Assembly: GCF_900110025.1 (NCBI RefSeq)
Contig: NZ_FOCE01000002.1
Location: 248,001-312,000, forward strand
From: Gemmobacter aquatilis
Lineage (GTDB): Bacteria > Pseudomonadota > Alphaproteobacteria > Rhodobacterales > Rhodobacteraceae
DNA: 64,000 nucleotides
Direction: 5' to 3'
The notes under the pieces are model-generated. The model was not told the DNA's origin. It ran no database searches and saw nothing but the letters and a program-made list of their open reading frames with translations. Of this stretch, positions 1 through 64,000 are shown piece after piece. Positions within the stretch are counted from its first letter, which is position 1. Each line of letters opens with the position of its first letter. The position numbers and the translations under genes were made by a program.

Positions 1-245
1 TCGCCGGTGCCATCCTCGCCTTCGCCAAGGCGATGGGTGAATTTGGCGCCACCATCACCTTCGTTTCCAACATCCCCGGCCAGACGCAAACCCTGCCCTC
101 CGCCATCTACGCCTTTCTGCAAGTGCCGGGCGGCGACGCGCCTGCGCTGCGCCTCGTGCTGATCTCGGTCGCGGTCGCCATGCTGGCACTGCTGCTGTCG
201 GAATGGGTAGGCCGCGCCGCAGCGCGCCGGGTGGCGGGGAAATGA
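1..245 (+). CDS. modB: Molybdate ABC transporter permease ModB, C-terminal part
   Basis: The gene is cut by the window edge; its frame is open from base 3. The visible part encodes the permease hallmark loop with residues [11 protein letters not shown] followed by [10 protein letters not shown], which is the EAA-type region of ModB and contacts the ATPase. A last hydrophobic segment and a basic tail follow. The stop codon TGA overlaps the start of modC as ATGA, so the two are translationally coupled. In the family, ModB forms the membrane channel for molybdate in the inner membrane together with ModC. The binding protein ModA would lie upstream, outside the window. CysU/CysW-type sulfate permeases are related, but the ModC partner favours molybdate. 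Confidence 0.88.
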
Positions 246-1327
246 GCCTTCAGGTCACCCTGCATCACCGCCTGCCCGGCTTCACGCTCGATGCCTGCTT
301 CGAGGCCCCGCCCGGCGTCACCGCGCTGTTCGGCCGCTCCGGCGCCGGAAAAACCACCCTCGTCAATGCGGTGGCAGGGCTGCTGCGCCCCGATGCGGGC
401 CGGATCGCGCTGAACGACACCCTGCTGTTCGACAGCGCCGCCCGGGTGAACCTGCCGCCCCACCGCCGCCGCATCGGCTATGTGTTTCAGGAAGGCCGCC
501 TGTTTCCGCACCTGACCGTGCGCCAGAACCTGCTCTATGGCCGCTGGTTCGCCCCGCGCACCAGCACCGGCGCCGATTTCGACCGCATCGTCGCCCTGCT
601 GGACATCGCAGCCTTGCTGCCGCGCCGCCCCGCCACCCTGTCGGGCGGCGAAAAACAGCGCGTCGCCATTGGCCGCGCCATCCTGTCCAACCCGGCGCTG
701 CTGCTGCTGGACGAACCGCTGGCGGCGCTGGATGCCGCGCGCAAGGCCGAAATCCTGCCCTATCTGGAACGGCTGCGCGACGAGACCGGCCTGCCGATGC
801 TGCTGGTCAGCCATGCACTGGCCGAGGTCGCCCGCCTCGCCACCACCCTCGTGCTGATCGAAGCCGGGCAGGTGCGCCGCTCCGGCCCCGCAGCAGACCT
901 GCTGTCAGACCCGAGCCTCGCCCCCGCGCTTGGCATCCGCAGCGCGGGCGCCCTGCTGCCCGCCCGCCTTGCCGCGCAGGAACCCGACGGGCTCAGCCGG
1001 CTTGACAGCCCGGCTGGCCCGCTCTGGCTGCCGCATGTCGCAGCCCCCTTGGGCACGGCCTTGCGCCTGCGCATTCTTGCACAGGACGTGATGCTGGCCA
1101 CCACCCGGCCCAGTGGCATCTCGGCGCTCAACATCCTGCCCGGCACCGTCACCGCCCTGCGCATGGGCGAAGGCCCCGGCGTGCTGGTGCAGATCGAGGC
1201 GGGCGGCATCCCGCTGCTCGCCCGCATCACCCGCCGCTCGGCCGAGGCGCTGGCACTGGCCCCCGGCCAACCCGTCTTCGCCATAATCAAAGCCCTCGCC
1301 ACCGCCCCCGACGACGTGGGCGCCTGA
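242..1327 (+). CDS. modC: Molybdate ABC transporter ATP-binding protein ModC
   Basis: A 361-residue ATPase that energises molybdate import with ModB. Visible motifs are Walker A (GRSGAGKTT, about residues 35-43), the signature LSGGEKQR (about 137-144), Walker B LLLLDEP, and a C-terminal TOBE/molybdenum-binding domain (about residues 285-355). Length and the single TOBE-type tail match ModC rather than generic importers. The chosen ATG overlaps the modB stop (ATGA). A longer reading starting at 203 would sit inside modB and is not needed. It ends six bases before the convergent selO gene. Confidence 0.92.
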
Positions 1328-1333
1328 CGCCAC

Positions 1334-2788
1334 TCAGGTGCCGCAGAAGGTGCGGAACCCGGCGACAAAAGCCTCGGGCGCAGGCAGCGCATAGGCCTCC
1401 AGCCCGGCCCGCTCCTGATACGGATCGCCGATCACCGCCAGCAGCGCCTCGAACGGCGCCAGATCGCCCTCGCCCGCCGCCGCCAGCGCCGCCTCCACCT
1501 TCTCGTTGCGCGGGATGTAGATCGGGTTCACCGCCCGGATGCGCGCCGCCGCATCCGCCGCCCGCCGCGCCCGCCACTGCGGCAGCCACCGCTCCAGCGC
1601 CGCCGTATCGGTGAACATGCCCCGCAGCTTGCCCTCATCCGTCACCGCATCGGCCAGCCGCCGAAAGCCCAGCGTGAAATCGCTGCCCTGCAGTGCCGCC
1701 AGAAACCCCTCGGCCAGCGCCAGATCGCCGGGGTCTTCCCCCGCCAGCCCCAGCTTGCCCCGCATCACCGCCAGCCATTCGGCGCGATACTGCCCGGCAA
1801 TCGCCTCCAGCCGCCCATTCGCCAGATCAATCGCCCGTGTCTCGTCGGCATCGAACAGCGGCAGCAACGCCTCGGCCAGCCGCGCCAGATTCCATGCCAG
1901 AATCAGCGGCTGGTTGGCATAGGCATAGCGCCCCTGCCGGTCGATCGAGGAAAACACCGCGCCGGGGCTATAGGCCTCCATGAAGGCGCAGGGGCCATAG
2001 TCGATGGTTTCGCCCGAAATCGTCATGTTGTCGGTGTTCATCACCCCATGGATGAAGCCGAGGCCCATCCATTGCGCGATCAGCCGCGCCTGCCGCGCCA
2101 CCACGGCATCAAAGAACGCGACATAGCGGTTCTCTGCCCCGGTCACCTCGGGGTAGTGCCGCGCAATCGCGTAATCGGCCAGCGCCTTCACCTGATCGGC
2201 CTGCCCGCGCGCCGAAAAGAACTCGAACGTGCCAACCCGCAGATGGCTGGCCGCCACCCGCGTCAGCACCGCGCCCGGCAAGGCGCGCTCGCGCAGCACC
2301 TGCGCCCCGGTGGCCACGGCAGCCAGCGCCCGGCTGGTCGGCACGCCCAGGGCGTGCATCGCCTCGCCGATCAGATATTCGCGCAACACCGGCCCCACCG
2401 CCGCCAGCCCGTCGCCGCCGCGCGAAAACGGCGTGCGGCCCGACCCTTTCAGCGCAATGTCGCGCCGCTGCCCCGCGCGGTCGATCACCTCGCCCAGCAG
2501 CAGCGCCCGCCCGTCGCCCAGTTGCGGCGAAAACCCCCCGAACTGGTGCCCGGCATAGGCCTGCGCCACAGGTTCCGCCCCGGCAGGCAGACGGTTGCCG
2601 CCGAACACCTCTGCCGCCACAGGGCGCAACGCTGCCACATCCAGTCCCAGCTCTGCCGCAAGCGCCTCGTTCAGCCGCAGCAGTTTCGGCGCGGGCACGG
2701 CGCGCGGCGCCTGCGCGACAAAGGTGCCCGGCAGATCGCGGACATAGCTGTTGTCAAAGCCGAACTCCGGTATTTCCGATCCGTTCAT
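1334..2788 (-). CDS. selO: SelO/YdiU family protein adenylyltransferase
   Basis: A 484-residue pseudokinase-fold enzyme of normal SelO length. In this family the kinase fold binds ATP upside down and transfers AMP to Ser, Thr or Tyr of target proteins, with a role in redox stress. Visible family motifs are YAGHQFGGF (about residue 78), the glycine-rich KGSGRTPFSRGGDG (about 113), the catalytic-loop-like HGVMNTDNM (about 246) and the metal-binding DYGPCAFME (about 263). Bacterial members often lack the C-terminal selenocysteine; here the protein ends FRTFCGT, so a cysteine lies near the end. Converges with modC. Nothing upstream shows its regulation. Confidence 0.93.
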   Translation of the reverse strand: MNGSEIPEFGFDNSYVRDLPGTFVAQAPRAVPAPKLLRLNEALAAELGLDVAALRPVAAEVFGGNRLPAGAEPVAQAYAGHQFGGFSPQLGDGRALLLGEVIDRAGQRRDIALKGSGRTPFSRGGDGLAAVGPVLREYLIGEAMHALGVPTSRALAAVATGAQVLRERALPGAVLTRVAASHLRVGTFEFFSARGQADQVKALADYAIARHYPEVTGAENRYVAFFDAVVARQARLIAQWMGLGFIHGVMNTDNMTISGETIDYGPCAFMEAYSPGAVFSSIDRQGRYAYANQPLILAWNLARLAEALLPLFDADETRAIDLANGRLEAIAGQYRAEWLAVMRGKLGLAGEDPGDLALAEGFLAALQGSDFTLGFRRLADAVTDEGKLRGMFTDTAALERWLPQWRARRAADAAARIRAVNPIYIPRNEKVEAALAAAGEGDLAPFEALLAVIGDPYQERAGLEAYALPAPEAFVAGFRTFCGT

Positions 2789-2848
2789 CCGCCCGCCCCC
2801 GCTGTTGCTGCCGCAGATATGGCGCCTGCCTGCGCCCCCGGCAAGGCG

Positions 2849-3562
2849 TCACCGCCCCAAGGGCAGCCGCAGTTCGCTGCGCAACCGGATCTGATCGCTG
2901 TCCGGCGCCCGCACATCCAGCGCCACGCTGACCCCGCTTTCCGGCTCGGTCAGCGCCAGCCCCAGCGTCAGATAGGCCAGTGACGCATCGCTGCGGTGGT
3001 GCACATCCAGCAGCGCCGATTGCACGCTGGTGCGCGTACGGCTGAACTGCTGCCCCACACCGGCCTGCGCCGACAGGTCATAAGGCCCCAGCCGCACCTG
3101 CTGCACCACCGCGATCTCGGGCGCCAGCGTCACACTGGTAAACCGGATCTCTGCCGGATCGACCAGCGCGCCCATGCCGCGCGGCAGGTGATAGCGGCTC
3201 TGCCCCACGCCGCCCAGCACGCTCGCCTCCAGCGCCGTGGCACCCCCCAGCGGCACCCGATGCGAAAGGCGCAGCCCCAGCCCCCGGTCCAGTGTCGCGC
3301 GATAGGGCGTGTCGCTGTCGGGCGCGAACAGATCCGGGTCGATGCTGCCAAAGGGCAAGCCCGCCGCCTGCGCGCGCCCCGTCCCCCCGGCCCGGCTGCC
3401 GTCGCCGACAAAGGCCGCCGCCGTCGCCTGCAAGGCGTGGCTCTGCGCGCCACCGGCATCGTGCCCCGCCACCAGCGCCAGCCGCGTTGCGTCCGACGCA
3501 TCGCACCCCGCCAGCCCCAGCGCGCAAACCAGCCCCACCCCCCAAGCGTCCCGCACCCGCAT
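2849..3562 (-). CDS. Predicted lipoprotein with beta-barrel-like repeats, function unknown
   Basis: I do not recognise a named family. The protein starts with a basic residue pair and a hydrophobic stretch ending in a lipobox (LAGC, about residues 17-20), which implies lipidation and export. The rest (about 237 residues) is rich in alternating hydrophobic strands and ends in strand-like segments (LRSELRLPLG), as in outer-membrane or surface proteins. The ATG at 3562 is preferred over an in-frame upstream start at 3643 because GAGGGG lies just before it and because it puts the signal peptide at the N terminus. It is divergent from the RTX protein at 3652. Confidence 0.65.
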   Translation of the reverse strand: MRVRDAWGVGLVCALGLAGCDASDATRLALVAGHDAGGAQSHALQATAAAFVGDGSRAGGTGRAQAAGLPFGSIDPDLFAPDSDTPYRATLDRGLGLRLSHRVPLGGATALEASVLGGVGQSRYHLPRGMGALVDPAEIRFTSVTLAPEIAVVQQVRLGPYDLSAQAGVGQQFSRTRTSVQSALLDVHHRSDASLAYLTLGLALTEPESGVSVALDVRAPDSDQIRLRSELRLPLGR

Positions 3563-3651
3563 CCCCCTCACAATACCCGAAACGGCTTGCCAGAGCGGCG
3601 GCCCTTCGGCAAGGTGCCCGCTGGTTGAAACTGCTTGTAGCAAGGTGACTT

Positions 3652-5025
3652 ATGGCCCGTATTACCCTTTCATCGCAGATCGTTCAGGACTTGCACGACC
3701 GCGAAATCTATATTGAAACCCACCCCGAAGACTTCAATTTCAAGAACCTCTACCAATCCGCCCTCAACGCCTTCGATCAACTGACCGACTTCGGCCCGAC
3801 CAGCATTTCACTGGCCAGCAAGGCCGTATCGCTCACCTACAAATCCGGCGCCGTCACCTTCAAGCTGGCCTTCACCGGCTCGGGCATCGGCCCGGTTTCC
3901 TCGATGGATGCCCTGATCGACGCGATCGACAGCGGCATGGCCGAAGGTCGGATCGACGATGTGGTGCTGACGCGAAACGGCACGGCCATCCTCAGCCTCG
4001 CGCTGTCCGACAGCGGCTACACCCTGCGCTCCGGCCCCGATTTCTTCACGGTAACCGGCGCGCTGCCCACCACTTTTGACGATCTGTATCGCATCACCGA
4101 CCTGCTCTCTGCCGCCGATCTCGATACCGTCGCGGCGATGACCAACAGCCAGCGTACAGCCTATTTCGACGCGCTGTCGGATTTCGGCATCACCGGCCTC
4201 TCGCTCGGCTCCGGCACCAAGACCTTCGCCAGTTTCACGCTGACCGAAGACAGCCTGACCCTTTCGGTGGCAGGCTTCACCCTGACAATCGACGGCACCT
4301 TCCCCACCGATTTCGGCGCCCTTGCCGCCACCGCCTGGCAGATCGTCACCACCACACCCGACGGCGGCTTCCCCGATCTGACCGGCCTCAGCCATTTCGC
4401 GCTGGACAAGCTGACCTTCACTGGCCCCGACGGCGACACACTGATGGAAATCACCGGCCCGATCACCGACGAGGCTTCCACGATCCCGGACCGTGTGACG
4501 CTGGACGGCTTCGTCATGCCGCGCGGCACCCAACTCTATCTAGGCGATGATTGGGTCAATGGTGGCAGCGGTGCCGAGGTGATCCTGGGCACGGTGACAG
4601 ACGGCACCCCGGACGGTTTCGGCGACGACTACCTGATGGGCAATGGCGGGGCCGATGTGATCTATGCCTATGCGGGCAAAGACACCCTGTCTGGCGGCGG
4701 CGGCAAAGACCGGCTTTTCGGCGGTGACGGGGATGACCAGATATCGGGCGATGCCGAAAACGACCTGCTGGATGGCGGCACCGGCAAGGATCTGCTGGGA
4801 GGTGGCAGCGGTGCCGACCGTTTCGTGTTCGGCGCACGCGACGTGATCGAGGATTTCGGCTGGGGCAAGGATCGCATCGTCATCACCGGCGCGGCAGACA
4901 GCTTTGACGATCTGATCATCACCGCGCGCAATGGCGATACGCTTGTCACCTTCGGCGCGGCCACGCTGACGCTGCTCGATGTGGCGCCCGACAGCCTCGA
5001 CGCCGCCGATTTCATCTTTGCCTGA
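3652..5025 (+). CDS. Hemolysin-type calcium-binding (RTX repeat) protein with internally repeated N-terminal domain
   Basis: A 457-residue acidic protein. The C-terminal third (about residues 295-395) contains nonapeptide repeats of the GGxGxDx type, such as GNGGADVIYA, GGGGKDRLFG and GGDGDDQISG, which bind calcium and usually mark type I secretion substrates without a cleaved signal. The first 280 residues are not a domain I know. They seem to contain three or four diverged copies of a beta-rich unit, with recurring patterns like VLTRNGTAILSLALSD, LTLSVAGFTLTIDG and TFDDLY/DFGALA. No ABC exporter or protease gene lies beside it. The ATG is preceded by AAGGTGA. A hairpin after the stop serves as terminator. 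Confidence 0.85.
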   Translation: MARITLSSQIVQDLHDREIYIETHPEDFNFKNLYQSALNAFDQLTDFGPTSISLASKAVSLTYKSGAVTFKLAFTGSGIGPVSSMDALIDAIDSGMAEGRIDDVVLTRNGTAILSLALSDSGYTLRSGPDFFTVTGALPTTFDDLYRITDLLSAADLDTVAAMTNSQRTAYFDALSDFGITGLSLGSGTKTFASFTLTEDSLTLSVAGFTLTIDGTFPTDFGALAATAWQIVTTTPDGGFPDLTGLSHFALDKLTFTGPDGDTLMEITGPITDEASTIPDRVTLDGFVMPRGTQLYLGDDWVNGGSGAEVILGTVTDGTPDGFGDDYLMGNGGADVIYAYAGKDTLSGGGGKDRLFGGDGDDQISGDAENDLLDGGTGKDLLGGGSGADRFVFGARDVIEDFGWGKDRIVITGAADSFDDLIITARNGDTLVTFGAATLTLLDVAPDSLDAADFIFA

Positions 5026-5032
5026 CCGATCC

Positions 5033-5052
5033 GGGCGCCCCGCGGGGCGCCC
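5033..5052. terminator. Bidirectional hairpin between convergent genes
   Basis: A perfect inverted repeat GGGCGCCC / GGGCGCCC with a CGCG loop sits between the RTX gene stop and the SMP-30 gene stop. There is no clear T-run, so it is a weak or Rho-assisted terminator candidate. Confidence 0.5.
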
Positions 5053-5058
5053 GTCCGC

Positions 5059-5940
5059 TTACAGCAGGATCTGGTGTTCCGCCTGCCCGCGCGCCACGCC
5101 GGGCACCGCAAAGGTCATGCCCGCGGCCGGAAAGGCCGCCCGCTGCCCCGCATCCATCCCCTGCAGCGCCGAGGTGCAGAACAGCGTCTGCCCATCCGCC
5201 CCGCCGAAAGACGGGCAGGACGTATGCGGCGCCTCCAACGCGACATGGCGCACAAGGCTGCCATCCGGTGCAAAGGCGCTGACCCCATTGCCGCCCCATA
5301 GCGCCAGCCACATCCGCCCTTCGGCATCAATCACCGCGCCATCGGGCCAGACCTCCTGCCCGGTGAAATCCAGATAGACCTCCGGCTCCGCCCGCGGCCA
5401 GCCCTCGGCATCCAGCGCCACCCGCATCACCCGCTGCGTCGCGGTATCGGTGAAATGCGCCACCTTGCCATCGGGCGAAAAACAGATCGAATTGGGGATC
5501 GAGATGCCGTCATACAGCCGCCGCAACGCGCCATCGTAATAGCGATAGATCGCCCCGGCGCCCGGCTCGGCCTTTTTGCCCATGGTGCCGATCCAGAACC
5601 CGCCCTGCGCATCGGCCCGCCCGTCATTCGACCGGGTGACCTTGTTGCCAGCCTCCAGCTCCACCAGCGTTTCGGTTTCTTCCGTTTCGATGTCGAACAG
5701 GAACAGATCCCGCTCGCCCGCGATCAGCAGCACATCGCGCGACAGCCAGCCCGCCGCCGACACCATCTCGGGGAAACGCCAGTCCAGCGCCTCGCCCCTG
5801 TGCTGCGACAGCAGGCGATGCCCCGTCACATCGAACCAGAACAATTGCTGGCGCAGCGGATGCCAAAGCGGCCCCTCGCCCAGTTCACACATGCGCGTGT
5901 CATAAATCACCGAGCGCGGCCCCCTTGCAGGCGATTGCAT
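5059..5940 (-). CDS. SMP-30/gluconolactonase/LRE family protein
   Basis: About 293 residues with the six-bladed propeller pattern of the SMP-30/gluconolactonase family: CELGEGPLWHP near the N terminus (metal-binding Glu), GNKVTRSNDGRADAQGGFWIGT in the middle (substrate and metal Asn/Asp), IPNSICFSPDGK, and WPDGAVIDAEGRMWLALWGG. Members hydrolyse sugar or other lactones and bind a divalent metal. The ATG at 5940 is taken because the frame further upstream is cysteine- and alanine-rich and looks non-coding; an alternative ATG at 5892 would cut into the first conserved motif. The sugar substrate cannot be read from the sequence and the neighbours do not help. Confidence 0.85.
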   Translation of the reverse strand: MQSPARGPRSVIYDTRMCELGEGPLWHPLRQQLFWFDVTGHRLLSQHRGEALDWRFPEMVSAAGWLSRDVLLIAGERDLFLFDIETEETETLVELEAGNKVTRSNDGRADAQGGFWIGTMGKKAEPGAGAIYRYYDGALRRLYDGISIPNSICFSPDGKVAHFTDTATQRVMRVALDAEGWPRAEPEVYLDFTGQEVWPDGAVIDAEGRMWLALWGGNGVSAFAPDGSLVRHVALEAPHTSCPSFGGADGQTLFCTSALQGMDAGQRAAFPAAGMTFAVPGVARGQAEHQILL

Positions 5941-6252
5941 CACAGACCCCGCACAGACCGGCACAACCGCGCCGCCGAACACAGCCGAACCGCCCCCGAC
6001 ACCCGCCCCCCTGGCGTGGGTCAGAGGAACCAGCCTCATGCGCAGCCCCTTCCCGGCCATGGTGGCGGCAGTCCCGCCGCAAATCAAGGCAGAGCGCCCA
6101 GCTTTCAGGCAACATGCCGCATTGCGGCAACAACTCCCGCCGGGAATCGCAGTTGCGGCTTGCACCAGCGCAAGGCCCACAACCGCAGCAAGAAAGCCGG
6201 CACAGCCAAACACCCCGCCCATGGGCGCGCAGCACAGGTCAAGTGATTGAAA

Positions 6253-6328
6253 TGGTGCCCCCAGAGGGACTCGAACCCCCGACCCCCTGATTACAAATCA
6301 GGTGCTCTACCAGCTGAGCTATAGAGGC
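6253..6328 (-). tRNA. tRNA-Thr (anticodon TGT)
   Basis: The reverse strand folds as a 76-nt cloverleaf: acceptor GCCTCTA/TGGGGGC, D-arm AGCTCAGCTGGTAGAGC, anticodon stem CCTGA/TCAGG with loop TTTGTAA (anticodon TGT), T-arm with GGTTCGAGTCC, and an encoded CCA end. Confidence 0.96.
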
Positions 6329-6369
6329 CTTTCCCTGCTCTTAGCGCGCGGGCGCGCGGCGTGCAAGTC

Positions 6370-8022
6370 TCAGCGCAACTCGCTGCGGGCCATCAGCGCC
6401 ACCGCCACCAGCCCCACCGCCATCACCAGCAGCGCCGCCGGGGCGGCATCGCCCAGTTGCTCAAGGCTGGCCAGTTCCTGCACCCGCGTCGCCAGCGTGT
6501 TGAAGTTGAACGGGCGCAGCAGCAGCGTGGCGGGCAGTTCCTTCACCCCTTCCACGAACACCACCAGCAGCGCGGTCGCCACCGATCCGCGCATCATCGG
6601 CAGATAGATCTCGCGCAGCACCCCGCCCGCACCGCGCCCCAAAGACCGCGCCGCCAGCGGCAGATTGGGCGAGATGCGCCCGAAGGCCGATTCCACCGCG
6701 CCCTGCGCCACGCCGAAAAACCGCACCAGATAGGCCAGCACGATCGCCGCCGCCGTGCCGGTCAGCAGCAGCCCCGGGTCATGCCCGGTCAGCGCCAGCA
6801 CCGCATCGGCCAGCCGGTGATCCAGCCCCGCCAGCGGCACCAGCAGCCCCAGCGCCAGCACCGCGCCCGGCGCGGCATAGCCCAAGGCCGTCACCGGCAA
6901 GATCCAGCGCGGCAGCCCCCGCCCGGTCATGCGCAGCGCATAGACCAGGAACAGCGCCGCCCCCACCGTCAGCAGCGCCGCCCCGCCCGCCGTCAGCAGC
7001 GTATTGCCCAGAGCCGCCATCAGCCCCGGCGCCAGCCAGCTTGACGGCCGCACCAGCGCATGGCCCGCCATCACCGCCACCGGCAGCACGAATCCCAGCG
7101 CGAAGGGCAGCGCGCAGACCAGCAGCGCCAGCCCCCCGCGCCAGCCGCGCAGCCGCTGCCGCTCCACCGGGCGGGCCTGCCGGGCCGATCCGTGAAAGCG
7201 CGCGCTCCGCCGCCCCGCCCGCTCCACCAGCAGCAGCGCCACGATCAGCGCCATCGCCACACCCGAAATCTGCGCCGCCCCCCCGGCATTGCCGGTGGTC
7301 AGCCAGGTGGTGAAGATCCCGGTGGTCAGCGTCTGCACCCCGAAATGCGTCGTCGTGCCGTAATCGGCCACCGTCTCCATCAGCGCCAGCGACACGCCCG
7401 CCGCAATCGCGGGCCGGGCCAGCGGCAGGCCCACCCGGAAGAACACGCCCCAGGGCCCGGCCCCCAGCGCCCGCGCCACCTCGTAGGATCCGCCCGATTG
7501 TTCCCGAAACGCCGCGCGGGTCAGCAGATAGACGTAAGGATAGAAGGCCGAGGCCAGCACCAGCACCGCCGCCCCTTGCGAGCGCACTTCGGGAAACCAG
7601 TACTCCGCCGGGCTGCGCCAGCCGAACGCCCCGCGCAGCGCCACCTGAAACGCCCCCGAGAAATCGAAGAAATCCACCAGCGCATAGGCGCCGACATAAG
7701 CCGGAATCGCCAGCGGAAACAGCAGCGCATGTTCCAGCAGCCGCGCCCCCGGAAAGCGGTACATGGTGATCAGCCAGGCCGTCACCGTGCCGATCACCGC
7801 CGTCAGCACCCCCACGCCCAGCATCAGCTCCAGCGTGCTGCGCAGATAGCGCGGCAGCACCGTAGACAGCAGATGCGGCCAGATGTTCTCGGTCGGGTGA
7901 AAGGCGATCCACAGCACCGACAGCAGCGGCGCCAGCACCACAGCCGCAATGACCGCCGCCCCCAGCGTCCAGAAATCCGCGCCGCGCCCGGGGCGCCGTG
8001 TCTGAGTCTTTTGCTCGGTCAT
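6370..8022 (-). CDS. FbpB-type iron(III) ABC transporter permease (fused double permease)
   Basis: A 550-residue inner-membrane protein with two homologous halves, each with about six hydrophobic segments and an EAA-like loop (first half around GAGPWGVFFRVGLPLARPAI, second half around RSLGRGAGGVLREIYLPMMRG). This fused layout is typical of FbpB/SfuB/HitB ferric-iron permeases. The start at 8022 (MTEQKTQ) is chosen because the frame upstream codes for a non-membrane stretch. No binding protein or ATPase lies next to it, so its partners must be encoded elsewhere. Divergent from the unknown gene at 8113. Thiamine or polyamine permeases are alternatives, but the fused form favours iron. Confidence 0.82.
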   Translation of the reverse strand: MTEQKTQTRRPGRGADFWTLGAAVIAAVVLAPLLSVLWIAFHPTENIWPHLLSTVLPRYLRSTLELMLGVGVLTAVIGTVTAWLITMYRFPGARLLEHALLFPLAIPAYVGAYALVDFFDFSGAFQVALRGAFGWRSPAEYWFPEVRSQGAAVLVLASAFYPYVYLLTRAAFREQSGGSYEVARALGAGPWGVFFRVGLPLARPAIAAGVSLALMETVADYGTTTHFGVQTLTTGIFTTWLTTGNAGGAAQISGVAMALIVALLLVERAGRRSARFHGSARQARPVERQRLRGWRGGLALLVCALPFALGFVLPVAVMAGHALVRPSSWLAPGLMAALGNTLLTAGGAALLTVGAALFLVYALRMTGRGLPRWILPVTALGYAAPGAVLALGLLVPLAGLDHRLADAVLALTGHDPGLLLTGTAAAIVLAYLVRFFGVAQGAVESAFGRISPNLPLAARSLGRGAGGVLREIYLPMMRGSVATALLVVFVEGVKELPATLLLRPFNFNTLATRVQELASLEQLGDAAPAALLVMAVGLVAVALMARSELR

Positions 8023-8112
8023 AACGCCGCGCATTACAGGAAAGCAGTGTAACTGTCCAGAAAAGCCCGTATAGTCAGAGGCAAGAGCACCAACTGCCGG
8101 AACAGGCCCCCC

Positions 8113-8985
8113 ATGCGCATTGCCTATCACCTCGGCGTCCATTGCACGGATGACGACCGCCTTGTGCGGACGCTGTTGCGCAATGCCCCGGCGCTTATCG
8201 CCGAGGGGATCGAGGTGCCGGACCCCGTACGCTATCGCGCCCTGATCCGCGACACCGCGATCCAGCTCAAGGGCCAGCCCGCTACGCTGGATACCCAGGC
8301 CATCGTGCTGGACCAGATCATGACCGCCGATGTCGCTGACCGGCTGATCCTGTCATGGGAGAATTTCCTGTCCTTCCCCGCCTGGGCCGTGAAAGGCACC
8401 TTCTACCGCACCGGGGGCGAGCGGATGCGCGCCATCAGCCAGATCTTCCCGGAAATCGAAGCGGAATTTCACCTCGGGCTGCGCAATCCGGCCACCTACC
8501 TGCCCGATCTGCACCGCCGCCAGCGGGGCCGCGACTACAAGGAATTCATCGAAGGCACCGATGTGACCGACCTGCGCTGGTCCGACCTGATCCTGAACCT
8601 GCGCGACAAGAACCCCGAGGTGCCGATCGTCGTCTGGGCCGACGAGGATACGCCGCTGATCTGGCCCGAGGTGCTGCAAGCCGTCTCGGGCCATTCCGAC
8701 GGGCTGGTGCTGGAGGGCGAGAACGACCTGCTCGAAACCCTGATGACCGAAGAAGGCCTGTCCCGCCTCGCCGCCTATCTGGACACGCACCCGCCGCAGA
8801 CCATCGGCCAGCGGCGGCGCATCGTCTCGGCCTTTCTCGACAAGTTCGCCAAGCCCGATCAACTGGATGTCGCGATCACCCTGCCTGACTGGACTGCCGA
8901 TCTGGTGGCACGGCTGACGGATCAGTACGAGCGGGACATGGCCTATATCGCCACTCTCCCCGGCGTCACCTGTCTGCAGCCCTGA
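8113..8985 (+). CDS. Conserved hypothetical protein, possibly sulfotransferase-like
   Basis: A 290-residue soluble protein without signal peptide or membrane segment. I do not recognise a firm family. The N terminus (YHLGVHCTDDDRLVRTLLRN followed by GIEVPDP) resembles the opening of bacterial sulfotransferases, where a GTHKTG-type loop binds the sulfate donor, but the Lys/Thr/Gly of that loop are not conserved here. The body is rich in acidic and Trp-containing motifs (LRWSDLILNLR, PIVVWADEDTP). It stands alone, divergent from the iron permease and convergent with the GapR gene. Any catalytic role is inference. Confidence 0.7.
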   Translation: MRIAYHLGVHCTDDDRLVRTLLRNAPALIAEGIEVPDPVRYRALIRDTAIQLKGQPATLDTQAIVLDQIMTADVADRLILSWENFLSFPAWAVKGTFYRTGGERMRAISQIFPEIEAEFHLGLRNPATYLPDLHRRQRGRDYKEFIEGTDVTDLRWSDLILNLRDKNPEVPIVVWADEDTPLIWPEVLQAVSGHSDGLVLEGENDLLETLMTEEGLSRLAAYLDTHPPQTIGQRRRIVSAFLDKFAKPDQLDVAITLPDWTADLVARLTDQYERDMAYIATLPGVTCLQP

Positions 8986-9036
8986 CGCGCCCCATTGGCA
9001 CGGCGGGGGACCGTGGCCCCCCGACCATGGTCGCGG

Positions 9037-9291
9037 TTACTGCATCCCCAGTGCGGATTTGTACATTTCCAGAATCGCCTCTTCCTCGGCGATGTCATCG
9101 GCACTGCGCTTGCGGAGGGCGATCACCTTCTTCATCACCTTGGTGTCATAGCCGCGCCCCTTGGCCTCGGCCATCAGCTCTTTCTGCTGTTCTGTCACGT
9201 CTTTCTTCTCAGCCTCAAGCTGCTCATAGCGTTCGATGAACTGCTTGAGCTCTTCGGCGGTCACGTTATAGGCGTCGTTCAGGTCGCTCAT
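9037..9291 (-). CDS. gapR: GapR/DUF2312 nucleoid-associated protein
   Basis: An 84-residue basic/acidic coiled-coil protein. In alphaproteobacteria GapR forms a tetrameric clamp on over-twisted AT-rich DNA ahead of replication forks and RNA polymerase. The signature run is ELKQFIERYEQLEAEKKD near residue 15, then KELMAEAKGRGYD, KVIALRKRSADD, ending LEMYKSALGM. The start at 9291 matches the family; the extra upstream codons are arginine-rich and unlike it. Single gene, convergent with the upstream unknown gene. Confidence 0.93.
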   Translation of the reverse strand: MSDLNDAYNVTAEELKQFIERYEQLEAEKKDVTEQQKELMAEAKGRGYDTKVMKKVIALRKRSADDIAEEEAILEMYKSALGMQ

Positions 9292-9502
9292 CTCTGCCTC
9301 ATGTCCGGGATTGTTCCGTCTTCCCCCCTCCCTATCGCCCCGCCTCAAGGGGATCAAGCGGCCCGGCGCCGGGCCACTGCACACTTGCCAGAGCCGCCGC
9401 CCTCCGCTACGCCGTTGAAAAGCCCCGCGCCACGCGCCAGACGGGGCGAAACACGAGCGGCGGCCTCAGGCACGCCGCCCAAAGGGGACGGAGAGACCGA
9501 GG

Positions 9503-9718
9503 ATGCAATGGCTCGTGATGATCGGCGCCGTGGTTTCGCTGGCCGGGATTGCCGGGCTGCTCTGGTGCGTGCTCATGGCGCTGAAAGCCCGCAAATCCTC
9601 TGCCGATGACGAGGAATTGCGGCTGCGGCTTCAGCGCGTCGTCGTGCTGAACATGGGCGCGCTGGGGCTTTCGGCGCTGGGGCTCATGCTGGTCGTCTCG
9701 GGCATCCTGCTGGCCTGA
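9503..9718 (+). CDS. Small two-helix membrane protein, unknown
   Basis: A 71-residue protein with two hydrophobic helices (about residues 4-26 and 46-70) separated by a charged linker (KARKSSADDEELRLRLQ). It starts MQWLVMIG, with GGACGGAGAGA upstream as a possible ribosome site. Its last 88 bases overlap, in antisense, the 3' end of the crotonase-fusion gene. One of the two ends may therefore be read slightly differently in the cell. No function can be assigned. Confidence 0.6.
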   Translation: MQWLVMIGAVVSLAGIAGLLWCVLMALKARKSSADDEELRLRLQRVVVLNMGALGLSALGLMLVVSGILLA

Positions 9719-11532
9719 TCCTCCAGCCGCGCAAACCGCGCGCCCTGCGCGGCAAGGCTGGCCAGAACCGGGGCGATGCCCCAGATCGCCGGCGCCTCTG
9801 CCTCCCACGCCTTCAGGTCGCGCCGCAGGATCAGCAAGCCGCGCCGGTCCGCCCAGAACATCGGCCCGCCCTCGTGGCGCGGAAAGCCCTGCGCCGCGAT
9901 CAGCGCAAAGTCGATGGCCGAGGGCCGCGCCACCACGCCCTGCCCCAGCAACTTCGCCCCCTCATTCGCCATGGCCGCCAGCACGCGGTTCACGATCTGC
10001 GCCGCCTCTTTGGGCGCAACCCGCCCGGGCACCACGCCATCCGGCGCCAGACCGGGCAGACCAAAGCCCGCCAAAGCCCCCGCCAGCGCCTCGGGCGCCA
10101 CGCCCTGCGCCTGCAAATGCTCCGCCGCCGCGCGCCCGGCCAGCATCACCCGCCCGGCCACGCCGCCCGGTTCCGCCACCCGCAGCCCGGCCAGCCCCAG
10201 CCGCCGCGCCAGCGCAAAGGCCGTGGCCACCGCCCCCGGCGCCGTCTGCGCGCCCACCACAACCTCCGCCAAGCGCCCGCCCGCGAAACGGAACCCCAGC
10301 GTATCGGCCCCCCGCGCGCCTTCGGGCAGCGGCGCCCGCGCCGTCAGCGCCAGCACCACGCCCGGCGGCACCGCCTCGGCCACCTCGGGCCACAGGCCCG
10401 CATCGGCCAGCAGCACCAGATCACACTCCGCCAGCGCCGCCGCCGACAGCGCCGGGCTCAGCCGCGCCCAGGCCGCATCGCGCGCCTCGGGGGCCAGCGC
10501 GCCCTGCTCCACCGCAATCTCCTGCCGCGCCGCGATCCGCTCCAGCGCCTGCACCAGCAGCGGGCGTTGCGGCTCCATCAGCACCACATCGACCCCCGCC
10601 TCCAGCAGCAACAGCGCCTGATCGGCCAGCGCCGCTCCCGCCACCCCGATCCGCCGCAACGGATGCGCCATAGCCCCCGCCTCGGGATAGCGCGCCACCG
10701 CCCGTTCCGCGAACACCGCATGGCGCAGCGCCGCCGCCTCGGGCCGGGCCAGCAGATCGGCATGGGCCGACCGCTCGAAGGCCAGCCCCTGCGGCAAAGC
10801 CAGCAGTTGCGCCGCCTCCACACAATCGACGATCCGCTCTGCCGCCGCCGTCGGATGCGGCCCCAAGGCCGCCCGCGCCGCCTTCACCGCCGCCGCATAG
10901 GCCTTGCCGTCGCGCATCGCTTCGGTCCGCGCCCCGGTGCGCTGCGGCGTCGCACCCTGCAGACTTTCCGCCAGCAGATAGGCCGCTTCCGGCAGATCCT
11001 GCGCCACCACCTGATCGACAAGCCCCAGCGCCAGCGCCTCTGCCGCGCTGATCGCCGCCCCGTCCAGCATCAGCCGCAGCGCCGCTTCCGCCCCGATCAG
11101 CCGGGGCAGCCGCTGCGTGCCCCCGGCCCCCGGCACCAGCCCCAGCGCCACCTGCGGCAGCCCCAGCCGGCACTCGGCCAGCGCGATCCGCCGATGCGCT
11201 GCCAGCGCCAGTTCCAGCCCACCGCCCAGCACATGGCCATGCAGCGCCGCCACCACCGGCTTGGTACAGGCTTCCACCCGGTCGCACAGGTCCGCCAGAT
11301 CGGGGCCGGGTTGCGGCGTATCCAACTCGTGCAGATCAATCCCCGCCGGAAAACTGCGCCCCTCGGCAATCAGCAGAATCGCCCGCGCGCCCGGATCGGC
11401 CTCTGCCGCATCCAGCGCCGCCAACAGCGCCCCGCGCATCGCCGCATTCAGCAGATTGAGCGGCGGCGCCACCAGCAGCAGCACCGCCACAGCCCCCAGC
11501 CGCTCGCTCCGCACACTGCTTTCCGCCACCAT
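9631..11532 (-). CDS. FadB/FadJ-like enoyl-CoA hydratase / 3-hydroxyacyl-CoA dehydrogenase fusion with degraded motifs
   Basis: A 633-residue protein with an N-terminal crotonase domain (about residues 10-190) and a C-terminal region that matches the layout of 3-hydroxyacyl-CoA dehydrogenase (about 270-620). The crotonase half keeps the oxyanion-hole motif HGHVLGGGLELA and GLVPGAGGTQRLP, but the usual second catalytic Glu in GLPE is Gln (GLPQVALG). In the dehydrogenase half the NAD loop GxGxxG is replaced by GVAGAALADQ, the catalytic His region HFF by FRF (LGFRFAGGRLAEVV), and GFIGNR by GVAGRV. It may be a pseudoenzyme or have shifted specificity. GAGGGG precedes the ATG at 11532. The 3' end extends 88 bases into the antisense small gene. 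Confidence 0.8.
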   Translation of the reverse strand: MVAESSVRSERLGAVAVLLLVAPPLNLLNAAMRGALLAALDAAEADPGARAILLIAEGRSFPAGIDLHELDTPQPGPDLADLCDRVEACTKPVVAALHGHVLGGGLELALAAHRRIALAECRLGLPQVALGLVPGAGGTQRLPRLIGAEAALRLMLDGAAISAAEALALGLVDQVVAQDLPEAAYLLAESLQGATPQRTGARTEAMRDGKAYAAAVKAARAALGPHPTAAAERIVDCVEAAQLLALPQGLAFERSAHADLLARPEAAALRHAVFAERAVARYPEAGAMAHPLRRIGVAGAALADQALLLLEAGVDVVLMEPQRPLLVQALERIAARQEIAVEQGALAPEARDAAWARLSPALSAAALAECDLVLLADAGLWPEVAEAVPPGVVLALTARAPLPEGARGADTLGFRFAGGRLAEVVVGAQTAPGAVATAFALARRLGLAGLRVAEPGGVAGRVMLAGRAAAEHLQAQGVAPEALAGALAGFGLPGLAPDGVVPGRVAPKEAAQIVNRVLAAMANEGAKLLGQGVVARPSAIDFALIAAQGFPRHEGGPMFWADRRGLLILRRDLKAWEAEAPAIWGIAPVLASLAAQGARFARLEDQASRMPETTSMSPSAESPSAPMFSTTTR

Positions 11533-11646
11533 GCCGCCCCTCATGCAGGTTTTACGACAGTAAAGCGGCAAAACGGGGCGTCTGGCAATCCCGCCCGCCC
11601 CGTCATCCTTGATTTTTCAGCATTTTTCGGCGCGAAAGCAGCGCCG

Positions 11647-11844
11647 TCACACCGGCATGTTGTCGAAACCCATCTCGACCACCGCATCCTGCTCGGAGGC
11701 AACCACATCGGCGCGCCCCTCATGTTCCACCGGGGCGGTAGGGGTGATTTTCACCGGCAATATCCCCATCAGCGCCTGCATCTCTTCCAGCAGCGCGATC
11801 AGCGGGGCAGCCTGCGGTGCGGTCGTCCGTGTGTTCGTGGTCAT
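11647..11844 (-). CDS. Small acidic protein, unknown
   Basis: A 65-residue acidic protein (MTTNTRTTAPQ at the start, VVEMGFDNMPV at the end) with no membrane segment or recognised domain. It lies 14 bases downstream of the DksA/TraR-like gene on the same strand. A GAGGAGAG ribosome site precedes its ATG, so the two are likely co-transcribed. The name of the family and its function are unknown to me; the pairing suggests a role with the zinc-finger protein. Confidence 0.6.
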   Translation of the reverse strand: MTTNTRTTAPQAAPLIALLEEMQALMGILPVKITPTAPVEHEGRADVVASEQDAVVEMGFDNMPV

Positions 11845-11858
11845 GGCGCTCTCCTCGC

Positions 11859-12191
11859 TCAATGGGCACAACTGCGGCAGAACGGGGTGTAAGGCACCAC
11901 ATCCAGCCGGTCCTCGGCAATCTTCGTCCCGCATTTGGTGCAATAGCCGTAGTCTCCGGCCTCCACCCGCTCCAACGCCGCCTCGATGGCGCGGATTTCG
12001 GATTGGGCAGAAAGGCCCATGCCTTCCAGCACCTCGTCACCTTCCCGCTCCACCGCCAGTTCTTCCCAGTCCTGCGCGTTGTGGCTGTCCAGTTCCGTGT
12101 CGATCTCGGCCATGCGGGCGCGCAGTTCCGCCATACGGGCCTCAAGCTGTGCCTTGCGTTCGGCAACGGGGCGTTCAAATACCGTGGTCAT
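11859..12191 (-). CDS. DksA/TraR-family C4 zinc-finger protein
   Basis: A 110-residue protein of the TraR/DksA superfamily. It has an alpha-helical coiled coil (about residues 10-75, with DWEEL and EREGDEVLEGMG) followed by a zinc finger of the form CxxC-x17-CxxC near the C terminus (CTKCG then FCRSC). Such proteins enter the RNA polymerase secondary channel or act as small regulators; this one is shorter than DksA proper. The start MTTVFE is chosen because an ideal GGAGGAG lies before it; the ATG 15 bases upstream overlaps that ribosome site. An Fnr-like box lies 55 bases upstream. Confidence 0.82.
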   Translation of the reverse strand: MTTVFERPVAERKAQLEARMAELRARMAEIDTELDSHNAQDWEELAVEREGDEVLEGMGLSAQSEIRAIEAALERVEAGDYGYCTKCGTKIAEDRLDVVPYTPFCRSCAH

Positions 12192-12245
12192 CGTCGTCTC
12201 CTCCATGTTCGCCCCGCCATGCTAACCATCCCGCAGCGCCCTGCC

Positions 12246-12259
12246 TTGATACAGGTCAA
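12246..12259. promoter_or_regulatory. Fnr/FnrL-like box
   Basis: The sequence TTGATACAGGTCAA matches the Fnr-type pattern TTGAT-N4-ATCAA with one mismatch. It lies between the divergent DksA-like gene and the persulfide dioxygenase-like gene, 55 and 84 bases from their starts. Function is inferred from pattern only. Confidence 0.45.
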
Positions 12260-12277
12260 GGCGGGGCGGAAACTCAC

Positions 12278-12293
12278 ATTCAAAACTTGCAAT
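12278..12293. promoter_or_regulatory. Possible SqrR/BigR-type operator
   Basis: ATTC-N8-CAAT resembles the ATTC-N8-GAAT pattern described for the sulfide-responsive repressor SqrR, with one mismatch. It lies 50 bases upstream of the persulfide dioxygenase-like gene, where such an operator would be expected. Weak by itself. Confidence 0.3.
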
Positions 12294-12342
12294 ATATATC
12301 CCCTACCCTATATCTCGCAGTACCGTAGCGAAAGAGGCCCCC

Positions 12343-13218
12343 ATGTCGTCCCCGCTTCCCCCCAAGGTCCACGCCTTCTTTGACGAGGCGACCAACACCA
12401 TCACCTATGTCGTGCAGGACCCCGAGGGGCGCGCCTGCGCCGTGATCGACAGCGTGCTGGATTTCGACTATCCTTCGGGCCGCACCGACACCCGCTCCGC
12501 CGATGCGGTGATCGCCTTCATCCGGGATCAGGGCCTTGATCTGCAATGGGTTCTCGAAACCCATGTCCATGCCGATCACCTGTCCGCCGCGCCCTATATC
12601 CAGGAACGGCTGGGCGGCCAGATCGGCATCGGCGACCGCATCACCGTGGTGCAGGAAACCTTCGGCAAGATCTTCAACGAAGGCACGCGGTTCCAGCGCG
12701 ACGGCTCGCAGTTCGACCGGCTGTTCCATGAAGGCGATGTCTTGACGATCGGCCATCTGCGCGGCGAGGTGTTGCACACCCCCGGCCATACCCCCGCCTG
12801 CCTGACCTATGTGATCGGCGATGCCGCTTTCGTCGGCGACACGCTGTTCATGCCCGATTTCGGCACCGCGCGCTGCGATTTCCCCGGCGGCTCCGCCGAG
12901 GTGATGTTCGATTCCGTGCAAAAGATCCTCAGCCTGCCCGATACCACCCGCATCTTCGTCGGCCATGACTACAAGGCACCGGGGCGCGACGATTACGCCT
13001 GGGAAAGCACGGTCGGCCAGCAGAAGGCGCGCAACATCCATGTCGGCGCCGGGCGGTCGAAGGCGGATTTCGTGGCGATGCGCGAAACCCGCGACGCGAC
13101 GCTGGCGATGCCGCGGCTGATCATTCCCTCCTTGCAAGTCAACATGCGCGCGGGGCAGATGCCGGAACCGGAGGAGAATGGCATCAGCTACCTCAAGGTG
13201 CCGGTGAACGGGATCTGA
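12343..13218 (+). CDS. blh: MBL-fold persulfide dioxygenase-like protein (Blh/ETHE1 type)
   Basis: A 291-residue metallo-beta-lactamase-fold protein. The metal-binding motif is THVHADHLSA (about residues 73-82), with the second histidine in LHTPGHTPACLTY and the Asp in FVGDTLF; IFVGHDYKAPGRD supplies the last His. This arrangement is that of ETHE1/Blh enzymes, which oxidise glutathione persulfide to sulfite with a mononuclear iron. The next three genes (two YeeE/YedE proteins and a DUF442-type sulfurtransferase) are the usual partners in BigR/SqrR-regulated sulfide detoxification operons. Spacing to the next gene is 19 bases. The repressor gene itself is not in the window. Confidence 0.86.
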   Translation: MSSPLPPKVHAFFDEATNTITYVVQDPEGRACAVIDSVLDFDYPSGRTDTRSADAVIAFIRDQGLDLQWVLETHVHADHLSAAPYIQERLGGQIGIGDRITVVQETFGKIFNEGTRFQRDGSQFDRLFHEGDVLTIGHLRGEVLHTPGHTPACLTYVIGDAAFVGDTLFMPDFGTARCDFPGGSAEVMFDSVQKILSLPDTTRIFVGHDYKAPGRDDYAWESTVGQQKARNIHVGAGRSKADFVAMRETRDATLAMPRLIIPSLQVNMRAGQMPEPEENGISYLKVPVNGI

Positions 13219-13237
13219 CACAGGAACGGGACGCGCG

Positions 13238-13666
13238 ATGATACCACAGGATTGGCTGCACGGCTTTGCAGGGGGCCTGATGATCGGCAGCGCCGGGGCG
13301 CTGTATCTGCTGGTCAATGGCCGGATCATGGGCGCCTCGGGCATTCTGGGCGGGATGCTGGATGGCAGCGATTGGCGGCACTGGACCGAACGGCTCAGCT
13401 TTCTGGCCGCCCTCGTGCTGGTGCCGCTGCTGATCGTGCCGCTTTATACCGTCGTCGATACGCATATCACCCCCAACCCGGTGGTGATCGTGATCGGCGG
13501 GCTGCTGACCGGGATCGGCACGCGGCTGGCCAATGGCTGCACCTCGGGGCATGGGGTCTGCGGCATCTCGCGGCTGGCGCCGCGCGGCATCGTCGCCACG
13601 GTGTTCTACATTCTGGCGGGCGGGCTGACCGTTGCGCTGTTCCGCCATGTCTGGGGGGTGATCTGA
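13238..13666 (+). CDS. YeeE/YedE (DUF395) family membrane protein, PmpA-like
   Basis: A 142-residue membrane protein with about four hydrophobic helices. It carries the family motif with a conserved cysteine, NGCTSGHGVCGISRLAPRG (about residue 98), which in YeeE relatives lines the path for thiosulfate or a sulfur group. Small paired members (PmpA/PmpB) accompany Blh-type persulfide dioxygenases and are believed to move sulfur compounds across the inner membrane. The gene ends in ATGA overlap with its partner, so the pair is translated together and probably assembles as two halves of one channel. Confidence 0.85.
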   Translation: MIPQDWLHGFAGGLMIGSAGALYLLVNGRIMGASGILGGMLDGSDWRHWTERLSFLAALVLVPLLIVPLYTVVDTHITPNPVVIVIGGLLTGIGTRLANGCTSGHGVCGISRLAPRGIVATVFYILAGGLTVALFRHVWGVI

Positions 13667-14097
13667 TGCTGCGGTCGCTGTTTGCCGCGCTGTCGGGCGG
13701 GCTGTTCGGGGCCGGGCTGCTGGTGTCGGGCATGGTGGATACGGTGAAGGTGCAGGGCTGGCTGGATGTGTTCGGCGCCTGGGATCCGACGCTGGCCTTC
13801 GTGATGGGCGGCGCGATCCTGCCCATGGCCGTCGCCTGGCGCGTGGCGGCCCGGCGCGGCGTCTCGCGGCTGGGCACGCCCTTCCCGCCCCGGCCGGAAC
13901 CGAGGCTGGACCACGGGCTCATCCTCGGCTCGCTGATGTTCGGCGCGGGCTGGGGGCTGGTCGGGCTGTGCCCTGGCCCGGCGCTGGCGTCGCTGAGCTT
14001 TGGCGGCTGGGGCGGCGGGCTCTTCCTTCTCGCCATGGCGGCGGGTATGGTGGCCGCACCCGTTATCCGCCGCCGGCTTGACCGGCTGCCAGCCTGA
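13666..14097 (+). CDS. YeeE/YedE (DUF395) family membrane protein, PmpB-like
   Basis: A 143-residue membrane protein, second half of the YeeE/YedE pair. It has about four helices, with the motif GWGLVGLCPGPALASL (about residue 93) that holds the conserved Cys of this half, and GAGLLVSGMVDTVKV near the N terminus. Its ATG overlaps the stop of the preceding gene by one base, and a sulfurtransferase gene follows after 11 bases. Role inferred from the operon: passage of thiosulfate or another sulfur species for the persulfide-oxidising enzyme. Confidence 0.85.
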   Translation: MLRSLFAALSGGLFGAGLLVSGMVDTVKVQGWLDVFGAWDPTLAFVMGGAILPMAVAWRVAARRGVSRLGTPFPPRPEPRLDHGLILGSLMFGAGWGLVGLCPGPALASLSFGGWGGGLFLLAMAAGMVAAPVIRRRLDRLPA

Positions 14098-14108
14098 AGG
14101 TCCGCCCC

Positions 14109-14525
14109 ATGGATATCCGCGCCCTGACCCCGACCTATGCCGTCTCGCCCCAGATCACCCCCGAGGATCTGCCGCAGATCAAGGCCGCGGGCTATGTGAC
14201 GGTCATCAACAATCGCCCCGATGCCGAAATCCCCGGTGCGCTGCACAGCGACACGATGCGCGCCGCCGCCGAGGCGCTGGGGCTGACCTTCGTCGCCAAT
14301 CCGGTGATCGGCGGCGCCCTGACCGAAGACAACATCACCGCACAGCGCGCCGCGATCACCGCCAGCCCCGGCCCGGTCTTCGCCTATTGCGCCTCGGGCA
14401 ACCGCTCTTCTGTGGTCTGGGCGCTGGCCCATGCCGGGCAGATGAGCGCTGACGAGCTGATCGGCATCCCCGCCCGCTTCGGCTACAGCCTCGACTGGCT
14501 GCGCCCGACGCTGGAACAGGCGTAA
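14109..14525 (+). CDS. DUF442/TIGR01244-family sulfurtransferase-phosphatase-like protein
   Basis: A 138-residue protein with the dual-specificity phosphatase-like fold of the TIGR01244/DUF442 family. The active-site loop is YCASGNRSSVVW (about residues 97-108), a Cys-x5-Arg signature in the rhodanese/phosphatase manner. The N-terminal part (YAVSPQITPEDLPQIKAAGY, VINNRPDAE) is the usual family start. In many relatives this domain is fused to the N terminus of the Blh metallohydrolase; here it is a separate gene at the end of the same operon, which supports a shared role in persulfide handling. Converges with the FliM-like gene. Confidence 0.86.
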   Translation: MDIRALTPTYAVSPQITPEDLPQIKAAGYVTVINNRPDAEIPGALHSDTMRAAAEALGLTFVANPVIGGALTEDNITAQRAAITASPGPVFAYCASGNRSSVVWALAHAGQMSADELIGIPARFGYSLDWLRPTLEQA

Positions 14526-14542
14526 CAACCCGCGCCACAGGC

Positions 14543-15502
14543 TCATGCGCTGGCCGCGCGCGGCAAGGGCAGCGGCGGCTCTGCCGGGCGCTGCGGCACC
14601 GTCACCGCCGCCCCCGCACCGCGCGTGCCTTGCGTTTCGGTCAGCCGCAGCGCCCGCATCCCGCGTTGCTGGCCCAGCTTGCCCTGCGCCAGCCCCCGTC
14701 CGTCGCGCCCCGTCAGCTCCACCCCGTCCAGCGCCGCGCCGGTCAGCGGCAGCAGATCGCCCACCCGCAGCGCCAGCGCCCCCGACAACGGCAGCCGCAC
14801 CCGGCCCAGCACGGCGATCAGCTCCGCCTCCGCCTCCATCACCTCTTGCGCCAGGGCCGCGCTGAACTGGTCTTCCTGCGCAGGGTCCGGGCCGGGCAGC
14901 GGCGCCGCACGATGCGGGCGCCGGCCATGCCCCTCGGCGGGCAGCGCCAGAATCAGCCCGCCCTTGCGCGCCCCGCCCAGCTCGCACTCGCAGCGCAGCA
15001 CCTTGAAGGCCGCATCCTCCAGCATCAGCGCCAAGGGCCGCGCCCCGTCCAGCACCGAGCTGTAGCGAAACCCGTCAGTCCAGACGAGATCCTCTTCCGC
15101 CAGCAGTGCCTGCTGCAATTCCTCCAGCGCCGCGTCGATCAGATCGGCCACCATCGCCGCATCGGTCCGCGTCGGTTTGCGCGCCACCACCGGCTGCGAC
15201 AGCACCCGCCCCAGCGTCTGTGCCTCGATCAGCGAGGCCAGCACCTCGGCGCTCAGCACCAATACCCCCATCGCCTCGCGCGGGCCTTCCAGCAGCGCGA
15301 TCAGCGCGCGTTCCGGCGGCAGATCCAGCAATTCCGTCAGCGACAGCCGCTCCGCCCGCACCGGCCCGGCCTCCACCGCCAGATCAAGCTGCCCCCGTGC
15401 CGCCCGCGCCAAGGCCAGCGGCCAGGCGCGTTCCGCCCCGCCCCCCGCCAAGGGCGCCACCTGCGCCCCTGCGAGCTTTCGCCTGATCACACCCTGATCC
15501 AC
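14543..15502 (-). CDS. FliM/FliN-family C-terminal (SpoA) domain protein, orphan
   Basis: A 319-residue protein. The last 80 residues (LGRVRLPLSGALALRVGDLLPL and following) match the SpoA domain shared by FliM and FliN, the C-ring proteins of the flagellar switch. The N-terminal 200 residues are FliM-like in size but the EIDAL-type CheY-binding motif expected at the very start of FliM is not visible. No other flagellar gene occurs in the window. It follows the symporter-kinase gene by 58 bases on the same strand. GTG start with GGAAGG at good spacing. It may be a flagellar FliM of a reduced type or an adaptor in signalling; the first is the safer call. Confidence 0.72.
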   Translation of the reverse strand: MDQGVIRRKLAGAQVAPLAGGGAERAWPLALARAARGQLDLAVEAGPVRAERLSLTELLDLPPERALIALLEGPREAMGVLVLSAEVLASLIEAQTLGRVLSQPVVARKPTRTDAAMVADLIDAALEELQQALLAEEDLVWTDGFRYSSVLDGARPLALMLEDAAFKVLRCECELGGARKGGLILALPAEGHGRRPHRAAPLPGPDPAQEDQFSAALAQEVMEAEAELIAVLGRVRLPLSGALALRVGDLLPLTGAALDGVELTGRDGRGLAQGKLGQQRGMRALRLTETQGTRGAGAAVTVPQRPAEPPLPLPRAASA

Positions 15503-15560
15503 CTGCGACCTTCCTGCCGTCGAACAGGATCAGTGGTGGCACAACACCCTTACCAAAGGG

Positions 15561-18260
15561 TTACGCCGCGCGCTCATGGGGCGATTTTTCCAGCCGCAGC
15601 GGCAATGTCACCCGGAAGGCCGCGCCGCCCTGCCCGGGCAGATAGGAGACCGAGCCGCCCAGATTGACCATGATCTCGCGGCAGATCGCCAGGCCAAGCC
15701 CCGCGCCCCCCGCGCGCATCTGGTCGGTCAGCCGGGCGAATTTCTCGAAGATCAGCGATTGCTTGTCACGCGGGATGCCGGTGCCATTGTCGATCACGTC
15801 GATGATCACCCGCGCGCCGCGCTGGCGCACCACCAGCCGCAGTTCCGGCTGCGCCGAATCGCAATACTTCCGCGCGTTGGAAATCAGGTTGATCAGCACC
15901 TGACACAGCCGGTCGGGATCGGTCCGCAAAAAGATCTGTTCGGCGGGCAGGTCGCGCTGGATGGTGAAACTGCGCTCGGGCCGCGTGTGGCTGGCCGCCC
16001 GCAGCGACCGCTCGATCAGTTCCGACAGATTGGCCAGTTTCAGGTTCAACTGCACCGTACCGTTTTCCAGCACGCCCAGATCCAGCAGGTCATCCAGCAG
16101 CCGGGTCAGCCGGATCGCTTCTTCGTTGATGATGCGCGCATAGTTCGCTGCCATCTCGGGCGGCATGTCGCCCTCCATCATGATCTCGGAAAACGCCCGG
16201 ATCGAGGTCATCGGCGTACGCAATTCATGGCTGATCTGGCTCAGGAACGCATCCTTCTGCACCGAAAGCTGGGTCAGCTTTTCGTTGGCATCGCGCAACT
16301 GGCGCGCGGTGCGGGTCAGCTCTTCGCGCTGGCTTTCCAGCTGGCTGGAATATTCCATGATCTGCGCCGTCTCGCCCGCCATGCGCATCAGGTCCGCCAC
16401 TGTCACCCGCGCCCGCCCGGCCAGTTCGGTGATCATCGCATGGGCTGTGGCCGCGCCCACCGAACTGGCCAGCCGCCGCTCCAGCGCATCCAGAAATTCG
16501 GGCACCGGATCGGGCAGATAGCCCGCCTTGCCCTGCGCCTGCGCCTGCGCCTCAAAGAACGCCAGCGCCGCTTCGTCGCCCAGAATCCGCTGCGCCATCA
16601 CCAGCAGCGCCTCCGGTTCGGCCCGGCCCTGCACCCAGCCCTGCGGCTCGGCGCGCTCGGTGTCAAAGACGTTGACGAAGGCCAGCCCCTGCACCCGCTC
16701 CACTGGCCCCGGAAAGCTGAACAGCGAGCCCAGCGTGAAGGCGGTGGTGTTCAGCGTCAGGCTCCAGAACAGCGCATGGATCATCGGGTCCATCCCCTGC
16801 ACCCCGAACAGCGCATAGGGCCGCAGCCAGTCCAGCCCGAACGGCCCCTGCATGAACACGTCGATGGGCAGCGCCGCACCCGGGCCAAAGCTGGGCAGGA
16901 ACAGCGCATAGACCCAGACGGCAAAGCCGATCCCCAGCCCCCAGATCGCGCCATTGCGCGTGGCGCCGCGCCAGAAGATGCCGCCCAGCATCGCGGGCAG
17001 CATCTGCGCCACGCCCACAAAGGAAATCAGCCCGATGGCGGCCAGCGCCGAAGACCCGCCCGACAGCGAGTAATACAGATACCCCAGCCCCAGCACCCCG
17101 GCAATCGACAGCCGCCGCGACAGCAGCACCAGCCGCCGCACATCGCCCGACACCGATTGCGCCGGCCGCAACGACAGCCACAGCGGCATCACCACATGGT
17201 TCGACACCATGGTCGCCAACGCAATCGACGCCACGATCACCATCGAGGTGGCCGAGGAAAACCCGCCCAGAAACGCCAGCATCGCCAGCGCGCCCTGCCC
17301 CTGGCTGAGCGGCAGCGTCAGCACGAACAGGTCGGGATTGGCGCCTGTCGGCATCACCTCCAGCCCGACCACGGCGATGGGCACCACGAACAGGCTCATC
17401 GCCAGCAGATACAGCGGAAAGGCCCAGCTCGCCGTCGCCAGATGCCGCTCGTCACTGTTTTCCACCACCAGCACCTGAAACATCCGCGGCAGCGTGATCA
17501 CCGCCGCCCCCGATAGCAGCGTGAACCCCGCCCAGCGCGACGGCACCAGTTCCCAGTCCGAAATCGACGACGCATGGATGCGCGCCACAATATCCGCGGG
17601 GCCCGAGGCCACGAACCACACAACGAAAATTCCCACCGCCAGCAGCGCCAGCAGCTTCACCACCGCCTCCACCGCGATGGCGGTCACCACGCCGGTATGC
17701 TGCTCGTTGGCATCCAGATTGCGCGTGCCGAACAGGATGGTGAACAGCGTCAACCCTGCCGCCACCCAAAGCGCGGTGGAATTGGTGTCGGGCATCGCCC
17801 AGCCATAGGTGCCCGCCGCCGCGAACACGCCAAAGCTCAGCGTCACCGATTGCAGTTGCAGCGCGATATAGGGGGTTGCGGCAAAGACGCAGATCACCGT
17901 GACGATGACCCCCAGCAGGTTGGATTTGCCATAGCGGCTGGAGATCATGTCGGCGATCGAGGTCACCCGCTGCTGCCGCCCGATATGCACCAGCTTGCGC
18001 AGGATCCACCACCAGCCGATGAACACCAGCGTCGGCCCCAGATAGATCGTCAGAAACTCTAGCCCGCTGCGCGCCGCATAGCCCACCGCGCCGTAAAACG
18101 TCCAGGCCGTGCAATAGATGCTCAGCGACAGCGTATAGACGACGGGTGACCGCAGCCAGCGCGCAGCACCCCGCGCCGCCTTGCGCTCCACCACAAAGGC
18201 CACAAGGAACAGGAACGCCACATAGGTGACGCAGGCCAGCACCAGCAGGTTGAATGGCAT
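15561..18260 (-). CDS. Sodium:solute symporter-histidine kinase fusion (CbrA/CrbS type)
   Basis: An 899-residue inner-membrane sensor. The first 500 or so residues form about thirteen hydrophobic helices of the SSS/PutP family (GRQQRVTSIADMISSRYGKS, FLGGFSSATSMVIV). A coiled-coil linker (about 600-660) joins this to a kinase with H-box SHELRTPMTS, N-box NLISNARKY, G1 DNGTGIP and G2 GAGLGLAI. Proteins of this build (CbrA, CrbS) sense or follow uptake of small organic acids or amino acids and phosphorylate a response regulator. Its start overlaps the stop of the small membrane protein gene by one base. The adjacent receiver gene is the likely partner; a fatty-acyl regulator lies just beyond. 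Confidence 0.9.
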   Translation of the reverse strand: MPFNLLVLACVTYVAFLFLVAFVVERKAARGAARWLRSPVVYTLSLSIYCTAWTFYGAVGYAARSGLEFLTIYLGPTLVFIGWWWILRKLVHIGRQQRVTSIADMISSRYGKSNLLGVIVTVICVFAATPYIALQLQSVTLSFGVFAAAGTYGWAMPDTNSTALWVAAGLTLFTILFGTRNLDANEQHTGVVTAIAVEAVVKLLALLAVGIFVVWFVASGPADIVARIHASSISDWELVPSRWAGFTLLSGAAVITLPRMFQVLVVENSDERHLATASWAFPLYLLAMSLFVVPIAVVGLEVMPTGANPDLFVLTLPLSQGQGALAMLAFLGGFSSATSMVIVASIALATMVSNHVVMPLWLSLRPAQSVSGDVRRLVLLSRRLSIAGVLGLGYLYYSLSGGSSALAAIGLISFVGVAQMLPAMLGGIFWRGATRNGAIWGLGIGFAVWVYALFLPSFGPGAALPIDVFMQGPFGLDWLRPYALFGVQGMDPMIHALFWSLTLNTTAFTLGSLFSFPGPVERVQGLAFVNVFDTERAEPQGWVQGRAEPEALLVMAQRILGDEAALAFFEAQAQAQGKAGYLPDPVPEFLDALERRLASSVGAATAHAMITELAGRARVTVADLMRMAGETAQIMEYSSQLESQREELTRTARQLRDANEKLTQLSVQKDAFLSQISHELRTPMTSIRAFSEIMMEGDMPPEMAANYARIINEEAIRLTRLLDDLLDLGVLENGTVQLNLKLANLSELIERSLRAASHTRPERSFTIQRDLPAEQIFLRTDPDRLCQVLINLISNARKYCDSAQPELRLVVRQRGARVIIDVIDNGTGIPRDKQSLIFEKFARLTDQMRAGGAGLGLAICREIMVNLGGSVSYLPGQGGAAFRVTLPLRLEKSPHERAA

Positions 18261-18532
18261 CAGCCGCGCTCCTCTGCGCTGGCCGGGGCATCCTCGCTGT
18301 CCTTCACCAACGGCCGCGACAGCAGCGCCGCAGCCCCGATCAGCAGCAACCAGACGCCGAACAGATAGATACCATCCGGCGCCGTATCCCGGCTCTCGCT
18401 GGCCGCAGGCGCCCAGAGCACCGGCAGCAGGAACAGAAACCCGCCCGCCACCGGCAACAGCCGCGCGGCATCGCGGATCCGCCGCAGCCGATAGCTGCGC
18501 CGCGCCAGAAACACCGGCGAGCGCCGCTTCAT
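18260..18532 (-). CDS. Small membrane protein in symporter-kinase operon
   Basis: A 90-residue protein with a very basic N terminus (MKRRSPVFLARRSYRLRRIR), then two hydrophobic helices (about 26-42 and 56-73) and an acidic tail. No named domain is recognised. Its ATG overlaps the stop of the receiver gene (ATGA) and its stop overlaps the start of the symporter-kinase gene (TGATG), so the three are translated as a unit. This resembles small accessory subunits that accompany solute symporters such as ActP-YjcH. A role as helper of the sensor is inference from position. Confidence 0.75.
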   Translation of the reverse strand: MKRRSPVFLARRSYRLRRIRDAARLLPVAGGFLFLLPVLWAPAASESRDTAPDGIYLFGVWLLLIGAAALLSRPLVKDSEDAPASAEERG

Positions 18533-18900
18533 GCCCGGATCAGCGAACGCGCCGCCGCCACGAATTCGGCATTGGAAAACGGCTTGGCCATGAACAGATC
18601 GGCCCCCGCCCGCTCTGCCGCCTCGCGGTCGCGGCCCTGCCCCTTGGCGGTCAGCATCATCACCGGCAGGCCGGCCGTATCGGGCGTGGCGCGCAGCGCC
18701 TCCAGGATCTCGATCCCCGATCGCCCCGGCAACATCAGATCCAGGATCACCAGATCGGGCCGCTGTTCGCGCACCCGCGCCTCGGCCACCCCGCCATCGC
18801 CCAGCGTCGTGACCTCCCAGCCATCCCGGCGCAGCAAAAAGCGGATCGCCTCGGCGATATTCGGCTCGTCCTCGATGAGCATGGCATGTCGTGCCACCAT
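18529..18900 (-). CDS. Single-domain response regulator (receiver only)
   Basis: A 123-residue CheY-like receiver with no output domain. Visible are the acidic pair (LIEDEPN, near residue 10), the phosphoacceptor Asp in VILDLMLPGRSG (about residue 54), the conserved Thr in MMLTAKG, and the Lys in FMAKPF. It begins the operon that continues with the small membrane protein and the symporter-kinase. Because it lacks a DNA-binding part, it probably acts by protein contact or phosphotransfer. The start at 18900 is chosen to fit the receiver fold; upstream codons look unrelated. Confidence 0.88.
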   Translation of the reverse strand: MVARHAMLIEDEPNIAEAIRFLLRRDGWEVTTLGDGGVAEARVREQRPDLVILDLMLPGRSGIEILEALRATPDTAGLPVMMLTAKGQGRDREAAERAGADLFMAKPFSNAEFVAAARSLIRA

Positions 18901-19048
18901 CCCGCTCCTCCGGTCTCGTCCCTGCCTGCCCGAAGGCAGCCCCCGGTGGCGACTATCGGCGGAAAACTGCCCGCTGTCAAAACCCGTCTCGCCCTGCCGA
19001 TGCCACAGCCCACCCCCGCCATACCAGCCCAACCAAAGTGCCCCCCGC

Positions 19049-20341
19049 TCAGCCCCGCAACCCCGGCGCCTCGCTCAGGATCGAGGTTTCGCGCCGCGCC
19101 GGGCAGTCGCGCTCGGTGCAGATGCGGCAGGTTGGCCCCACACGCAGCGCACGCGGCCCGCCGCCCGCCGCAGGCTCCGGCACCAGCAGCATCGCCGCCG
19201 CCCGCACCTCCACCCCGCCAAAGCCCCCCGGATGCCGCGTCTGGCACCAGGCCCGCGCCAGAAACCGCCGCCCGCCGCGCCCAGTCATCTCCAGCCGCGC
19301 CTCCAGCGGCGCCATCGGTCGGGCCAGTGCGGCAAACAGCGGCCAGAGCGCACAGGCCGCCCCCAGCCGTGGCGGCTGAAACCCCTCCGCGGGCTTGCGG
19401 AAGATCAGCGCCCCCGCCGCATCGCAGATCACCAGCCCCTCGGGGGCGCCGGGCAGCGTCGCCAGCCGCCGCATCACCTGCACCACATCGCCGCCCAGTT
19501 CCGCCGCCAGCACCAAAGGGTCCGGCCCCAGCCGCGCCAGCGCCGCGCGAAACGGCGCCAGCGGCAGCGCCGCCACATCGGCCTGCGCCTGCATCACATG
19601 CGCCCGGGCCAGATCGCGCGCCGCCCCCGAAGACAGCGCCGCGATCGCCGCCGCGCCATCGCCCCCGGCTTCCACCTCGGCCAGATGCCAGCCGCGCGCC
19701 GCCAGCCAGCCATCCACCTCCTCTTCGGGCGAGGCCACGCCTCCGCCCGCCCGCTCCTGCTCCGATCCGTCCAGATAGGCCACCAGCGCCTCGGCCCCCC
19801 GCGCCAGCCGCTCGCTGTCGTCATGCAGATTGGCATGGAACCGCGCGCGCCATTCCGGCTCGATATCCTCCGTCTCCGCCAGAATGGCCGAGGTGGAGCG
19901 CACCGAACTCACCGCCGACAGCACCTCATGCAGCGCAAGGCTCAGATGCGGGTCATGGGCGATGCGGTCGCTCAAAGCCGCCACCGCCCGCTCCAGCCCC
20001 TCCACCCGGCGCTGCAACCCCGCCGTCACCCCGGCCCAGCCGGGAAAGCGCCCGGCAAATTCCTCCAGCCGCTCGACCTCGGCCCCGCCATCCTCGCCGG
20101 CCGCCGCCCGCAGACTGACCGCCAGCGCGCCTTCGCTGCCCTCGGCCAGCGCCTCCGGCTCCACCGCCAGCGTCCGCGCCAGACGCGTCAGCACCTCGCC
20201 CGCCACCCGCCGCCGGTTATGTTCGATCAGATTGAGGTAGGAGGCCGAGATTCCCGCCCCCCGCGCCACATCCGCCTGACGCAATCCCAGCGCCAACCGC
20301 CGCTCGCGCACCCGGCTTCCGGTCAAGGCATTCAACCCCAT
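19049..20341 (-). CDS. XRE-family short-chain fatty acyl regulator (RamB/ScfR type, DUF2083)
   Basis: About 430 residues. An N-terminal helix-turn-helix (LRQADVARGAGISASYLNLIE, about residues 18-38) is followed by a long sensory part and the DUF2083 C-terminal region with its cysteine-rich end CRICTERDCPARRE (about residue 408). In related proteins this domain responds to acyl-CoA and controls glyoxylate, propionate or acetate genes. It lies upstream of the symporter-kinase operon on the same strand, separated by 148 bases from the receiver gene, which fits a shared link to small organic acids. The ATG at 20341 is chosen as the last start before the conserved region; 20359 is possible. Confidence 0.86.
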   Translation of the reverse strand: MGLNALTGSRVRERRLALGLRQADVARGAGISASYLNLIEHNRRRVAGEVLTRLARTLAVEPEALAEGSEGALAVSLRAAAGEDGGAEVERLEEFAGRFPGWAGVTAGLQRRVEGLERAVAALSDRIAHDPHLSLALHEVLSAVSSVRSTSAILAETEDIEPEWRARFHANLHDDSERLARGAEALVAYLDGSEQERAGGGVASPEEEVDGWLAARGWHLAEVEAGGDGAAAIAALSSGAARDLARAHVMQAQADVAALPLAPFRAALARLGPDPLVLAAELGGDVVQVMRRLATLPGAPEGLVICDAAGALIFRKPAEGFQPPRLGAACALWPLFAALARPMAPLEARLEMTGRGGRRFLARAWCQTRHPGGFGGVEVRAAAMLLVPEPAAGGGPRALRVGPTCRICTERDCPARRETSILSEAPGLRG

Positions 20342-20619
20342 CGCACCCCCCCCCGCCATCCTTACCGATTTACACCCGTGGCAAAAGTTTACAACGCCCT
20401 GAAAAGCAAATTCCGGCCTGCCGCAGGTTTTGCTGCCAGCAGGCCAGACCCAGGATCCCCGTTGCGCGATGCGGGTGCCACCAGTCTCCCGAAGCCACGC
20501 CCCTTCTTCCCGGCCAAAGCCGCCAGCATACCGGCAAGACGGACCCACAGGCCGGAAATGCGCTGCAGACGGCGCGAGATGCGCTCTATTAAACTATTGA
20601 ATTTAATGGAAATTTTGAT

Positions 20620-20694
<75 letters not shown>

Positions 20695-21052
20695 ACCGTG
20701 CCGCGGTGTTTAGCCAATGACGGATGCACGTGCAAGGGGGGGATGCGAAGAAATTTAGGGCCGACAGGCTCTGTCGCACAAATCGGTCAAAAGGATTCCT
20801 TCCGTGAATCCAGCGTGATAGCTGGACAGCCTGCGCCAGCCGACACGCCCGACCTGCAAGACCGGCTGTTCGATCCCATGGTTTGACACTGCAATCCCCG
20901 CACAGGACCGGACGCCCGACCGCTGCCCTCGCCCTGCCATTCCGCCTCAGCGAGGCCCCATGACGGCGCCGAACAGCGCGGCCCCCCCCTTCTTCTTTGC
21001 CAACACCCGGGGGAGTCGCGCATCGCGCGACGGGGGCAAAGCCCCCGCAAGC
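20695..21052. other. Intergenic stretch, possible insertion-sequence end remnant
   Basis: No gene is supported here. Near 20768-20816 the run GGCTCTGTCGCACAAATC followed by GGATTCCTTCCGTGAATCC resembles the terminal region of IS5-family elements, and the second part is a small inverted repeat. No transposase frame follows, so at best it is a remnant. The rest is unremarkable GC-rich sequence with a hairpin-forming GGGGGCAAAGCCCCC near 21031. Confidence 0.3.
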
Positions 21053-21078
21053 AAAAAGACGCGCCGGTTGCCCGGCGC
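21051..21078 (-). terminator. Rho-independent terminator of the ABC transporter operon
   Basis: On the reverse strand a stem GCGCCGG / CCGGCGC with a four-base loop is followed by GTCTTTTTGC. It lies 72 bases after the stop of the substrate-binding protein gene. Confidence 0.75.
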
Positions 21079-21150
21079 GCCCTGTCATTCGATCCGGCTC
21101 ACGCCCGCTCCCGCCGCAGGGCCAGACCGCTCAGCCCGCAGCAACGCCGC

Positions 21151-22125
21151 TTACTGCAACGCCTTGTCGGTGATCGCATGGGTCCAGGCCCCTTCCGGCG
21201 CCTTGGTGATCACCGGGTCAGACCCGCCCGACATCAGCGCCGCCACCGTGCGCTCGTAATCCGCCTCGACCAGCGCGCCGTTCGAGCCCGCGGTCAGCTT
21301 GGCAATCTCGCCCATCATGCGCTTCTGGTGCAGTTCGGTCTGCGCGCCGGTCTCGTCATTCTCCAGCACGATCATCGCCGCCTCATCCGGGTTCGCCTCG
21401 GCGTATTTCCAGCCCTTCATCGCGGCGCGCACGAATTTCACCATCTTCTCCTCGAACGCCGGGTCCTTGAGCTTGTCTTCCATGACATAAAGCCCGTCCT
21501 CCAGCGTCGCCACGCCCTCATCCTCATACTTGAAGGTCACCAGATCCTCAGGCTTCACGCCTGCGTCGATCACCTGCCAATATTCGTTATAGGTCATGGT
21601 CGAGATACAGGCCGCCTGCTTCTGCAACAACGGATCGACGTTGAAGCCCTGCTTCAGCACGGTGACATCGCTGCCGTCGGTCTTCAGCCCCAGCTTGTTC
21701 ATCCAGTTCAGGAACGGATACTCGTTCCCCCCGAACCACACACCCAGCGTCTTGCCCTTGAAATCCGCCGGGGTCGAAACGCCCGATTCCTTCAGGCAAG
21801 TCAGCATCATGCCCGAGGATTTGAACGGCTGCGCGATGTTCACCAGCGCCAGCCCCTTTTCGCGCGCCGCCAGCGCCGAGGGCATCCAGTCGATCACCAC
21901 ATCCGCGCCACCGCCCGCAATCACCTGCGTCGGCGCCACATCCGGCCCGCCCGGCAGGATGGTGACGTTCAGCCCCTCTTCCTCGAAGAACCCCTTGTCC
22001 TTGGCGACAAAATACCCGGCAAACTGCGCCTGCGTCACCCATTTGAGCTGGAGCGTCACATCCTCGGCCTGCGCCGCCACCGCCGAAAGCGCAAACGCCA
22101 GTGCCGCCGAAATCGTATACTTCAT
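21151..22125 (-). CDS. ABC transporter substrate-binding protein, NMT1/ThiY-like
   Basis: A 324-residue periplasmic protein with a signal peptide (about residues 1-21, ending AAQAED). The NMT1/THI5-like fold is indicated by QLKWVTQAQFAGYFVAKDKGFFEEEGLNV, PGGPDVAPTQVIAGGGADVVIDWMP and GNEYPFLNWMNKLGL. Family members bind pyrimidine-type compounds such as formylaminopyrimidine, hydroxymethylpyrimidine, or riboflavin. It is the last gene of an apparent operon after the ATPase and two permeases. Its neighbours encode pyrimidine ring degradation, so uracil, thymine, or a dihydropyrimidine/hydantoin is the likely cargo. The ATG at 22125 follows GGAGG at six bases; a TTG two codons earlier is less likely. 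Confidence 0.85.
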   Translation of the reverse strand: MKYTISAALAFALSAVAAQAEDVTLQLKWVTQAQFAGYFVAKDKGFFEEEGLNVTILPGGPDVAPTQVIAGGGADVVIDWMPSALAAREKGLALVNIAQPFKSSGMMLTCLKESGVSTPADFKGKTLGVWFGGNEYPFLNWMNKLGLKTDGSDVTVLKQGFNVDPLLQKQAACISTMTYNEYWQVIDAGVKPEDLVTFKYEDEGVATLEDGLYVMEDKLKDPAFEEKMVKFVRAAMKGWKYAEANPDEAAMIVLENDETGAQTELHQKRMMGEIAKLTAGSNGALVEADYERTVAALMSGGSDPVITKAPEGAWTHAITDKALQ

Positions 22126-22163
22126 GGTCAACCTCCAAGTTGCCCGGGTTTGCCCCGGTTTGA

Positions 22164-23051
22164 TTAACGTCTCTGCGACGGGTGCCAGAAAGTCACCCGT
22201 TTCTCGATCAGCGCGACAAGCCCATAGAAGGCCGAACCTGCCAGCGCCGCAACGGCAATCTCGGCCCAGATCATCGGCAGCCCCAGCCGCCCGATCTCTG
22301 CCGTGATCCGAAACCCCATCCCCACGATGGGAGAGCCAAAGAACTCCGCCACAATCGCGCCGATCAACGCCAGCGTCGTGGCAATCTTCAACCCGTTGAA
22401 CAGAAAGGGCATCGCCGCCGGCAGCCGCAGCTTGACCAGCGCCTGCCCGTAGCTGGCACTATAGGTCGCCATCAGATCGCGCTGCATGCTGTCGGTCGCC
22501 TTCAGCCCGGCCACCATGTTCACCAGCACCGGAAAGAACACCATGACCACCACCACCGCCGCTTTCGAGTGCCAGTCGAACCCGAACCACATCACCATGA
22601 TCGGCGCGATGCCGACAATGGGCAGGGCGGCGACAAAATTCCCCACCGGCAGCAACCCGCGCTGCAAGAACGGCGAACGGTCGATGAGGATCGCCACCCC
22701 CACAGCCGCCCCACAGCCGATCAGATACCCCGACAGCGCACCTTTCACGAAGGTCTGCACGAAATCCGCGCCCAGCGTGGGCAGGCTGCCGATGATCTGC
22801 GCCCAGATGTCGCTCGGCGCCGGCAGGATCACCGGCGAAATCTCGAACAACCGCACCGCCATCTGCCACAACACCAGCAGCGTGATCCCGAACACCGCAG
22901 GCACCAGCCGCCGCACCCAGGGCCCGCGCCCTTCGGCCAGCCCGGCATTCAGCGTCCAGGCCCCGAACCACAGCGCCAGCAACAGCCCCAGCCGCCAATC
23001 CAGCGCAAAGCCCGCCGCGACAAGCACCGCCTGCACCCCAAGCCCGATCAT
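22164..23051 (-). CDS. ABC transporter permease (SsuC/ThiX type)
   Basis: A 295-residue inner-membrane permease with about seven hydrophobic segments and the EAA-type loop SYGQALVKLRLPAAMPFLFNGLKI (about residue 205). It belongs to the BPD-transport family used by SsuC, TauC and ThiX transporters. The start overlaps the stop of the other permease gene (ATGA), and the substrate-binding gene follows 38 bases on. The two permeases probably form a heterodimer for the pyrimidine-linked transporter. Confidence 0.88.
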   Translation of the reverse strand: MIGLGVQAVLVAAGFALDWRLGLLLALWFGAWTLNAGLAEGRGPWVRRLVPAVFGITLLVLWQMAVRLFEISPVILPAPSDIWAQIIGSLPTLGADFVQTFVKGALSGYLIGCGAAVGVAILIDRSPFLQRGLLPVGNFVAALPIVGIAPIMVMWFGFDWHSKAAVVVVMVFFPVLVNMVAGLKATDSMQRDLMATYSASYGQALVKLRLPAAMPFLFNGLKIATTLALIGAIVAEFFGSPIVGMGFRITAEIGRLGLPMIWAEIAVAALAGSAFYGLVALIEKRVTFWHPSQRR

Positions 23052-23911
23052 CGCGCCATCCCCATCCGCTTCAGCACCACCCGCTCCACCGCGCCGATGA
23101 TCGCCACCAGCCCCGCCGCCACGAAGGCCGCCGCGAACAGCGCCGCCCAGATCTGCACCGTCTGCCCGTAATAGCTGCCCGACAGCAGCCGCGACCCCAG
23201 ACCCGCCACCGCCCCGGTCGGCAACTCCCCGACAATCGTGCCCACCAGCGATGCCGCCACCCCCACCTTCAACGAGGCGAACAGATAGGGCATCGAGGAC
23301 GGCAGCCGCAGCTTGGCAAAACTGTCAAACCCGCCCGCATTCCAGGTGCGCAACTGATCCAACTGCATCGCATCGGGGCTGCGCAGCCCCTTCACCATGC
23401 CCACCACCACCGGAAAGAAGCTGAGGTAAGCCGAGATGATCGCCTTCGGCACGATCCCCGTCACCCCCATCGAGTTCAGCACCACGATGATCATCGGCGC
23501 AATCGCCAGAATCGGGATGGTCTGGCTGGCAATCGCCCAGGGCATCACGCTCATGTCCATCGCCCGGTTGTAGACGATGCCCACCGCCAGCAAGATCCCC
23601 GCCACCGACCCGAAGCCAAAGCCCAGCAGCGTGGCGCTCAACGTCACCCAGCCGTGATAGACGAGGCTGCGTTTCGAGGTGATCTTCTGCCCGAACAGCC
23701 CGTCATACAGCCCCTTCGCCACCTGATGCGGCGCAGGCAACACGGGCCGCTCCTGGCTCCACGTCATCGGCACCAGTTCGGCAAAGCTGACCGTCACGCC
23801 GTCGCGCGCCGCCTGATCATAGACCCAGGTCGCATTCAGCCGCACCGCCGCCAGATACCACAGCCCAAGGATCACCGCGACCACGGTCAGGATCGGCACA
23901 ATCGACCGCAT
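23048..23911 (-). CDS. ABC transporter permease (SsuC/ThiX type)
   Basis: A 287-residue permease with an N-terminal anchor, a periplasmic stretch (TWVYDQAARDGVTVSFAE), and about six more helices. The EAA loop is NAGGFDSFAKLRLPSSMPYLFASLKV (about residue 205). The start at 23911 (MRSIVP) excludes an upstream extension that runs into the repeat region. It is the first gene after the 161-bp tandem repeat that separates it from the ATPase gene on the same strand. Confidence 0.87.
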   Translation of the reverse strand: MRSIVPILTVVAVILGLWYLAAVRLNATWVYDQAARDGVTVSFAELVPMTWSQERPVLPAPHQVAKGLYDGLFGQKITSKRSLVYHGWVTLSATLLGFGFGSVAGILLAVGIVYNRAMDMSVMPWAIASQTIPILAIAPMIIVVLNSMGVTGIVPKAIISAYLSFFPVVVGMVKGLRSPDAMQLDQLRTWNAGGFDSFAKLRLPSSMPYLFASLKVGVAASLVGTIVGELPTGAVAGLGSRLLSGSYYGQTVQIWAALFAAAFVAAGLVAIIGAVERVVLKRMGMAR

Positions 23912-23921
23912 CACCACTGCC

Positions 23922-24245
23922 CCCCCATCCACAGAGCCCAGCCCTGTCCGACCGGGCACCACTCCCGCCCCCTGCTCAGGGGAAGGGTCGAGGAACGGCT
24001 CACCCCCGCCTCACGCAACGCCCGCCATCCCGGGCGCGCCTCCCTCTCCCCTCCGGGGGAGAGGGCCGGGGTGAGGGGTCGCCCCCCATCCACTCAGCCC
24101 AGCCCTGTCCGACCGGGCACCGCTCCCCCCCCCTGCTCAGGGGAAGGGTCGAGGAACGGCTCACCCCCGCCGCGCGCAACACCCGCCATCCCAGGCGCGC
24201 CTCCCTCTCCCCCACGGGGGAGAGGGCCGGGGTGAGGGCTCGCCC
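23922..24245. repeat. 161-bp tandem repeat, two copies, with palindromic core
   Basis: Two near-identical units lie head to tail. CCCTGTCCGACCGGGCAC occurs at 23942 and again at 24103, giving a period of 161 bases. Each unit also contains the palindromic core CCCTCTCCC...GGGAGAGGG followed by CCGGGGTGAGGG, a motif common in intergenic regions of many proteobacteria. The stretch of 410 bases between the ATPase gene and the first permease gene holds nothing else. It may fold strongly in the operon transcript. Confidence 0.85.
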
Positions 24246-24321
24246 CGCTCGGCCACGGGAAAAACCGCCCGACCGATGCAGCACGCCCGGTGTACCCCCG
24301 GTGTACAGATGGCACCCCCCG

Positions 24322-25122
24322 TCAAATCTCATCGCCATGCCCCGCGCGCAGCCCGTCGCGCACCCGATGCGCGATCTCGATGAATTCCCGCGAATCGCGG
24401 ATATCCAGCGGCCGCTCCTTCGGCAGCGGGCTTTCGATCACATCGGTAATCCGCCCCGGACGCGGCGACATCACCACGATCTTGGTGGACAGATACACCG
24501 CCTCCGGGATGGAATGTGTCACGAATCCAATGGTTTTCCCGGTCCGCGCCCAAAGCTTCAACAGCTCTTCGTTCAGGTGATCGCGCACGATTTCATCCAG
24601 CGCGCCAAAGGGTTCGTCCATCAGCAGGATGTCGGCATCGAAGGCCAGCGCCCGCGCGATGCTGGCCCGCTGCTGCATCCCGCCGGAAAGCTGCCAGGGG
24701 AACTTCTTGCCAAACCCTTCCAGATCAACAAGTTGCAACACGTTCTTCACGCGCGCTTCCTGTTCGTCGCGCGAAAACCCCATGATCTCCAGCGGCAGGC
24801 GGATATTGCCCGCAATGGTGCGCCACGGATACAGCCCCGCCGCCTGAAAGACATAGCCATAAGCCCTTGATTTCCGGGCCTGTTCCGGCGTCATCCCGTT
24901 CACCGTCAACGTGCCGCCGGTCGGATGTTCCAGTGCCGCAATGCAACGCAGGAAGGTGGTCTTGCCACAGCCAGACGGCCCGATGAAACTGACGAAATCC
25001 CCCTTGTTGATCAACAGGTTGACATCTTTCAACGCCTGCACCGGCCCGTCGCCGGTCTGGAACACCAGATCCAGCCCGCGCGCCTCGATCACCGGCGCCC
25101 CGCTGCCCGCCATATCCTTCAT
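24322..25122 (-). CDS. ABC transporter ATP-binding protein (SsuB/ThiZ type)
   Basis: A 266-residue ATPase with Walker A GPSGCGKTT (about residue 48), Q-loop YVFQAAGLYPWRT, signature LSGGMQQR (about 147), Walker B ILLMDEPFGALD, and the H-loop VTHSIPEAVYLST. The YPWRT segment is typical for nitrate/sulfonate/thiamine-precursor importers (TauB/SsuB/ThiZ). It heads the operon with two permeases and the NMT1-type binding protein, though a long repeat lies between it and the permeases. ATG at 25122 after GGGGAG; the GTG two codons upstream is an alternative. Confidence 0.88.
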   Translation of the reverse strand: MKDMAGSGAPVIEARGLDLVFQTGDGPVQALKDVNLLINKGDFVSFIGPSGCGKTTFLRCIAALEHPTGGTLTVNGMTPEQARKSRAYGYVFQAAGLYPWRTIAGNIRLPLEIMGFSRDEQEARVKNVLQLVDLEGFGKKFPWQLSGGMQQRASIARALAFDADILLMDEPFGALDEIVRDHLNEELLKLWARTGKTIGFVTHSIPEAVYLSTKIVVMSPRPGRITDVIESPLPKERPLDIRDSREFIEIAHRVRDGLRAGHGDEI

Positions 25123-25199
25123 GCGCACTCCCCGGCCCGATTGGCCGCAATCCCTTGATCTGCTAGCATTCCGTCAGCCCCCCGAACCCGAGGCCCGCC

Positions 25200-25601
25200 A
25201 TGACCCAATGCCAGAAACTCCGCCCCAGCGCCGCCGCCACCTATGCCGGCAAACAGGGGTTCTCTTATTTCGAAGGCATCGCCCGCGAAACCACCGGCGC
25301 GCAGGCGATCTGCATGCACCTGCTCACCATCCCGCCCGGGGGCCGCGCCAAGGCCCACAAACACGCCACCCACGAAACCGCGATCTACATGCTGGAAGGC
25401 ACGACCATCATGTTCTGGGGGCAATCCCTTGAAAACAGGATGGAAATCTCGGCAGGAGAGCTGCTCTACATCCCCGCCGACATGCCGCATCTGCCGCTGA
25501 ACCCCGGACCGGGTGAGGCGCGCGCGGTCATTTCCCGCACCGATCCGCACGAACAAGAAAGCGTGATCCTGCTGCCCGAGCTTGAGGCGCTGGTGCCCTG
25601 A
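25200..25601 (+). CDS. Cupin-domain protein
   Basis: A 133-residue single-domain cupin. Motif 1 is visible as GGRAKAHKHATHETAIYMLEG (metal-binding His and Glu, about residues 48-68) and motif 2 as GELLYIPADMPHLPLN (about 87-102). Cupins of this size are often small metal-dependent enzymes or ligand-binding proteins. It is divergent from the ABC transporter and convergent with dihydropyrimidinase, so a link to pyrimidine or ureide metabolism (for instance a small amidohydrolase-associated cupin) is possible but unproven. Confidence 0.75.
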   Translation: MTQCQKLRPSAAATYAGKQGFSYFEGIARETTGAQAICMHLLTIPPGGRAKAHKHATHETAIYMLEGTTIMFWGQSLENRMEISAGELLYIPADMPHLPLNPGPGEARAVISRTDPHEQESVILLPELEALVP

Positions 25602-25633
25602 GCCCCCGCGCCGGTCTGGCAAGGCCCGCGCCA

Positions 25634-27088
25634 TCAAACCCCCGTCGCCGGAATGCCCGACCGCACCACCGGGCGCGGCGCCGTCAGCTCTTTCCAGGCC
25701 GAAAGTGCCCGGTTCACCGCCGGACGCGGCGCGCGGCCCACGAACTGGCCCCAGCCTTCCTGCCCCTGCACCGCACCCTCCGCCACCGCCACGCGGCCCC
25801 GCGTCAGGGTGAACCGCGGCAGGCCCTTCACAGCTTTGCCTTCGAACACGTTGTAATCAATGGCAGATTGCTGCGCCTCGGCAGAAATCACCTTCTCCTT
25901 CGCCGGATCCCAGACCACCAGATCCGCATCCGCCCCCACCAGAACCGCGCCCTTCTTCGGATAAAGGTTCAGGATCTTGGCGATATTGGTGCTGGTCACC
26001 GCCACAAACTCGTTCGGCGTCAGCCGCCCCGTGCCCACCCCATGGGTCCACAGCATCGGCAGCCGGTCCTCCAGCCCGCCCGTGCCATTCGGAATCTGCG
26101 CGAAGCTCTTGAGACCAAAGCGTTTTTGCTCCGTGGTGAAGGCGCAGTGATCGGTCGCCACACAGCTCAGGCTGCCCGATTGCAACCCGGCCCACAGGCT
26201 GTCCTGATGGCTTTTCGCCCGGAACGGCGGCGACATCACGCGCCGCGCGGCATGATCCCAATCGGGGTGGAAATATTCGCTTTCATCCAGCGTCAGATGC
26301 TGGATCAACGGCTCGCCCCACACCCGCTTGCCCGCCGCCTTGGCGCGCCGGATCGCCTCATGCGCCTCCTCGCAAGAGGTATGCACCACATATAGCGGCA
26401 CCCCCGCCATGTCGGCGATCATGATCGCGCGGTTGGTCGCCTCGCCCTCCACCTGCGGCGGGCGGCTATAGGCATGGGCTTCCGGCCCGATATTGCCCTC
26501 GGCCAGCAGCTTGGCCGTCAGTTCCGCCACAACATCACCATTCTCGGCATGCACCATCGCCAGCCCGCCCAGATCGCCCACCCGGCGGAACGACGCGAAC
26601 AGCTCGTCGTCATTCACCATCAGCGCGCCCTTGTAGGCCATGAAGTGCTTGAACGAGGTGATGCCCGCCTGCACACTCAACGCCATGTCTTCCCACACTT
26701 TTTCACCCCACCAGGTGATCGCCATGTGGAAGGAATAATCGCAATGCGCCCGGCCCGACTTGTTGTGCCACATCTGCGCCGCATCCATCAGCCCCTGGCC
26801 CTGCCCCGGCAGCACGAAATCCACCACCATCGTGGTGCCCCCGGCCAGCGCCGCCCGCGTGCCGCTTTCGAAATCATCCGCGCTGTAGGTGCCCATGAAC
26901 GGCATTTCCAGATGCGTATGCGGGTCGATCCCGCCGGGCATCACATAGCAGCCCGCCGCATCCAGCACCGTATCGCCCTTCAGATCGCGGCCGATTTCCA
27001 CAATCACGCCGCCCTCGATCTTCACATCGGCCTCATAGCTGAGATCCGCCGTGACCACCGTTCCGCCCTTGATGACCGTGCTTGCCAT
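25634..27088 (-). CDS. hydA: Dihydropyrimidinase (D-hydantoinase)
   Basis: A 484-residue amidohydrolase that opens the ring of dihydrouracil or dihydrothymine to N-carbamoyl-beta-amino acids. Motifs: metal ligands GIDPHTHLEMPF (about 57-68), the carbamylated Lys in GITSFKHFMAYKG (about 150), the His in VVHTSCEEAHEAI and VHAENGD, and the Asp in CVATDHCAFT. The length fits tetrameric dihydropyrimidinases. The upstream neighbour is the N-carbamoyl-beta-alanine amidase, which catalyses the next step. ATG at 27088 is chosen for the AAGGGA at seven bases; an ATG two codons earlier is too close to that site. Allantoinase or general hydantoinase are alternatives, but the context favours pyrimidines. 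Confidence 0.92.
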   Translation of the reverse strand: MASTVIKGGTVVTADLSYEADVKIEGGVIVEIGRDLKGDTVLDAAGCYVMPGGIDPHTHLEMPFMGTYSADDFESGTRAALAGGTTMVVDFVLPGQGQGLMDAAQMWHNKSGRAHCDYSFHMAITWWGEKVWEDMALSVQAGITSFKHFMAYKGALMVNDDELFASFRRVGDLGGLAMVHAENGDVVAELTAKLLAEGNIGPEAHAYSRPPQVEGEATNRAIMIADMAGVPLYVVHTSCEEAHEAIRRAKAAGKRVWGEPLIQHLTLDESEYFHPDWDHAARRVMSPPFRAKSHQDSLWAGLQSGSLSCVATDHCAFTTEQKRFGLKSFAQIPNGTGGLEDRLPMLWTHGVGTGRLTPNEFVAVTSTNIAKILNLYPKKGAVLVGADADLVVWDPAKEKVISAEAQQSAIDYNVFEGKAVKGLPRFTLTRGRVAVAEGAVQGQEGWGQFVGRAPRPAVNRALSAWKELTAPRPVVRSGIPATGV

Positions 27089-27111
27089 GCCCATTTCCCT
27101 TATCCGAATGG

Positions 27112-27159
27112 CCTTCATCCTGGCCCAAATACTCTGGGGTCCGGGGCAAAGCCCCGGGG
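27112..27159 (-). repeat. Intergenic GAGTATTT-type motif, copy 1
   Basis: On the reverse strand a GGGGCTTTGCCCC hairpin is followed by GAGTATTTGGGCCAGGATGAAG. It lies between the amidase stop and the dihydropyrimidinase ribosome site. A close match stands before aat (40575-40620) and a weaker one after kup (35564-35600). Confidence 0.6.
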
Positions 27160-27166
27160 GCCGCCG

Positions 27167-28417
27167 TCAGGCGACCACTTCTGCCACCTCAAGCACCGCG
27201 TGCAGCAGCACATCCGCCCCCGCCGCAGCCCATTCCGGCGAAATCTCCTCGGCCTCGTTATGGCTCAGCCCGCCCACACAGGGGCACATCACCATCACCG
27301 TCGGCGCCACGCGGTTGATCCAGCAGGCGTCGTGCCCGGCGCCAGAAACGATGTCCATGTGGCTGTAGCCCAGCCTCTCCGCCGCCCCGCGCACCACCTG
27401 CACCAGCGCCGGATCAAAGGTCACCGGGTCGAAATGCCCGACCGGCTCGATGCTGCATCCAAGACCCAGCTCCGCCGCCACCGCATGGGCCGCGCGCTCC
27501 ACCTCGGCGCGCATCGCATCCAGCTTGGCCTGTTCGGGGCTGCGGATGTCCACGGTGAACACCACCTTGCCGGGGATCACATTGCGCGAGTTGGGGAAAA
27601 CCGTCACCTGCCCCACCGCGCCCACCGCATTGGGCTGGTGGCTCATGGCGATCTGATGCACCCGCTCGGTGATCCGCGCCATGCCCAGCCCCGCATTCAC
27701 CCGCATGTTCATCGGGGTCGAGCCGGTATGGGCATCCTTGCCGGTCAGGGTGATCTCCAGCCACCAGAGGCCCTGCCCATGGGTCACCACACCGATGGTC
27801 TTGCCCTCGGCCTCCAGAATCGGGCCCTGCTCGATATGCAGCTCGAACATGGCGTGCATCTTGCGGGCGCCGACCGGCTCATCCCCGACCCAGCCGATGC
27901 GGGCCAGTTCGTCGCCAAAGCGCTTGCCCTCCAGATCGGTGCGGCCATAGGCATAGTCCTGCGTGTGCAGCCCGGCGAACACGCCCGAGGCCAGCATGGC
28001 GGGGGCAAAGCGCGCGCCCTCCTCGTTGGTCCAGTTCGTCACCACGATCGGGTGTTTGGTCCTGATGCCCAGATCGTTCAGTGACCGCACCACCTCCAGC
28101 GCGCCCAGCACGCCCAGCACGCCGTCATAGCGCCCGCCGGTCGGCTGCGTATCCAGATGGCTGCCCATATAGACCGGCAGCGCCGCGGGGTCGGTGCCGG
28201 CGCGGGTGGCGAACATGTTGCCCATGGTATCCACCCCCATGGTCATCCCCGCCGCTTCGCACCAGTCCTTGAACAGGTGGCGACCGGCGTTGTCGGCGTC
28301 GGTCAGCGTCTGCCGGTTGCAGCCGCCCGCCACGCCCGGCCCGATCTGCGCCATCTGGTCAAGGCTGTCCCACAGACGTGCGGAATTGATCCTGAGGTTC
28401 TCGCCAGGTGCCGACAT
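27167..28417 (-). CDS. N-carbamoyl-beta-alanine amidohydrolase (M20 Zn-dependent hydrolase)
   Basis: A 416-residue binuclear zinc amidase of the M20/AllC-HyuC family. Motifs: MGSHLDTQPTGGRYDGVLG (metal His and Asp, about 84-102), NWTNEEGARFAP (catalytic Glu pair, about 125), FELHIEQGPILE (metal His, about 190), the dimer-lid His in AHTGSTPMNMR, and SGAGHDA. It releases carbon dioxide and ammonia from N-carbamoyl-beta-alanine. It is first in its operon with dihydropyrimidinase and lies directly downstream of RutR-like operators. ATG at 28417 follows AGGGAG by six bases. Allantoate amidohydrolase is the closest alternative; pathway genes argue for the pyrimidine substrate. Confidence 0.9.
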   Translation of the reverse strand: MSAPGENLRINSARLWDSLDQMAQIGPGVAGGCNRQTLTDADNAGRHLFKDWCEAAGMTMGVDTMGNMFATRAGTDPAALPVYMGSHLDTQPTGGRYDGVLGVLGALEVVRSLNDLGIRTKHPIVVTNWTNEEGARFAPAMLASGVFAGLHTQDYAYGRTDLEGKRFGDELARIGWVGDEPVGARKMHAMFELHIEQGPILEAEGKTIGVVTHGQGLWWLEITLTGKDAHTGSTPMNMRVNAGLGMARITERVHQIAMSHQPNAVGAVGQVTVFPNSRNVIPGKVVFTVDIRSPEQAKLDAMRAEVERAAHAVAAELGLGCSIEPVGHFDPVTFDPALVQVVRGAAERLGYSHMDIVSGAGHDACWINRVAPTVMVMCPCVGGLSHNEAEEISPEWAAAGADVLLHAVLEVAEVVA

Positions 28418-28476
28418 ATCCATCTCCCTGCCGCTGTCAGATGGGGTCTTCATGCCCCTTGCGGCGAATCTTTTCC

Positions 28477-28490
28477 TGACCATATGGTCA
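28477..28490. promoter_or_regulatory. RutR-like operator, site 1
   Basis: Perfect palindrome TGACCATATGGTCA, matching the RutR consensus core TTGACCA-N2-TGGTCAA. It lies 60 bases upstream of the amidase start and 71 upstream of the divergent TetR gene. Confidence 0.8.
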
Positions 28491-28509
28491 GAAGGAAGGC
28501 TATACGCCC

Positions 28510-28523
28510 TGACCAAACGGTCA
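28510..28523. promoter_or_regulatory. RutR-like operator, site 2
   Basis: TGACCAAACGGTCA, a slightly imperfect copy of the same palindrome, with its centre 33 bases from site 1. Confidence 0.65.
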
Positions 28524-28534
28524 ACGAAAATCTC

Positions 28535-28548
28535 TGACCCAAGGGTGA
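28535..28548. promoter_or_regulatory. RutR-like operator, degenerate site 3
   Basis: TGACCCAAGGGTGA has the same symmetry with altered inner bases and one symmetry mismatch. It lies 13 bases before the TetR start codon, so binding here would give autoregulation. Confidence 0.45.
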
Positions 28549-28560
28549 GACAGAACGCAG

Positions 28561-29193
28561 ATGACAGAGCCCCCCCGCCCGCTGAAGCGCACCGAAATCC
28601 GCGCGATGAATGAAACGCTCATTCTTCAGGCAGCGGAAAAAGTCTTTGCAGAGGCGGGGTTTGGCGGGGCCACCATGCAGTTGATCGCCGATATGGCCGG
28701 GCTGCCCAAGGCGAACCTGCACTATTATTTTGCAACCAAGGAAGACCTCTATCGCCGGGTGGTGCAGAACATCTTTGAAATCTGGCTGCACGCCGCCGAC
28801 AGCATGGACAATGCCCCCGGCCCGGCCGAAGGCATCGGCGCCTATATCGACGCCAAGATGGAAATCTCGCGCCGCCACCCCGATGGGTCAAAGGTCTGGG
28901 CGTCAGAGGTGATGCACGGCGCGCCGGTGATCCAGGACTATCTGGAAACCACGCTGCGCGACTGGACGAAGGGCCGCGCCGCCCTGATCCAGCGCTGGAT
29001 CGACGAGGGCAAGATGGCCCCGGTCAACCCCGATCACCTGCTCTACATGCTGTGGGCCACCACCCAGCATTACGCCGATTTCGGTCATCAGATCCAGACG
29101 CTCAACGGCGGTAAACCGTTAAGCGACCGGCAATGGAAAGCCGCAAAGGACAGCGTGAAGACGATGATCCTGCGCGGCATCGGCGTCGCCTGA
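28561..29193 (+). CDS. TetR-family regulator, RutR-like
   Basis: A 210-residue repressor. The N-terminal helix-turn-helix is visible in AGFGGATMQLIADMAGLPKANLHYYFATKEDLY (about residues 33-65). The C-terminal ligand domain (YIDAKMEISRRHPDGSKVWASEVMHGAP; LLYMLWATTQHYADF) matches the RutR/YcdC type, which binds uracil or thymine. It is divergent from the amidase-dihydropyrimidinase operon with three RutR-like palindromes between them. It therefore probably represses that operon and itself until the pyrimidine is present. A second close paralogue lies at 32377. Confidence 0.88.
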   Translation: MTEPPRPLKRTEIRAMNETLILQAAEKVFAEAGFGGATMQLIADMAGLPKANLHYYFATKEDLYRRVVQNIFEIWLHAADSMDNAPGPAEGIGAYIDAKMEISRRHPDGSKVWASEVMHGAPVIQDYLETTLRDWTKGRAALIQRWIDEGKMAPVNPDHLLYMLWATTQHYADFGHQIQTLNGGKPLSDRQWKAAKDSVKTMILRGIGVA

Positions 29194-29196
29194 GCC

Positions 29197-30303
29197 TCAG
29201 ATCACCCAGAAATCCGCCCAGTTCAGCGCCAGTTCCGGCGTCATCCGGGCAAACACCACAGCCGCGCCCTCGCCCGTGCCATCGGCATCATAGGACAGCA
29301 GGCCGGTATCGGTCTCGTAAATGATCCGGTCATTGTCATCCAGCGCCACGCCCTCCGCATTGGCGGTGAACATCACATAGCTGAGCATCGTCCCCGCCGG
29401 ACTGAGCGCCGCCATCACCGCATTGTCGAGCTGGATCAGATCGTCGCGCGTGTCGAAATCCAGGATCTTGTCCACATTCTCGGCGCCAAGCGCATCGCGG
29501 AACTGGAACTTGTCGGCGCCCTCGCCGCCGCTCAGCGTGTCGGCCCCGGCGCCGCCATCCAGCCGGTCCCGCCCGCCGCGCCCTTCCAGATGGTTGGCGC
29601 CCTCGTTGCCGAACAGCGCATTGGGCCTGCGGTTGCCGAACCCGTCGATGTCCGCGCTGCCGGTCAGCACCAGACGCTCCACCCAGCCGGTGACCTGCGG
29701 CCCCGCAAGTTGAAACGTGACCTGAGTTTCCACCGTGTCGCGCCCGCCGCTGACCTCGGCCAGATCGACAACCCGGTCGCCATAACTGTCGATCACATAG
29801 GTATCGCGGCCCGTCCCGCCCAGCAGGTTGTCGCTGCCTGCCCCGCCCTCCAGCCGGTCATCGCCGCCAGCACCGTCCAGCGCATCATCCCCCGATCCGC
29901 CCCACAGCGTGTCATCGCCCTCCGAACCGAACAGCGCATCAATCCCGTCGCCGCCATCCAGCCGCCCCGCCGCGTCCAGCAGCGCAAGGCGGATCGGAAA
30001 GACCGTGCCGAACGGATCAATCGCATCCAGCCGGAACAGCACCTCGGCATCTGACACAAGGCCCGGCGTCAGCGTGGCGGTGACCGCGGCATAGATCCAG
30101 CCGTCATCATCCCCGCCAACCGAGGCATCGCTGTATTGCCCCCCAAAGGTGAGAGAGCCGAAGCCGTAATCGAACAGAAAATACCCCAGATCTTCGTCAT
30201 ACCACCCATTGGTCTGGTATTCGAGGCTGAGGGTGATGTTGCTGCCATCGCGCGTGGCCTTGACGGAAGGGGCAATGTCACGCTGTTCAAAGATCACGTC
30301 CAT
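29197..30303 (-). CDS. Hemolysin-type calcium-binding (RTX repeat) protein
   Basis: A 368-residue acidic protein. Residues 1-115 form a beta-rich domain of unknown type (SLEYQTNGWYDEDLGYFLFDYG). Two blocks of RTX nonapeptides follow (GGSGDDALDGAGGDDRLEGG and GGRDRLDGGAGADTLSGG), separated by an 80-residue insert, and then the usual C-terminal cap with DFDTRDDLIQL. Such proteins leave the cell by type I secretion. It is placed inside the pyrimidine cluster, convergent with the RutR-like gene with only 3 bases between stops, and shares no evident function with it. GGAGG lies eight bases before the ATG at 30303. Confidence 0.85.
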   Translation of the reverse strand: MDVIFEQRDIAPSVKATRDGSNITLSLEYQTNGWYDEDLGYFLFDYGFGSLTFGGQYSDASVGGDDDGWIYAAVTATLTPGLVSDAEVLFRLDAIDPFGTVFPIRLALLDAAGRLDGGDGIDALFGSEGDDTLWGGSGDDALDGAGGDDRLEGGAGSDNLLGGTGRDTYVIDSYGDRVVDLAEVSGGRDTVETQVTFQLAGPQVTGWVERLVLTGSADIDGFGNRRPNALFGNEGANHLEGRGGRDRLDGGAGADTLSGGEGADKFQFRDALGAENVDKILDFDTRDDLIQLDNAVMAALSPAGTMLSYVMFTANAEGVALDDNDRIIYETDTGLLSYDADGTGEGAAVVFARMTPELALNWADFWVI

Positions 30304-30410
30304 GGGCAAGGCCTCCGGGAAAAGCAGGATAAAAATGCCCAAAAACTGTGCGCTTTGAAAACGAGTCTGTCAAACCCCGTTGAGACAGGCGGCAGGCTCC
30401 GCCCCAAACG

Positions 30411-30438
30411 AAAACCCGCCCCCCTTTCGGGCGGCGGG
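30411..30438 (-). terminator. Rho-independent terminator after the cupin gene
   Basis: Reverse strand: a GC-rich stem CCCGCCGCCC / GGGGGGCGGG with one mismatch and a GAAA-type loop, followed by TTTTCG. It ends the aminotransferase-cupin transcript. Confidence 0.7.
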
Positions 30439-30470
30439 CAAGGCAAAACACCTGACGGCCCGTTAGGCGC

Positions 30471-30770
30471 TTATTTCAGCTCGACCTCGACAAAGCTCAT
30501 CGGCGCGGCCCCGGCATTGATCACGTTATGCTCGGTGCCCTTGGGGCGCGAATAGGCGCTGCCCGCGGGGATGAACGCCTCGCGCGTCTCGCCATCCGGC
30601 AGTTCCAGCCGCAAGGCGCAATCGGTCAGCGTGGTGATGACGTATTCATGCCCATGCACATGCCAGCCGGTTTCGGCCCCCGGTTCAAAGTCATAGCGCC
30701 AGACCTTCACCCGGTCATTTTCCATCAGCACCGTGCCGGTGGCCTGAATCGACATCTCGTCTTGAGCCAT
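30471..30770 (-). CDS. Small cupin protein
   Basis: A 99-residue single cupin with metal ligands in GWHVHGHEYVITTL (about residues 35-48) and the second motif around AYSRPKGTEHNVINAG (about 72-87). It follows the omega-aminotransferase gene by 46 bases on the same strand, so it is likely co-transcribed and under the same RutR-like control. Its role in the pathway is unknown; small cupins of this kind sit in several amino-acid and nucleobase degradation operons. Confidence 0.78.
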   Translation of the reverse strand: MAQDEMSIQATGTVLMENDRVKVWRYDFEPGAETGWHVHGHEYVITTLTDCALRLELPDGETREAFIPAGSAYSRPKGTEHNVINAGAAPMSFVEVELK

Positions 30771-30816
30771 GTTTTCCCTCCCTGAAACGGCGGGCCCGAA
30801 GGCCCGCCCGTGCCGC

Positions 30817-32145
30817 TTACGGCAGCGTTTTCAACACATCAGCCAGCGTGCCGATCAGCTGGTCGATCTCGGCTTTCGAGATGATCAGCGGCGGCGACAT
30901 GGCGATGATATCGCCAGTCGTGCGGATCAGAATGCCTTTTTCGTAAGCGTTGAGGAAAGCAGTGAAGGCGCGCTTGGTCGGCTCGCCCGCCATCGGCTCC
31001 AGCTCCACCGCGCCGATCAGGCCCATGTTGCGGATATCGATCACATGCGGCAACCCGCGCAGCGAATGCAGCGCCTCCTCCCAATAGGGGGCAAGCTCAC
31101 TGGCGCGCTCGAACAGGCCTTCTTCCTTGTAGGTGTCCAGCGTGGCGATGCCTGCCGCCGAAGCGATCGGGTTGCCGGAATAGGTATAGCCGTGGAACAG
31201 CTCGATCATGTGTTCCGGGCCTTGCATGAAGGCATCATGCACCTCACCGGTGGTCAGCACCGCGCCCATCGGAATCACGCCATTGGTCAGACCTTTGGCG
31301 GTGGTCATCATGTCGGGCAGCACGTCGAAATGCTGCGACGCGAAGGCGGACCCAAGCCGCCCGAAGCCGGTGATGACTTCATCAAAGATCAGAAGAATGC
31401 CGTGCTTCTTGGTGATCGCCCGCAGTTTTTCCAGATACCCCTTCGGCGGCATCAGCACGCCGGTCGATCCGGCCATCGGCTCGACAATCACCGCCGCGAT
31501 GGTTTCGGCGCCATGCAGCGCCACGATGCGCTCCAGCTCGTCCGCCAGGTTCGCGCCATGTTCGGGCTGGCCCTTGGTATAGGCGTTCAGATGCGGCAGG
31601 TGGGTGTGGGGCATGTGATCGACGCCGGTCAGCAGGCTGCCGAACATCTTGCGGTTGGTGACGATCCCGCCCACCGAGATGCCACCGAAGTTCACGCCAT
31701 GATAACCCCGCTCGCGCCCGATCAACCGGGTGCGGGCGCCATCGCCGCGCGCACGGTGATAGGCAATCGCAAGTTTCAGAGCCGTTTCAACACTTTCCGA
31801 GCCGGAGTTCGTGTAGAACACATGCTCGATCCCCTTCGGCGCGATATCGACGAGGCGGTTGGCGAGTTCAAACGCAATCGGGTGGCCCATCTGGAAGGCG
31901 GGCGCATAATCCAGTTCGGCGGCCTGTTTCTGGATCGCCTCGGTGATCTTCGGGCGGCAATGGCCCGCATTGCAGCACCACAGGCCCGCAGTGCCATCCA
32001 GCACCTGCCGCCCATCGGACGTGGTATAATGCATGTCCTTCGCGGCCACGAACATGCGCGGGTTCTTCTTGAACTGCCGGTTGGCCGTGAACGGCATCCA
32101 GAAAGCGTTCAGGTCATTGGGCGTCTGCTTGCGATCAAGCGCCAT
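30817..32145 (-). CDS. Omega-amino acid:pyruvate aminotransferase (beta-alanine type)
   Basis: A 442-residue class III PLP aminotransferase. Visible are the N-terminal WMPFTANRQFKKNPR motif typical of omega-amino acid:pyruvate transaminases, the PLP-phosphate region TNSGSESVETALKLA (about 105-120), ERGYHGVNFGG, the Asp in LLIFDEVITGFGR, and the Schiff-base Lys in TTAKGLTNG (about 285). It would convert beta-alanine or beta-aminoisobutyrate, the end products of reductive pyrimidine breakdown, to the semialdehyde. A perfect RutR-like palindrome lies 52 bases upstream of its start. ATG at 32145 after GGGAGAG. Confidence 0.9.
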   Translation of the reverse strand: MALDRKQTPNDLNAFWMPFTANRQFKKNPRMFVAAKDMHYTTSDGRQVLDGTAGLWCCNAGHCRPKITEAIQKQAAELDYAPAFQMGHPIAFELANRLVDIAPKGIEHVFYTNSGSESVETALKLAIAYHRARGDGARTRLIGRERGYHGVNFGGISVGGIVTNRKMFGSLLTGVDHMPHTHLPHLNAYTKGQPEHGANLADELERIVALHGAETIAAVIVEPMAGSTGVLMPPKGYLEKLRAITKKHGILLIFDEVITGFGRLGSAFASQHFDVLPDMMTTAKGLTNGVIPMGAVLTTGEVHDAFMQGPEHMIELFHGYTYSGNPIASAAGIATLDTYKEEGLFERASELAPYWEEALHSLRGLPHVIDIRNMGLIGAVELEPMAGEPTKRAFTAFLNAYEKGILIRTTGDIIAMSPPLIISKAEIDQLIGTLADVLKTLP

Positions 32146-32196
32146 GGGGCTCTCCCGGTTGGGTCGCGCCTTCTGCGGGGGCGACCGTTCAAATTC

Positions 32197-32210
32197 TGAC
32201 CATATGGTCA
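32197..32210. promoter_or_regulatory. RutR-like operator before the aminotransferase
   Basis: TGACCATATGGTCA, identical in all 14 bases to site 1 at 28477, between the aminotransferase and the second divergent TetR gene. The identity shows that both promoters belong to one regulon. Confidence 0.8.
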
Positions 32211-32376
32211 AGTTGAGGCTATCAGCGCGCGCCGCTGCGTCAAGGCGCAACGGCGAACACGGGCGCTGTGCGGCACCTTTTGCATATTGACGCTTTTGGC
32301 CGCATCGCTCAATGCGGGAATGACAGGCGCAAGGCCTGAATGCGACATTTTGATCAAATCAAGCGAAGCAGGGCCG

Positions 32377-32991
32377 ATGAGCAGACCGAAAGCGCAGACG
32401 CGGATCCAGCAGAAGAACTCGGAAGCGATTCTCGAAGCGGCGCTGGACGTGTTCTCGCAATTCGGCTTTCGCGGCGCGACGCTGGATCAGATCGCCGAAA
32501 CGGCGGGCCTGTCCAAGCCGAACCTGCTGTATTACTTTCCGTCGAAAGAGGCGATCCATGCCGCCCTGATTGCGCGGCTGCTGAAGGTCTGGCTGGACCC
32601 GCTGCACGCATTGGATGCGACGGGCGACCCGGTGGAGGAAATCCTCGATTACGTCCGCCGCAAGCTGGAACTGAGCCGGGATTTCCCGCGCGAAAGCCGC
32701 CTGTTCGCCAACGAGATCCTGCAAGGCGCCCCCCGCATCCAGACCGCCTTCACCGAAGAGCTGAAGCCGCTGGTCGATGACAAGGCCGCGATCATTGCCC
32801 GCTGGATGGACGAAGGTCGGCTGGCGCGGATGGAGCCGCATCACCTGATCTTCTCGATCTGGGCCACGACCCAGCATTATGCCGATTTCGATGTGCAGGT
32901 GCGCGCGGTTCTGGGCCGGACCGACGGCGCCCATTTCGCCGAGGCCGAAGAGTTCCTCATCACCCTGTTCCGCCGCAGCCTGACCCCCTGA
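32377..32991 (+). CDS. TetR-family regulator, second RutR-like paralogue
   Basis: A 204-residue repressor, a clear paralogue of the protein at 28561: helix-turn-helix QFGFRGATLDQIAETAGLSKPNLLYYFPSKEAIH (about residues 29-62) and the same C-terminal pattern SRLFANEILQGAP and LIFSIWATTQHYADF. It is divergent from the aminotransferase gene with a RutR-like operator between them. The start at 32377 (MSRPKAQ) is chosen by comparison with the paralogue. A TTTGATCAAA palindrome lies 20 bases before it. Which of the two paralogues binds which ligand cannot be read from the sequence. Confidence 0.87.
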   Translation: MSRPKAQTRIQQKNSEAILEAALDVFSQFGFRGATLDQIAETAGLSKPNLLYYFPSKEAIHAALIARLLKVWLDPLHALDATGDPVEEILDYVRRKLELSRDFPRESRLFANEILQGAPRIQTAFTEELKPLVDDKAAIIARWMDEGRLARMEPHHLIFSIWATTQHYADFDVQVRAVLGRTDGAHFAEAEEFLITLFRRSLTP

Positions 32992-33100
32992 TTGCCGCGC
33001 ATTTTCGCTATTTTGCGGTCCTGTTAACCACAGGAAGGGCAGAAAGTGCCGACAATCGGCGCTAACCTGTCCGTGGGGGCGATCTTGAAAGGATCGGACG

Positions 33101-33493
33101 ATGGCAATCGAGGTCTCTAGGATCGGGTCGCCGGGCGCCCTGCCCCTTGGCACCGGAACCGCGACAGCACGCGCACAAGCGCCGCGCAACAGGCAAGATG
33201 ACAGCCCGGCGCCGCAGACGCTGCCCCTGCAAACCACGCCCCTGCAAGCCACGTCGGAACTGGGGCGGCTGGCGCTGGCCGCCCGGCACGCTGGCGCCCC
33301 GCAAGATCCCGACCTGATCACCCGGACCGCCGCCCGCGCCTATGACCATGCCGCGCAGGTGCTGGGGCCGGGTCAGGCCACGGCGCAAGGCATCTGCGAA
33401 CGCATTGCGCTGCTGCCTGTGCCGGGCGATCTGTCGCTGGAAGCCTCGCGGATGCCGCCGCTCGGCGATGATGCGCGCCCAACCGGGGAATGA
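33101..33493 (+). CDS. Hypothetical protein
   Basis: A 130-residue protein, rich in Ala, Pro and Gln, with no signal or membrane segment. It has a disordered first half (residues 1-55) and a more helical second half (LGRLALAARHAGAPQDPD and following). GAAAGGA precedes the ATG at normal spacing, and it fits the strand of its neighbours, which supports it as a gene. No family is recognised. Confidence 0.5.
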   Translation: MAIEVSRIGSPGALPLGTGTATARAQAPRNRQDDSPAPQTLPLQTTPLQATSELGRLALAARHAGAPQDPDLITRTAARAYDHAAQVLGPGQATAQGICERIALLPVPGDLSLEASRMPPLGDDARPTGE

Positions 33494-33594
33494 GGCGCGT
33501 ATGCCGCACCCGTTTCTGCTGCGCGGCATGACCCATTGACGAACTTGTGAGGCATTGTGAAAGCGGCTATGGCAGGGTTCTGTTCTCCCCATAA

Positions 33595-35499
33595 GTGAGC
33601 AAGATCGTGTCGCAAGCTGCCCCGGGCGACCACATCCCCCATCCCGCGAATGTATCCGTTGCCAAGTTGACTCTCGGGGCGATCGGCGTCGTCTATGGGG
33701 ACATCGGCACCAGCCCGCTTTACGCCATGCGCGAATCGCTGCACGCCGCCAGCCATGACGGGTTGACCCGCAGCGATGTGCTGGGGGTGATTTCGCTGCT
33801 GGTCTGGACGCTGACCCTGATCGTGACGCTGAAATATGTGCTGCTGATCATGCGCGCCGATAATAATGGCGAGGGGGGCACGCTGTCGCTGGTCGCGCTG
33901 GTACAACAGGCGCTACAGCGCCGCCCGGTCTGGCTGCTTGGCCTCGGCGCAGTGGGGATCTCGCTGTTCTTCGGCGATGCGATCATCACCCCGGCCATGT
34001 CGGTTCTGTCGGCGGTGGAAGGCAGCGCGCTGGTGGCGCCGGGGCTGAAGGACTATGTGGTGCCGATCACGCTGGTGATCATCATCCTGCTGTTTGCCGT
34101 GCAGTCGCGCGGCACCGAGGCGGTTTCGGTGCTGTTCGGCCCGATCATGGTCGTGTGGTTTCTGGTGATGGCGGCGCTTGGCCTCTATCACCTGACGGAT
34201 GACCTGAGCATCCTGGCCGCGCTCAACCCGCTTTATGCGCTGCAATTCCTGATGGAGAACGGTGCGGGCTCGCTCATCGTTCTGGGCTCGGTCTTTCTGG
34301 CCGTGACCGGCGGCGAGGCGCTTTATACCGATATGGGGCATTTCGGGCGGCGCCCGATCCGCATCGCCTGGGGCATTCTGGTCTTCCCGGCGCTGACGCT
34401 CTCTTATCTCGGGCAAGGCGCCATGGTGCTGGCCCACCCCGAAACCGCCAGCAACCCGTTCTTCCTGCTGGCCCCGCCCTGGCTGCTGGCGCCGCTGGTG
34501 CTGTTGGCCACCGCTGCCACGGTGATCGCCAGCCAGGCGGTGATCTCGGGCGCCTTCTCTGTGGCAAAACAGGCGGTGCAGATGGGGCTGCTGCCGCGGA
34601 TGCGCATCCGCCACACCTCCGAGACGCATTACGGCCAGATCTTCCTGCCCAAGATCAATTCGATCATCGCCATCGGCGTGGTGACGCTGGTGCTGGCCTT
34701 CGGCTCGTCGTCGAACCTGGCCAGCGCCTATGGGATCGCGGTGACGGGTGACATGGTGATCACCTCGGTTTTGGCAATCTTCCTGCTCAGCCGCGCCTGG
34801 CGCTGGCCGCTGGCACTGACGCTGGCGGTGATGCTGCCGCTGCTGGCGCTGGAAAGCCTGTTCCTGGCCGCGAACCTGACCAAGGTGGTTCAGGGCGGCT
34901 ATATCCCGATCTGCATCGCCGCCGTGATCTGCCTGCTGATCTGGACATGGGTGCGCGGCACCGCGCATGTGAAGCGCAAGTCGCGCGCCTCGTCGATCGA
35001 ATTTGCCAGCCTGCAACGGATGCTGGAAAAGTCGCACCCGATCGAGGTGCCCGGCACCGCCGTCTTCCTGACCGCCGAAGCGGAAATGGCGCCGCCCGCG
35101 CTGATGCACAACCTGAAACACAACCGCGTGCTGCACCGGCAGAACTTCATCGTCACCGTCACCACCGCCCCGATCCCCGAAGTGGCCGAGGCGGATCGCA
35201 TGACGCTGGAACGGGTGAACGACCGCTTCGTGCTGATCGGCCTGACCTTCGGCTATCTGGAAGACCCCAATGTACCGAAAGCCCTGACGCTGGCGCGCAA
35301 GCGCGGCGAGAAGTTCGACATCATGAACACCTCCTTCTTCCTCAACCACCGCAGCTTCCGCTCGGCCAAGGATGAAGGCCTGCCGACCTGGCAGGAAAAG
35401 CTGTTCATCTCGATGACCAAGGGCGCCACCAATGCCACCGAATTCTATCGCCTGCCCACCAACCGGGTGATCGAGCTGGGCCAGCAACTGACGATCTGA
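33595..35499 (+). CDS. kup: Low-affinity potassium transporter Kup
   Basis: A 634-residue proton-coupled potassium importer of the KUP/HAK family. The N-terminal signature GAIGVVYGDIGTSPLYA (about residues 28-44) is followed by about twelve membrane segments, including GDAIITPAMSVLSAVEG and VTGGEALYTDMGHFGR, and a cytoplasmic tail of about 170 residues, as normal for the family. The start is a GTG at 33595 with no clear ribosome site; a GTG four codons later is also possible. It stands between the two parts of the pyrimidine cluster and ends with a hairpin terminator. Confidence 0.92.
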   Translation: MSKIVSQAAPGDHIPHPANVSVAKLTLGAIGVVYGDIGTSPLYAMRESLHAASHDGLTRSDVLGVISLLVWTLTLIVTLKYVLLIMRADNNGEGGTLSLVALVQQALQRRPVWLLGLGAVGISLFFGDAIITPAMSVLSAVEGSALVAPGLKDYVVPITLVIIILLFAVQSRGTEAVSVLFGPIMVVWFLVMAALGLYHLTDDLSILAALNPLYALQFLMENGAGSLIVLGSVFLAVTGGEALYTDMGHFGRRPIRIAWGILVFPALTLSYLGQGAMVLAHPETASNPFFLLAPPWLLAPLVLLATAATVIASQAVISGAFSVAKQAVQMGLLPRMRIRHTSETHYGQIFLPKINSIIAIGVVTLVLAFGSSSNLASAYGIAVTGDMVITSVLAIFLLSRAWRWPLALTLAVMLPLLALESLFLAANLTKVVQGGYIPICIAAVICLLIWTWVRGTAHVKRKSRASSIEFASLQRMLEKSHPIEVPGTAVFLTAEAEMAPPALMHNLKHNRVLHRQNFIVTVTTAPIPEVAEADRMTLERVNDRFVLIGLTFGYLEDPNVPKALTLARKRGEKFDIMNTSFFLNHRSFRSAKDEGLPTWQEKLFISMTKGATNATEFYRLPTNRVIELGQQLTI

Positions 35500-35524
35500 G
35501 CGCGCGAGTCAGCGTCAAAAGAAA

Positions 35525-35542
35525 GGGGGCGCTCGCGCCCCC
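35525..35542 (+). terminator. Terminator after kup
   Basis: Hairpin GGGGGCG / CGCCCCC with loop CTCG, preceded by AAAGAAA and followed by TCTTGG, 25 bases after the kup stop. Confidence 0.6.
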
Positions 35543-35563
35543 TCTTGGCCTGCGGCCAATTCA

Positions 35564-35600
35564 CCCCCGAGGATACTTGGGAACAGAAAATTGAAAGAGC
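35564..35600 (+). repeat. Intergenic GAGTATTT-type motif, diverged copy
   Basis: CACCCCCGAGGATACTTGG followed by GAACAGAAAA resembles, with several changes, the motif at 27112-27159 and 40575-40620. It lies in the non-coding gap after kup. Confidence 0.35.
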
Positions 35601-35635
35601 ACGTGTGCTTCATTTTCTATTTGAAAATATCCTCT

Positions 35636-35691
35636 GGGATGCGCCGCGCCCGGAAAACCATCCGGTGGATGGTTTTCAGCGGCGCATGCCC
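35636..35691. repeat. Compound hairpin between kup and preA
   Basis: A perfect 11-bp stem GAAAACCATCC / GGATGGTTTTC with a GGT loop is nested inside a second stem GCGCCGC / GCGGCGC that is extended by GGGAT / ATGCCC with one bulge. It lies 38 bases beyond the preA stop and may end its transcript or be a small mobile palindrome. Confidence 0.65.
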
Positions 35692-35728
35692 GCAGGGCCG
35701 TGGGTGGCAGACAGCCCCCCTCTTTCCC

Positions 35729-37030
35729 TCACTCAGCCGCTTGCGATGCCGGATTGTTCGGATGCGTCGTCCAGTTGGCATAGTCACCGACCGGCGTGCC
35801 GGTGCGCGGGTCCACCTGGCCTTTGGGCAGTTGCACCATGGTGATGCAGTTTTCCACCGGGCAGACATTGACGCACAGGTTGCAGGCGACGCATTCGTCA
35901 TCCTTCACCTTGAAGGTGCGATCCGGCAGCATCTCGATTGCCTGATGGCTGGTGTCCTCGCAGGCGATGTAGCAGCGGCCGCATTTGATGCAGTCCGCCT
36001 CGGAAATCTGCGCCTTGGTCACATAGTTCAGGTTCAGGAACTGCCAGTCGGTGACATTCGGCACCGCACGGCCCACAAGCTCCGACGTGTCGGTGAACCC
36101 CTTGCGGTCCATGTAATCCGACAGGCCCGAGATCATCTCCTGCACCACCTTGAAGCCATAGGTCATCGCCGCCGTGCAGACCTGCACATTGCCCGCGCCA
36201 AGCGCCATGAACTCTGCCGCGTCGCGCCAGGTGGTCACCCCGCCGATGCCGGAAATCGGGATGCCCGCCGTCTCGCGCGACCGCGCGATTTCGGCCACCA
36301 TGTTCAGCGCGATGGGTTTCACCGCCGGGCCGCAATAGCCACCATGGGTGCCCTTGCCGTCGATCGTGGGTTCGGGCGCGAAATCGTCCAGATCGACCGA
36401 GGTGATCGAATTGATGGTGTTGATGAGAGACACCGCATCCGCCCCGCCCCGCTTGGCCGCCTCGGCCGGTTTGCGGATGTCCGAGATATTGGGCGTCAGC
36501 TTCACGATGCAGGGCATCCGGCTGTGCTTCTTCACCCAGCGCGTGACCATCTCGATATATTCCGGTACCTGCCCCACGGCCGATCCCATGCCGCGTTCGG
36601 CCATGCCATGCGGGCAGCCGAAGTTCAGCTCCACCCCGTCGGCCTCGGTATCCTCGATCCGGGCGAGGATGTCGCGCCAGCTGTCCTCGTCGCAGGGCAC
36701 CATCAGGCTGATGATCAGCGCCCGGTCCTTCCAGTCGCGCTTCACCTGCTTGATCTCGCGCAGGTTCACCTCCAGCGGGCGGTCGGTGATCAGCTCGATA
36801 TTGTTCAGCCCCAGCAGGCGGCGATCCGCCCCCCAGATCGCGCCATAGCGCGGGCCGTTGACATTGACGACCGGCGGCCCTTCGGAGCCGAGGGTTTTCC
36901 ACACAACGCCGCCCCAGCCCGCCTCATAGGCGCGGCGGACGTTGACCTCCTTGTCCGTCGGCGGCGCCGAGGCCAGCCAGAACGGGTTGGGGGATTTGAT
37001 GCCGATGAAATTCGTGGTGAGATTGGCCAT
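35729..37030 (-). CDS. preA: NAD-dependent dihydropyrimidine dehydrogenase subunit PreA
   Basis: A 433-residue FMN and iron-sulfur protein that reduces uracil or thymine at the 5,6 double bond. The FMN barrel spans about residues 1-310, with the active-site Cys loop NFGCPHGMAERGMG (about 148-161) and KLTPNISDIRKPA. The C terminus holds two 4Fe-4S motifs, CIKCGRCYIAC (about 345) and CVACNLCVNVCPVENC (about 380). It lies 25 bases downstream of preT; together they match the two domains of mammalian dihydropyrimidine dehydrogenase. This is the first step of the pathway completed by dihydropyrimidinase, amidase and aminotransferase here. Confidence 0.94.
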   Translation of the reverse strand: MANLTTNFIGIKSPNPFWLASAPPTDKEVNVRRAYEAGWGGVVWKTLGSEGPPVVNVNGPRYGAIWGADRRLLGLNNIELITDRPLEVNLREIKQVKRDWKDRALIISLMVPCDEDSWRDILARIEDTEADGVELNFGCPHGMAERGMGSAVGQVPEYIEMVTRWVKKHSRMPCIVKLTPNISDIRKPAEAAKRGGADAVSLINTINSITSVDLDDFAPEPTIDGKGTHGGYCGPAVKPIALNMVAEIARSRETAGIPISGIGGVTTWRDAAEFMALGAGNVQVCTAAMTYGFKVVQEMISGLSDYMDRKGFTDTSELVGRAVPNVTDWQFLNLNYVTKAQISEADCIKCGRCYIACEDTSHQAIEMLPDRTFKVKDDECVACNLCVNVCPVENCITMVQLPKGQVDPRTGTPVGDYANWTTHPNNPASQAAE

Positions 37031-37055
37031 TGTGCTTGTCTCCTTCAGGCGGGGC

Positions 37056-38384
37056 TCAGCCCGCCGCCCCCATCAGGCTGGCATGAATCGCTTCGGCGGC
37101 ATCGCGCCCCTCGGCCACGGCGGTCACGGTCAGGTCTTCGCCCCCTGCCGCGCAATCGCCCCCGGCCCAGATCCGCTGCCCCGGTTGCAGCGCCAGCTTG
37201 CCGCCGCTGATCCCCAGCCCCTCGGGCGCACCGGCCAGCGTCTGACCAATCGCCTTGAACAGTTGATCGGCTTTCAGGGTGAAGGTTTCGGACGAGAGTT
37301 TCAGCCCCTCGGGCGTGTCTTCGGTATAGGCGAATTCCACCGCCGCCAGTTTGCCCTCGCCCAGCACCCGCACCGGCGCCGCGCCATAGATGATGCGCAC
37401 GCCGGTCTGGCTGGCGTGATCCTGCTCATAGGCGCTGGCGCTCATCTTCTCGCGCCCGCGGCGATAGACGATGGTCACATTCTCCGCGCCCAGCAGTTTC
37501 GATTGCACGGCGGCATCCACCGCAGTCATGCCGCCGCCGATCACCACCACGTCGCGGCCAACCGCCACCGTGGCGCGATCTGCCGCCTGCCGCAGCCCGG
37601 CGATGAAATCGACCGCGTTCTGCACCCCCGCCAGATCCTCGCCCGGCACGCGCAACGCATTGACGCCCGCAAGCCCGAGCCCCAGGAACACCGCGTCATA
37701 TTGCGCCTGCAAATCGCCCAGCATCACGTCGCGGCCCAGCGTCACGCCGGTCTTCACCGTGATCCCGCCGATCTTCAGCAGCCACGCCACCTCGGCCTGC
37801 GCGAAATCATCGACCGTCTTGTAGGTGGCGGTGCCGTATTCGTTCAGCCCGCCAGCCTTGGGGCGGCGGTCATAGATCGTGACCTCATGCCCCTTCAGCG
37901 CCAGCCGGTGCGCGCAGGCCAGGCCGGACGGCCCGGCGCCCACCACGGCCACCTTCTTGCCGGTGGGGGCGGCGCGGGTGAAGGGATGCACCCCCTTGGC
38001 CATCAGCGTATCGGTGGCAAAGCGTTGCAACCGGCCGATCTCCACCGGCTTGCCCTCGGCGGCCTCGCGCACGCAGGCCTCTTCGCACAGTTGTTCCGTC
38101 GGGCAGACGCGGGCGCACATGCCGCCCAGGATGTTCTGGCTGAAGATCGTCCTGGCCGCCGCATCCGGCGTGCCGGTAGCGATCTGGCGGATGAACAGCG
38201 GAATGTCGATCGAGGTGGGGCAGGCCGTCATGCAAGGTGCATCAAAGCAGAAATAGCAGCGATCCGCCGCCACCCGCGCCTCGTGCCGGTCAAGCGGCGG
38301 CTCGTGATCGGTGAAGTTTTCGGCCAGGGTGCTGGCGGGCAGACGCGCAGGCACGATGCCGGGCGTAAGCTGGCTGTTGGACAA
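37056..38384 (-). CDS. preT: NAD-dependent dihydropyrimidine dehydrogenase subunit PreT
   Basis: A 442-residue FAD/NAD and iron-sulfur subunit of the GltD type that passes electrons from NADH to PreA. The N-terminal cysteine-rich part (CYFCFDAPCMTACPTSIDI, then CARVCPTEQLCEEACV) holds two 4Fe-4S clusters. FAD binding is seen in VAVVGAGPSGLACAHRL (about 125) and NAD binding in VVVIGGGMTAVDAAVQ (about 265). The start codon is TTG, seven bases after a strong GGAGGA, which I prefer to any ATG further in. No RutR-like palindrome is found upstream, only a half-site. Confidence 0.93.
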   Translation of the reverse strand: MSNSQLTPGIVPARLPASTLAENFTDHEPPLDRHEARVAADRCYFCFDAPCMTACPTSIDIPLFIRQIATGTPDAAARTIFSQNILGGMCARVCPTEQLCEEACVREAAEGKPVEIGRLQRFATDTLMAKGVHPFTRAAPTGKKVAVVGAGPSGLACAHRLALKGHEVTIYDRRPKAGGLNEYGTATYKTVDDFAQAEVAWLLKIGGITVKTGVTLGRDVMLGDLQAQYDAVFLGLGLAGVNALRVPGEDLAGVQNAVDFIAGLRQAADRATVAVGRDVVVIGGGMTAVDAAVQSKLLGAENVTIVYRRGREKMSASAYEQDHASQTGVRIIYGAAPVRVLGEGKLAAVEFAYTEDTPEGLKLSSETFTLKADQLFKAIGQTLAGAPEGLGISGGKLALQPGQRIWAGGDCAAGGEDLTVTAVAEGRDAAEAIHASLMGAAG

Positions 38385-38661
38385 GGTGCAATCCTCCGCT
38401 GGGTTTGTTCTTGATTGGGGTCAGTCTGCCACAGGCGGTTTTTTTATCAATCGGTAAATTTTCTACCCCCGCCAGATTTTGATGCCCGCGCTGAAGGAAG
38501 TGGCAAAAGCCGCCGGATTGTGCAGAAACCCGGACACCAGAGCGGAAAGTCACCGCTTTTCACCCCTGCCCCGCTGGCGTATAACCCATGCCAGCCCTGG
38601 CGGCGGCATGCTGGCAAAAGGCAGGCCGACCAATCCGCCGGACACACACGAAGAGGATGGC

Positions 38662-39159
38662 ATGAGCAAACATTCCCCCGACGCCGACGTTGCCTTCATT
38701 CAGGCTCTGGCGGAACTTCTGAACAAGAACGACCTCACAGAACTGTCCGTGAAACGCGAATATGGCGAGGATGACAGCCTCGAAGTGCGGGTGGTGAAAC
38801 AGGCCAATATCGTGACGACGACGATGGCCGCACCGATGATGGCCGCCGCCCCGATGGCCGCAGCCCACGCCCCCGCCCCGATGGCCGCCCCCGCCGCAGC
38901 CCTGTCGGAAGACCCGGCGCAGCATCCGGGTGCCGTGACCTCGCCGATGGTGGGCACGGTCTATCTGGCCGCCGAACCCGGCGCGGCCCCCTTCGCCACC
39001 GTGGGCACCACCGTGACCGAAGGTCAGACCGTGCTGATCATCGAGGCGATGAAGACGATGAACCACATCCCCGCCCCCAAATCCGGCGTGGTGAAGCGCA
39101 TCCTCGTCGCCGATGGCAACCCGGTCGAATTCGGCGCGCCGCTGATGATCATCGAGTGA
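38662..39159 (+). CDS. accB: Biotin carboxyl carrier protein of acetyl-CoA carboxylase
   Basis: A 165-residue AccB. It has the N-terminal helical part ([21 protein letters not shown]), an Ala/Pro/Met-rich linker (about 52-85), and the biotinyl domain with the biotin-accepting Lys131 in EAMKTM. The ATG at 38662 is chosen by family length and the AGAGGA before it; upstream codons in frame do not resemble AccB. accC follows after ten bases, so the two form the usual operon for the first step of fatty acid synthesis. Confidence 0.95.
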
Positions 39160-39169
39160 GGCACGCCCA

Positions 39170-40525
39170 GTGACCCAGATGTTCGAGAAGATCCTGATCG
39201 CCAATCGCGGCGAGATCGCGCTGCGCGTGATCCGTGCCTGCCGCGAAATGGGGATCAAGTCGGTGGCGGTGCATTCCACCGCCGATGCCGATGCGATGCA
39301 TGTGCGCATGGCGGATGAAAGCGTCTGCATCGGCCCCGCCTCTTCGGCGCAAAGCTATCTCAACAAGGCCGCGATCATTTCGGCCTGTGAAATCACCGGC
39401 GCACAGGCGGTGCATCCGGGCTATGGCTTCCTGTCGGAAAACGCGGCCTTCGCGCAGGCGCTGGAAGATCACGGCCTGACCTTCATCGGCCCCTCGGCGG
39501 AACATATCCGCATCATGGGCGACAAGATCACCGCCAAGGAAACCGCCAAGGCGCTGGGGATTCCGGTGGTTCCGGGGTCCGAAGGCGGCGTGGCCGATTT
39601 CGAATCCGCGATCGGCGTGGCGGCGGGCATCGGCTTTCCGGTGATCATCAAGGCCACGGCAGGCGGCGGCGGACGCGGCATGAAAGTGGCCAAGAACGCC
39701 GAAGAACTGGAAATCGCGTTCCGCACCGCGCGGGCCGAGGCCAAGGCCGCCTTCGGTAACGACGAAGTCTATATCGAGAAATACCTGCAAAAACCGCGCC
39801 ATATCGAGATTCAGGTGTTCGGCGACGGCAAGGGCCGCGCCGTGCATCTGGGCGAGCGCGACTGTTCGCTGCAGCGCCGCCACCAGAAAGTGTTCGAAGA
39901 GGCCCCCGGCCCCTGCATCACCCCCGAGATGCGCGCGAAGATCGGCAAGGTCTGCGCCGAGGCCGTGGCCAAGATCAACTATATCGGCGCGGGCACCATC
40001 GAGTTCCTCTATGAAGACGGCGAGTTCTATTTCATCGAGATGAACACCCGTCTGCAGGTGGAACATCCGGTGACCGAAGCCATCTTCGGCGTCGATCTGG
40101 TGCGCGAACAGATCCGCGTCGCCTCGGGCCTGCCGATGTCCTTCACGCAGGACGAGCTGGAAATCAGCGGCCATGCCATCGAAGTGCGCATCAACGCCGA
40201 AAAGCTGCCGAACTTCTCGCCCTGCCCCGGCAAGGTGAAGGTGTTCCATGCGCCCGGCGGCCTTGGCGTGCGCATGGATTCGGCGCTCTATGGCGGCTAT
40301 TCCATCCCGCCCTATTACGACAGCCTGATCGGCAAGCTGATCGTGCACGGGCGCGACCGGCCCGAGGCGCTGGCACGTCTGAACCGGGCCCTGGGCGAGC
40401 TGATCGTGGACGGGGTGGATACCACCGTGCCGCTGTTCCATGCACTGCTGGCCGAGCCGGACATCCAGAACGGCGAATACAACATCCACTGGCTGGAGAA
40501 ATGGCTGGCCGCGCAGTTCGGCTGA
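39170..40525 (+). CDS. accC: Acetyl-CoA carboxylase biotin carboxylase subunit
   Basis: A 451-residue ATP-grasp enzyme that carboxylates biotin on AccB. Visible motifs: [16 protein letters not shown] at the N terminus, the glycine-rich ATP loop [13 protein letters not shown] (about 158-170), the catalytic [13 protein letters not shown] (about 228-240), and [14 protein letters not shown] (about 290). The GTG start has GAGG about eight bases before; an ATG three codons on is possible. It ends in front of a strong terminator hairpin. Confidence 0.96.
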
Positions 40526-40540
40526 GCGGTTGACGCACAG

Positions 40541-40577
40541 CCCCCGGCGGTGCCTTTGCGGGGACCGCCGGGGGTTT
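40541..40577 (+). terminator. Terminator of accBC
   Basis: A perfect 11-bp stem CCCCCGGCGGT / ACCGCCGGGGG with a 12-base loop, followed by TTTCAC, 16 bases after the accC stop. Confidence 0.75.
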
Positions 40578-40620
40578 CACACCCCCGGACCCCCGTGGAG
40601 TATTTTTGCCAAGATGAAGG
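40575..40620 (+). repeat. Intergenic GAGTATTT-type motif, copy 2
   Basis: CCCCCGGACCCCCGTGGAG followed by TATTTTTGCCAAGATGAAGG closely matches the motif at 27112-27159 on the other strand. Its end supplies the AAGGGGG ribosome site of aat. Confidence 0.6.
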
Positions 40621-40630
40621 GGGCCGACCT

Positions 40631-41290
40631 GTGACAGACAAGCAGATCACCCCGGACCTGCTGTTGCGCGCCTATGCGATGGGGCTGTTTCCCATGGCAA
40701 AGGCGGCGGATGACCCCGAATTGCATTGGGTCGATCCGCGCAAGCGGGGCATATTGCCGCTGGACGGGTTTCACATTTCGCGCACGCTGCGGCGCGAGAT
40801 CCTGCGCGGCGATTACCAGATCACCGCCGACCGGGATTTTGCCGGCGTTGTGGCGGGCTGCGCCGACCGCGAAACGACCTGGATCAACGCCCCGATCATG
40901 GCGCTGTATGGCGCGCTGCATCGCATCGGCCATGCCCATAGTCTGGAGATGTGGGACGGCGATGCGCTGATCGGCGGGGTTTATGGCGTGTCGCTGGGGG
41001 GCGGGTTCTTTGCGGAAAGCATGTTCTCGCGCCGCCGCTCCGCCTCGAAGATCGTGCTGGCCTGGCTGGTGCACCGGCTGCGCGCCGGGGGCTTCGTGCT
41101 GTGCGACACGCAGTTCCTGACGCCGCATCTGGCCACGCTGGGCGGGGTGGAGATCAGCCGGGCCGCCTATCATGCCCGGCTGGAAGCCGCCCTGAAGGGG
41201 CAGGCCAGCTTTCACCCCGCGGGCTATCAGCCCTCTTGCGGCGCGATAATCTCTTCGTCTTCGGCGGGCGGTGGCGGCAATTCCAGCTGA
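40631..41290 (+). CDS. aat: Leucyl/phenylalanyl-tRNA-protein transferase
   Basis: A 219-residue enzyme that adds Leu or Phe to N-terminal Arg or Lys of proteins, marking them for ClpAP. Visible family motifs are AYAMGLFPMA (about 13-22), WVDPRKRGILPLDGFHISRTLRR (about 33-55), and GGVYGVSLGGGFFAESMFSRRRSASK (about 117-142). GTG start with AAGGGGG seven bases before. The last 64 bases overlap the 3' end of the convergent DUF2155 gene, and the Ser/Gly-rich tail (SSSSAGGGGNSS) lies in that overlap, so it is probably not functional. Confidence 0.94.
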   Translation: MTDKQITPDLLLRAYAMGLFPMAKAADDPELHWVDPRKRGILPLDGFHISRTLRREILRGDYQITADRDFAGVVAGCADRETTWINAPIMALYGALHRIGHAHSLEMWDGDALIGGVYGVSLGGGFFAESMFSRRRSASKIVLAWLVHRLRAGGFVLCDTQFLTPHLATLGGVEISRAAYHARLEAALKGQASFHPAGYQPSCGAIISSSSAGGGGNSS

Positions 41291-41664
41291 GGCTGATCCG
41301 GTGTCAGGCAGCGCAGCACCCAGACATCGTAGCGCGGATGTTCCAGCGCCGACAGCGCCGGGCTGGAGGCCACCATCCAGCCGGAAAACACCGCCGCCCC
41401 GGTGCCATTTTCGGTGCCAGCGCCCTTTTCGGTAATCGTCAGATGGGCATAGCCATCCGAAGCCGGGTTGGCCGTCGGGTAGCGGCATTCGTCCATCTGG
41501 ATCGTCAGCCGCCCCGACACCGCCGCCTGACCGCGGCTCAGTTCGATATCCGCCGTCTCGCCCGTCATCTTGTCGAGCCAGCGCAGGATGCCGCCCGGCG
41601 CCGAGGTCACCTCTTCGGCAGCGGCAGGCGCGGCGATCAGCGCCAGGACAAGCGCAAGCCTCAT
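41227..41664 (-). CDS. DUF2155 domain-containing exported protein
   Basis: A 145-residue protein with a signal peptide (about residues 1-16, LIAAPAAAEE) and the DUF2155 core: LRWLDKMTGETADIELSRGQ, the cysteine in MDECRYPT, and VFSGWMVASSPALSALEHPRYDVWVLRC with a second cysteine, which suggests a disulfide. The acidic and proline-rich end overlaps aat. It follows mlaD with an ATGA overlap, the standard order in this bacterial group. Function not known. Confidence 0.88.
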   Translation of the reverse strand: MRLALVLALIAAPAAAEEVTSAPGGILRWLDKMTGETADIELSRGQAAVSGRLTIQMDECRYPTANPASDGYAHLTITEKGAGTENGTGAAVFSGWMVASSPALSALEHPRYDVWVLRCLTPDQPQLELPPPPAEDEEIIAPQEG

Positions 41665-42131
41665 GGCGCGCCGTCCGTCACGGATTTTTCGGCCGAAGAG
41701 CCCACGAATTTCATGAGCAGTCCGATCAGCGAGACCGAACCTTGCGTATCTTCGATCTCGGCCCCGGCGGCGAGGTTGTCGAGCGCGCCACCCGGGCGGA
41801 TCTCGATGAAATTGCCGCCCAGCAAGCCTTCGGAAGACACCAGCGCCGCCGAATCCTCGGGCAGTTGCACCCGGTCCTGCAGCGTGAAGGTGGCATCGGC
41901 GTAAAAGGTCTGCGGGTTCAGATCCAGCTTCGATACGGTGCCGATCTTGACCCCGGCCAGCCGCACATCGGTGCCGACGGTGATCCCCTCGACCGATTGG
42001 AAGGCCGCGTGCAGCTCATAGGTGCCGGAAGACGCGCCAAAGCCCGCCCCCTGCCCCGCAAAGATCAGGAACCCTGCCGCAACAGCCAGCACAGCCGCGC
42101 CGGCAAGAACTTCTGTGGTGCTTTCCGCCAT
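41661..42131 (-). CDS. mlaD: MlaD-type MCE lipid-transport protein
   Basis: A 156-residue protein with one N-terminal membrane anchor (about 11-31) and one MCE domain (about 38-118: YELHAAFQSVEGITVGTDVRLAGVKIG, then GLLGGNFIEIRPGG). MlaD forms a hexameric ring in the periplasm on the MlaFE ABC transporter and handles phospholipids for outer-membrane asymmetry. MlaE and MlaF are not next to it; this separation is common in alphaproteobacteria. Coupled to the DUF2155 gene by ATGA, and 15 bases after the NDUFA12-like gene. Confidence 0.92.
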   Translation of the reverse strand: MAESTTEVLAGAAVLAVAAGFLIFAGQGAGFGASSGTYELHAAFQSVEGITVGTDVRLAGVKIGTVSKLDLNPQTFYADATFTLQDRVQLPEDSAALVSSEGLLGGNFIEIRPGGALDNLAAGAEIEDTQGSVSLIGLLMKFVGSSAEKSVTDGAP

Positions 42132-42146
42132 GATACCCGCGCGCCC

Positions 42147-42521
42147 TTATTCGGGCTGCCACGCCTCGTAATCGCGCCGTTCCACCGGGCTGCCCTTGCG
42201 GATCGAGCCTTTGGGGGCATAGGCGGCGGCAGAGCCGGTCAGGTTTTCCTGATGCGGCTTTTCCCAGGCCTTGTGGGTCAGCGGCGCCTTGGTCGGCGGC
42301 TGATCCCAGGTGAAATGCAGCCAGCCATGCCAGTCGGGCGACACGCGCGTGGCTTCGGTTTCGCCGTTGAAGATCACCCAGCGGCGCTTGCCGTCGGCGG
42401 TCTGGTAATAGATGTTGCCCTGATCATCCTCGCCCACCTTCACGCCCTTGCGCGCGGTGAAGATCTGGGTGCCGAGCGTCTGGCTGTTCCACCAGGTGAC
42501 GAGACGCTTGAGGAAATACAT
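42147..42521 (-). CDS. NADH:ubiquinone oxidoreductase subunit NDUFA12 (B17.2)
   Basis: A 124-residue accessory subunit of complex I, found in alphaproteobacteria and mitochondria. Visible are [13 protein letters not shown], the central [24 protein letters not shown], and the late [12 protein letters not shown] and [11 protein letters not shown] motifs. The frame is open far upstream, but the start at 42521 matches the family. It is the first gene of the group NDUFA12-mlaD-DUF2155. Confidence 0.94.
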
Positions 42522-42698
42522 CGCGGGCCTCCGAAGGGTGTTTGCCCCCATATGAACCATGCGCACCGGAAGGTCCAGAGCCTTGGCGTGCTGCACTGCC
42601 GTAATGGCGACTTTGCGCCCGGGATTGACCTCAACGCTTAATAAAAGCTTAATCTTTCGCTGCTTCTTTCTTTCCAGTCCCCGCAAGCGGAGCCTTTC

Positions 42699-44900
42699 AT
42701 GCCCGGTCCGTCGCTCGGCACCAATCTTCACGCTCTGGTCGATTGGTCCACTGCATTTCCCTTTGTCGATCTGTTCCGCATGTCGCGCCCCTGGTACACG
42801 CAAAGCGAGGGCGCGTTTGACACCGGGCAGGCGGACCTGCTGGAGTTGGACAGCGCGGGGTGGGTGAAGGCCTTCACGCAGGATGGCAGCCCCGCCCCGT
42901 TCGAGCGGGTGGCGACCCTCCTGTTCACCGGCGGCCATGTGCCCGCTGGCACCTATGTTCTGGAGTGGGAGGGCGAGGGCAGCATTGATCTGGGGCTGAT
43001 CCCGGGGGATGCGATCGTGCGGCGTGGCGATCACTCGATCACCTTTCGCCTGGAGGAAGGCGATACGCTGCAAATCGCCCTCACCGAAACAGACCCCGAG
43101 GGGGTCGGCAACTATCTTCGTAACCTGCAGCTCTACAATCGGCAAGATGCCGATCTGATCGCCGCCGGGCAGGTTTTCGCACCGGAATTTCTGGAGAAGA
43201 TTGCGGATTTCCGCGTGCTGCGGTTCATGGACTGGATGTCTACCAACAACTCCAAGGTCACCGAATGGGACGATACGCGGCCCGGCGGATCGGTGCGGGA
43301 AACCGATTATGACACTGACGCGCAAGGGGCCTCGGTCGAAACCATGGTGGCAGTGGCCAATCAGGTGAAGGCGGATGCCTGGTTCAACATCCCGCATGGC
43401 GCCAGCGACGATTACATCCGCACCTTCGCCACCTATGTCCGCGATCATCTGGCCGACGGGCTGGTGGCGCGGTTCGAGTTTTCAAACGAGGTGTGGAACT
43501 GGGGCTTCGATCAGACCCATTACGCCCAGGCCCAGGCCGAGGCGCTGTGGGGCGCCGGGGTCGAAGGTGGCTGGATGCAATGGTACGGGATGCGTGCCGC
43601 CCAGATGGCCGAAATCGTGGCCGAGGTGTTCGGCACCGAGACCGGCACCCGCGCGCTGAATGTCTTTGCGACGCAGGCGGGCTGGCAGGGGCTGGAAGGC
43701 TATGCGCTCGACGCGGCCGATTTTGTTGCAGCGGGCGGCACCCCGCCCCGCGATGCGCCCTTTCACATCTACGCGATTGCCCCCTATTTCGGCGGGTCCA
43801 TCGGCTCGGGCGACTATGCGGATCTGGTGAATGACTGGATCGCGGCAGGCGAAAGCGGGTTCGCGGCGGCCATCGACTTTCTGCGCCATGGCGATGTGCC
43901 CGACAGCCTTGCCCATATCGGCGAAAGCATCGCCTATCATGCCGGGGTGGCGCAGGCGCTTGGATGGCAGTTGGAGGCCTATGAGGGCGGCCAGCATATC
44001 GTCGATCTGGATGGATTGTTCGGCGGTGAACAAGACCCGGAGCAGACGGCGTTTTTCGTCGATCTGGTGAAACGGCCGGAGTTTCAGGATCTTTACGCCG
44101 AATATTTCCAGATCTGGAAAGACAATGGCGGCGGATTGATGGCGCAGTTTTCCGATTTCGGCGCGGGCGATCAATATGGAAGCTGGGGCATCTGGGACAG
44201 CGCCTATGCCGAAGATTCGCCGCGTGCGCTGGCGGTCAAGGCGTTTCGTGACGGGGTGGCGGCATGGTGGGCCGATGATCGCCCATCCGAGACGTTCGAG
44301 AACGGGGCCGCGCGGGTGGACAGGGAGGGCGACGACGTGATGCAGGGCACGGCGCGGGGCGACATCCTTGTGGCACTGGCAGGCAACAACAGTGTGGACG
44401 GTGCAGAGGGGGACGATCTGCTGACCGCAGGCGCCGGGGACGACGGCCTGTCAGGCGGCGCCGGAGACGATGTGCTGACCGCGCGCGGTGGCGCAGACGG
44501 GCTGCTGGGGGGCAAGGGGCGTGACGTGCTCAACGGCGGTGACGGGGCGGACGTGCTGACCGGCGGGCGCGGCGCGGATCTTCTGTCAGGCGGACTGGGG
44601 GCTGACCGTTTCATCTTTACCGAAACAGCCGACAGCGCGGTGGGCGCGGGTGACAGCATCCTCGACTTCCAGCGCGGGCATGATCAGCTGGATATCAGCG
44701 CGCTGGGCGGGGGGCAGGCACTGGTCTGGCGGGCAAGCCGGGCTTTCAGCGGCAGCGGCGTGGCCGAATTACGGATCGAACGACCGAATGGTGATCAACC
44801 ATTGATGGTGCAGATCGACGAGAATGGGGATGGTGCCACCGATCTGGAAATCATGCTGGTCGGCACGGGCGGGATCGGGATCGCGGATCTGCTGCTATAG
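42699..44900 (+). CDS. Secreted glycosidase-like protein with C-terminal RTX repeats
   Basis: A 733-residue protein. Residues about 60-530 resemble a clan-A-like TIM-barrel glycoside hydrolase: [15 protein letters not shown], then [14 protein letters not shown] (the NE pair fits a catalytic acid/base Glu, about residue 262) and [10 protein letters not shown] (possible nucleophile Glu, about 430). Residues about 560-640 contain RTX nonapeptides ([40 protein letters not shown]), and a C-terminal cap follows. There is no cleavable signal peptide, which fits type I secretion. The sugar substrate is unknown. It stands alone between the NDUFA12 group and clpX. Confidence 0.82.
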
Positions 44901-45003
44901 GCCCGCAGGCCATTCTGCCGCCCGGCAGGCCACCCACCATAGCACAGGGGAAAATGCTGGCATGCGCAGAAAGCCGCCCTGTTCATCGCACAGGCTGCAC
45001 TCC

Positions 45004-45034
45004 AAAAGAAAAAGCGGCCCGAAGGCCGCCTTTT
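45004..45034. terminator. Bidirectional terminator between RTX gene and clpX
   Basis: Stem GCGGCC / GGCCGC with loop CGAA, flanked on the left by AAAAGAAAAA (a T-run for the reverse strand) and on the right by CTTTT. It serves clpX on the reverse strand and the RTX gene on the forward strand. Confidence 0.85.
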
Positions 45035-45054
45035 GCATCTGTCAGGAACCTTAA

Positions 45055-46320
45055 TCAGCCTGCGGCGGCCGGTTCCTTCTTTTTCGCTTCGCTATGCACC
45101 AGAAGGGGCTGCGCCCCGGCATTCACGGCCTCTTCCTTCACCACCACCTCGGACACATCGCCCAGGCCCGGCAGTTCGAACATGGTATCAAGCAGAATGT
45201 CTTCCATGATCGACCGCAGCCCGCGCGCGCCGGTCTTGCGCTTGATCGCGCGCTTGGCGATGGCGGTCAACGCATCCGTCGTGAAGGTCAGTTGCACGCC
45301 TTCGATATCGAACAGCCGCTGATACTGTTTCACCAGCGCGTTCTTCGGCTCGGTCAGGATGGTGACAAGCGCATCCTCGTCCAGATCGGTCAGCGTGGCG
45401 ATCACCGGCAGACGGCCGACGAATTCCGGGATCAGACCGAATTTCAGCAGATCTTCCGGCTCCAGCTCCTTGAACATCTCGCCGACGCCGCGATCATCAT
45501 TCGATTTCACCGCAGCACCAAACCCGATGGCCGAGCCCTTGTTGCGCTGCGCGATGATCTTTTCAAGGCCCGCAAAGGCACCGCCACAGATGAACAGAAT
45601 GTTGGTCGTGTCCACCTGCAGGAACTCCTGCTGCGGATGCTTGCGCCCACCCTGCGGCGGCACGGAAGCGACAGTGCCTTCCATGATCTTCAGCAGAGCC
45701 TGCTGCACGCCCTCGCCGCTCACGTCGCGGGTGATCGAGGGGTTGTCGGACTTGCGGGTGATCTTGTCGACTTCGTCGATATAGACAATGCCGCGCTGCG
45801 CCCGTTCCACGTTGTATTCGCTGGCCTGCAGCAGCTTGAGGATGATGTTCTCCACATCCTCGCCCACATAACCGGCCTCGGTCAGCGTGGTGGCATCGGC
45901 CATGGTGAAGGGCACATCCAGAATCCGGGCCAGTGTCTGCGCCAGCAGGGTCTTGCCGCAGCCGGTGGGGCCGATCAGCAGGATGTTGGATTTCGCCAGT
46001 TCGATGTCATTCTTCGAGGAGTGATTGAGCCGCTTGTAGTGGTTGTGAACCGCGACCGACAGCACGCGCTTGGCATGTTCCTGCCCGATCACATAGTCGT
46101 CCAGCACCTTGCAGATCTCGCGCGGGGTCGGCACCCCATCCGAGCTTTTCAGCCCGGTGGTCTTGGTTTCCTCGCGGATGATGTCCATGCACAGCTCGAC
46201 GCATTCGTCGCAGATGAACACGGTCGGCCCTGCAATCAGCTTGCGCACCTCATGCTGGCTCTTGCCACAGAACGAGCAATAGAGGGTGTTCTTGCTGTCG
46301 CTGCCAGAATTGTTCGCCAT
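45055..46320 (-). CDS. clpX: ATP-dependent Clp protease ATP-binding subunit ClpX
   Basis: A 421-residue AAA+ unfoldase that feeds ClpP. The N-terminal zinc-binding domain has [11 protein letters not shown] and CDECVEL (four Cys, about residues 15-40). Walker A is GPTGCGKT (about 118), Walker [10 protein letters not shown] (about 184), the pore loop GYVGEDVE (about 150), and the ClpP-binding IGFGAAV loop (about 270). All key parts are present. It follows clpP on the same strand with 110 bases between, the usual order. Confidence 0.97.
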
Positions 46321-46400
46321 TGTCGTCCTCTGCCGTGCGCGCCGTCTGGGCGCAGTCTCGAAAGCTTAGGGCAAGCCCCCGGCCTTCACAATCCGAAATC

Positions 46401-46424
46401 GCCCCGGCGGGGTGCCGCCGGGGC
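46401..46424 (-). terminator. Hairpin after clpP
   Basis: A 10-bp stem GCCCCGGCGG / CCGCCGGGGC directly after the clpP stop, followed on the reverse strand by GATTTCGGATT. There is no long T-run, so it may only attenuate reading into clpX. Confidence 0.5.
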
Positions 46425-46430
46425 AAGCGG

Positions 46431-47063
46431 TCACTTCGCCTCGCCCTCGGCCTTGCCGCGGCTTTCGAGGATGTCGTCGATCAGGCCCCAGGCCTTCGCA
46501 TCTTCGGCGGACATGAAATTGTCACGCTCCAGCGCGGCTTCCACCACCTCATAGGTGTTGCCGGTGTGCTTGACGTAGATCTCGTTCAGCCGACGCTTCA
46601 GCTTTTCGGTTTCGCGGGCGTGGATCATGATGTCCGTCGCCTGCCCCTGATAACCGCCCGAGGGCTGGTGCACCATGACGCGGCTGTTGGGCAGCGAGAA
46701 GCGCATCCCCTTTTCGCCCGCCGTCAGCAGCAGAGACCCCATCGAGGCCGCCTGCCCGATCACCAGCGTCGAAACCTTGGGGCGGATATACTGCATCGTG
46801 TCATAGATCGACAGGCCAGCGGTCACAACACCGCCGGGGCTGTTGATATACATGGCGATTTCCTTGTTCGGATTTTCCGCTTCAAGGAACAGCAGCTGCG
46901 CGCAGATCAGCGACGACATGCCATCATGCACCGGGCCGGACAGGAAGATGATCCGCTCCTTCAACATGCGCGAGAAGATGTCATAGGCGCGCTCGCCCCG
47001 GCTCGTCTGTTCAACGACCATGGGAACGAGGGTGTTCATGTAAAGGTCGATCGGGTCTTTCAT
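46431..47063 (-). CDS. clpP: ATP-dependent Clp protease proteolytic subunit ClpP
   Basis: A 210-residue serine protease that assembles as a double heptamer. The catalytic Ser is in [11 protein letters not shown] (about residue 101), the His in VMVHQPSGG (about 126), and the Asp lies near the C terminus. [11 protein letters not shown] and the N-terminal region [19 protein letters not shown] are typical. It precedes clpX, its unfoldase partner. Confidence 0.97.
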
Positions 47064-47178
47064 GGTCGCCTGCCTGTTGCCTTGCGTGGAGCATTATCGC
47101 CGTGATGTTACCCGAGTCTTAGTGTCGCGCGCCGGGGGCTGCAAGGGCACAAGGATACTGGCACGCAGCGTGCAGGGT

Positions 47179-47784
47179 TCAGCCGAAGACCCGCCACGCC
47201 AGCGCCACCCGGCCAAGCGCCGTGGCAAAGCATAGCGCGCCAAAACCCCAGGCCAGAGGTGCAAAACCGTAGGGCCAAAGGCAGAGCAGGGTGAAAAACA
47301 CGATGGTTTCGGTGCCTTCCAGCAACCCCGCCGTGAAATAGAGCGATTTTTCACCCCGTGCGCGGGTGGTCAGACCCCGTTTTTCCGCAAGGATTGCGTA
47401 GCCCAGAAAACTGGCGCCGTTGACATAGAAACTGCACAAAAGAAAGGCACCCGCCGCACCATTGCCTGCGTCGCGCAACACGAAGGCCAGTGGAATCGCC
47501 CCGTAGAACAGGAAGTCGCAGGTGATGTCGAGGAACCCGCCGAAATCGGTCTTGCCCCGCGCCCGCGCTACCGCGCCATCCAGCCCGTCGGCCAGACGCG
47601 AGACAAGCAGCGGCACAAGCGCCCAAAGCGTTGGCCCCCCCGCCGCGATCAGCCCCGCCGCCGCCAGCCCCAGCGCCAGCCCTGCCAGCGTCACCGCATC
47701 GGCGCCGACCCCGCGCGCTGCCAGCCTGCGCCCCGCCGTATTCAAGGGCGCGTCGATGATGCGCCGCATCCAGCCGTCCAGCAT
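47179..47784 (-). CDS. CDP-alcohol phosphatidyltransferase family protein
   Basis: A 201-residue membrane enzyme with about six hydrophobic helices and the full family motif D-x2-DG-x2-AR-x8-G-x3-D-x3-D, seen in SRLADGLDGAVARARGKTD and GGFLDITCD (about residues 63-89). These enzymes swap CMP of a CDP-alcohol for another alcohol in phospholipid synthesis. The product (phosphatidylglycerol phosphate, phosphatidylinositol-type or other) cannot be decided from the sequence. Divergent from the CAP-domain gene. Confidence 0.9.
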   Translation of the reverse strand: MLDGWMRRIIDAPLNTAGRRLAARGVGADAVTLAGLALGLAAAGLIAAGGPTLWALVPLLVSRLADGLDGAVARARGKTDFGGFLDITCDFLFYGAIPLAFVLRDAGNGAAGAFLLCSFYVNGASFLGYAILAEKRGLTTRARGEKSLYFTAGLLEGTETIVFFTLLCLWPYGFAPLAWGFGALCFATALGRVALAWRVFG

Positions 47785-47865
47785 TGCGCACTCCGATTTT
47801 GCCGTTGCAGAAATATGCAGGATGCCTTTTCTGGACCAGAACCCGCCGCCAGAAAAGAGTTCCCC

Positions 47866-48402
47866 GTGCGTCTTGCGTCTTTTGCCCCAGCCCTGATTGT
47901 TGCCACACTATCCGCCTGCATTGTCGTGCCGATCCCGATCAAGGTGGCCCCCACCGACAAGACCGGCGATCCTGGCCCCGGCCCGGCCAGCGCCACCTGC
48001 CCGCGCCCGGCCAGAGCCGATGCGCTGGAGGCTCGGGTGATCGCGCTGGTCAATGACATACGCGCCGAACAGAAGCTGAAACCGCTGCGCCGATCCTCAC
48101 GGCTTGCCGCCATTGCCCAAGGCCATGCCTGTGACAATGCCGCCCGGCAAAGCTATGATCACAGCGGAAGCGACGGCTCCAGCTTGCAGATGCGGGCAAA
48201 GCGGGGCGGCTATGCCTGGTGGGCCATGGCCGAGAACACCGGGCTGGGCTTCGCCGACTCGCCCGAGCGGCTGGTGGCCTTCTGGAAACACTCGCCCTAT
48301 CACCGCGAGAACATGCTTGATGACCGGATGACCGAAGCCGGTGTCGGTTTCGCCGATGCGGCGCGTCAAGCGTGGGTGCTCAACCTCGGGCAGCCGCGCT
48401 GA
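47866..48402 (+). CDS. CAP (SCP/PR1)-domain lipoprotein
   Basis: A 178-residue exported protein. A GTG start at 47866 is chosen because it puts a short basic start and hydrophobic stretch before a lipobox (TLSAC, about residues 14-18). The CAP domain follows, with VNDIRAEQKLKPLRRSSRLAAIAQGHACDNA, the metal-type His in SYDHSGSDG, the Glu in MAENTGLG, and WKHSPYHRENMLDD. Bacterial CAP proteins are secreted and of varied or unknown function. Starting at 47815 instead would hide the signal peptide. Converges with the histidine kinase gene. Confidence 0.82.
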   Translation: MRLASFAPALIVATLSACIVVPIPIKVAPTDKTGDPGPGPASATCPRPARADALEARVIALVNDIRAEQKLKPLRRSSRLAAIAQGHACDNAARQSYDHSGSDGSSLQMRAKRGGYAWWAMAENTGLGFADSPERLVAFWKHSPYHRENMLDDRMTEAGVGFADAARQAWVLNLGQPR

Positions 48403-48407
48403 GCCGC

Positions 48408-49706
48408 TTAGCGCGCCAGCACCAGTTCTGCCTTCAGGCCCCCCAGAGTTTCGCTTTCGCCCAGACGCAGCGCGCCCCCATGGCTGCGCGCAATATCGGC
48501 GGCAATCGACAGGCCAAGCCCGACGCCGCCGCCGCGATTGGGATCGCGGGCGCCTTCCAGCCGGGCGAAGGGCAGCACCGCCTCGTCGCGCCGCTCCATC
48601 GGGATGCCTGGCCCGTCATCCTCCACCGCGATCCGCACAGACCGGCCCGAGGCCGTCAAGGTGATCCGCGCCTGCGTGCCATAGCGGCGCGCATTGTTCA
48701 GCAGGTTTTCCAGCGCCCGCGTCACCGCCGCCGGGCGCAACCGCATCACCAGTTGCGTCTCGCCCTGCAGGTCCACCTTCTGGCCCGCCCGTTCGGCATT
48801 TTCCACCACACGGCGCAAAAGGGCAGCCAGGTCGGTTTCCTCGGCATCCTCGGTGGCATCGCCGCGCGCAAAGGCCAGAAACTCGTCCACCAGCCGCTCC
48901 ATATCAGCCACATCACCCAGCAAGGCTTCGGTTTCGTCATCTTCAGGCAGCATCGACAGACCCAGCTTCAGCCGGGTCAACGGTGTGCGCAGATCGTGGC
49001 TGACCCCCGACAGCATCAATGTGCGGCTTTCCATCGCTCGTTCGATCCGCCCGCGCATGTCGAGGAACGCCGCGCCTGCCGCCCGGACCTCAGTTGCGCC
49101 GCGCGGGCGATAAGGGACATGCTGGCCCTTGCCGAACGCCTCGGCCGCCTGTGCCAGCCGCAGGATTGGTGCCATCTGGTTGCGCAGGAACAGATAGGCG
49201 ATCAGCGTCATCAGGATCGAAGTCGCAATCATCAGCACCAGAAGCTGGTGTGGATTGGTGGCCGACATGCGCTTGCGGTCGAAATTGGCGCGGATCACCA
49301 CATCGCCCTGGCGGAAATCGGCCAGCACCCGCCCCTCCTGCGCCAGCAGATCGGCGCCCAGAAAACCCGGCACCTCCTGCGCCAGCGTCTCGGCCACCAC
49401 CCGCCCCGACAGATCCCAGAAGGCGCGGGTGACGCCCGTCAGGGGGGCTGGCCCCTTGGTCACATCGAACCCCAGCCCCCGGGCGATCAGCCGCGCTTCC
49501 TCCGGCTTGCCCGCATCGAGCTCGCTCAGCACCAGCTTCAGCTCCACCGCCACCCCGCCGGTCATCTGCTGCGTCACCCGTTCAAAATGGCGCTGAATGA
49601 AGGCTATGGACACGACAAGCTGGATCGTGACGATGGGCACGACCAGAATGAGCAGAGCCCGGCCATACAGGCCACGCGGCAGCAAAGAGCGCGGGAATAT
49701 CGTCAT
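48408..49706 (-). CDS. EnvZ-like sensor histidine kinase
   Basis: A 432-residue membrane kinase with two membrane helices (about 14-35 and 152-172), a periplasmic sensor part between them, a HAMP-like linker, the H-box VSHDLRTPLTRLKLG (about 238), N-box ENLLNNARRYG, G1 EDDGPGIP and G2 GVGLGLSI. The motif with Asp after the phospho-His and its size match the EnvZ group. No response regulator gene is beside it in the window. Divergent from the MBL hydrolase with 48 bases between starts. Confidence 0.9.
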   Translation of the reverse strand: MTIFPRSLLPRGLYGRALLILVVPIVTIQLVVSIAFIQRHFERVTQQMTGGVAVELKLVLSELDAGKPEEARLIARGLGFDVTKGPAPLTGVTRAFWDLSGRVVAETLAQEVPGFLGADLLAQEGRVLADFRQGDVVIRANFDRKRMSATNPHQLLVLMIATSILMTLIAYLFLRNQMAPILRLAQAAEAFGKGQHVPYRPRGATEVRAAGAAFLDMRGRIERAMESRTLMLSGVSHDLRTPLTRLKLGLSMLPEDDETEALLGDVADMERLVDEFLAFARGDATEDAEETDLAALLRRVVENAERAGQKVDLQGETQLVMRLRPAAVTRALENLLNNARRYGTQARITLTASGRSVRIAVEDDGPGIPMERRDEAVLPFARLEGARDPNRGGGVGLGLSIAADIARSHGGALRLGESETLGGLKAELVLAR

Positions 49707-49754
49707 GGCGCAAGCCTACCCTGCGCCGCAGCCGGACGGAAGAGGAGAGGCAAG

Positions 49755-50642
49755 ATGCACCCATGGACGCCAGGCATTCCCGTGACACTGGAACCCGGCC
49801 TGCGGCTGGTTCTTGCCCCCAACCCTTCGCCCATGACGCATTGGGGAACCAATACCTTCCTCATCGGCACCGGCGATGTGGCGGTCATCGACCCCGGTCC
49901 GGCCCTGCCCGACCATCTGGAGGCGCTTCTGGCAGCCCTCGATCCCGGGGAGCGCATCAGCCATATTCTGGTGACCCATGCGCATCTGGATCACTCCCCC
50001 CTCGCCCGACCTCTGGCCGACCGCTGTGGCGCGACGATTCTCGCCCACGGCGACGCCCGTTCGGGCCGCTCGCCCCGGATGGCGGCACTGGCCGGGTTGG
50101 GCGGCGGCGAGGGCGTCGATCACCGGTTTGCGCCCGATACCTGCCTGCGCGATGGCGACAGCGTCAGTGGCACGGATTGGGCGCTGACAGCGCTGCACAC
50201 ACCGGGGCATATGGGTGGGCATCTGTGCTTTGGCTGGGGGGACCGGCTGTTCAGCGGGGATCATGTGATGGGCTGGGCCCCCTCGCTGGTCTCGCCGCCA
50301 GAAGGCGACATGACTGATTACATGGCCTCGCTCGCCCGGCTCGACCTGCACCGCTGGCGGCGTGCCTTCCCGGCCCACGGTGCCCCGATCGACGCCCCGC
50401 ACGCACGCTTCGCCGATCTGACCCATCACCGCCAGGGGCGAGAGGCGGCAATCCTTGCGGCCCTGCAGGACGTGCCAGCCGATCTCGACACCCTCACCGC
50501 GCGTGTCTACCACGATGTAGCACCAGCCCTGCTGCCTGCCGCGCGCCGCAACCTTCTTGCCCATCTCATTGATCTTACCCACAGAAACAAGATCTCCGCC
50601 CACCCCGCTCCTCTGCCGGATGCACAGTTTTTCCGCCGCTGA
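49755..50642 (+). CDS. MBL-fold metallo-hydrolase (LACTB2-like)
   Basis: A 295-residue metallo-beta-lactamase-fold hydrolase. Metal motif THAHLDHSPLA (about residues 74-84), His in LHTPGHMGGHLCF, Asp in LFSGDHVMGW, and His in FPAHGAPI. A winged-helix-like C-terminal part (DTLTARVYHDVAPALLPAARRNLLAHL) is typical of LACTB2-type members, some of which are RNases. The frame is open upstream but that part is antisense to the kinase; the ATG at 49755 with GAGGAGAGG is clear. Substrate unknown. Confidence 0.88.
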   Translation: MHPWTPGIPVTLEPGLRLVLAPNPSPMTHWGTNTFLIGTGDVAVIDPGPALPDHLEALLAALDPGERISHILVTHAHLDHSPLARPLADRCGATILAHGDARSGRSPRMAALAGLGGGEGVDHRFAPDTCLRDGDSVSGTDWALTALHTPGHMGGHLCFGWGDRLFSGDHVMGWAPSLVSPPEGDMTDYMASLARLDLHRWRRAFPAHGAPIDAPHARFADLTHHRQGREAAILAALQDVPADLDTLTARVYHDVAPALLPAARRNLLAHLIDLTHRNKISAHPAPLPDAQFFRR

Positions 50643-50733
50643 GGCGTGCAGAAAAAACTTCACAGGAAGCACGTTTTTTCCACGTCCCCCCTCTTGCGAC
50701 CCCCGAAACCCGCCGCTATACACCCCCTCGTGT

Positions 50734-50808
50734 TCCGGCGTAGCTCAGCGGTAGAGCAGTTGACTGTTAATCAATTGGTCGTAGGTTCGATCCCTACCGC
50801 CGGAGCCA
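50734..50808 (+). tRNA. tRNA-Asn (anticodon GTT)
   Basis: Acceptor TCCGGCG/CGCCGGA, D-arm TAGCTCAGCGGTAGAGC, anticodon stem GTTGA/TCAAT with loop CTGTTAA (anticodon GTT), T-arm with GGTTCGATCCC, and encoded CCA. It is the left neighbour of the mobile island. Confidence 0.96.
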
Positions 50809-50837
50809 ATAAATCAAAGACTTACGCTACAGCCTCA

Positions 50838-50870
50838 TACGCCAGCCTTACGCGAAGTAAGGCTGGCGTA
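50838..50870. repeat. Perfect 14-bp inverted repeat after tRNA-Asn
   Basis: TACGCCAGCCTTAC, loop GCGAA, GTAAGGCTGGCGTA: all 14 pairs match. It lies 29 bases after the tRNA. It could end the tRNA transcript (though no T-run follows) or be a recombination site at the island border. Confidence 0.8.
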
Positions 50871-50920
50871 AGGCTTTATGGGGGTATGTGACTGCTGCGG
50901 CCTCACTTTTCGGGTCCCCG

Positions 50921-50955
50921 GTGGACATAGTGGACCGTCTCCCCCTAGTGTCCAC
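50921..50955. promoter_or_regulatory. Inverted repeat directly before the endonuclease-like gene
   Basis: GTGGACATAG and CTAGTGTCCAC are near-perfect mirror arms, with GTGGAC repeated at 50931. The right arm ends two bases before the ATG, leaving no ribosome site, so this may be an operator controlling a leaderless transcript. Confidence 0.45.
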
Positions 50956-50957
50956 GC

Positions 50958-51620
50958 ATGGACAACTCACAAGACATTGATTCGCCCGAATACCGCGCCT
51001 GTCACCCGGCTCCGGTTCGCATTGAGAACTTCAACCCGCGCGCGGTCATCCCGCACGGGCTGACCATTGAGCACCTCTGCTCTGCGATGAATGACTTCAT
51101 CGACTTCATTGGCTTCATCAACCAGCAGCTAAACGGGCGCAAGATTGAGCGCCTTGAGACGATGCTGATGCCAGCCAACTTCTCCTCCATCGTCGGGGAG
51201 TTTATGACCTCCACCATCCCCAAGCACTGCCCCACGCTGGCAAAGAACGGATACCACAACGGCCACCCGGACCTCGTGCCCAAGGGGCGGTTTCCGAATG
51301 ACACCGTCCAGCACGCTCAGGACGGGATTGAGGTCAAGGGGTCGCGCTACCTCCGGGGCTGGCAGGGCCACAATGCAGAGGACGCTTGGCTGATGGTGTT
51401 CTGCTTTGAGTCAGGACGCCCCACCGATGGGGCCAAGGCGGTCGCGCCCGCGCCCTTCCGCTACCTCGGAGTGTTCGGGGCGCAGCTTGTGCAGGCTGAC
51501 TGGACCTTCTCCGGGCGGTCTGAAACCAGCCGCCGCACGATCACCGCCGGGGTGAACCGGAGCGGCTATGACAAGATGGTCGGCAACTGGATTTACAAGG
51601 CCCCGGGCCTAAAGCTCTAG
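50958..51620 (+). CDS. Probable type II restriction endonuclease, PD-(D/E)XK fold
   Basis: A 220-residue soluble protein. I do not recognise a named enzyme. The residues GHPDLVPKG (Asp105) and GIEVKGSR (Glu125, Lys127) form a PD-x19-EXK nuclease signature, and an earlier Glu in SSIVGEF (about 81) could complete it. The gene converges with a DNA methyltransferase gene and overlaps its 3' end by 12 bases, the pattern of a restriction-modification pair. No ribosome site precedes the ATG; an inverted repeat ends two bases before it. Codon use is less biased than in the neighbours, as expected for an acquired gene. The cutting site is unknown. Confidence 0.7.
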   Translation: MDNSQDIDSPEYRACHPAPVRIENFNPRAVIPHGLTIEHLCSAMNDFIDFIGFINQQLNGRKIERLETMLMPANFSSIVGEFMTSTIPKHCPTLAKNGYHNGHPDLVPKGRFPNDTVQHAQDGIEVKGSRYLRGWQGHNAEDAWLMVFCFESGRPTDGAKAVAPAPFRYLGVFGAQLVQADWTFSGRSETSRRTITAGVNRSGYDKMVGNWIYKAPGLKL

Positions 51621-52580
51621 CTGGGCCTGATCCTCGCCCAAGGGCAGAGCCCCGGCCTTGAGGCTGGCGCTCAGGGCTGCCAGCTTGGGCACCGCCGCAG
51701 TGGCAAGGTCAAAGTAGGCCCCATGCCGCTCCACGCCAACGGCGCGGTATCCGACAGCCTCTGCCGCCGCGATGGTGGAGCCTGAGCCCATGAACGGGTC
51801 AACCACCACTCCTTCGCCCAAGGGGAGCGCGGCCCAGACAAGCTGGCGCATCAGCGACTGGGGCTTGAGGCTGGGGTGGTCAGCAATGTCCCGCTCCCGG
51901 CGGGGGGTGCGTTCGCTTGGGATCACGTCAAAGAACGGCTTGTCATCGGTGCGGCGGCGCAGCCCACCCGTCCCGAAGTCGCGCAGGCACTCCCTGACCG
52001 TCATGCCCTTGGGCATCGGCTTGCGGAACAGCCCCCAAGGCTCATAGCCGCCCCGGGGCAGCGAACACACGTCTGGAAAGTCCTTCTCCCCCAGCTTGGG
52101 GCGGTCCCCGCCGCGCAGCGTCTGCACCAGCCGGATCACCTCTGTGCGGAACTCAAGGCCCCCGTCGATCAGGCTGGAGAACACCAACTGAGACATGAAG
52201 GAGTTGCAGGCCACGAACACATGCGCGCCCGGCTTGAGCTTGGGCACAAGGTAGCCTGCCCACTCCCGGAAGAAGCGCACCAACGTCTCCCGCTCCTTCG
52301 GGTCCAGTGCCGTGAACCGGGGCAGCGGCGCGCGCACGTTGCCGTCAAAGGCGGGCGGGAGCCGCCAAATCCCGGTGCCGCCCGTGTGCATCCGCTCTAT
52401 CTGCTCAAGCTCATACTCCTTCACGCCATAGGGCGGGTCAGTGACCACGGCATCAATGGAGTTGTCGGGGAGGTGGCGGAGCCAGTCAAAGCAGTCGGCA
52501 TGGACAAGCAGGGACCGCCCCACGCTGTGGTGGGGGTAGTCGAACGCAAGTGGTTGGGGCGCAGGGGTGTGTTTGTTCAT
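51609..52580 (-). CDS. Type II DNA methyltransferase (N6-adenine or N4-cytosine, beta class)
   Basis: A 323-residue methylase. The catalytic motif DPPYG lies near the start (residues 48-52, in DAVVTDPPYGVKEYE) and the SAM motif VVVDPFMGSGSTIAAAEAVG near the end (about 275-295). Motif IV before motif I defines the beta class, with HPSLKPQSLMRQLV between. The target-recognition part is about 80-220. The ATG at 52580 is preferred although the frame runs on to 53735, because that part lacks any methylase similarity and overlaps the glycosyltransferase frame. ATG overlaps the stop of the upstream gene (ATGA). It should protect DNA against the convergent endonuclease-like protein. Confidence 0.88.
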   Translation of the reverse strand: MNKHTPAPQPLAFDYPHHSVGRSLLVHADCFDWLRHLPDNSIDAVVTDPPYGVKEYELEQIERMHTGGTGIWRLPPAFDGNVRAPLPRFTALDPKERETLVRFFREWAGYLVPKLKPGAHVFVACNSFMSQLVFSSLIDGGLEFRTEVIRLVQTLRGGDRPKLGEKDFPDVCSLPRGGYEPWGLFRKPMPKGMTVRECLRDFGTGGLRRRTDDKPFFDVIPSERTPRRERDIADHPSLKPQSLMRQLVWAALPLGEGVVVDPFMGSGSTIAAAEAVGYRAVGVERHGAYFDLATAAVPKLAALSASLKAGALPLGEDQAQLEL

Positions 52581-53356
52581 ATTTGTTGTGTCTCTCTCGC
52601 AGGGGAGGGTATCAAGTCGGCAACGGTCGCGCCAGTGGGAACGCGCACCGCCGCGCCGTGGTTGGTCTTGCGCCAGTGGGAGGGGTCGCGCACGAGGTCG
52701 GAGAGGGCCAGCAGGAGCGCGGCCCAGTGCAGCGCCCAGTAGAACGGCAGCGGGAGTGCAAGCCACACCGGGAGCCTGGCCCGGAGTGCAGCGGCGGCAT
52801 GCAGCGCGACGGCGGTGGCGTAGCCCAGCAGGAGGAGCGCAGCCAAAGGCCCGGACAGGTCCCCGCCCAGCGCCAGCCCAACGCCCACCGGGTGCGCCCC
52901 CGTGCACAGCAGGGAGACGGGAAGCTGCGCCAGTAGGGCGATGCAGCCCGCCGGGCCAAGCTCCCGCATGGTCTGGCGCGGGGTCCTTGCGTGGACGATG
53001 GCAGTGACGGCGAAGCCCTTGAACCAGCGCGCCCGCTGGCGCAGCCAGACGCCCGCCCTGAGCGGAGCCTCCTCCCATGTCGTGCTGTCGATTGTCGATG
53101 ACCGCCACCGAAGCCGGGCCAGCCGGAGCCCAGCGGCAAGCGCAAAGACCGGGGCCAGGATGTAGGACGCCCAAGGGGATGCGAGGGGCAGAAGGGCGAT
53201 GGCCGGGAGGAGGAGCGCGGCCCAGACGGGCACGGCCAGCCCCCGGGCTGACAGGTGGGCGGGGACCGAAACCACGGCCCAGCGGGCGGCGGAGCCGATG
53301 GCAGATGCGATCAGCGAAGTGTTGCAGCGAAGCACCGGTGAGGAAGATGGGCGCAA
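52577..53356 (-). pseudogene. Glycosyltransferase-2-like membrane protein remnant lacking its catalytic domain
   Basis: An open frame of 259 codons with no ATG at its beginning (first codon TTG). Residues about 35-85 are hydrophobic helices; then comes STTWEEAPLRAGVWLRQRARWFKG (about 91-114), with the QxxRW motif that normally follows a GT2 catalytic core; then several helices and HWRKTNHG near the end. The nucleotide-sugar binding part with DxD and ED, some 200 residues in relatives, is missing between residues about 86 and 90. I read this as an internal deletion. Its stop overlaps the methyltransferase start, so it may now serve as leader for that gene. Confidence 0.6.
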
Positions 53357-53453
53357 CGGCCCGTGGACCGCTCCGACCTTCTGGCAGACGAATGCCCATG
53401 AAGCCCACCGCGTTCATGGTGATCTTCACCCGGTGCTGCGCGGTGATCCGGTC

Positions 53454-53834
53454 ATGCGCAGCCGCACCGACCTTGATGGCAAGACGCTGATCGACGCGCG
53501 ACCGCTCTATCTGCTGGTCGGGCCTGCCCTCGAAACCGATGCGGAAAAACTGCTCACCTCGATCAACGCCACCACGGCGGAAGATGTGAACCCCTTCGGT
53601 GGCAAGCTGCGCCTGCTGGTCGAACCGCGTCTGGGTGACTCGGTTGACTGGTATCTGTTTGCCGATCCGGCCCGGCTGCCCTGCATCGCCCACGCCTATC
53701 TTGCCGGGGCGCAGGGGGTGCAGATTCAGCGGCAAGAGGCGTGGAACACGCTTGGCCTTTCGTTCCGCGCCTTCCTCGATTTCGGCGCTGCCTGGACCGA
53801 CTGGCGCGGCGCGCAGAAGATGCTGGGCGCGTGA
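53454..53834 (+). pseudogene. Phage major capsid protein, 3' fragment
   Basis: About 126 residues that match the C-terminal part of Mu-like capsid proteins or prohead protease-capsid fusions: RTDLDGKTLIDARPLYLLVG, TTAEDVNPFGGKLRLLVEPR, WYLFADPARLPCIAHAYL, and LDFGAAWTDWRGAQ. The larger N-terminal part is absent; upstream lies the glycosyltransferase remnant on the other strand. The junction is somewhere between about 53357 and 53450. The stop overlaps the start of the next phage gene (TGATG), so the original phage gene order is kept from here on. Confidence 0.75.
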
Positions 53835-54055
53835 TGCCTGCTGTTTCCCTCGAACAGTTGACGGCCTGGCGTGACGAGCTGGTGGAGCTGCGGGCGTCGG
53901 GTATCCGAACAGTCACGCACCAGAACGGCAGCGCCCTGACCTACAAGAGCGACAACGAGATGGCCGCCGCAATCGCGGCCCTCGACTCCCAGATCGCCGC
54001 CGCCACGCAAGCGCGGGCTGGCCGCTTCACCTTCCAGACCTCGAAAGGTATCTGA
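53834..54055 (+). CDS. Phage gpW-like head-tail joining protein
   Basis: A 73-residue protein starting MPAVSLEQLTAWRDELVELRASGIRTV, with the YKSDNEMAAAIAALDSQIAAA helix and the FTFQTSKGI end that mark gpW-type head-completion proteins. Translationally coupled to the capsid fragment and three bases before the DUF2190 gene, as in lambdoid or Mu-like phage head operons. Confidence 0.8.
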   Translation: MPAVSLEQLTAWRDELVELRASGIRTVTHQNGSALTYKSDNEMAAAIAALDSQIAAATQARAGRFTFQTSKGI

Positions 54056-54057
54056 CC

Positions 54058-54384
54058 ATGAAGAACTTCGTGCAGGCCGGTTCGGCCCTGACCATTCCCG
54101 CCCCCTATGCCGTCGCCTCGGGCGAAGTCGTGCTGGCGGGCAATATCATCGGCATTGCCAACGGCGCTGCCGCCTCGGGTGCCGATGTGGACGTGACCAC
54201 GACTGGCGTCTTCGCGCTGCCCAAGGTCGGCGCCGATGCCTTCACGCTGGGCGCGCCGGTCTATTTCAACACCACGACGAAACTCGCCACCACCACCGCT
54301 TCGGGGAATACCGAAATCGGCACTGCGGTTGCGGCCGCTGTCGCCGGTTCGGCCACGGTGCGGGTGCGCTTGAAGGCGTTCTGA
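54058..54384 (+). CDS. DUF2190-family phage capsid decoration protein
   Basis: A 108-residue protein with the DUF2190 pattern: MKNFVQAGSALTIPAPYAVASGEVVLAGNIIGIA, TTTGVFALPKVGADAFTLGAPVYF, and a C-terminal VAGSATVRVRLKAF. Members are found next to capsid genes and decorate or cement heads. AAAGG lies before the ATG. The gene appears intact although the phage head module is incomplete. Confidence 0.85.
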   Translation: MKNFVQAGSALTIPAPYAVASGEVVLAGNIIGIANGAAASGADVDVTTTGVFALPKVGADAFTLGAPVYFNTTTKLATTTASGNTEIGTAVAAAVAGSATVRVRLKAF

Positions 54385-54483
54385 TCGAACAACCCGCCGG
54401 GGTTCTGAGCGGTTTCACGGCGGGTTCGGGGCGGCAGGCTGATCGGGCATGACCTGCCGCCCCTCTTATGATGGAGTCTAGTG

Positions 54484-54672
54484 ATGAGCGTTTCCCTTGC
54501 CGATCTGCGCGAAGCCCGTGGCATCGTGGCCGAACTGGCCGTGAACAACCCGCTGCTGCAGCCCGTCTTTGATCGGCTGGACCGGGAATATAAGGCCGCC
54601 TTTGCCGCGCCGAAGCTGACCCCGGCGCAGGCCGAAGCCCGCCGCCGCCGCGACATCCGCGCGCTGGCCTAA
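54484..54672 (+). CDS. Small phage-associated protein, unknown
   Basis: A 62-residue, mostly helical protein (SLADLREARGIVAELAVNNP, ending RRRRDIRALA). GGAG lies seven bases before the ATG. It is the last forward gene of the phage remnant and overlaps the integrase 3' end by four bases. No function assigned. Confidence 0.6.
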   Translation: MSVSLADLREARGIVAELAVNNPLLQPVFDRLDREYKAAFAAPKLTPAQAEARRRRDIRALA

Positions 54673-55967
54673 AGCGCGATCTCTGACAGGCGCCGATGGA
54701 TGTGTTCCAGCGTCGCCCCGTCGCCATAGCGCTGCCGACTGATCGCATGGCCGAACACATCACATTTCATCCGTTCAGGCCATGCCGGTTCTGCCGCCGT
54801 CATCCGATCCTCAAACGAATGGCGCAGCCCGTAAAGTGTGTGTTCGGGCGACTCTAACAGCTTGTTTTCGCGCAGGAACTTGTTCGCCGTGGCGCTGATC
54901 TTGTCTTTTCCGAAGTAGGACGGGAACAGCCTGTCGCCCTCGGGCGCCGCCTGCACATAGGCTTTCACCGCGTCCAGCGACACGCCCACAAGCGGGATGC
55001 GCCGCGCCGATGCGCTGTTCTTCAATTCGCGCCCCTCGGGCCTGATCTCGATATGCGGCACCGGCCCGTCAAGGTGCAGGTGGTGCTTCATCAGCCCGGC
55101 AATCTCTGACGGCCGCGCCCCGGTGTTGACGCAGGCCAGAACGATGGTGCGGGCCTGCAGGTTCAGCCCGTCCAGCGCGCCGGCCGCCAAGAGCTTGTCC
55201 CTGAGCCATTTGACGCTGAACGCCTTGCGCTGGCCCTTTTCGGTGGCCTTGATCATCAGCCCTTTCAGCGGCAGCGTCAGGTTCAGGCCAAGCGCATCTT
55301 CGACCGTGTTCAGCGTGTGGGCAACGTGCGTGAAATCCTTGTTCGCGCTGTTCGCGGTCAAACCTTCGGCGTCGATGCGGGCGTTCCACCAGTCGCGGAA
55401 CTTCTTGGCATCTTCGCGCGTGATCTTGCGCAGCTCCTTGTCGCCGACGACCTGAACGAAATTCTCCACCGCCTTGATGCGCGGGTTTTTCCATCGCCTG
55501 ATCTGATCAGCCGTCTTGCCGCGCGTCTGGTCGATACTGATCTTCCAGTATTCCTCCAGCGCTTCCCGAACGGTGATGCCCACTTCCTCGATACCGCCCA
55601 GAAGAGCATCGCCCACGATCTGCACCGGCTGCCCATCGGCGCCGCGTGGAACTGCCTTGGCCCGCGCCACCAGATCGGGCAGCGGCAGATCGGCGACGGC
55701 AGGGGCATGAAGGAAGGGGACGCCATAGCGCGCTGCGATCTTCTCGCCATTCTTCACCAGCGCCCGCCCCGTCAAGGCGTCGCCGTCCAGCATGGCCTGC
55801 CAGCCCGCCTTCATCTTCTGCCATGCCGCATCGGCCTTCCGCCGGGCTTCGCTGAGCGAGTCTGTGTCGAGTGAAATACTGATGATCTTGCGCGGTTCCA
55901 CGGCTGCGAACTGCAACGGAACGCGCTTGCGCAAGTGATAGGTGGTGCCGCGAAGATAGACTGTCAT
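54669..55967 (-). CDS. Tyrosine recombinase / phage integrase
   Basis: A 432-residue integrase. N-terminal part MTVYLRGTTYHLRKRVPLQF (DUF6538-type arm domain), a SAM-like core-binding region (about 120-215), then the catalytic domain with Arg in NTGARPSEIAGL (about 285), HxxR-type YGLRHSFEDR (about 385), and GHAISRQRYG with the nucleophile Tyr (about 418). All key residues seem to be present, so it may still be active. It lies 142 bases from tRNA-Ser, its probable attachment target. Confidence 0.92.
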   Translation of the reverse strand: MTVYLRGTTYHLRKRVPLQFAAVEPRKIISISLDTDSLSEARRKADAAWQKMKAGWQAMLDGDALTGRALVKNGEKIAARYGVPFLHAPAVADLPLPDLVARAKAVPRGADGQPVQIVGDALLGGIEEVGITVREALEEYWKISIDQTRGKTADQIRRWKNPRIKAVENFVQVVGDKELRKITREDAKKFRDWWNARIDAEGLTANSANKDFTHVAHTLNTVEDALGLNLTLPLKGLMIKATEKGQRKAFSVKWLRDKLLAAGALDGLNLQARTIVLACVNTGARPSEIAGLMKHHLHLDGPVPHIEIRPEGRELKNSASARRIPLVGVSLDAVKAYVQAAPEGDRLFPSYFGKDKISATANKFLRENKLLESPEHTLYGLRHSFEDRMTAAEPAWPERMKCDVFGHAISRQRYGDGATLEHIHRRLSEIAL

Positions 55968-56109
55968 GCGTCACAGGATACGGCGCCGGGCTGTCCGGTC
56001 AACTGGCCCATGATTCCAAAATGCTGCCAAAATGTGATGCAAAACGGCGGACAAAAGGGCAGGAAATGCCATTTTTCGCTTTGAAATCAATATGTTAGTG
56101 AAAATGGAA

Positions 56110-56199
56110 TGGCGGACAGAGAGGGATTCGAACCCTCGAGACGGTTCCCCGCCTACACACTTTCCAGGCGTGCGCCTTCGACCACTCGGCCACCTGTCC
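56110..56199 (-). tRNA. tRNA-Ser (anticodon GGA)
   Basis: 90 nt with a long variable arm. Reverse strand: acceptor GGACAGG/TCTGTCC, anticodon stem CACGC/GTGTG with loop CTGGAAA (anticodon GGA), variable-arm stem, T-arm with GGTTCGAATCC, and encoded CCA. Its 3' end faces the integrase gene. Confidence 0.95.
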
Positions 56200-56285
56200 G
56201 TTGCACGCCGTTTAGACCGAAGTCGGGGGGGGATGCAAGGGGCAGTTTCATGCCCTGTGCAGCCCCGGCGTACCCCGGTTTCGGC

Positions 56286-56564
56286 TCAGGCGGCGGCGAT
56301 GGCGATGGCCTGTCGGCGGCTCTGGCATTTCAGCTCTGACGCCACCTCGGGCATGTAGGCCGCCTCGATCAGTTTCATGCTGACACAGCGGCGAACCGAT
56401 TTCTCGGACATCAGCGCCACCTCGACCAGATCGCCAACCTCGATCCGCACGCGCGCGCTTCCCTGTGTCGGGCCGTCATAATGGGCAAGATCCCGGTGGT
56501 CCGAGCACCAGACAATTGCCCGGCCTGTGCGCTGGCAGCTCCAGATCACCACACCCAGCATCAT
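56286..56564 (-). CDS. Hypothetical small cysteine-containing protein
   Basis: A 92-residue protein with Cys in VIWSCQRTGRAIVWCSDHRDLAHYDG, a short beta-rich middle (VRIEVGDLVEVALM) and a basic end. No signal or clear membrane segment. No family recognised. It lies alone between tRNA-Ser and the divergent XRE regulator. The start at 56564 is followed by a second ATG; either may be used. Confidence 0.55.
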   Translation of the reverse strand: MMLGVVIWSCQRTGRAIVWCSDHRDLAHYDGPTQGSARVRIEVGDLVEVALMSEKSVRRCVSMKLIEAAYMPEVASELKCQSRRQAIAIAAA

Positions 56565-56758
56565 TGCGTCTCCGTTCCTAAAGCCGTTGCCTCAACTCGG
56601 GGCCTCATGCCCCGTTAAGGTATTAAGGCACAGCAAGCCTGGTCCTGCATTCGGTTTTCCGCATCAACGGGATGGACAAATCAGGGATTTTGTTACACCC
56701 CTGACGCTAAATCGCGTCAATGAGCAAGAGGCGCCGCGTGCGGCGCGGTGAAGGGCGG

Positions 56759-57559
56759 ATGCCAAAGGCCACGATATCACCCACAGAGGCACGGGCCGTC
56801 TTCGGACGCAACCTGAGGCTGCTTTGCGAGGGCGGACCGCCGATCACCACGCTGTGCCAGGAAATCGGAATCAACCGCACCCAGTTCAACCGCTACCTTT
56901 CGGGCGATGCATTTCCCCGCCCCGATGTGCTGGCGCGAATCTGTGCCTTCTTCGAGGTCGATGCCCGCATCCTGCTGGAGCCGCTGGAAGATCTGCGCCG
57001 CGCCATGCCCGACCGCTTCCTGACAGAGATGCGCGACAAGCTGTTGATCGGGCGCTCGCGCCCCGTCGATCAGGCGGTGCTGCCCGACGCGATGTATCGC
57101 TTCTGGCGCAAATCCTTCATGTTTCAGGGCAAGATCGTCACCAACCTCGCGCTGATCACCACTCGCGACGAGGTGACCCTGTTCAAGGGGTTCGAGGAAA
57201 ACATCTATGCCAAGCAGGAAAACCCCAATGCCCGCCGCTTTCCGCGGCTGGCCTATTTCGGGCTGGTGCGCCAGCATCTCGACGGCGTGTCGGTCTACTG
57301 CCAGGACCGGCAGAACCAGGCCAATGTGAATTTCTTTGAATTCGGGCTGGAGGGGAACATGCGCTTCTATCCCGGCTTTTCGCTGCTGATCCGGCGGCGG
57401 ATCGACGGGATGAACCGGATGACCGCCGCCGTGCTGGAACGCCTGCCGCAAGAGCCGGCGGTCTGGCGGTCGATCGTGCGGCAGGATGCCATGCATGACA
57501 TGAGCTTTGCGCCACCCATCGTGCAGCGCGCGCTCAACCGCATCCCCGACGGGCTGTGA
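56759..57559 (+). CDS. XRE-family transcriptional regulator
   Basis: About 266 residues. The N-terminal helix-turn-helix is ITTLCQEIGINRTQFNRYLSGDAFPRPDVLARICAFF (about residues 30-66). The C-terminal 180 residues form an uncharacterised domain (FWRKSFMFQGKIVTNLALITTRDEVTLFKGFEE, FFEFGLEGNMRFYPGFSLLIRRRIDG). Start unclear: ATG at 56759 begins at the family-like MPKATISPTEARAVFG, while an ATG at 56720 adds 13 arginine-rich residues; neither has an ideal ribosome site. It ends directly against the convergent alaX gene. Confidence 0.82.
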   Translation: MPKATISPTEARAVFGRNLRLLCEGGPPITTLCQEIGINRTQFNRYLSGDAFPRPDVLARICAFFEVDARILLEPLEDLRRAMPDRFLTEMRDKLLIGRSRPVDQAVLPDAMYRFWRKSFMFQGKIVTNLALITTRDEVTLFKGFEENIYAKQENPNARRFPRLAYFGLVRQHLDGVSVYCQDRQNQANVNFFEFGLEGNMRFYPGFSLLIRRRIDGMNRMTAAVLERLPQEPAVWRSIVRQDAMHDMSFAPPIVQRALNRIPDGL

Positions 57560-58291
57560 TCAGGCGATCAGCGTCAGGCTGACCCGGCGGTTCTGGCGGC
57601 CCTTCTTCTCGATCTTGCCGATCTCGACCCGGCCGATCTCGCCGGTGCGGGCGACATGGGTGCCGCCGCAGGGCTGCAGATCGACCTGCGTGGCGCCCTG
57701 CCCGATCCGCACCAGCCGCACCCTGCCCTGCCCCAGCGGCGGCATCACCGACATGGTTTTCACCAGCCCCGGATTGGCGCGCAATTCGTCATCGCTGATC
57801 CAGCTGTCGCTGACCGGCAGATCCCGGTCGATCAGGCGGTTGAGGGCGGCGTCCAGCGCCTCCACATCCTCGGGCGGTTCCGGCATGTCGAAATCCAGCC
57901 GCCCACGTTCGGCGCCGATCTGGCCGCCGGTCACCGGCAGCGGAATCACCACCGACAGAAGGTGCAGCGCGGTATGCACCCGCATGTGACGGTGGCGCCG
58001 CTCCCAATCCAGATGCTGCATCACCGGCGCGCCGACCGGCGGCAGCGGTTTCGGCTCGGCGGCGACCAGCGCGATCTGGTCTTGCCCGGCCTTCACCGCC
58101 GTGGCGATGGCGATCTGGCCCCCATCCCACAGCAACCGCCCGCTATCACCCGGCTGCCCGCCCGACGTGGCATAGAACACCGAAGCATCCAGCAGGATAC
58201 CGCCTTCCGGCGTATGGCCGATCACCCGTGCCGGGGCGTCGCGCAGATAGGCATCTTCCCGGAACAGCAGGCGCGTGGGGGGGAGGGTCAT
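57560..58291 (-). CDS. Alanyl-tRNA editing protein (AlaX)
   Basis: A 243-residue free-standing editing domain that removes Ser or Gly from mischarged tRNA-Ala. It has the AlaRS-like start DASVFYATSGGQPGDSG (about 36-52), the zinc pair HTALHLL (about 105-111) and the second pair QPCGGTHVA (about 208-216). All four metal ligands are present. It overlaps the stop of the mscS gene by four bases, so it is the last gene of the apparent operon cysK-mscS-alaX. Confidence 0.92.
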   Translation of the reverse strand: MTLPPTRLLFREDAYLRDAPARVIGHTPEGGILLDASVFYATSGGQPGDSGRLLWDGGQIAIATAVKAGQDQIALVAAEPKPLPPVGAPVMQHLDWERRHRHMRVHTALHLLSVVIPLPVTGGQIGAERGRLDFDMPEPPEDVEALDAALNRLIDRDLPVSDSWISDDELRANPGLVKTMSVMPPLGQGRVRLVRIGQGATQVDLQPCGGTHVARTGEIGRVEIGKIEKKGRQNRRVSLTLIA

Positions 58292-60888
58292 TTTTCGGTC
58301 TCGGTATCCAGATGGTCATGCGGTTCGTCCCGCGTCAGGGGCAGCGCCTCGGTCCCCTCGGGGCGCGTCACGGCGCCCCCCGGCTGCGCAGGCAGCGCCG
58401 CCTGAAGCGCGGTCAGCGCCGCCGCCACCGCCTCGGGGTTGCGCAGCCAGATGTCGCGCTGCGAAAACGGCATCGAGATGCCTTCTTCATGGAAGCGCTG
58501 CACGATCTGGTGGTTCACCTCGCTGCGCACAGACAGCGAAAAGTTCACATCGCGGATGATCATGCGGATTTCAAAGTTCAGCGCATCGACGCCCAGCCCC
58601 ATGAACGCCACCACCGGCGGCGGGTTCAACAGGGCCATCGGCTGCGCCTCGGCGATCTCTTGCAGCACCTTTGCCACCTTGCGGGTGTCGCTGCTGTAAT
58701 CCACCCCGACCGGGATGATCAGCCGCCCCGACAGGTTGAAACGGGTCCAGTTCGTCACCTGTTGGCTGACCAGATCGGCATTCGGCACGATCACGTCGCT
58801 GCGGTCAAACGTCTGGATGCGGGTCGATCGCACCGAGATGTTCTTCACCGTGCCCGATACGCCGCCGACCTCGATCCAGTCGCCCTCGCTGACCGGGCGT
58901 TCGATCAGCAGGATCACGCCCGACACGAAGTTCTGCACGATGTTCTGCAAGCCGAAACCGATGCCCAGCGACAGCGCCGAGGCAACGATGGCCAGCCCCG
59001 ACAGGTCGATCCCCGCTGCCGAAAACGCCACGATCCCGGCGATGAAGATGCCGATATAGCCGGTGCCCGAGATGATGGCGTTGCGCCCGCCCTGATCCAG
59101 CTTGGTCTTGGGCAGAACCGAGCTGCGCAGCGCCCCCTGAAACATCCGTGTGATGGTGAGGCCGATGGCGAACAGCACAAGGAAATACAGGAAGTTCGAC
59201 GGCGAAATGCGCGTGTCGCCCAGTTGGAACCCTTCGGTGAAGCGGTTCCACAACTCTCCCAGATCCTCACGCCGGGCCCCCCAGATCAGCGCAAAGAACG
59301 GCAGCGAGCCCAGCGTCAGCACGAACCCGGCCAGCACTGGCAGCAGGCCCTGCCCCTGATCCTCGCTGTCGGCATGGATCAGGGCGCGATAGATGTCGGA
59401 AATCAGCTGCACCAGCACCAGCAAAAGCCCGACCAGCCCGAGCGAGCCCGCCGCCGGGAAGATCAGCGCCGATGCGGCCGATGTATAGCCGATCACCGCC
59501 AGCAACGGCCCCACCAGCGCCACCGCGATCAGTGCCTTGCCTATGATGCGGATCACATGGTTGCGGAACGGGCTTGCGTCTTCGATGACCACCCCGTCCC
59601 TCGCGACATGGCGGTTCAGCAGATGCCCCACCCGCCACAGCAGCAGCGCCATGACCAGCATCAGCGGCAGGCTCAACACTGGCACCGCCGCTTCGGCCAC
59701 CTGCGCCGCAGGGATCAGCGCATGGCGCAACTGTTCCGCCGCCAGAACCGCGCCGATCAGCGCGGTATGCAGCCGCCCCTCGGCGCAATGCGGCGCATCC
59801 AGCGCCAGCGGCCCGGTTTCGCAGGCCCCCTTGGGGAACACCCGTCCCGCCAGCCACAGCGCTGCGAACAGCGTGAACCCGGCGCCGGGCAGCGCCATGA
59901 CGAAATCGCGGGTGATGCCATGGGTCATTTCCGACAGGATCAGCGCCACCGACACCATCACCACGCCGCCCGTCGGCACCACGATCTGCCCCAGCGAGGC
60001 GATGAAGGCGAACACCCGGCGCCAGCGCGCCGTCGGGTCCGAGGTTTGCAGCCACAGCGCAAACCGCTCGATCCAGCCGCGCCCGCGCCAGATCAGCAGG
60101 ATGGCCAGCCCGAACAGCACGCCGATCACCGGCAGGCTGTCGATCATCACCAAGCGCTTTTCGGCCCGGTTCCAGTTGTGACTGACCTCGGCATAGACGC
60201 GCAGCACCGTCGCGCTGATGGTCTGCGCCGCATCGCCCCAGTTGGCCGGGTTCAGCGGCGTTGGCCACAGCTTCAGCATCTGCGCCGCCTGCCGTTCGCG
60301 CAGCAGCGTGTCAATCTCGCCGATCAGCCCGCTGGCCCGGCGATAGGCCTCTTCGGCGGCGCGGCGCGGCGCCTCTGCCGTGCCGAGCTGTTCGGTCAGC
60401 ACCTTGCGGCGGTTGGCAATCTCGTCCGGCTCGGTCGCGCCTTCGGCGGGCGGATCGCCAAGCGCCGCGATCTGTTCGCGCAGACTGGTGATGCGGCTGG
60501 CATTGACGCTTTGCGCCTGTTGCAGGCTGCTGCGCCAGACGACAAGCTGGCCGCGCAACAGTTCCAGCCCGTTGTTCGAGGTGGTGGGTGTTGCCAGCAC
60601 CACTTCGGCCCGCTGGGCCGTCTGTTCCCAGGCGGCATAGTCGATGGCATTTTCGTTCGGCGTGGGCGTCAGAGATTTCTTGCCCGATGCCGTCCCTGCC
60701 GTCTGGCTTTTCTTCAGCGGCACCGCGACCGGGGGCACCGCGACCGGAGGGGGCGTGCCCGCAGCGTCAGCCCCGGTTTCAGCTCCTGTGGCAGGCGCTA
60801 CAGGCGGCGTCTGCGCTGCAAGCGGGGCCGCCAGCGCAAGGCAAAGCGCTGCCGCAAGCGCGCGCAACAAGGACCGGGGCAAGCTCAT
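58288..60888 (-). CDS. MscS-family mechanosensitive channel with DUF3772 (large, MscK-like)
   Basis: An 866-residue inner-membrane channel. A signal peptide (about 1-24) is followed by a proline-rich linker, a periplasmic helical DUF3772 domain (about 70-230), about eleven membrane helices, and the MscS core: the pore helix SALSLGIGFGLQNIVQNFVSG (about 605-625), then IERPVSEGDWIEVGGVSGTVKNISVRSTRI (beta domain). The C-terminal tail is acidic. It releases solutes on osmotic downshock. It overlaps cysK upstream and alaX downstream by four bases each. Confidence 0.92.
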   Translation of the reverse strand: MSLPRSLLRALAAALCLALAAPLAAQTPPVAPATGAETGADAAGTPPPVAVPPVAVPLKKSQTAGTASGKKSLTPTPNENAIDYAAWEQTAQRAEVVLATPTTSNNGLELLRGQLVVWRSSLQQAQSVNASRITSLREQIAALGDPPAEGATEPDEIANRRKVLTEQLGTAEAPRRAAEEAYRRASGLIGEIDTLLRERQAAQMLKLWPTPLNPANWGDAAQTISATVLRVYAEVSHNWNRAEKRLVMIDSLPVIGVLFGLAILLIWRGRGWIERFALWLQTSDPTARWRRVFAFIASLGQIVVPTGGVVMVSVALILSEMTHGITRDFVMALPGAGFTLFAALWLAGRVFPKGACETGPLALDAPHCAEGRLHTALIGAVLAAEQLRHALIPAAQVAEAAVPVLSLPLMLVMALLLWRVGHLLNRHVARDGVVIEDASPFRNHVIRIIGKALIAVALVGPLLAVIGYTSAASALIFPAAGSLGLVGLLLVLVQLISDIYRALIHADSEDQGQGLLPVLAGFVLTLGSLPFFALIWGARREDLGELWNRFTEGFQLGDTRISPSNFLYFLVLFAIGLTITRMFQGALRSSVLPKTKLDQGGRNAIISGTGYIGIFIAGIVAFSAAGIDLSGLAIVASALSLGIGFGLQNIVQNFVSGVILLIERPVSEGDWIEVGGVSGTVKNISVRSTRIQTFDRSDVIVPNADLVSQQVTNWTRFNLSGRLIIPVGVDYSSDTRKVAKVLQEIAEAQPMALLNPPPVVAFMGLGVDALNFEIRMIIRDVNFSLSVRSEVNHQIVQRFHEEGISMPFSQRDIWLRNPEAVAAALTALQAALPAQPGGAVTRPEGTEALPLTRDEPHDHLDTETEK

Positions 60889-61919
60889 GCGTCCACATAG
60901 ACCTCGGGGATATCCGCTGCACCGCGATCCAGCCAATCCGGCACCGGCAGGCCCTTTTCCTTCAGGAAGGCCGGGTTGAACAGCTTGGATTGATAGCGCG
61001 TGCCGTAATCGCACAGCACCGTCACGATGGTATGGCCCGGCCCCATCTCGCGCGCCATGCGGATGGCGCCCGCGATATTGATGCCCGACGATCCGCCAAG
61101 GCACAGCCCCTCATCCGACAGCAGGTCGAACACGATGGGCAGCGCCTCGGCATCGGGGATGCGATAGCTGAAATCGGGGCGGAAGCCTTCGAGGTTGGCG
61201 GTGATGCGCCCCTGCCCGATGCCCTCGGTGATCGACGATCCCGGCGCATCCAGCTTGCCTTCGGTATACCAGGCGTGCAGCGCCGCCCCTTCCGGGTCGG
61301 CCAGCCCGATCTTCACGCCCTTGGGCTGCAAGGCCAGACCCACGCCCGCCAGCGTCCCGCCCGACCCCACCGCGCAGATGAACCCGTCCACCTTGCCATC
61401 GGTCTGTTCCCAGATTTCCGGCCCGGTGGTCTCGATATGCGCCAGCCGGTTCGCCACATTGTCGAACTGATTGGCCCAGATCGCGCCATTCGGCTCGGTC
61501 TTGGCCAGCTCTTCGGCCAGACGGCCCGAATAGCGCACATAATTGTTGGGGTTCTTGTAGGGCGCCGCCGGCACCTGCACCAGTTCCGCCCCGGCAAGGC
61601 GCAGCATGTCCTTCTTTTCCTGGCTCTGGGTTTCCGGGATCACGATCACCGTCTTGAACCCCATCGACGCGCCGACCAGCGCCAGCCCGATGCCGGTATT
61701 GCCCGCCGTGCCTTCGACAATCGTGCCGCCCGGCTTCAGCAGCCCCTTGGCCACCGCATCCTTGATGATGTAAAGCGCCGCGCGGTCCTTCACCGACTGG
61801 CCGGGATTCATGAACTCCGCCTTGCCCAGAATCTCGCAGCCCGTCGCTTCACTGGCCGCCTTCAGGCGGATGAGGGGGGTGTTGCCGATCGACTGGGCCA
61901 GATCGCTGTAAACGCGCAT
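60885..61919 (-). CDS. cysK: Cysteine synthase A (O-acetylserine sulfhydrylase)
   Basis: A 344-residue PLP enzyme that makes cysteine from O-acetylserine and sulfide. Motifs: SIGNTPLIRL (about 10-19), the Schiff-base Lys in MNPGQSVKDRAA (about 44), the substrate loop EGTAGNTGIGLA (about 69-80), and the PLP-phosphate loop GSGGTLAGV. The sequence EGTAGNTG instead of PTSGNTG places it in the alphaproteobacterial and cystathionine-synthase-like branch, so cystathionine beta-synthase-like activity is possible. ATG at 61919 follows AAAGGA. It begins the apparent operon cysK-mscS-alaX. Confidence 0.9.
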   Translation of the reverse strand: MRVYSDLAQSIGNTPLIRLKAASEATGCEILGKAEFMNPGQSVKDRAALYIIKDAVAKGLLKPGGTIVEGTAGNTGIGLALVGASMGFKTVIVIPETQSQEKKDMLRLAGAELVQVPAAPYKNPNNYVRYSGRLAEELAKTEPNGAIWANQFDNVANRLAHIETTGPEIWEQTDGKVDGFICAVGSGGTLAGVGLALQPKGVKIGLADPEGAALHAWYTEGKLDAPGSSITEGIGQGRITANLEGFRPDFSYRIPDAEALPIVFDLLSDEGLCLGGSSGINIAGAIRMAREMGPGHTIVTVLCDYGTRYQSKLFNPAFLKEKGLPVPDWLDRGAADIPEVYVDA

Positions 61920-62083
61920 GAGGGGCATCCTTTGTTCCGTGAGCCTAGGTGTATGGTCCTGCGCCCCGGAACTCAAGAACCCCGGTGCCTGCGAAACGGG
62001 CAACCATCGAAGAAGGAACGCTTTCCCATACGTTACCCCTTGGTTTCGGAGCGAAAATCCGGGAAACTCGACCTGAGGAGGAG

Positions 62084-62107
62084 AAGTTTTCGGCAATTGG
62101 CAAACTT
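62084..62107. promoter_or_regulatory. AT-rich promoter region with AAGTTT/AAACTT repeat
   Basis: The 261-base gap between divergent cysK and dctQ contains an AT-rich stretch (62084-62150). It begins with AAGTTTTC and GGCAATTGGC and AAACTT, an outer inverted repeat around CAATTG, about 75 bases before dctQ. This is the best candidate for an operator/promoter of the TRAP genes. Confidence 0.35.
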
Positions 62108-62180
62108 TTCTTACCACTTTTCCAATAAATCATGTAAGAGCGCGACCAGAGCGCCAATTCTTCAGGGGAGGAACGAACCT

Positions 62181-62765
62181 ATGAGAAGTCTGCTCGCGGT
62201 ATCCTCAGGGATCGACCGCATGAATGAACTGATCGGACGGGCCGTTGCCTGGCTGATTTTCCTGGCGGTGCTGATCAGCGCCGCCAATGCCGTGGTGCGC
62301 AAGGTGTTCAGCGTCTCGTCGAACTCCTGGCTGGAACTGCAATGGTATCTGTTCGGCGCGGCCTTCCTGCTGGCCGCCGCCTATACGCTGAAACAGAACG
62401 AACATGTGCGCATCGACATCGTTTACGGGATGCTGACGCGCCGGGTGCAGCACTGGATCGACCTGCTGGGTCACCTGCTGTTCCTCATGCCATTCGTCAC
62501 ACTGATGATCTACTACTTCGTGCCCTATGTGCTGCGCTCCATGAACAATGGCGAAGTGTCCACCAATTCCGGCGGGCTGATCATCTGGCCCGCCAAATCG
62601 CTGCTGCTGATCGGCTTTTCGCTGCTCTGGCTGCAAGGCGTGTCGGAGATCGTCAAGAAGATCGCCGTCATGCGCGGGGTGATCGACGATCCCAACCCCT
62701 TCATTTCGGCACATGAGGCGGCCGAACTGGAAGGCAAGGCGCTGACCGAGGAGCTTTCCAAATGA
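62181..62765 (+). CDS. TRAP transporter small permease subunit (DctQ)
   Basis: A 194-residue membrane protein with four helices and family motifs NAVVRKVF, SWLELQWYLFGAAFLLAAAYTLKQNEHVRIDI (about 48-79), and SGGLIIWPAKSLLLIGF. DctQ joins the large subunit DctM in sodium-driven uptake of carboxylates or related solutes. GGGGAGG precedes the ATG. The stop overlaps the ATG of dctM. No substrate-binding protein gene lies upstream in the window. Confidence 0.92.
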   Translation: MRSLLAVSSGIDRMNELIGRAVAWLIFLAVLISAANAVVRKVFSVSSNSWLELQWYLFGAAFLLAAAYTLKQNEHVRIDIVYGMLTRRVQHWIDLLGHLLFLMPFVTLMIYYFVPYVLRSMNNGEVSTNSGGLIIWPAKSLLLIGFSLLWLQGVSEIVKKIAVMRGVIDDPNPFISAHEAAELEGKALTEELSK

Positions 62766-64000
62766 TGGAATTCATCGCACTCAACCTCGCGCCGATCATG
62801 TTCGTCTCGCTGGTCGTGTTCCTGCTGATCGGCTACCCGGTGGCCTTTGCGCTGGCCGCCAACGGGCTGTTGTTCTTCGTGATCGGCGTCGAACTCGCCC
62901 CCTATTCCAACGGCGCCATCACGCTGGACTGGCCGCTGTTGAACACCATGCCCAACCGGCTTTGGGGGGTGCTGTCGAACGAGACCTTGCTGGCCATTCC
63001 CTTCTTCACCTTCATGGGGATCGTGCTCGAACGCTCGGGCATGGCCGAAGACCTGCTCGATACCATCGGCCAGCTGTTCGGCCCGATCCGCGGCGGTCTG
63101 GCCTATGCGGTGATCATCGTGGGGGCGCTGCTGGCGGCCACCACCGGCGTCGTCGCCGCCTCGGTCATCGCCATGGGTCTGATCTCGCTGCCGATCATGC
63201 TGCGCTACGGCTATGACCGGCGCATCGCCTCGGGGGTCATCGCGGCCTCGGGCACCTTGGCGCAGATCATCCCGCCCAGCCTCGTGCTGATCGTTCTCGC
63301 CGATCAGCTGGGCCGTTCGGTGGGCGACATCTATGCCGGGGCGATGTTCCCGGGCCTGATCCTGACCGGGCTCTACATGGGTTATGTGCTGATCATGTCG
63401 ATCCTGCGCCCCAATGCGATGCCCGCCCTGCCGCTGGAGGCCCGCACGCTGGGCCACGGCGTCACCTCGCTGTTCGTGGCGCTGCTGGCCTGCATGGCCA
63501 TCGGCTATGGCGCGCATGTCTGGCTGGCCCCGACGCAAGGTGCCAATGCTGACATCCTTGGCGGATCGCTCGGCGTGATCGCGATCTATGTTGCCGCCGT
63601 GGTCGACAAGGGCTTCAAGATCGGCCTGATGTCGCGGCTGGCGCAGCAGGTCATCATCGTGCTGATCCCGCCGCTGGCGCTGATCTTCCTCGTGCTGGGC
63701 ACCATCTTCCTCGGCATCGCCACGCCGACCGAGGGCGGCGCGATGGGGGCTGTCGGCGCCATGCTGCTGGCCGCGCTGAAGGGCCGGCTGAACATGGGGG
63801 TCATCACCCAGGCGCTGGCCTCGACCACGCGGCTGTCGGCCTTCGTGATGTTCATCCTGCTGGGCGCGCGGGTGTTCTCGCTGTCCTTCTACGGGGTGAA
63901 CGGGCATCTGTGGGTGGAACATCTGCTGACCTCGCTGCCGGGTGGCCAGATGGGCTTCCTGATCGTGGTGTCGATCCTGGTGTTCCTGCTGGCCTTCTTC
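62762..64000 (+). CDS. TRAP transporter large permease subunit (DctM), 3' end beyond window
   Basis: 413 codons are visible and the frame is still open at the window end. Typical DctM features: VVFLLIGYPVAFALAANGLLFF, RSGMAEDLLDTIGQLFGPIRGGLAYAVIIVGALLAATTGVVAASVIAMG (about 95-145), GTLAQIIPPSLVLIVLADQ, and FLGIATPTEGGAMGAVGAML. The start is ATGATG; the first ATG overlaps the dctQ stop (ATGA). The inserted segment near ANADILGGSLGV suggests the larger fused-like type of DctM. Confidence 0.92.
   Translation, partial: MMEFIALNLAPIMFVSLVVFLLIGYPVAFALAANGLLFFVIGVELAPYSNGAITLDWPLLNTMPNRLWGVLSNETLLAIPFFTFMGIVLERSGMAEDLLDTIGQLFGPIRGGLAYAVIIVGALLAATTGVVAASVIAMGLISLPIMLRYGYDRRIASGVIAASGTLAQIIPPSLVLIVLADQLGRSVGDIYAGAMFPGLILTGLYMGYVLIMSILRPNAMPALPLEARTLGHGVTSLFVALLACMAIGYGAHVWLAPTQGANADILGGSLGVIAIYVAAVVDKGFKIGLMSRLAQQVIIVLIPPLALIFLVLGTIFLGIATPTEGGAMGAVGAMLLAALKGRLNMGVITQALASTTRLSAFVMFILLGARVFSLSFYGVNGHLWVEHLLTSLPGGQMGFLIVVSILVFLLAFF

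Follow-up and report, generated by a model that had tools for sequence, protein, structure and literature searches.

A probable type II restriction-modification pair with a widespread, poorly annotated nuclease in a tRNA-bounded region of Gemmobacter aquatilis

Restriction-modification systems are among the commonest bacterial defences and shape gene transfer. Beside a tRNA-Asn gene of Gemmobacter aquatilis, two convergent genes appear to form such a system, one of them encoding a nuclease that at first could be tied to no enzyme family beyond its fold signature. What kind of system is this pair, is its nuclease isolated, and does the pair still work within the phage debris that surrounds it? 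The window analyzed here is the whole stretch of 64,000 nucleotides from contig NZ_FOCE01000002.1 (positions 248,001 to 312,000), and coordinates refer to it unless a locus is named.

The first gene, at 50958-51620 on the forward strand, starts with ATG and encodes a PD-(D/E)XK restriction endonuclease, as predicted, of 220 amino acids, with D105, E125, and K127 as the presumed catalytic residues. The second gene, at 51609-52580 on the reverse strand, starts with ATG at 52580 and encodes a beta-class DNA methyltransferase of 323 amino acids, with DPPY at residues 48-51 and DPFMGSG at residues 261-267. Their 3′ ends overlap tail to tail by 12 bases (51609-51620). The initial annotation had given these reading frames and this overlap, and both frames are found exactly there. 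It had also placed a nuclease signature in GHPDLV (D105) and GIEVKGSR (E125 and K127), which proves to be above chance, and had read the methyltransferase as beta-class and the two genes as a convergent restriction-modification pair. The partner assignment holds on an N6_N4_Mtase match with DPPY ahead of DPFMGSG, and the pair is borne out by a conserved signature, a predicted fold, and adjacency across homologous loci. The genes for the endonuclease and the methyltransferase are thus separate and genetically linked, and the endonuclease carries a nuclease active-site signature, as the definition of a type II system asks.

The nuclease family and its predicted fold

Profile scans of the window nuclease return no match in Pfam, PHROGs, or NCBIfam, and a weak one to the PADLOC type II restriction endonuclease profile REase_II PDLC03564 (2.3e-4, residues 73-110). 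The same profile matches 64 of the 65 family members scanned (best E-value 3.7e-10), and Pfam and NCBIfam scans of these 65 give single-member matches only, all to unrelated families. A scan of one genome per species confirms at least 397 nuclease relatives among 470 pattern matches, a lower bound because the scan was limited by the pattern; the nearest 80 were taken further. The initial annotation had been unable to connect the nuclease to a known enzyme family beyond the fold signature, a view not supported in that form, given the profile match of 64 of 65 members and the hundreds of relatives. The family is widespread and poorly annotated, and it is not isolated.

The titles of the 80 nearest relatives name cyanobacteria, chloroflexi, planctomycetes, acidobacteria, proteobacteria, and others, with the caution that many are metagenome bins and single taxon assignments may err. 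Relatives are also found in 20 plasmid records and at five loci in viral contigs, and none was found in annotated phages. The plasmid annotations call the nuclease hypothetical in 17 of the 20 records and list no gene for it in the other 3. The E. coli collection yields nothing close to the pair on the Citrobacter plasmid, and no account of the family was found in the literature searched, a scope outside which most subscription papers fell. Among the 80 nearest relatives and the plasmid and viral loci, the closest is locus L012, with a nuclease 91% identical to that of the window. Against L012, the nuclease has a dN/dS of 0.105 and the methyltransferase one of 0.15, and both genes are under purifying selection. 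A distant subfamily (L002, L003, and L005) has nucleases 30-32% identical. Its methyltransferases carry an N-terminal extension of ~60 residues that is winged-helix-like by eye, possibly an autoregulator; in L003 and L005 no clear Pfam domain is found in this extension.

An alignment of 85 nucleases, made up of the window nuclease and those of 84 of 90 loci (the other 6 were left out owing to a stop inside the matched stretch), shows no variation at D105, E125, K127, or R130. An AlphaFold2 model built from 61 input sequences reaches a pLDDT of 91.9 and a pTM of 0.89. In the model, E125 and K127 lie within strand 124-129 and D105 sits just ahead of strand 106-108, as expected of the PD-(D/E)XK core fold, with the D...(D/E)xK residues on adjacent strands.

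The comparison of a model with solved structures, suggested in the initial annotation, places the nuclease among restriction enzymes at a distance. Foldseek gives 107 PDB matches at E ≤ 10, and in the best 50 of these, from which the ranks are drawn, the first 13 places go without exception to type II restriction endonucleases (NaeI, EcoRV, SfiI, SwaI, and NlaIV), all of them weak matches, with TM-scores of 0.31-0.42 over the query. NaeI is the top match (E 2.8e-3, TM 0.42), and NlaIV has an E-value of 0.34. Rank 14 and most later ranks of the best 50 are unrelated proteins, with BglI at rank 18 (E 0.85). None of the 107 matches has E ≤ 0.001, which means that kinship to any solved enzyme holds at the level of the fold only. 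The predicted fold supports membership in the restriction enzyme class, with a close solved relative absent. By phmmer, no PDB relative of the window nuclease is found. A PDB profile search with a 10-row alignment yielded matches to the glucocorticoid receptor only (E 0.4-2), which were set aside as chance.

Pairing with the methyltransferase and the search for a site

The initial annotation had allowed for a nuclease gene widespread away from any methyltransferase, which would have refuted the pair; the nuclease is instead nearly always beside the methyltransferase. Ninety loci were examined (80 genome places, 5 viral places, and 5 of the 20 plasmid places), and in 85 of them the methyltransferase lies downstream of the nuclease as its convergent neighbour. 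The stop-to-stop gap in these 85 loci ranges from -123 to +30 bases; the stops overlap in 64 loci, touch exactly in 7, and are separated by 1-30 bases in 14. Among the five loci without this layout, L018, L062, and L073 have just 132, 24, and 328 bases past the nuclease match, respectively, and in L018 the C-terminal end of the methyltransferase is weakly matched (E 0.027). In L080, which has 2690 bases downstream, the C-terminal end of the nuclease frame gives way to other sequence. L072, from a Planctomycetota bin, has an intact nuclease (L072:1444-2070) followed by 4968 bases in which no related methyltransferase is found; it is a true exception, a solitary restriction endonuclease, unless the contig is misassembled.

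Plasmids give a similar picture. At cut-offs of E ≤ 1e-5 for the nuclease and E ≤ 1e-30 for the methyltransferase, all 20 plasmid records with a nuclease are among the 21 with a methyltransferase, and by their coordinates the two genes adjoin convergently in 19 of these 20, in some cases across the record start. The Mycobacterium avium plasmid pP4-4a (L123:1909-3843) has them in tandem on one strand, methyltransferase first, with a longer nuclease gene of 924 bases. This one tandem pair indicates that the convergent layout is strongly preferred and not essential. On the Microvirga plasmid pMVF16-3 (L120:3716-6009), which accounts for the 21st methyltransferase record, the methyltransferase stands in tandem with a different restriction endonuclease, matching PDLC03399 (1.1e-89), for which no similarity to the window nuclease is detectable and no PDB match is found. 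Such a swap of partners may help to find a shared site. The Microvirga pair lies near a Kiwa KwaB-like gene. Among annotated phages, the methyltransferase matches at E ≤ 1e-20 in one record, a haloarchaeal virus of Halorubrum; its convergent neighbour was considered as a nuclease partner and rejected, having neither similarity to the window nuclease nor a PADLOC match.

The two proteins also diverge together. Pairwise distances of nuclease and methyltransferase are correlated at r=0.707 (n=80), a value reached in 0 of 999 permutations by a test that ignores the shared history of linked genes. With the distant group removed, r is 0.56 (n=76), again reached in 0 of 999 permutations.

The methyltransferase matches Pfam N6_N4_Mtase (E=1e-18) and PADLOC MTase_II PDLC03215 (2.8e-96), and its DPPY motif lies upstream of the FxGxG motif, the order of the beta class. 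A DPPY motif points to N6-methyladenine (m6A) rather than m4C, and judged by it the product is probably m6A. A phmmer search of the PDB finds 8urk (1.1e-18), 9c3u (7.8e-18), and CcrM (6pbd, 7.9e-15), with similarity strongest around the catalytic motifs. Entries 8urk and 9c3u are, we assume, M.BceJIV, with the site GTWWAC. An attempt to derive the site of the window methyltransferase from these enzymes was abandoned, as the solved relatives are alike in the catalytic motifs and not convincingly so in the middle region.

Site avoidance was the other approach. Palindromes and gapped palindromes were counted in 86 homologous loci, the window, and 169 kb from relatives. The words that stand out most (GGCC, CTAG, CGCG, GGNCC, GGNNCC, and similar ones) are for the most part common to the control. 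Some 6-base palindromes (CTCGAG, CAGCTG, and GTCGAC) are prominent in the loci and fall outside the top list of the control, in counts that span many unrelated hosts with no matched control. These signals are uninformative, and a site drawn from them was rejected.

The variable region and the start of the nuclease gene

The initial annotation had seen a mobile island beside tRNA-Asn. This is upheld by phage genes, an integrase, and the boundaries of a variable region, the left edge of which is marked by tRNA-Asn (50734-50808, forward strand). A second boundary, absent from that account, is tRNA-Ser (56110-56199, reverse strand), which adjoins the integrase and beyond which sequence shared by the genus resumes. 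Alignment of the left flank, over nine loci from eight same-genus genomes, shows sharing up to 50790-50815, at the end of tRNA-Asn, in six genomes, and up to 50575-50597 in G006 and G008. On the right, 7 of 8 same-genus genomes share sequence again from 56109-56110, where tRNA-Ser has its 3′ end; the eighth locus, from G004, starts farther in. In six stretches of 14.5-15.7 kb past tRNA-Ser in other genomes, none of the window's island sequence is found except for short matches in L104. The region between the flanks, sized in the two genomes with both flanks on one contig, holds other sequence of ~5.2 kb in G007 (L118) and ~19 kb in G003. The interval 50816-56108 looks like a variable integration region, or hotspot. 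A search for attachment repeats found no exact match of at least 11 bases between 50650-55000 and 55950-56750. Three words of 12-16 bases are common to 49000-52000 and 53000-56750.

Beyond the pair lie other genes, some of them remnants. A family 2 glycosyltransferase remnant (52577-53356, reverse strand) lacks ~216 codons from its middle, and its stop overlaps the methyltransferase start as ATGA (52577-52580), an overlap seen both in the window and in L012 (L012:6620-8029). Because the deletion is in frame, this junction survives. The glycosyltransferase was considered as a part of the system and rejected as incidental, being present in L012 only of the 90 loci. A phage remnant reading frame follows on the forward strand (53199-53834), in which residues 85-210 match the C-terminal end of head maturation protease and head protein profiles (phrog_4523, 2.2e-35; phrog_133, 3.2e-19). 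Next are a match to the head-tail adaptor Ad1 (53741-54055, forward strand; residues 38-104, phrog_2545, 9.9e-13) and a phage cement or head decoration protein (54058-54384, forward strand; PF09956, 4.8e-26; phrog_122, 1.4e-29). A tyrosine integrase with DUF6538 and Phage_integrase domains completes the region (54669-55967, reverse strand). Bounded by the two tRNA genes, this degraded prophage or island carries the restriction-modification pair as cargo. In viral contig L008, a pair of the family has clear head and connector genes beside it. On the Acidiphilium plasmid pACMV5, a multiubiquitin/E2/ThiF gene set is found near the pair (L001:5557-6622), and the two small proteins of this set have no PADLOC match.

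The nuclease occurs patchily among relatives of the host. It has one copy in the host genome, and across the host and 30 relatives it is matched in 2 of 31 genomes, the host and the same-genus G004. The G004 copy (L092:1465-1788) covers residues 1-104 only, ending before the signature aspartate, and is followed by at least 850 bases of other sequence. Going by this truncation, the copy is decayed, and the system does decay within the genus.

A promoter-like block upstream of the nuclease (50922-50957, forward strand) consists of TGGACA (50922-50927), an 18-base spacer, and TAGTGT (50946-50951), with six bases to the ATG. It matches the consensus at 8 of 12 positions, below the scan threshold, and L012 and L092, the two closest relatives, conserve these 36 bases ahead of the nuclease. 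When 13 upstream stretches were compared by eye, the block was visible in L012 only. With TAGTGT six bases before the ATG, the nuclease transcript is possibly leaderless. A consensus sigma-70 promoter is absent from 50640-53900, where 0.3 would be expected by chance; promoters of another kind may serve in this host group. The stretch of 149 bases that separates the nuclease from tRNA-Asn has a folding z of -3.76. Just 3′ of tRNA-Asn and ahead of the block is a long, strong hairpin (50838-50870) with arms GCCAGCCTTAC / GTAAGGCTGGC, a candidate terminator or mobile-element end. Five open reading frames of at least 20 amino acids overlap 50790-50957 (81, 23, 40, 61, and 30 amino acids), and none resembles by eye the helix-turn-helix (HTH) of a C protein. 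In Acidiphilium pACMV5, a small HTH gene resembling a control protein overlaps the nuclease start (L001, 742-963).

Mechanism, alternatives, and known systems

We are highly confident that the window pair forms a type II restriction-modification system of two genes. This reading is supported by what the genes encode, by the invariant signature and the predicted fold of the nuclease, by the close pairing of the genes and the correlated divergence of their products, by purifying selection, and by the boundaries of the region. Counted against it are solitary L072, the tandem pair of pP4-4a, the Microvirga swap, the stops in 6 of 90 loci, and the truncated G004 copy, together with the lack of informative site avoidance, the weak PADLOC score of the window nuclease itself, and the lack of a Foldseek match at E ≤ 0.001. 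The system in the window is real and probably functional. Its genes almost certainly encode a DNA-cutting enzyme and the methylating enzyme that shields the cell's own DNA from it, an ordinary kind of anti-virus defence carried on mobile DNA in many bacterial groups.

By its best fold matches, all of them weak, the nuclease is nearest the EcoRV/NaeI branch and would most likely act as a Mg2+-dependent dimer that cuts a short palindromic site. D105, E125, and K127 would hold the metal and activate water, as in the superfamily at large. Methylation of the same site by the 323-residue methyltransferase would protect the host, and unmodified incoming phage or plasmid DNA would be cut. The cell may also become addicted to the pair, an effect that would favour persistence of the genes on phages, plasmids, and islands. 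At the overlapping tails, the two transcripts would collide and base-pair through their 3′ ends, which could plausibly restrain the nuclease until methylation is established. A wider proposal is that these enzymes form an uncharacterised EcoRV-like branch with its own site, which plasmids and prophages have carried into many bacterial phyla and in which the 3′ overlap is a timing device that needs no regulator and is kept since collision or antisense pairing delays the nuclease until methylation is complete. Taken as a whole, this proposal is speculative, and we give it limited credence, somewhat lowered by the finding that not every pair is convergent.

Other readings accept the genes and dispute their function. 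The intact pair could be inactive cargo of a decaying prophage, the nuclease being unexpressed or the methyltransferase having lost its promoter with the gutted glycosyltransferase. The remnants among the surrounding phage genes, the glycosyltransferase that overlaps the methyltransferase start and lacks its middle, and the truncated nuclease of G004 all fit such decay, as does the missing sigma-70 consensus, though with 0.3 expected by chance this says little. However, both reading frames are complete and under purifying selection against L012, the promoter-like block is conserved in three copies, and the in-frame deletion has kept the ATGA junction; we judge inactivity unlikely. PD-(D/E)XK folds are also found in modification-dependent and homing-type nucleases, so the nuclease might be of a type IV-like or homing kind that lies beside a methyltransferase by chance. 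Chance would not readily place it with members of a single methyltransferase subfamily in 85 of 90 loci and in every one of the 20 plasmid records, and this pairing and the correlated divergence point to protection from the enzyme's own cutting; the best fold matches are, moreover, type II enzymes. Such a coincidence is very improbable. CcrM, an orphan beta-class methyltransferase, serves in epigenetic control, and the pair might likewise have been domesticated, with methylation as a regulatory mark and an inactive nuclease. An inactive nuclease is hard to reconcile with a signature triad invariant in 85 of 85 sequences, and a regulatory role with a gene so patchy that it occurs in 2 of 31 genomes, one copy truncated; domestication is accordingly given scarcely any weight.

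On the type II reading, finding the site of the nuclease would aid the annotation of hundreds of genomes and might reveal a cutting specificity that is new. With a tail-to-tail layout in 85 of 90 loci, regulation by convergent transcription becomes testable over many natural variants.

How does the pair compare with known systems? The nearest described families reached are the PADLOC profiles PDLC03564 and PDLC03215, which match 64 of 65 nuclease relatives and the window methyltransferase, respectively, although PDLC03564 is a profile of 267 positions and the shorter window nuclease of 220 residues matches it weakly. The methyltransferase belongs to the same domain family as 8urk, 9c3u, and CcrM but differs too much in its middle region for specificity to be transferred, and these enzymes (M.BceJIV, as we take it, and CcrM) are presumably orphans without a nuclease partner. 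The EcoRV/NaeI branch supplies the best PDB fold matches of the nuclease and has the D...(D/E)xK pattern in common with it, whereas identity in the alignments is 12% for NaeI and 14-16% for the EcoRV entries. In PMC4081073, EcoRV, NaeI, and BglI are placed in the beta branch of PD-(D/E)XK enzymes, and the active site of EcoRV is given as D74, D90, and K92. EcoRV thus has an aspartate in the second position, where the window nuclease has a glutamate.

The layout has precedents. In PMC10779009, the CCNGG restriction-modification systems of the Psychrobacter plasmid pP62BP1 likewise have endonuclease and methyltransferase genes tail to tail, with overlapping stops, on a mobile element; they recognise CCNGG, and the likeness to the window pair is one of layout. 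Antisense or collision control is described for EcoRI and Eco29kI in PMC12707154. With convergent CCNGG pairs and EcoRI and Eco29kI control already described in these sources, the layout of the window pair is not new in kind.
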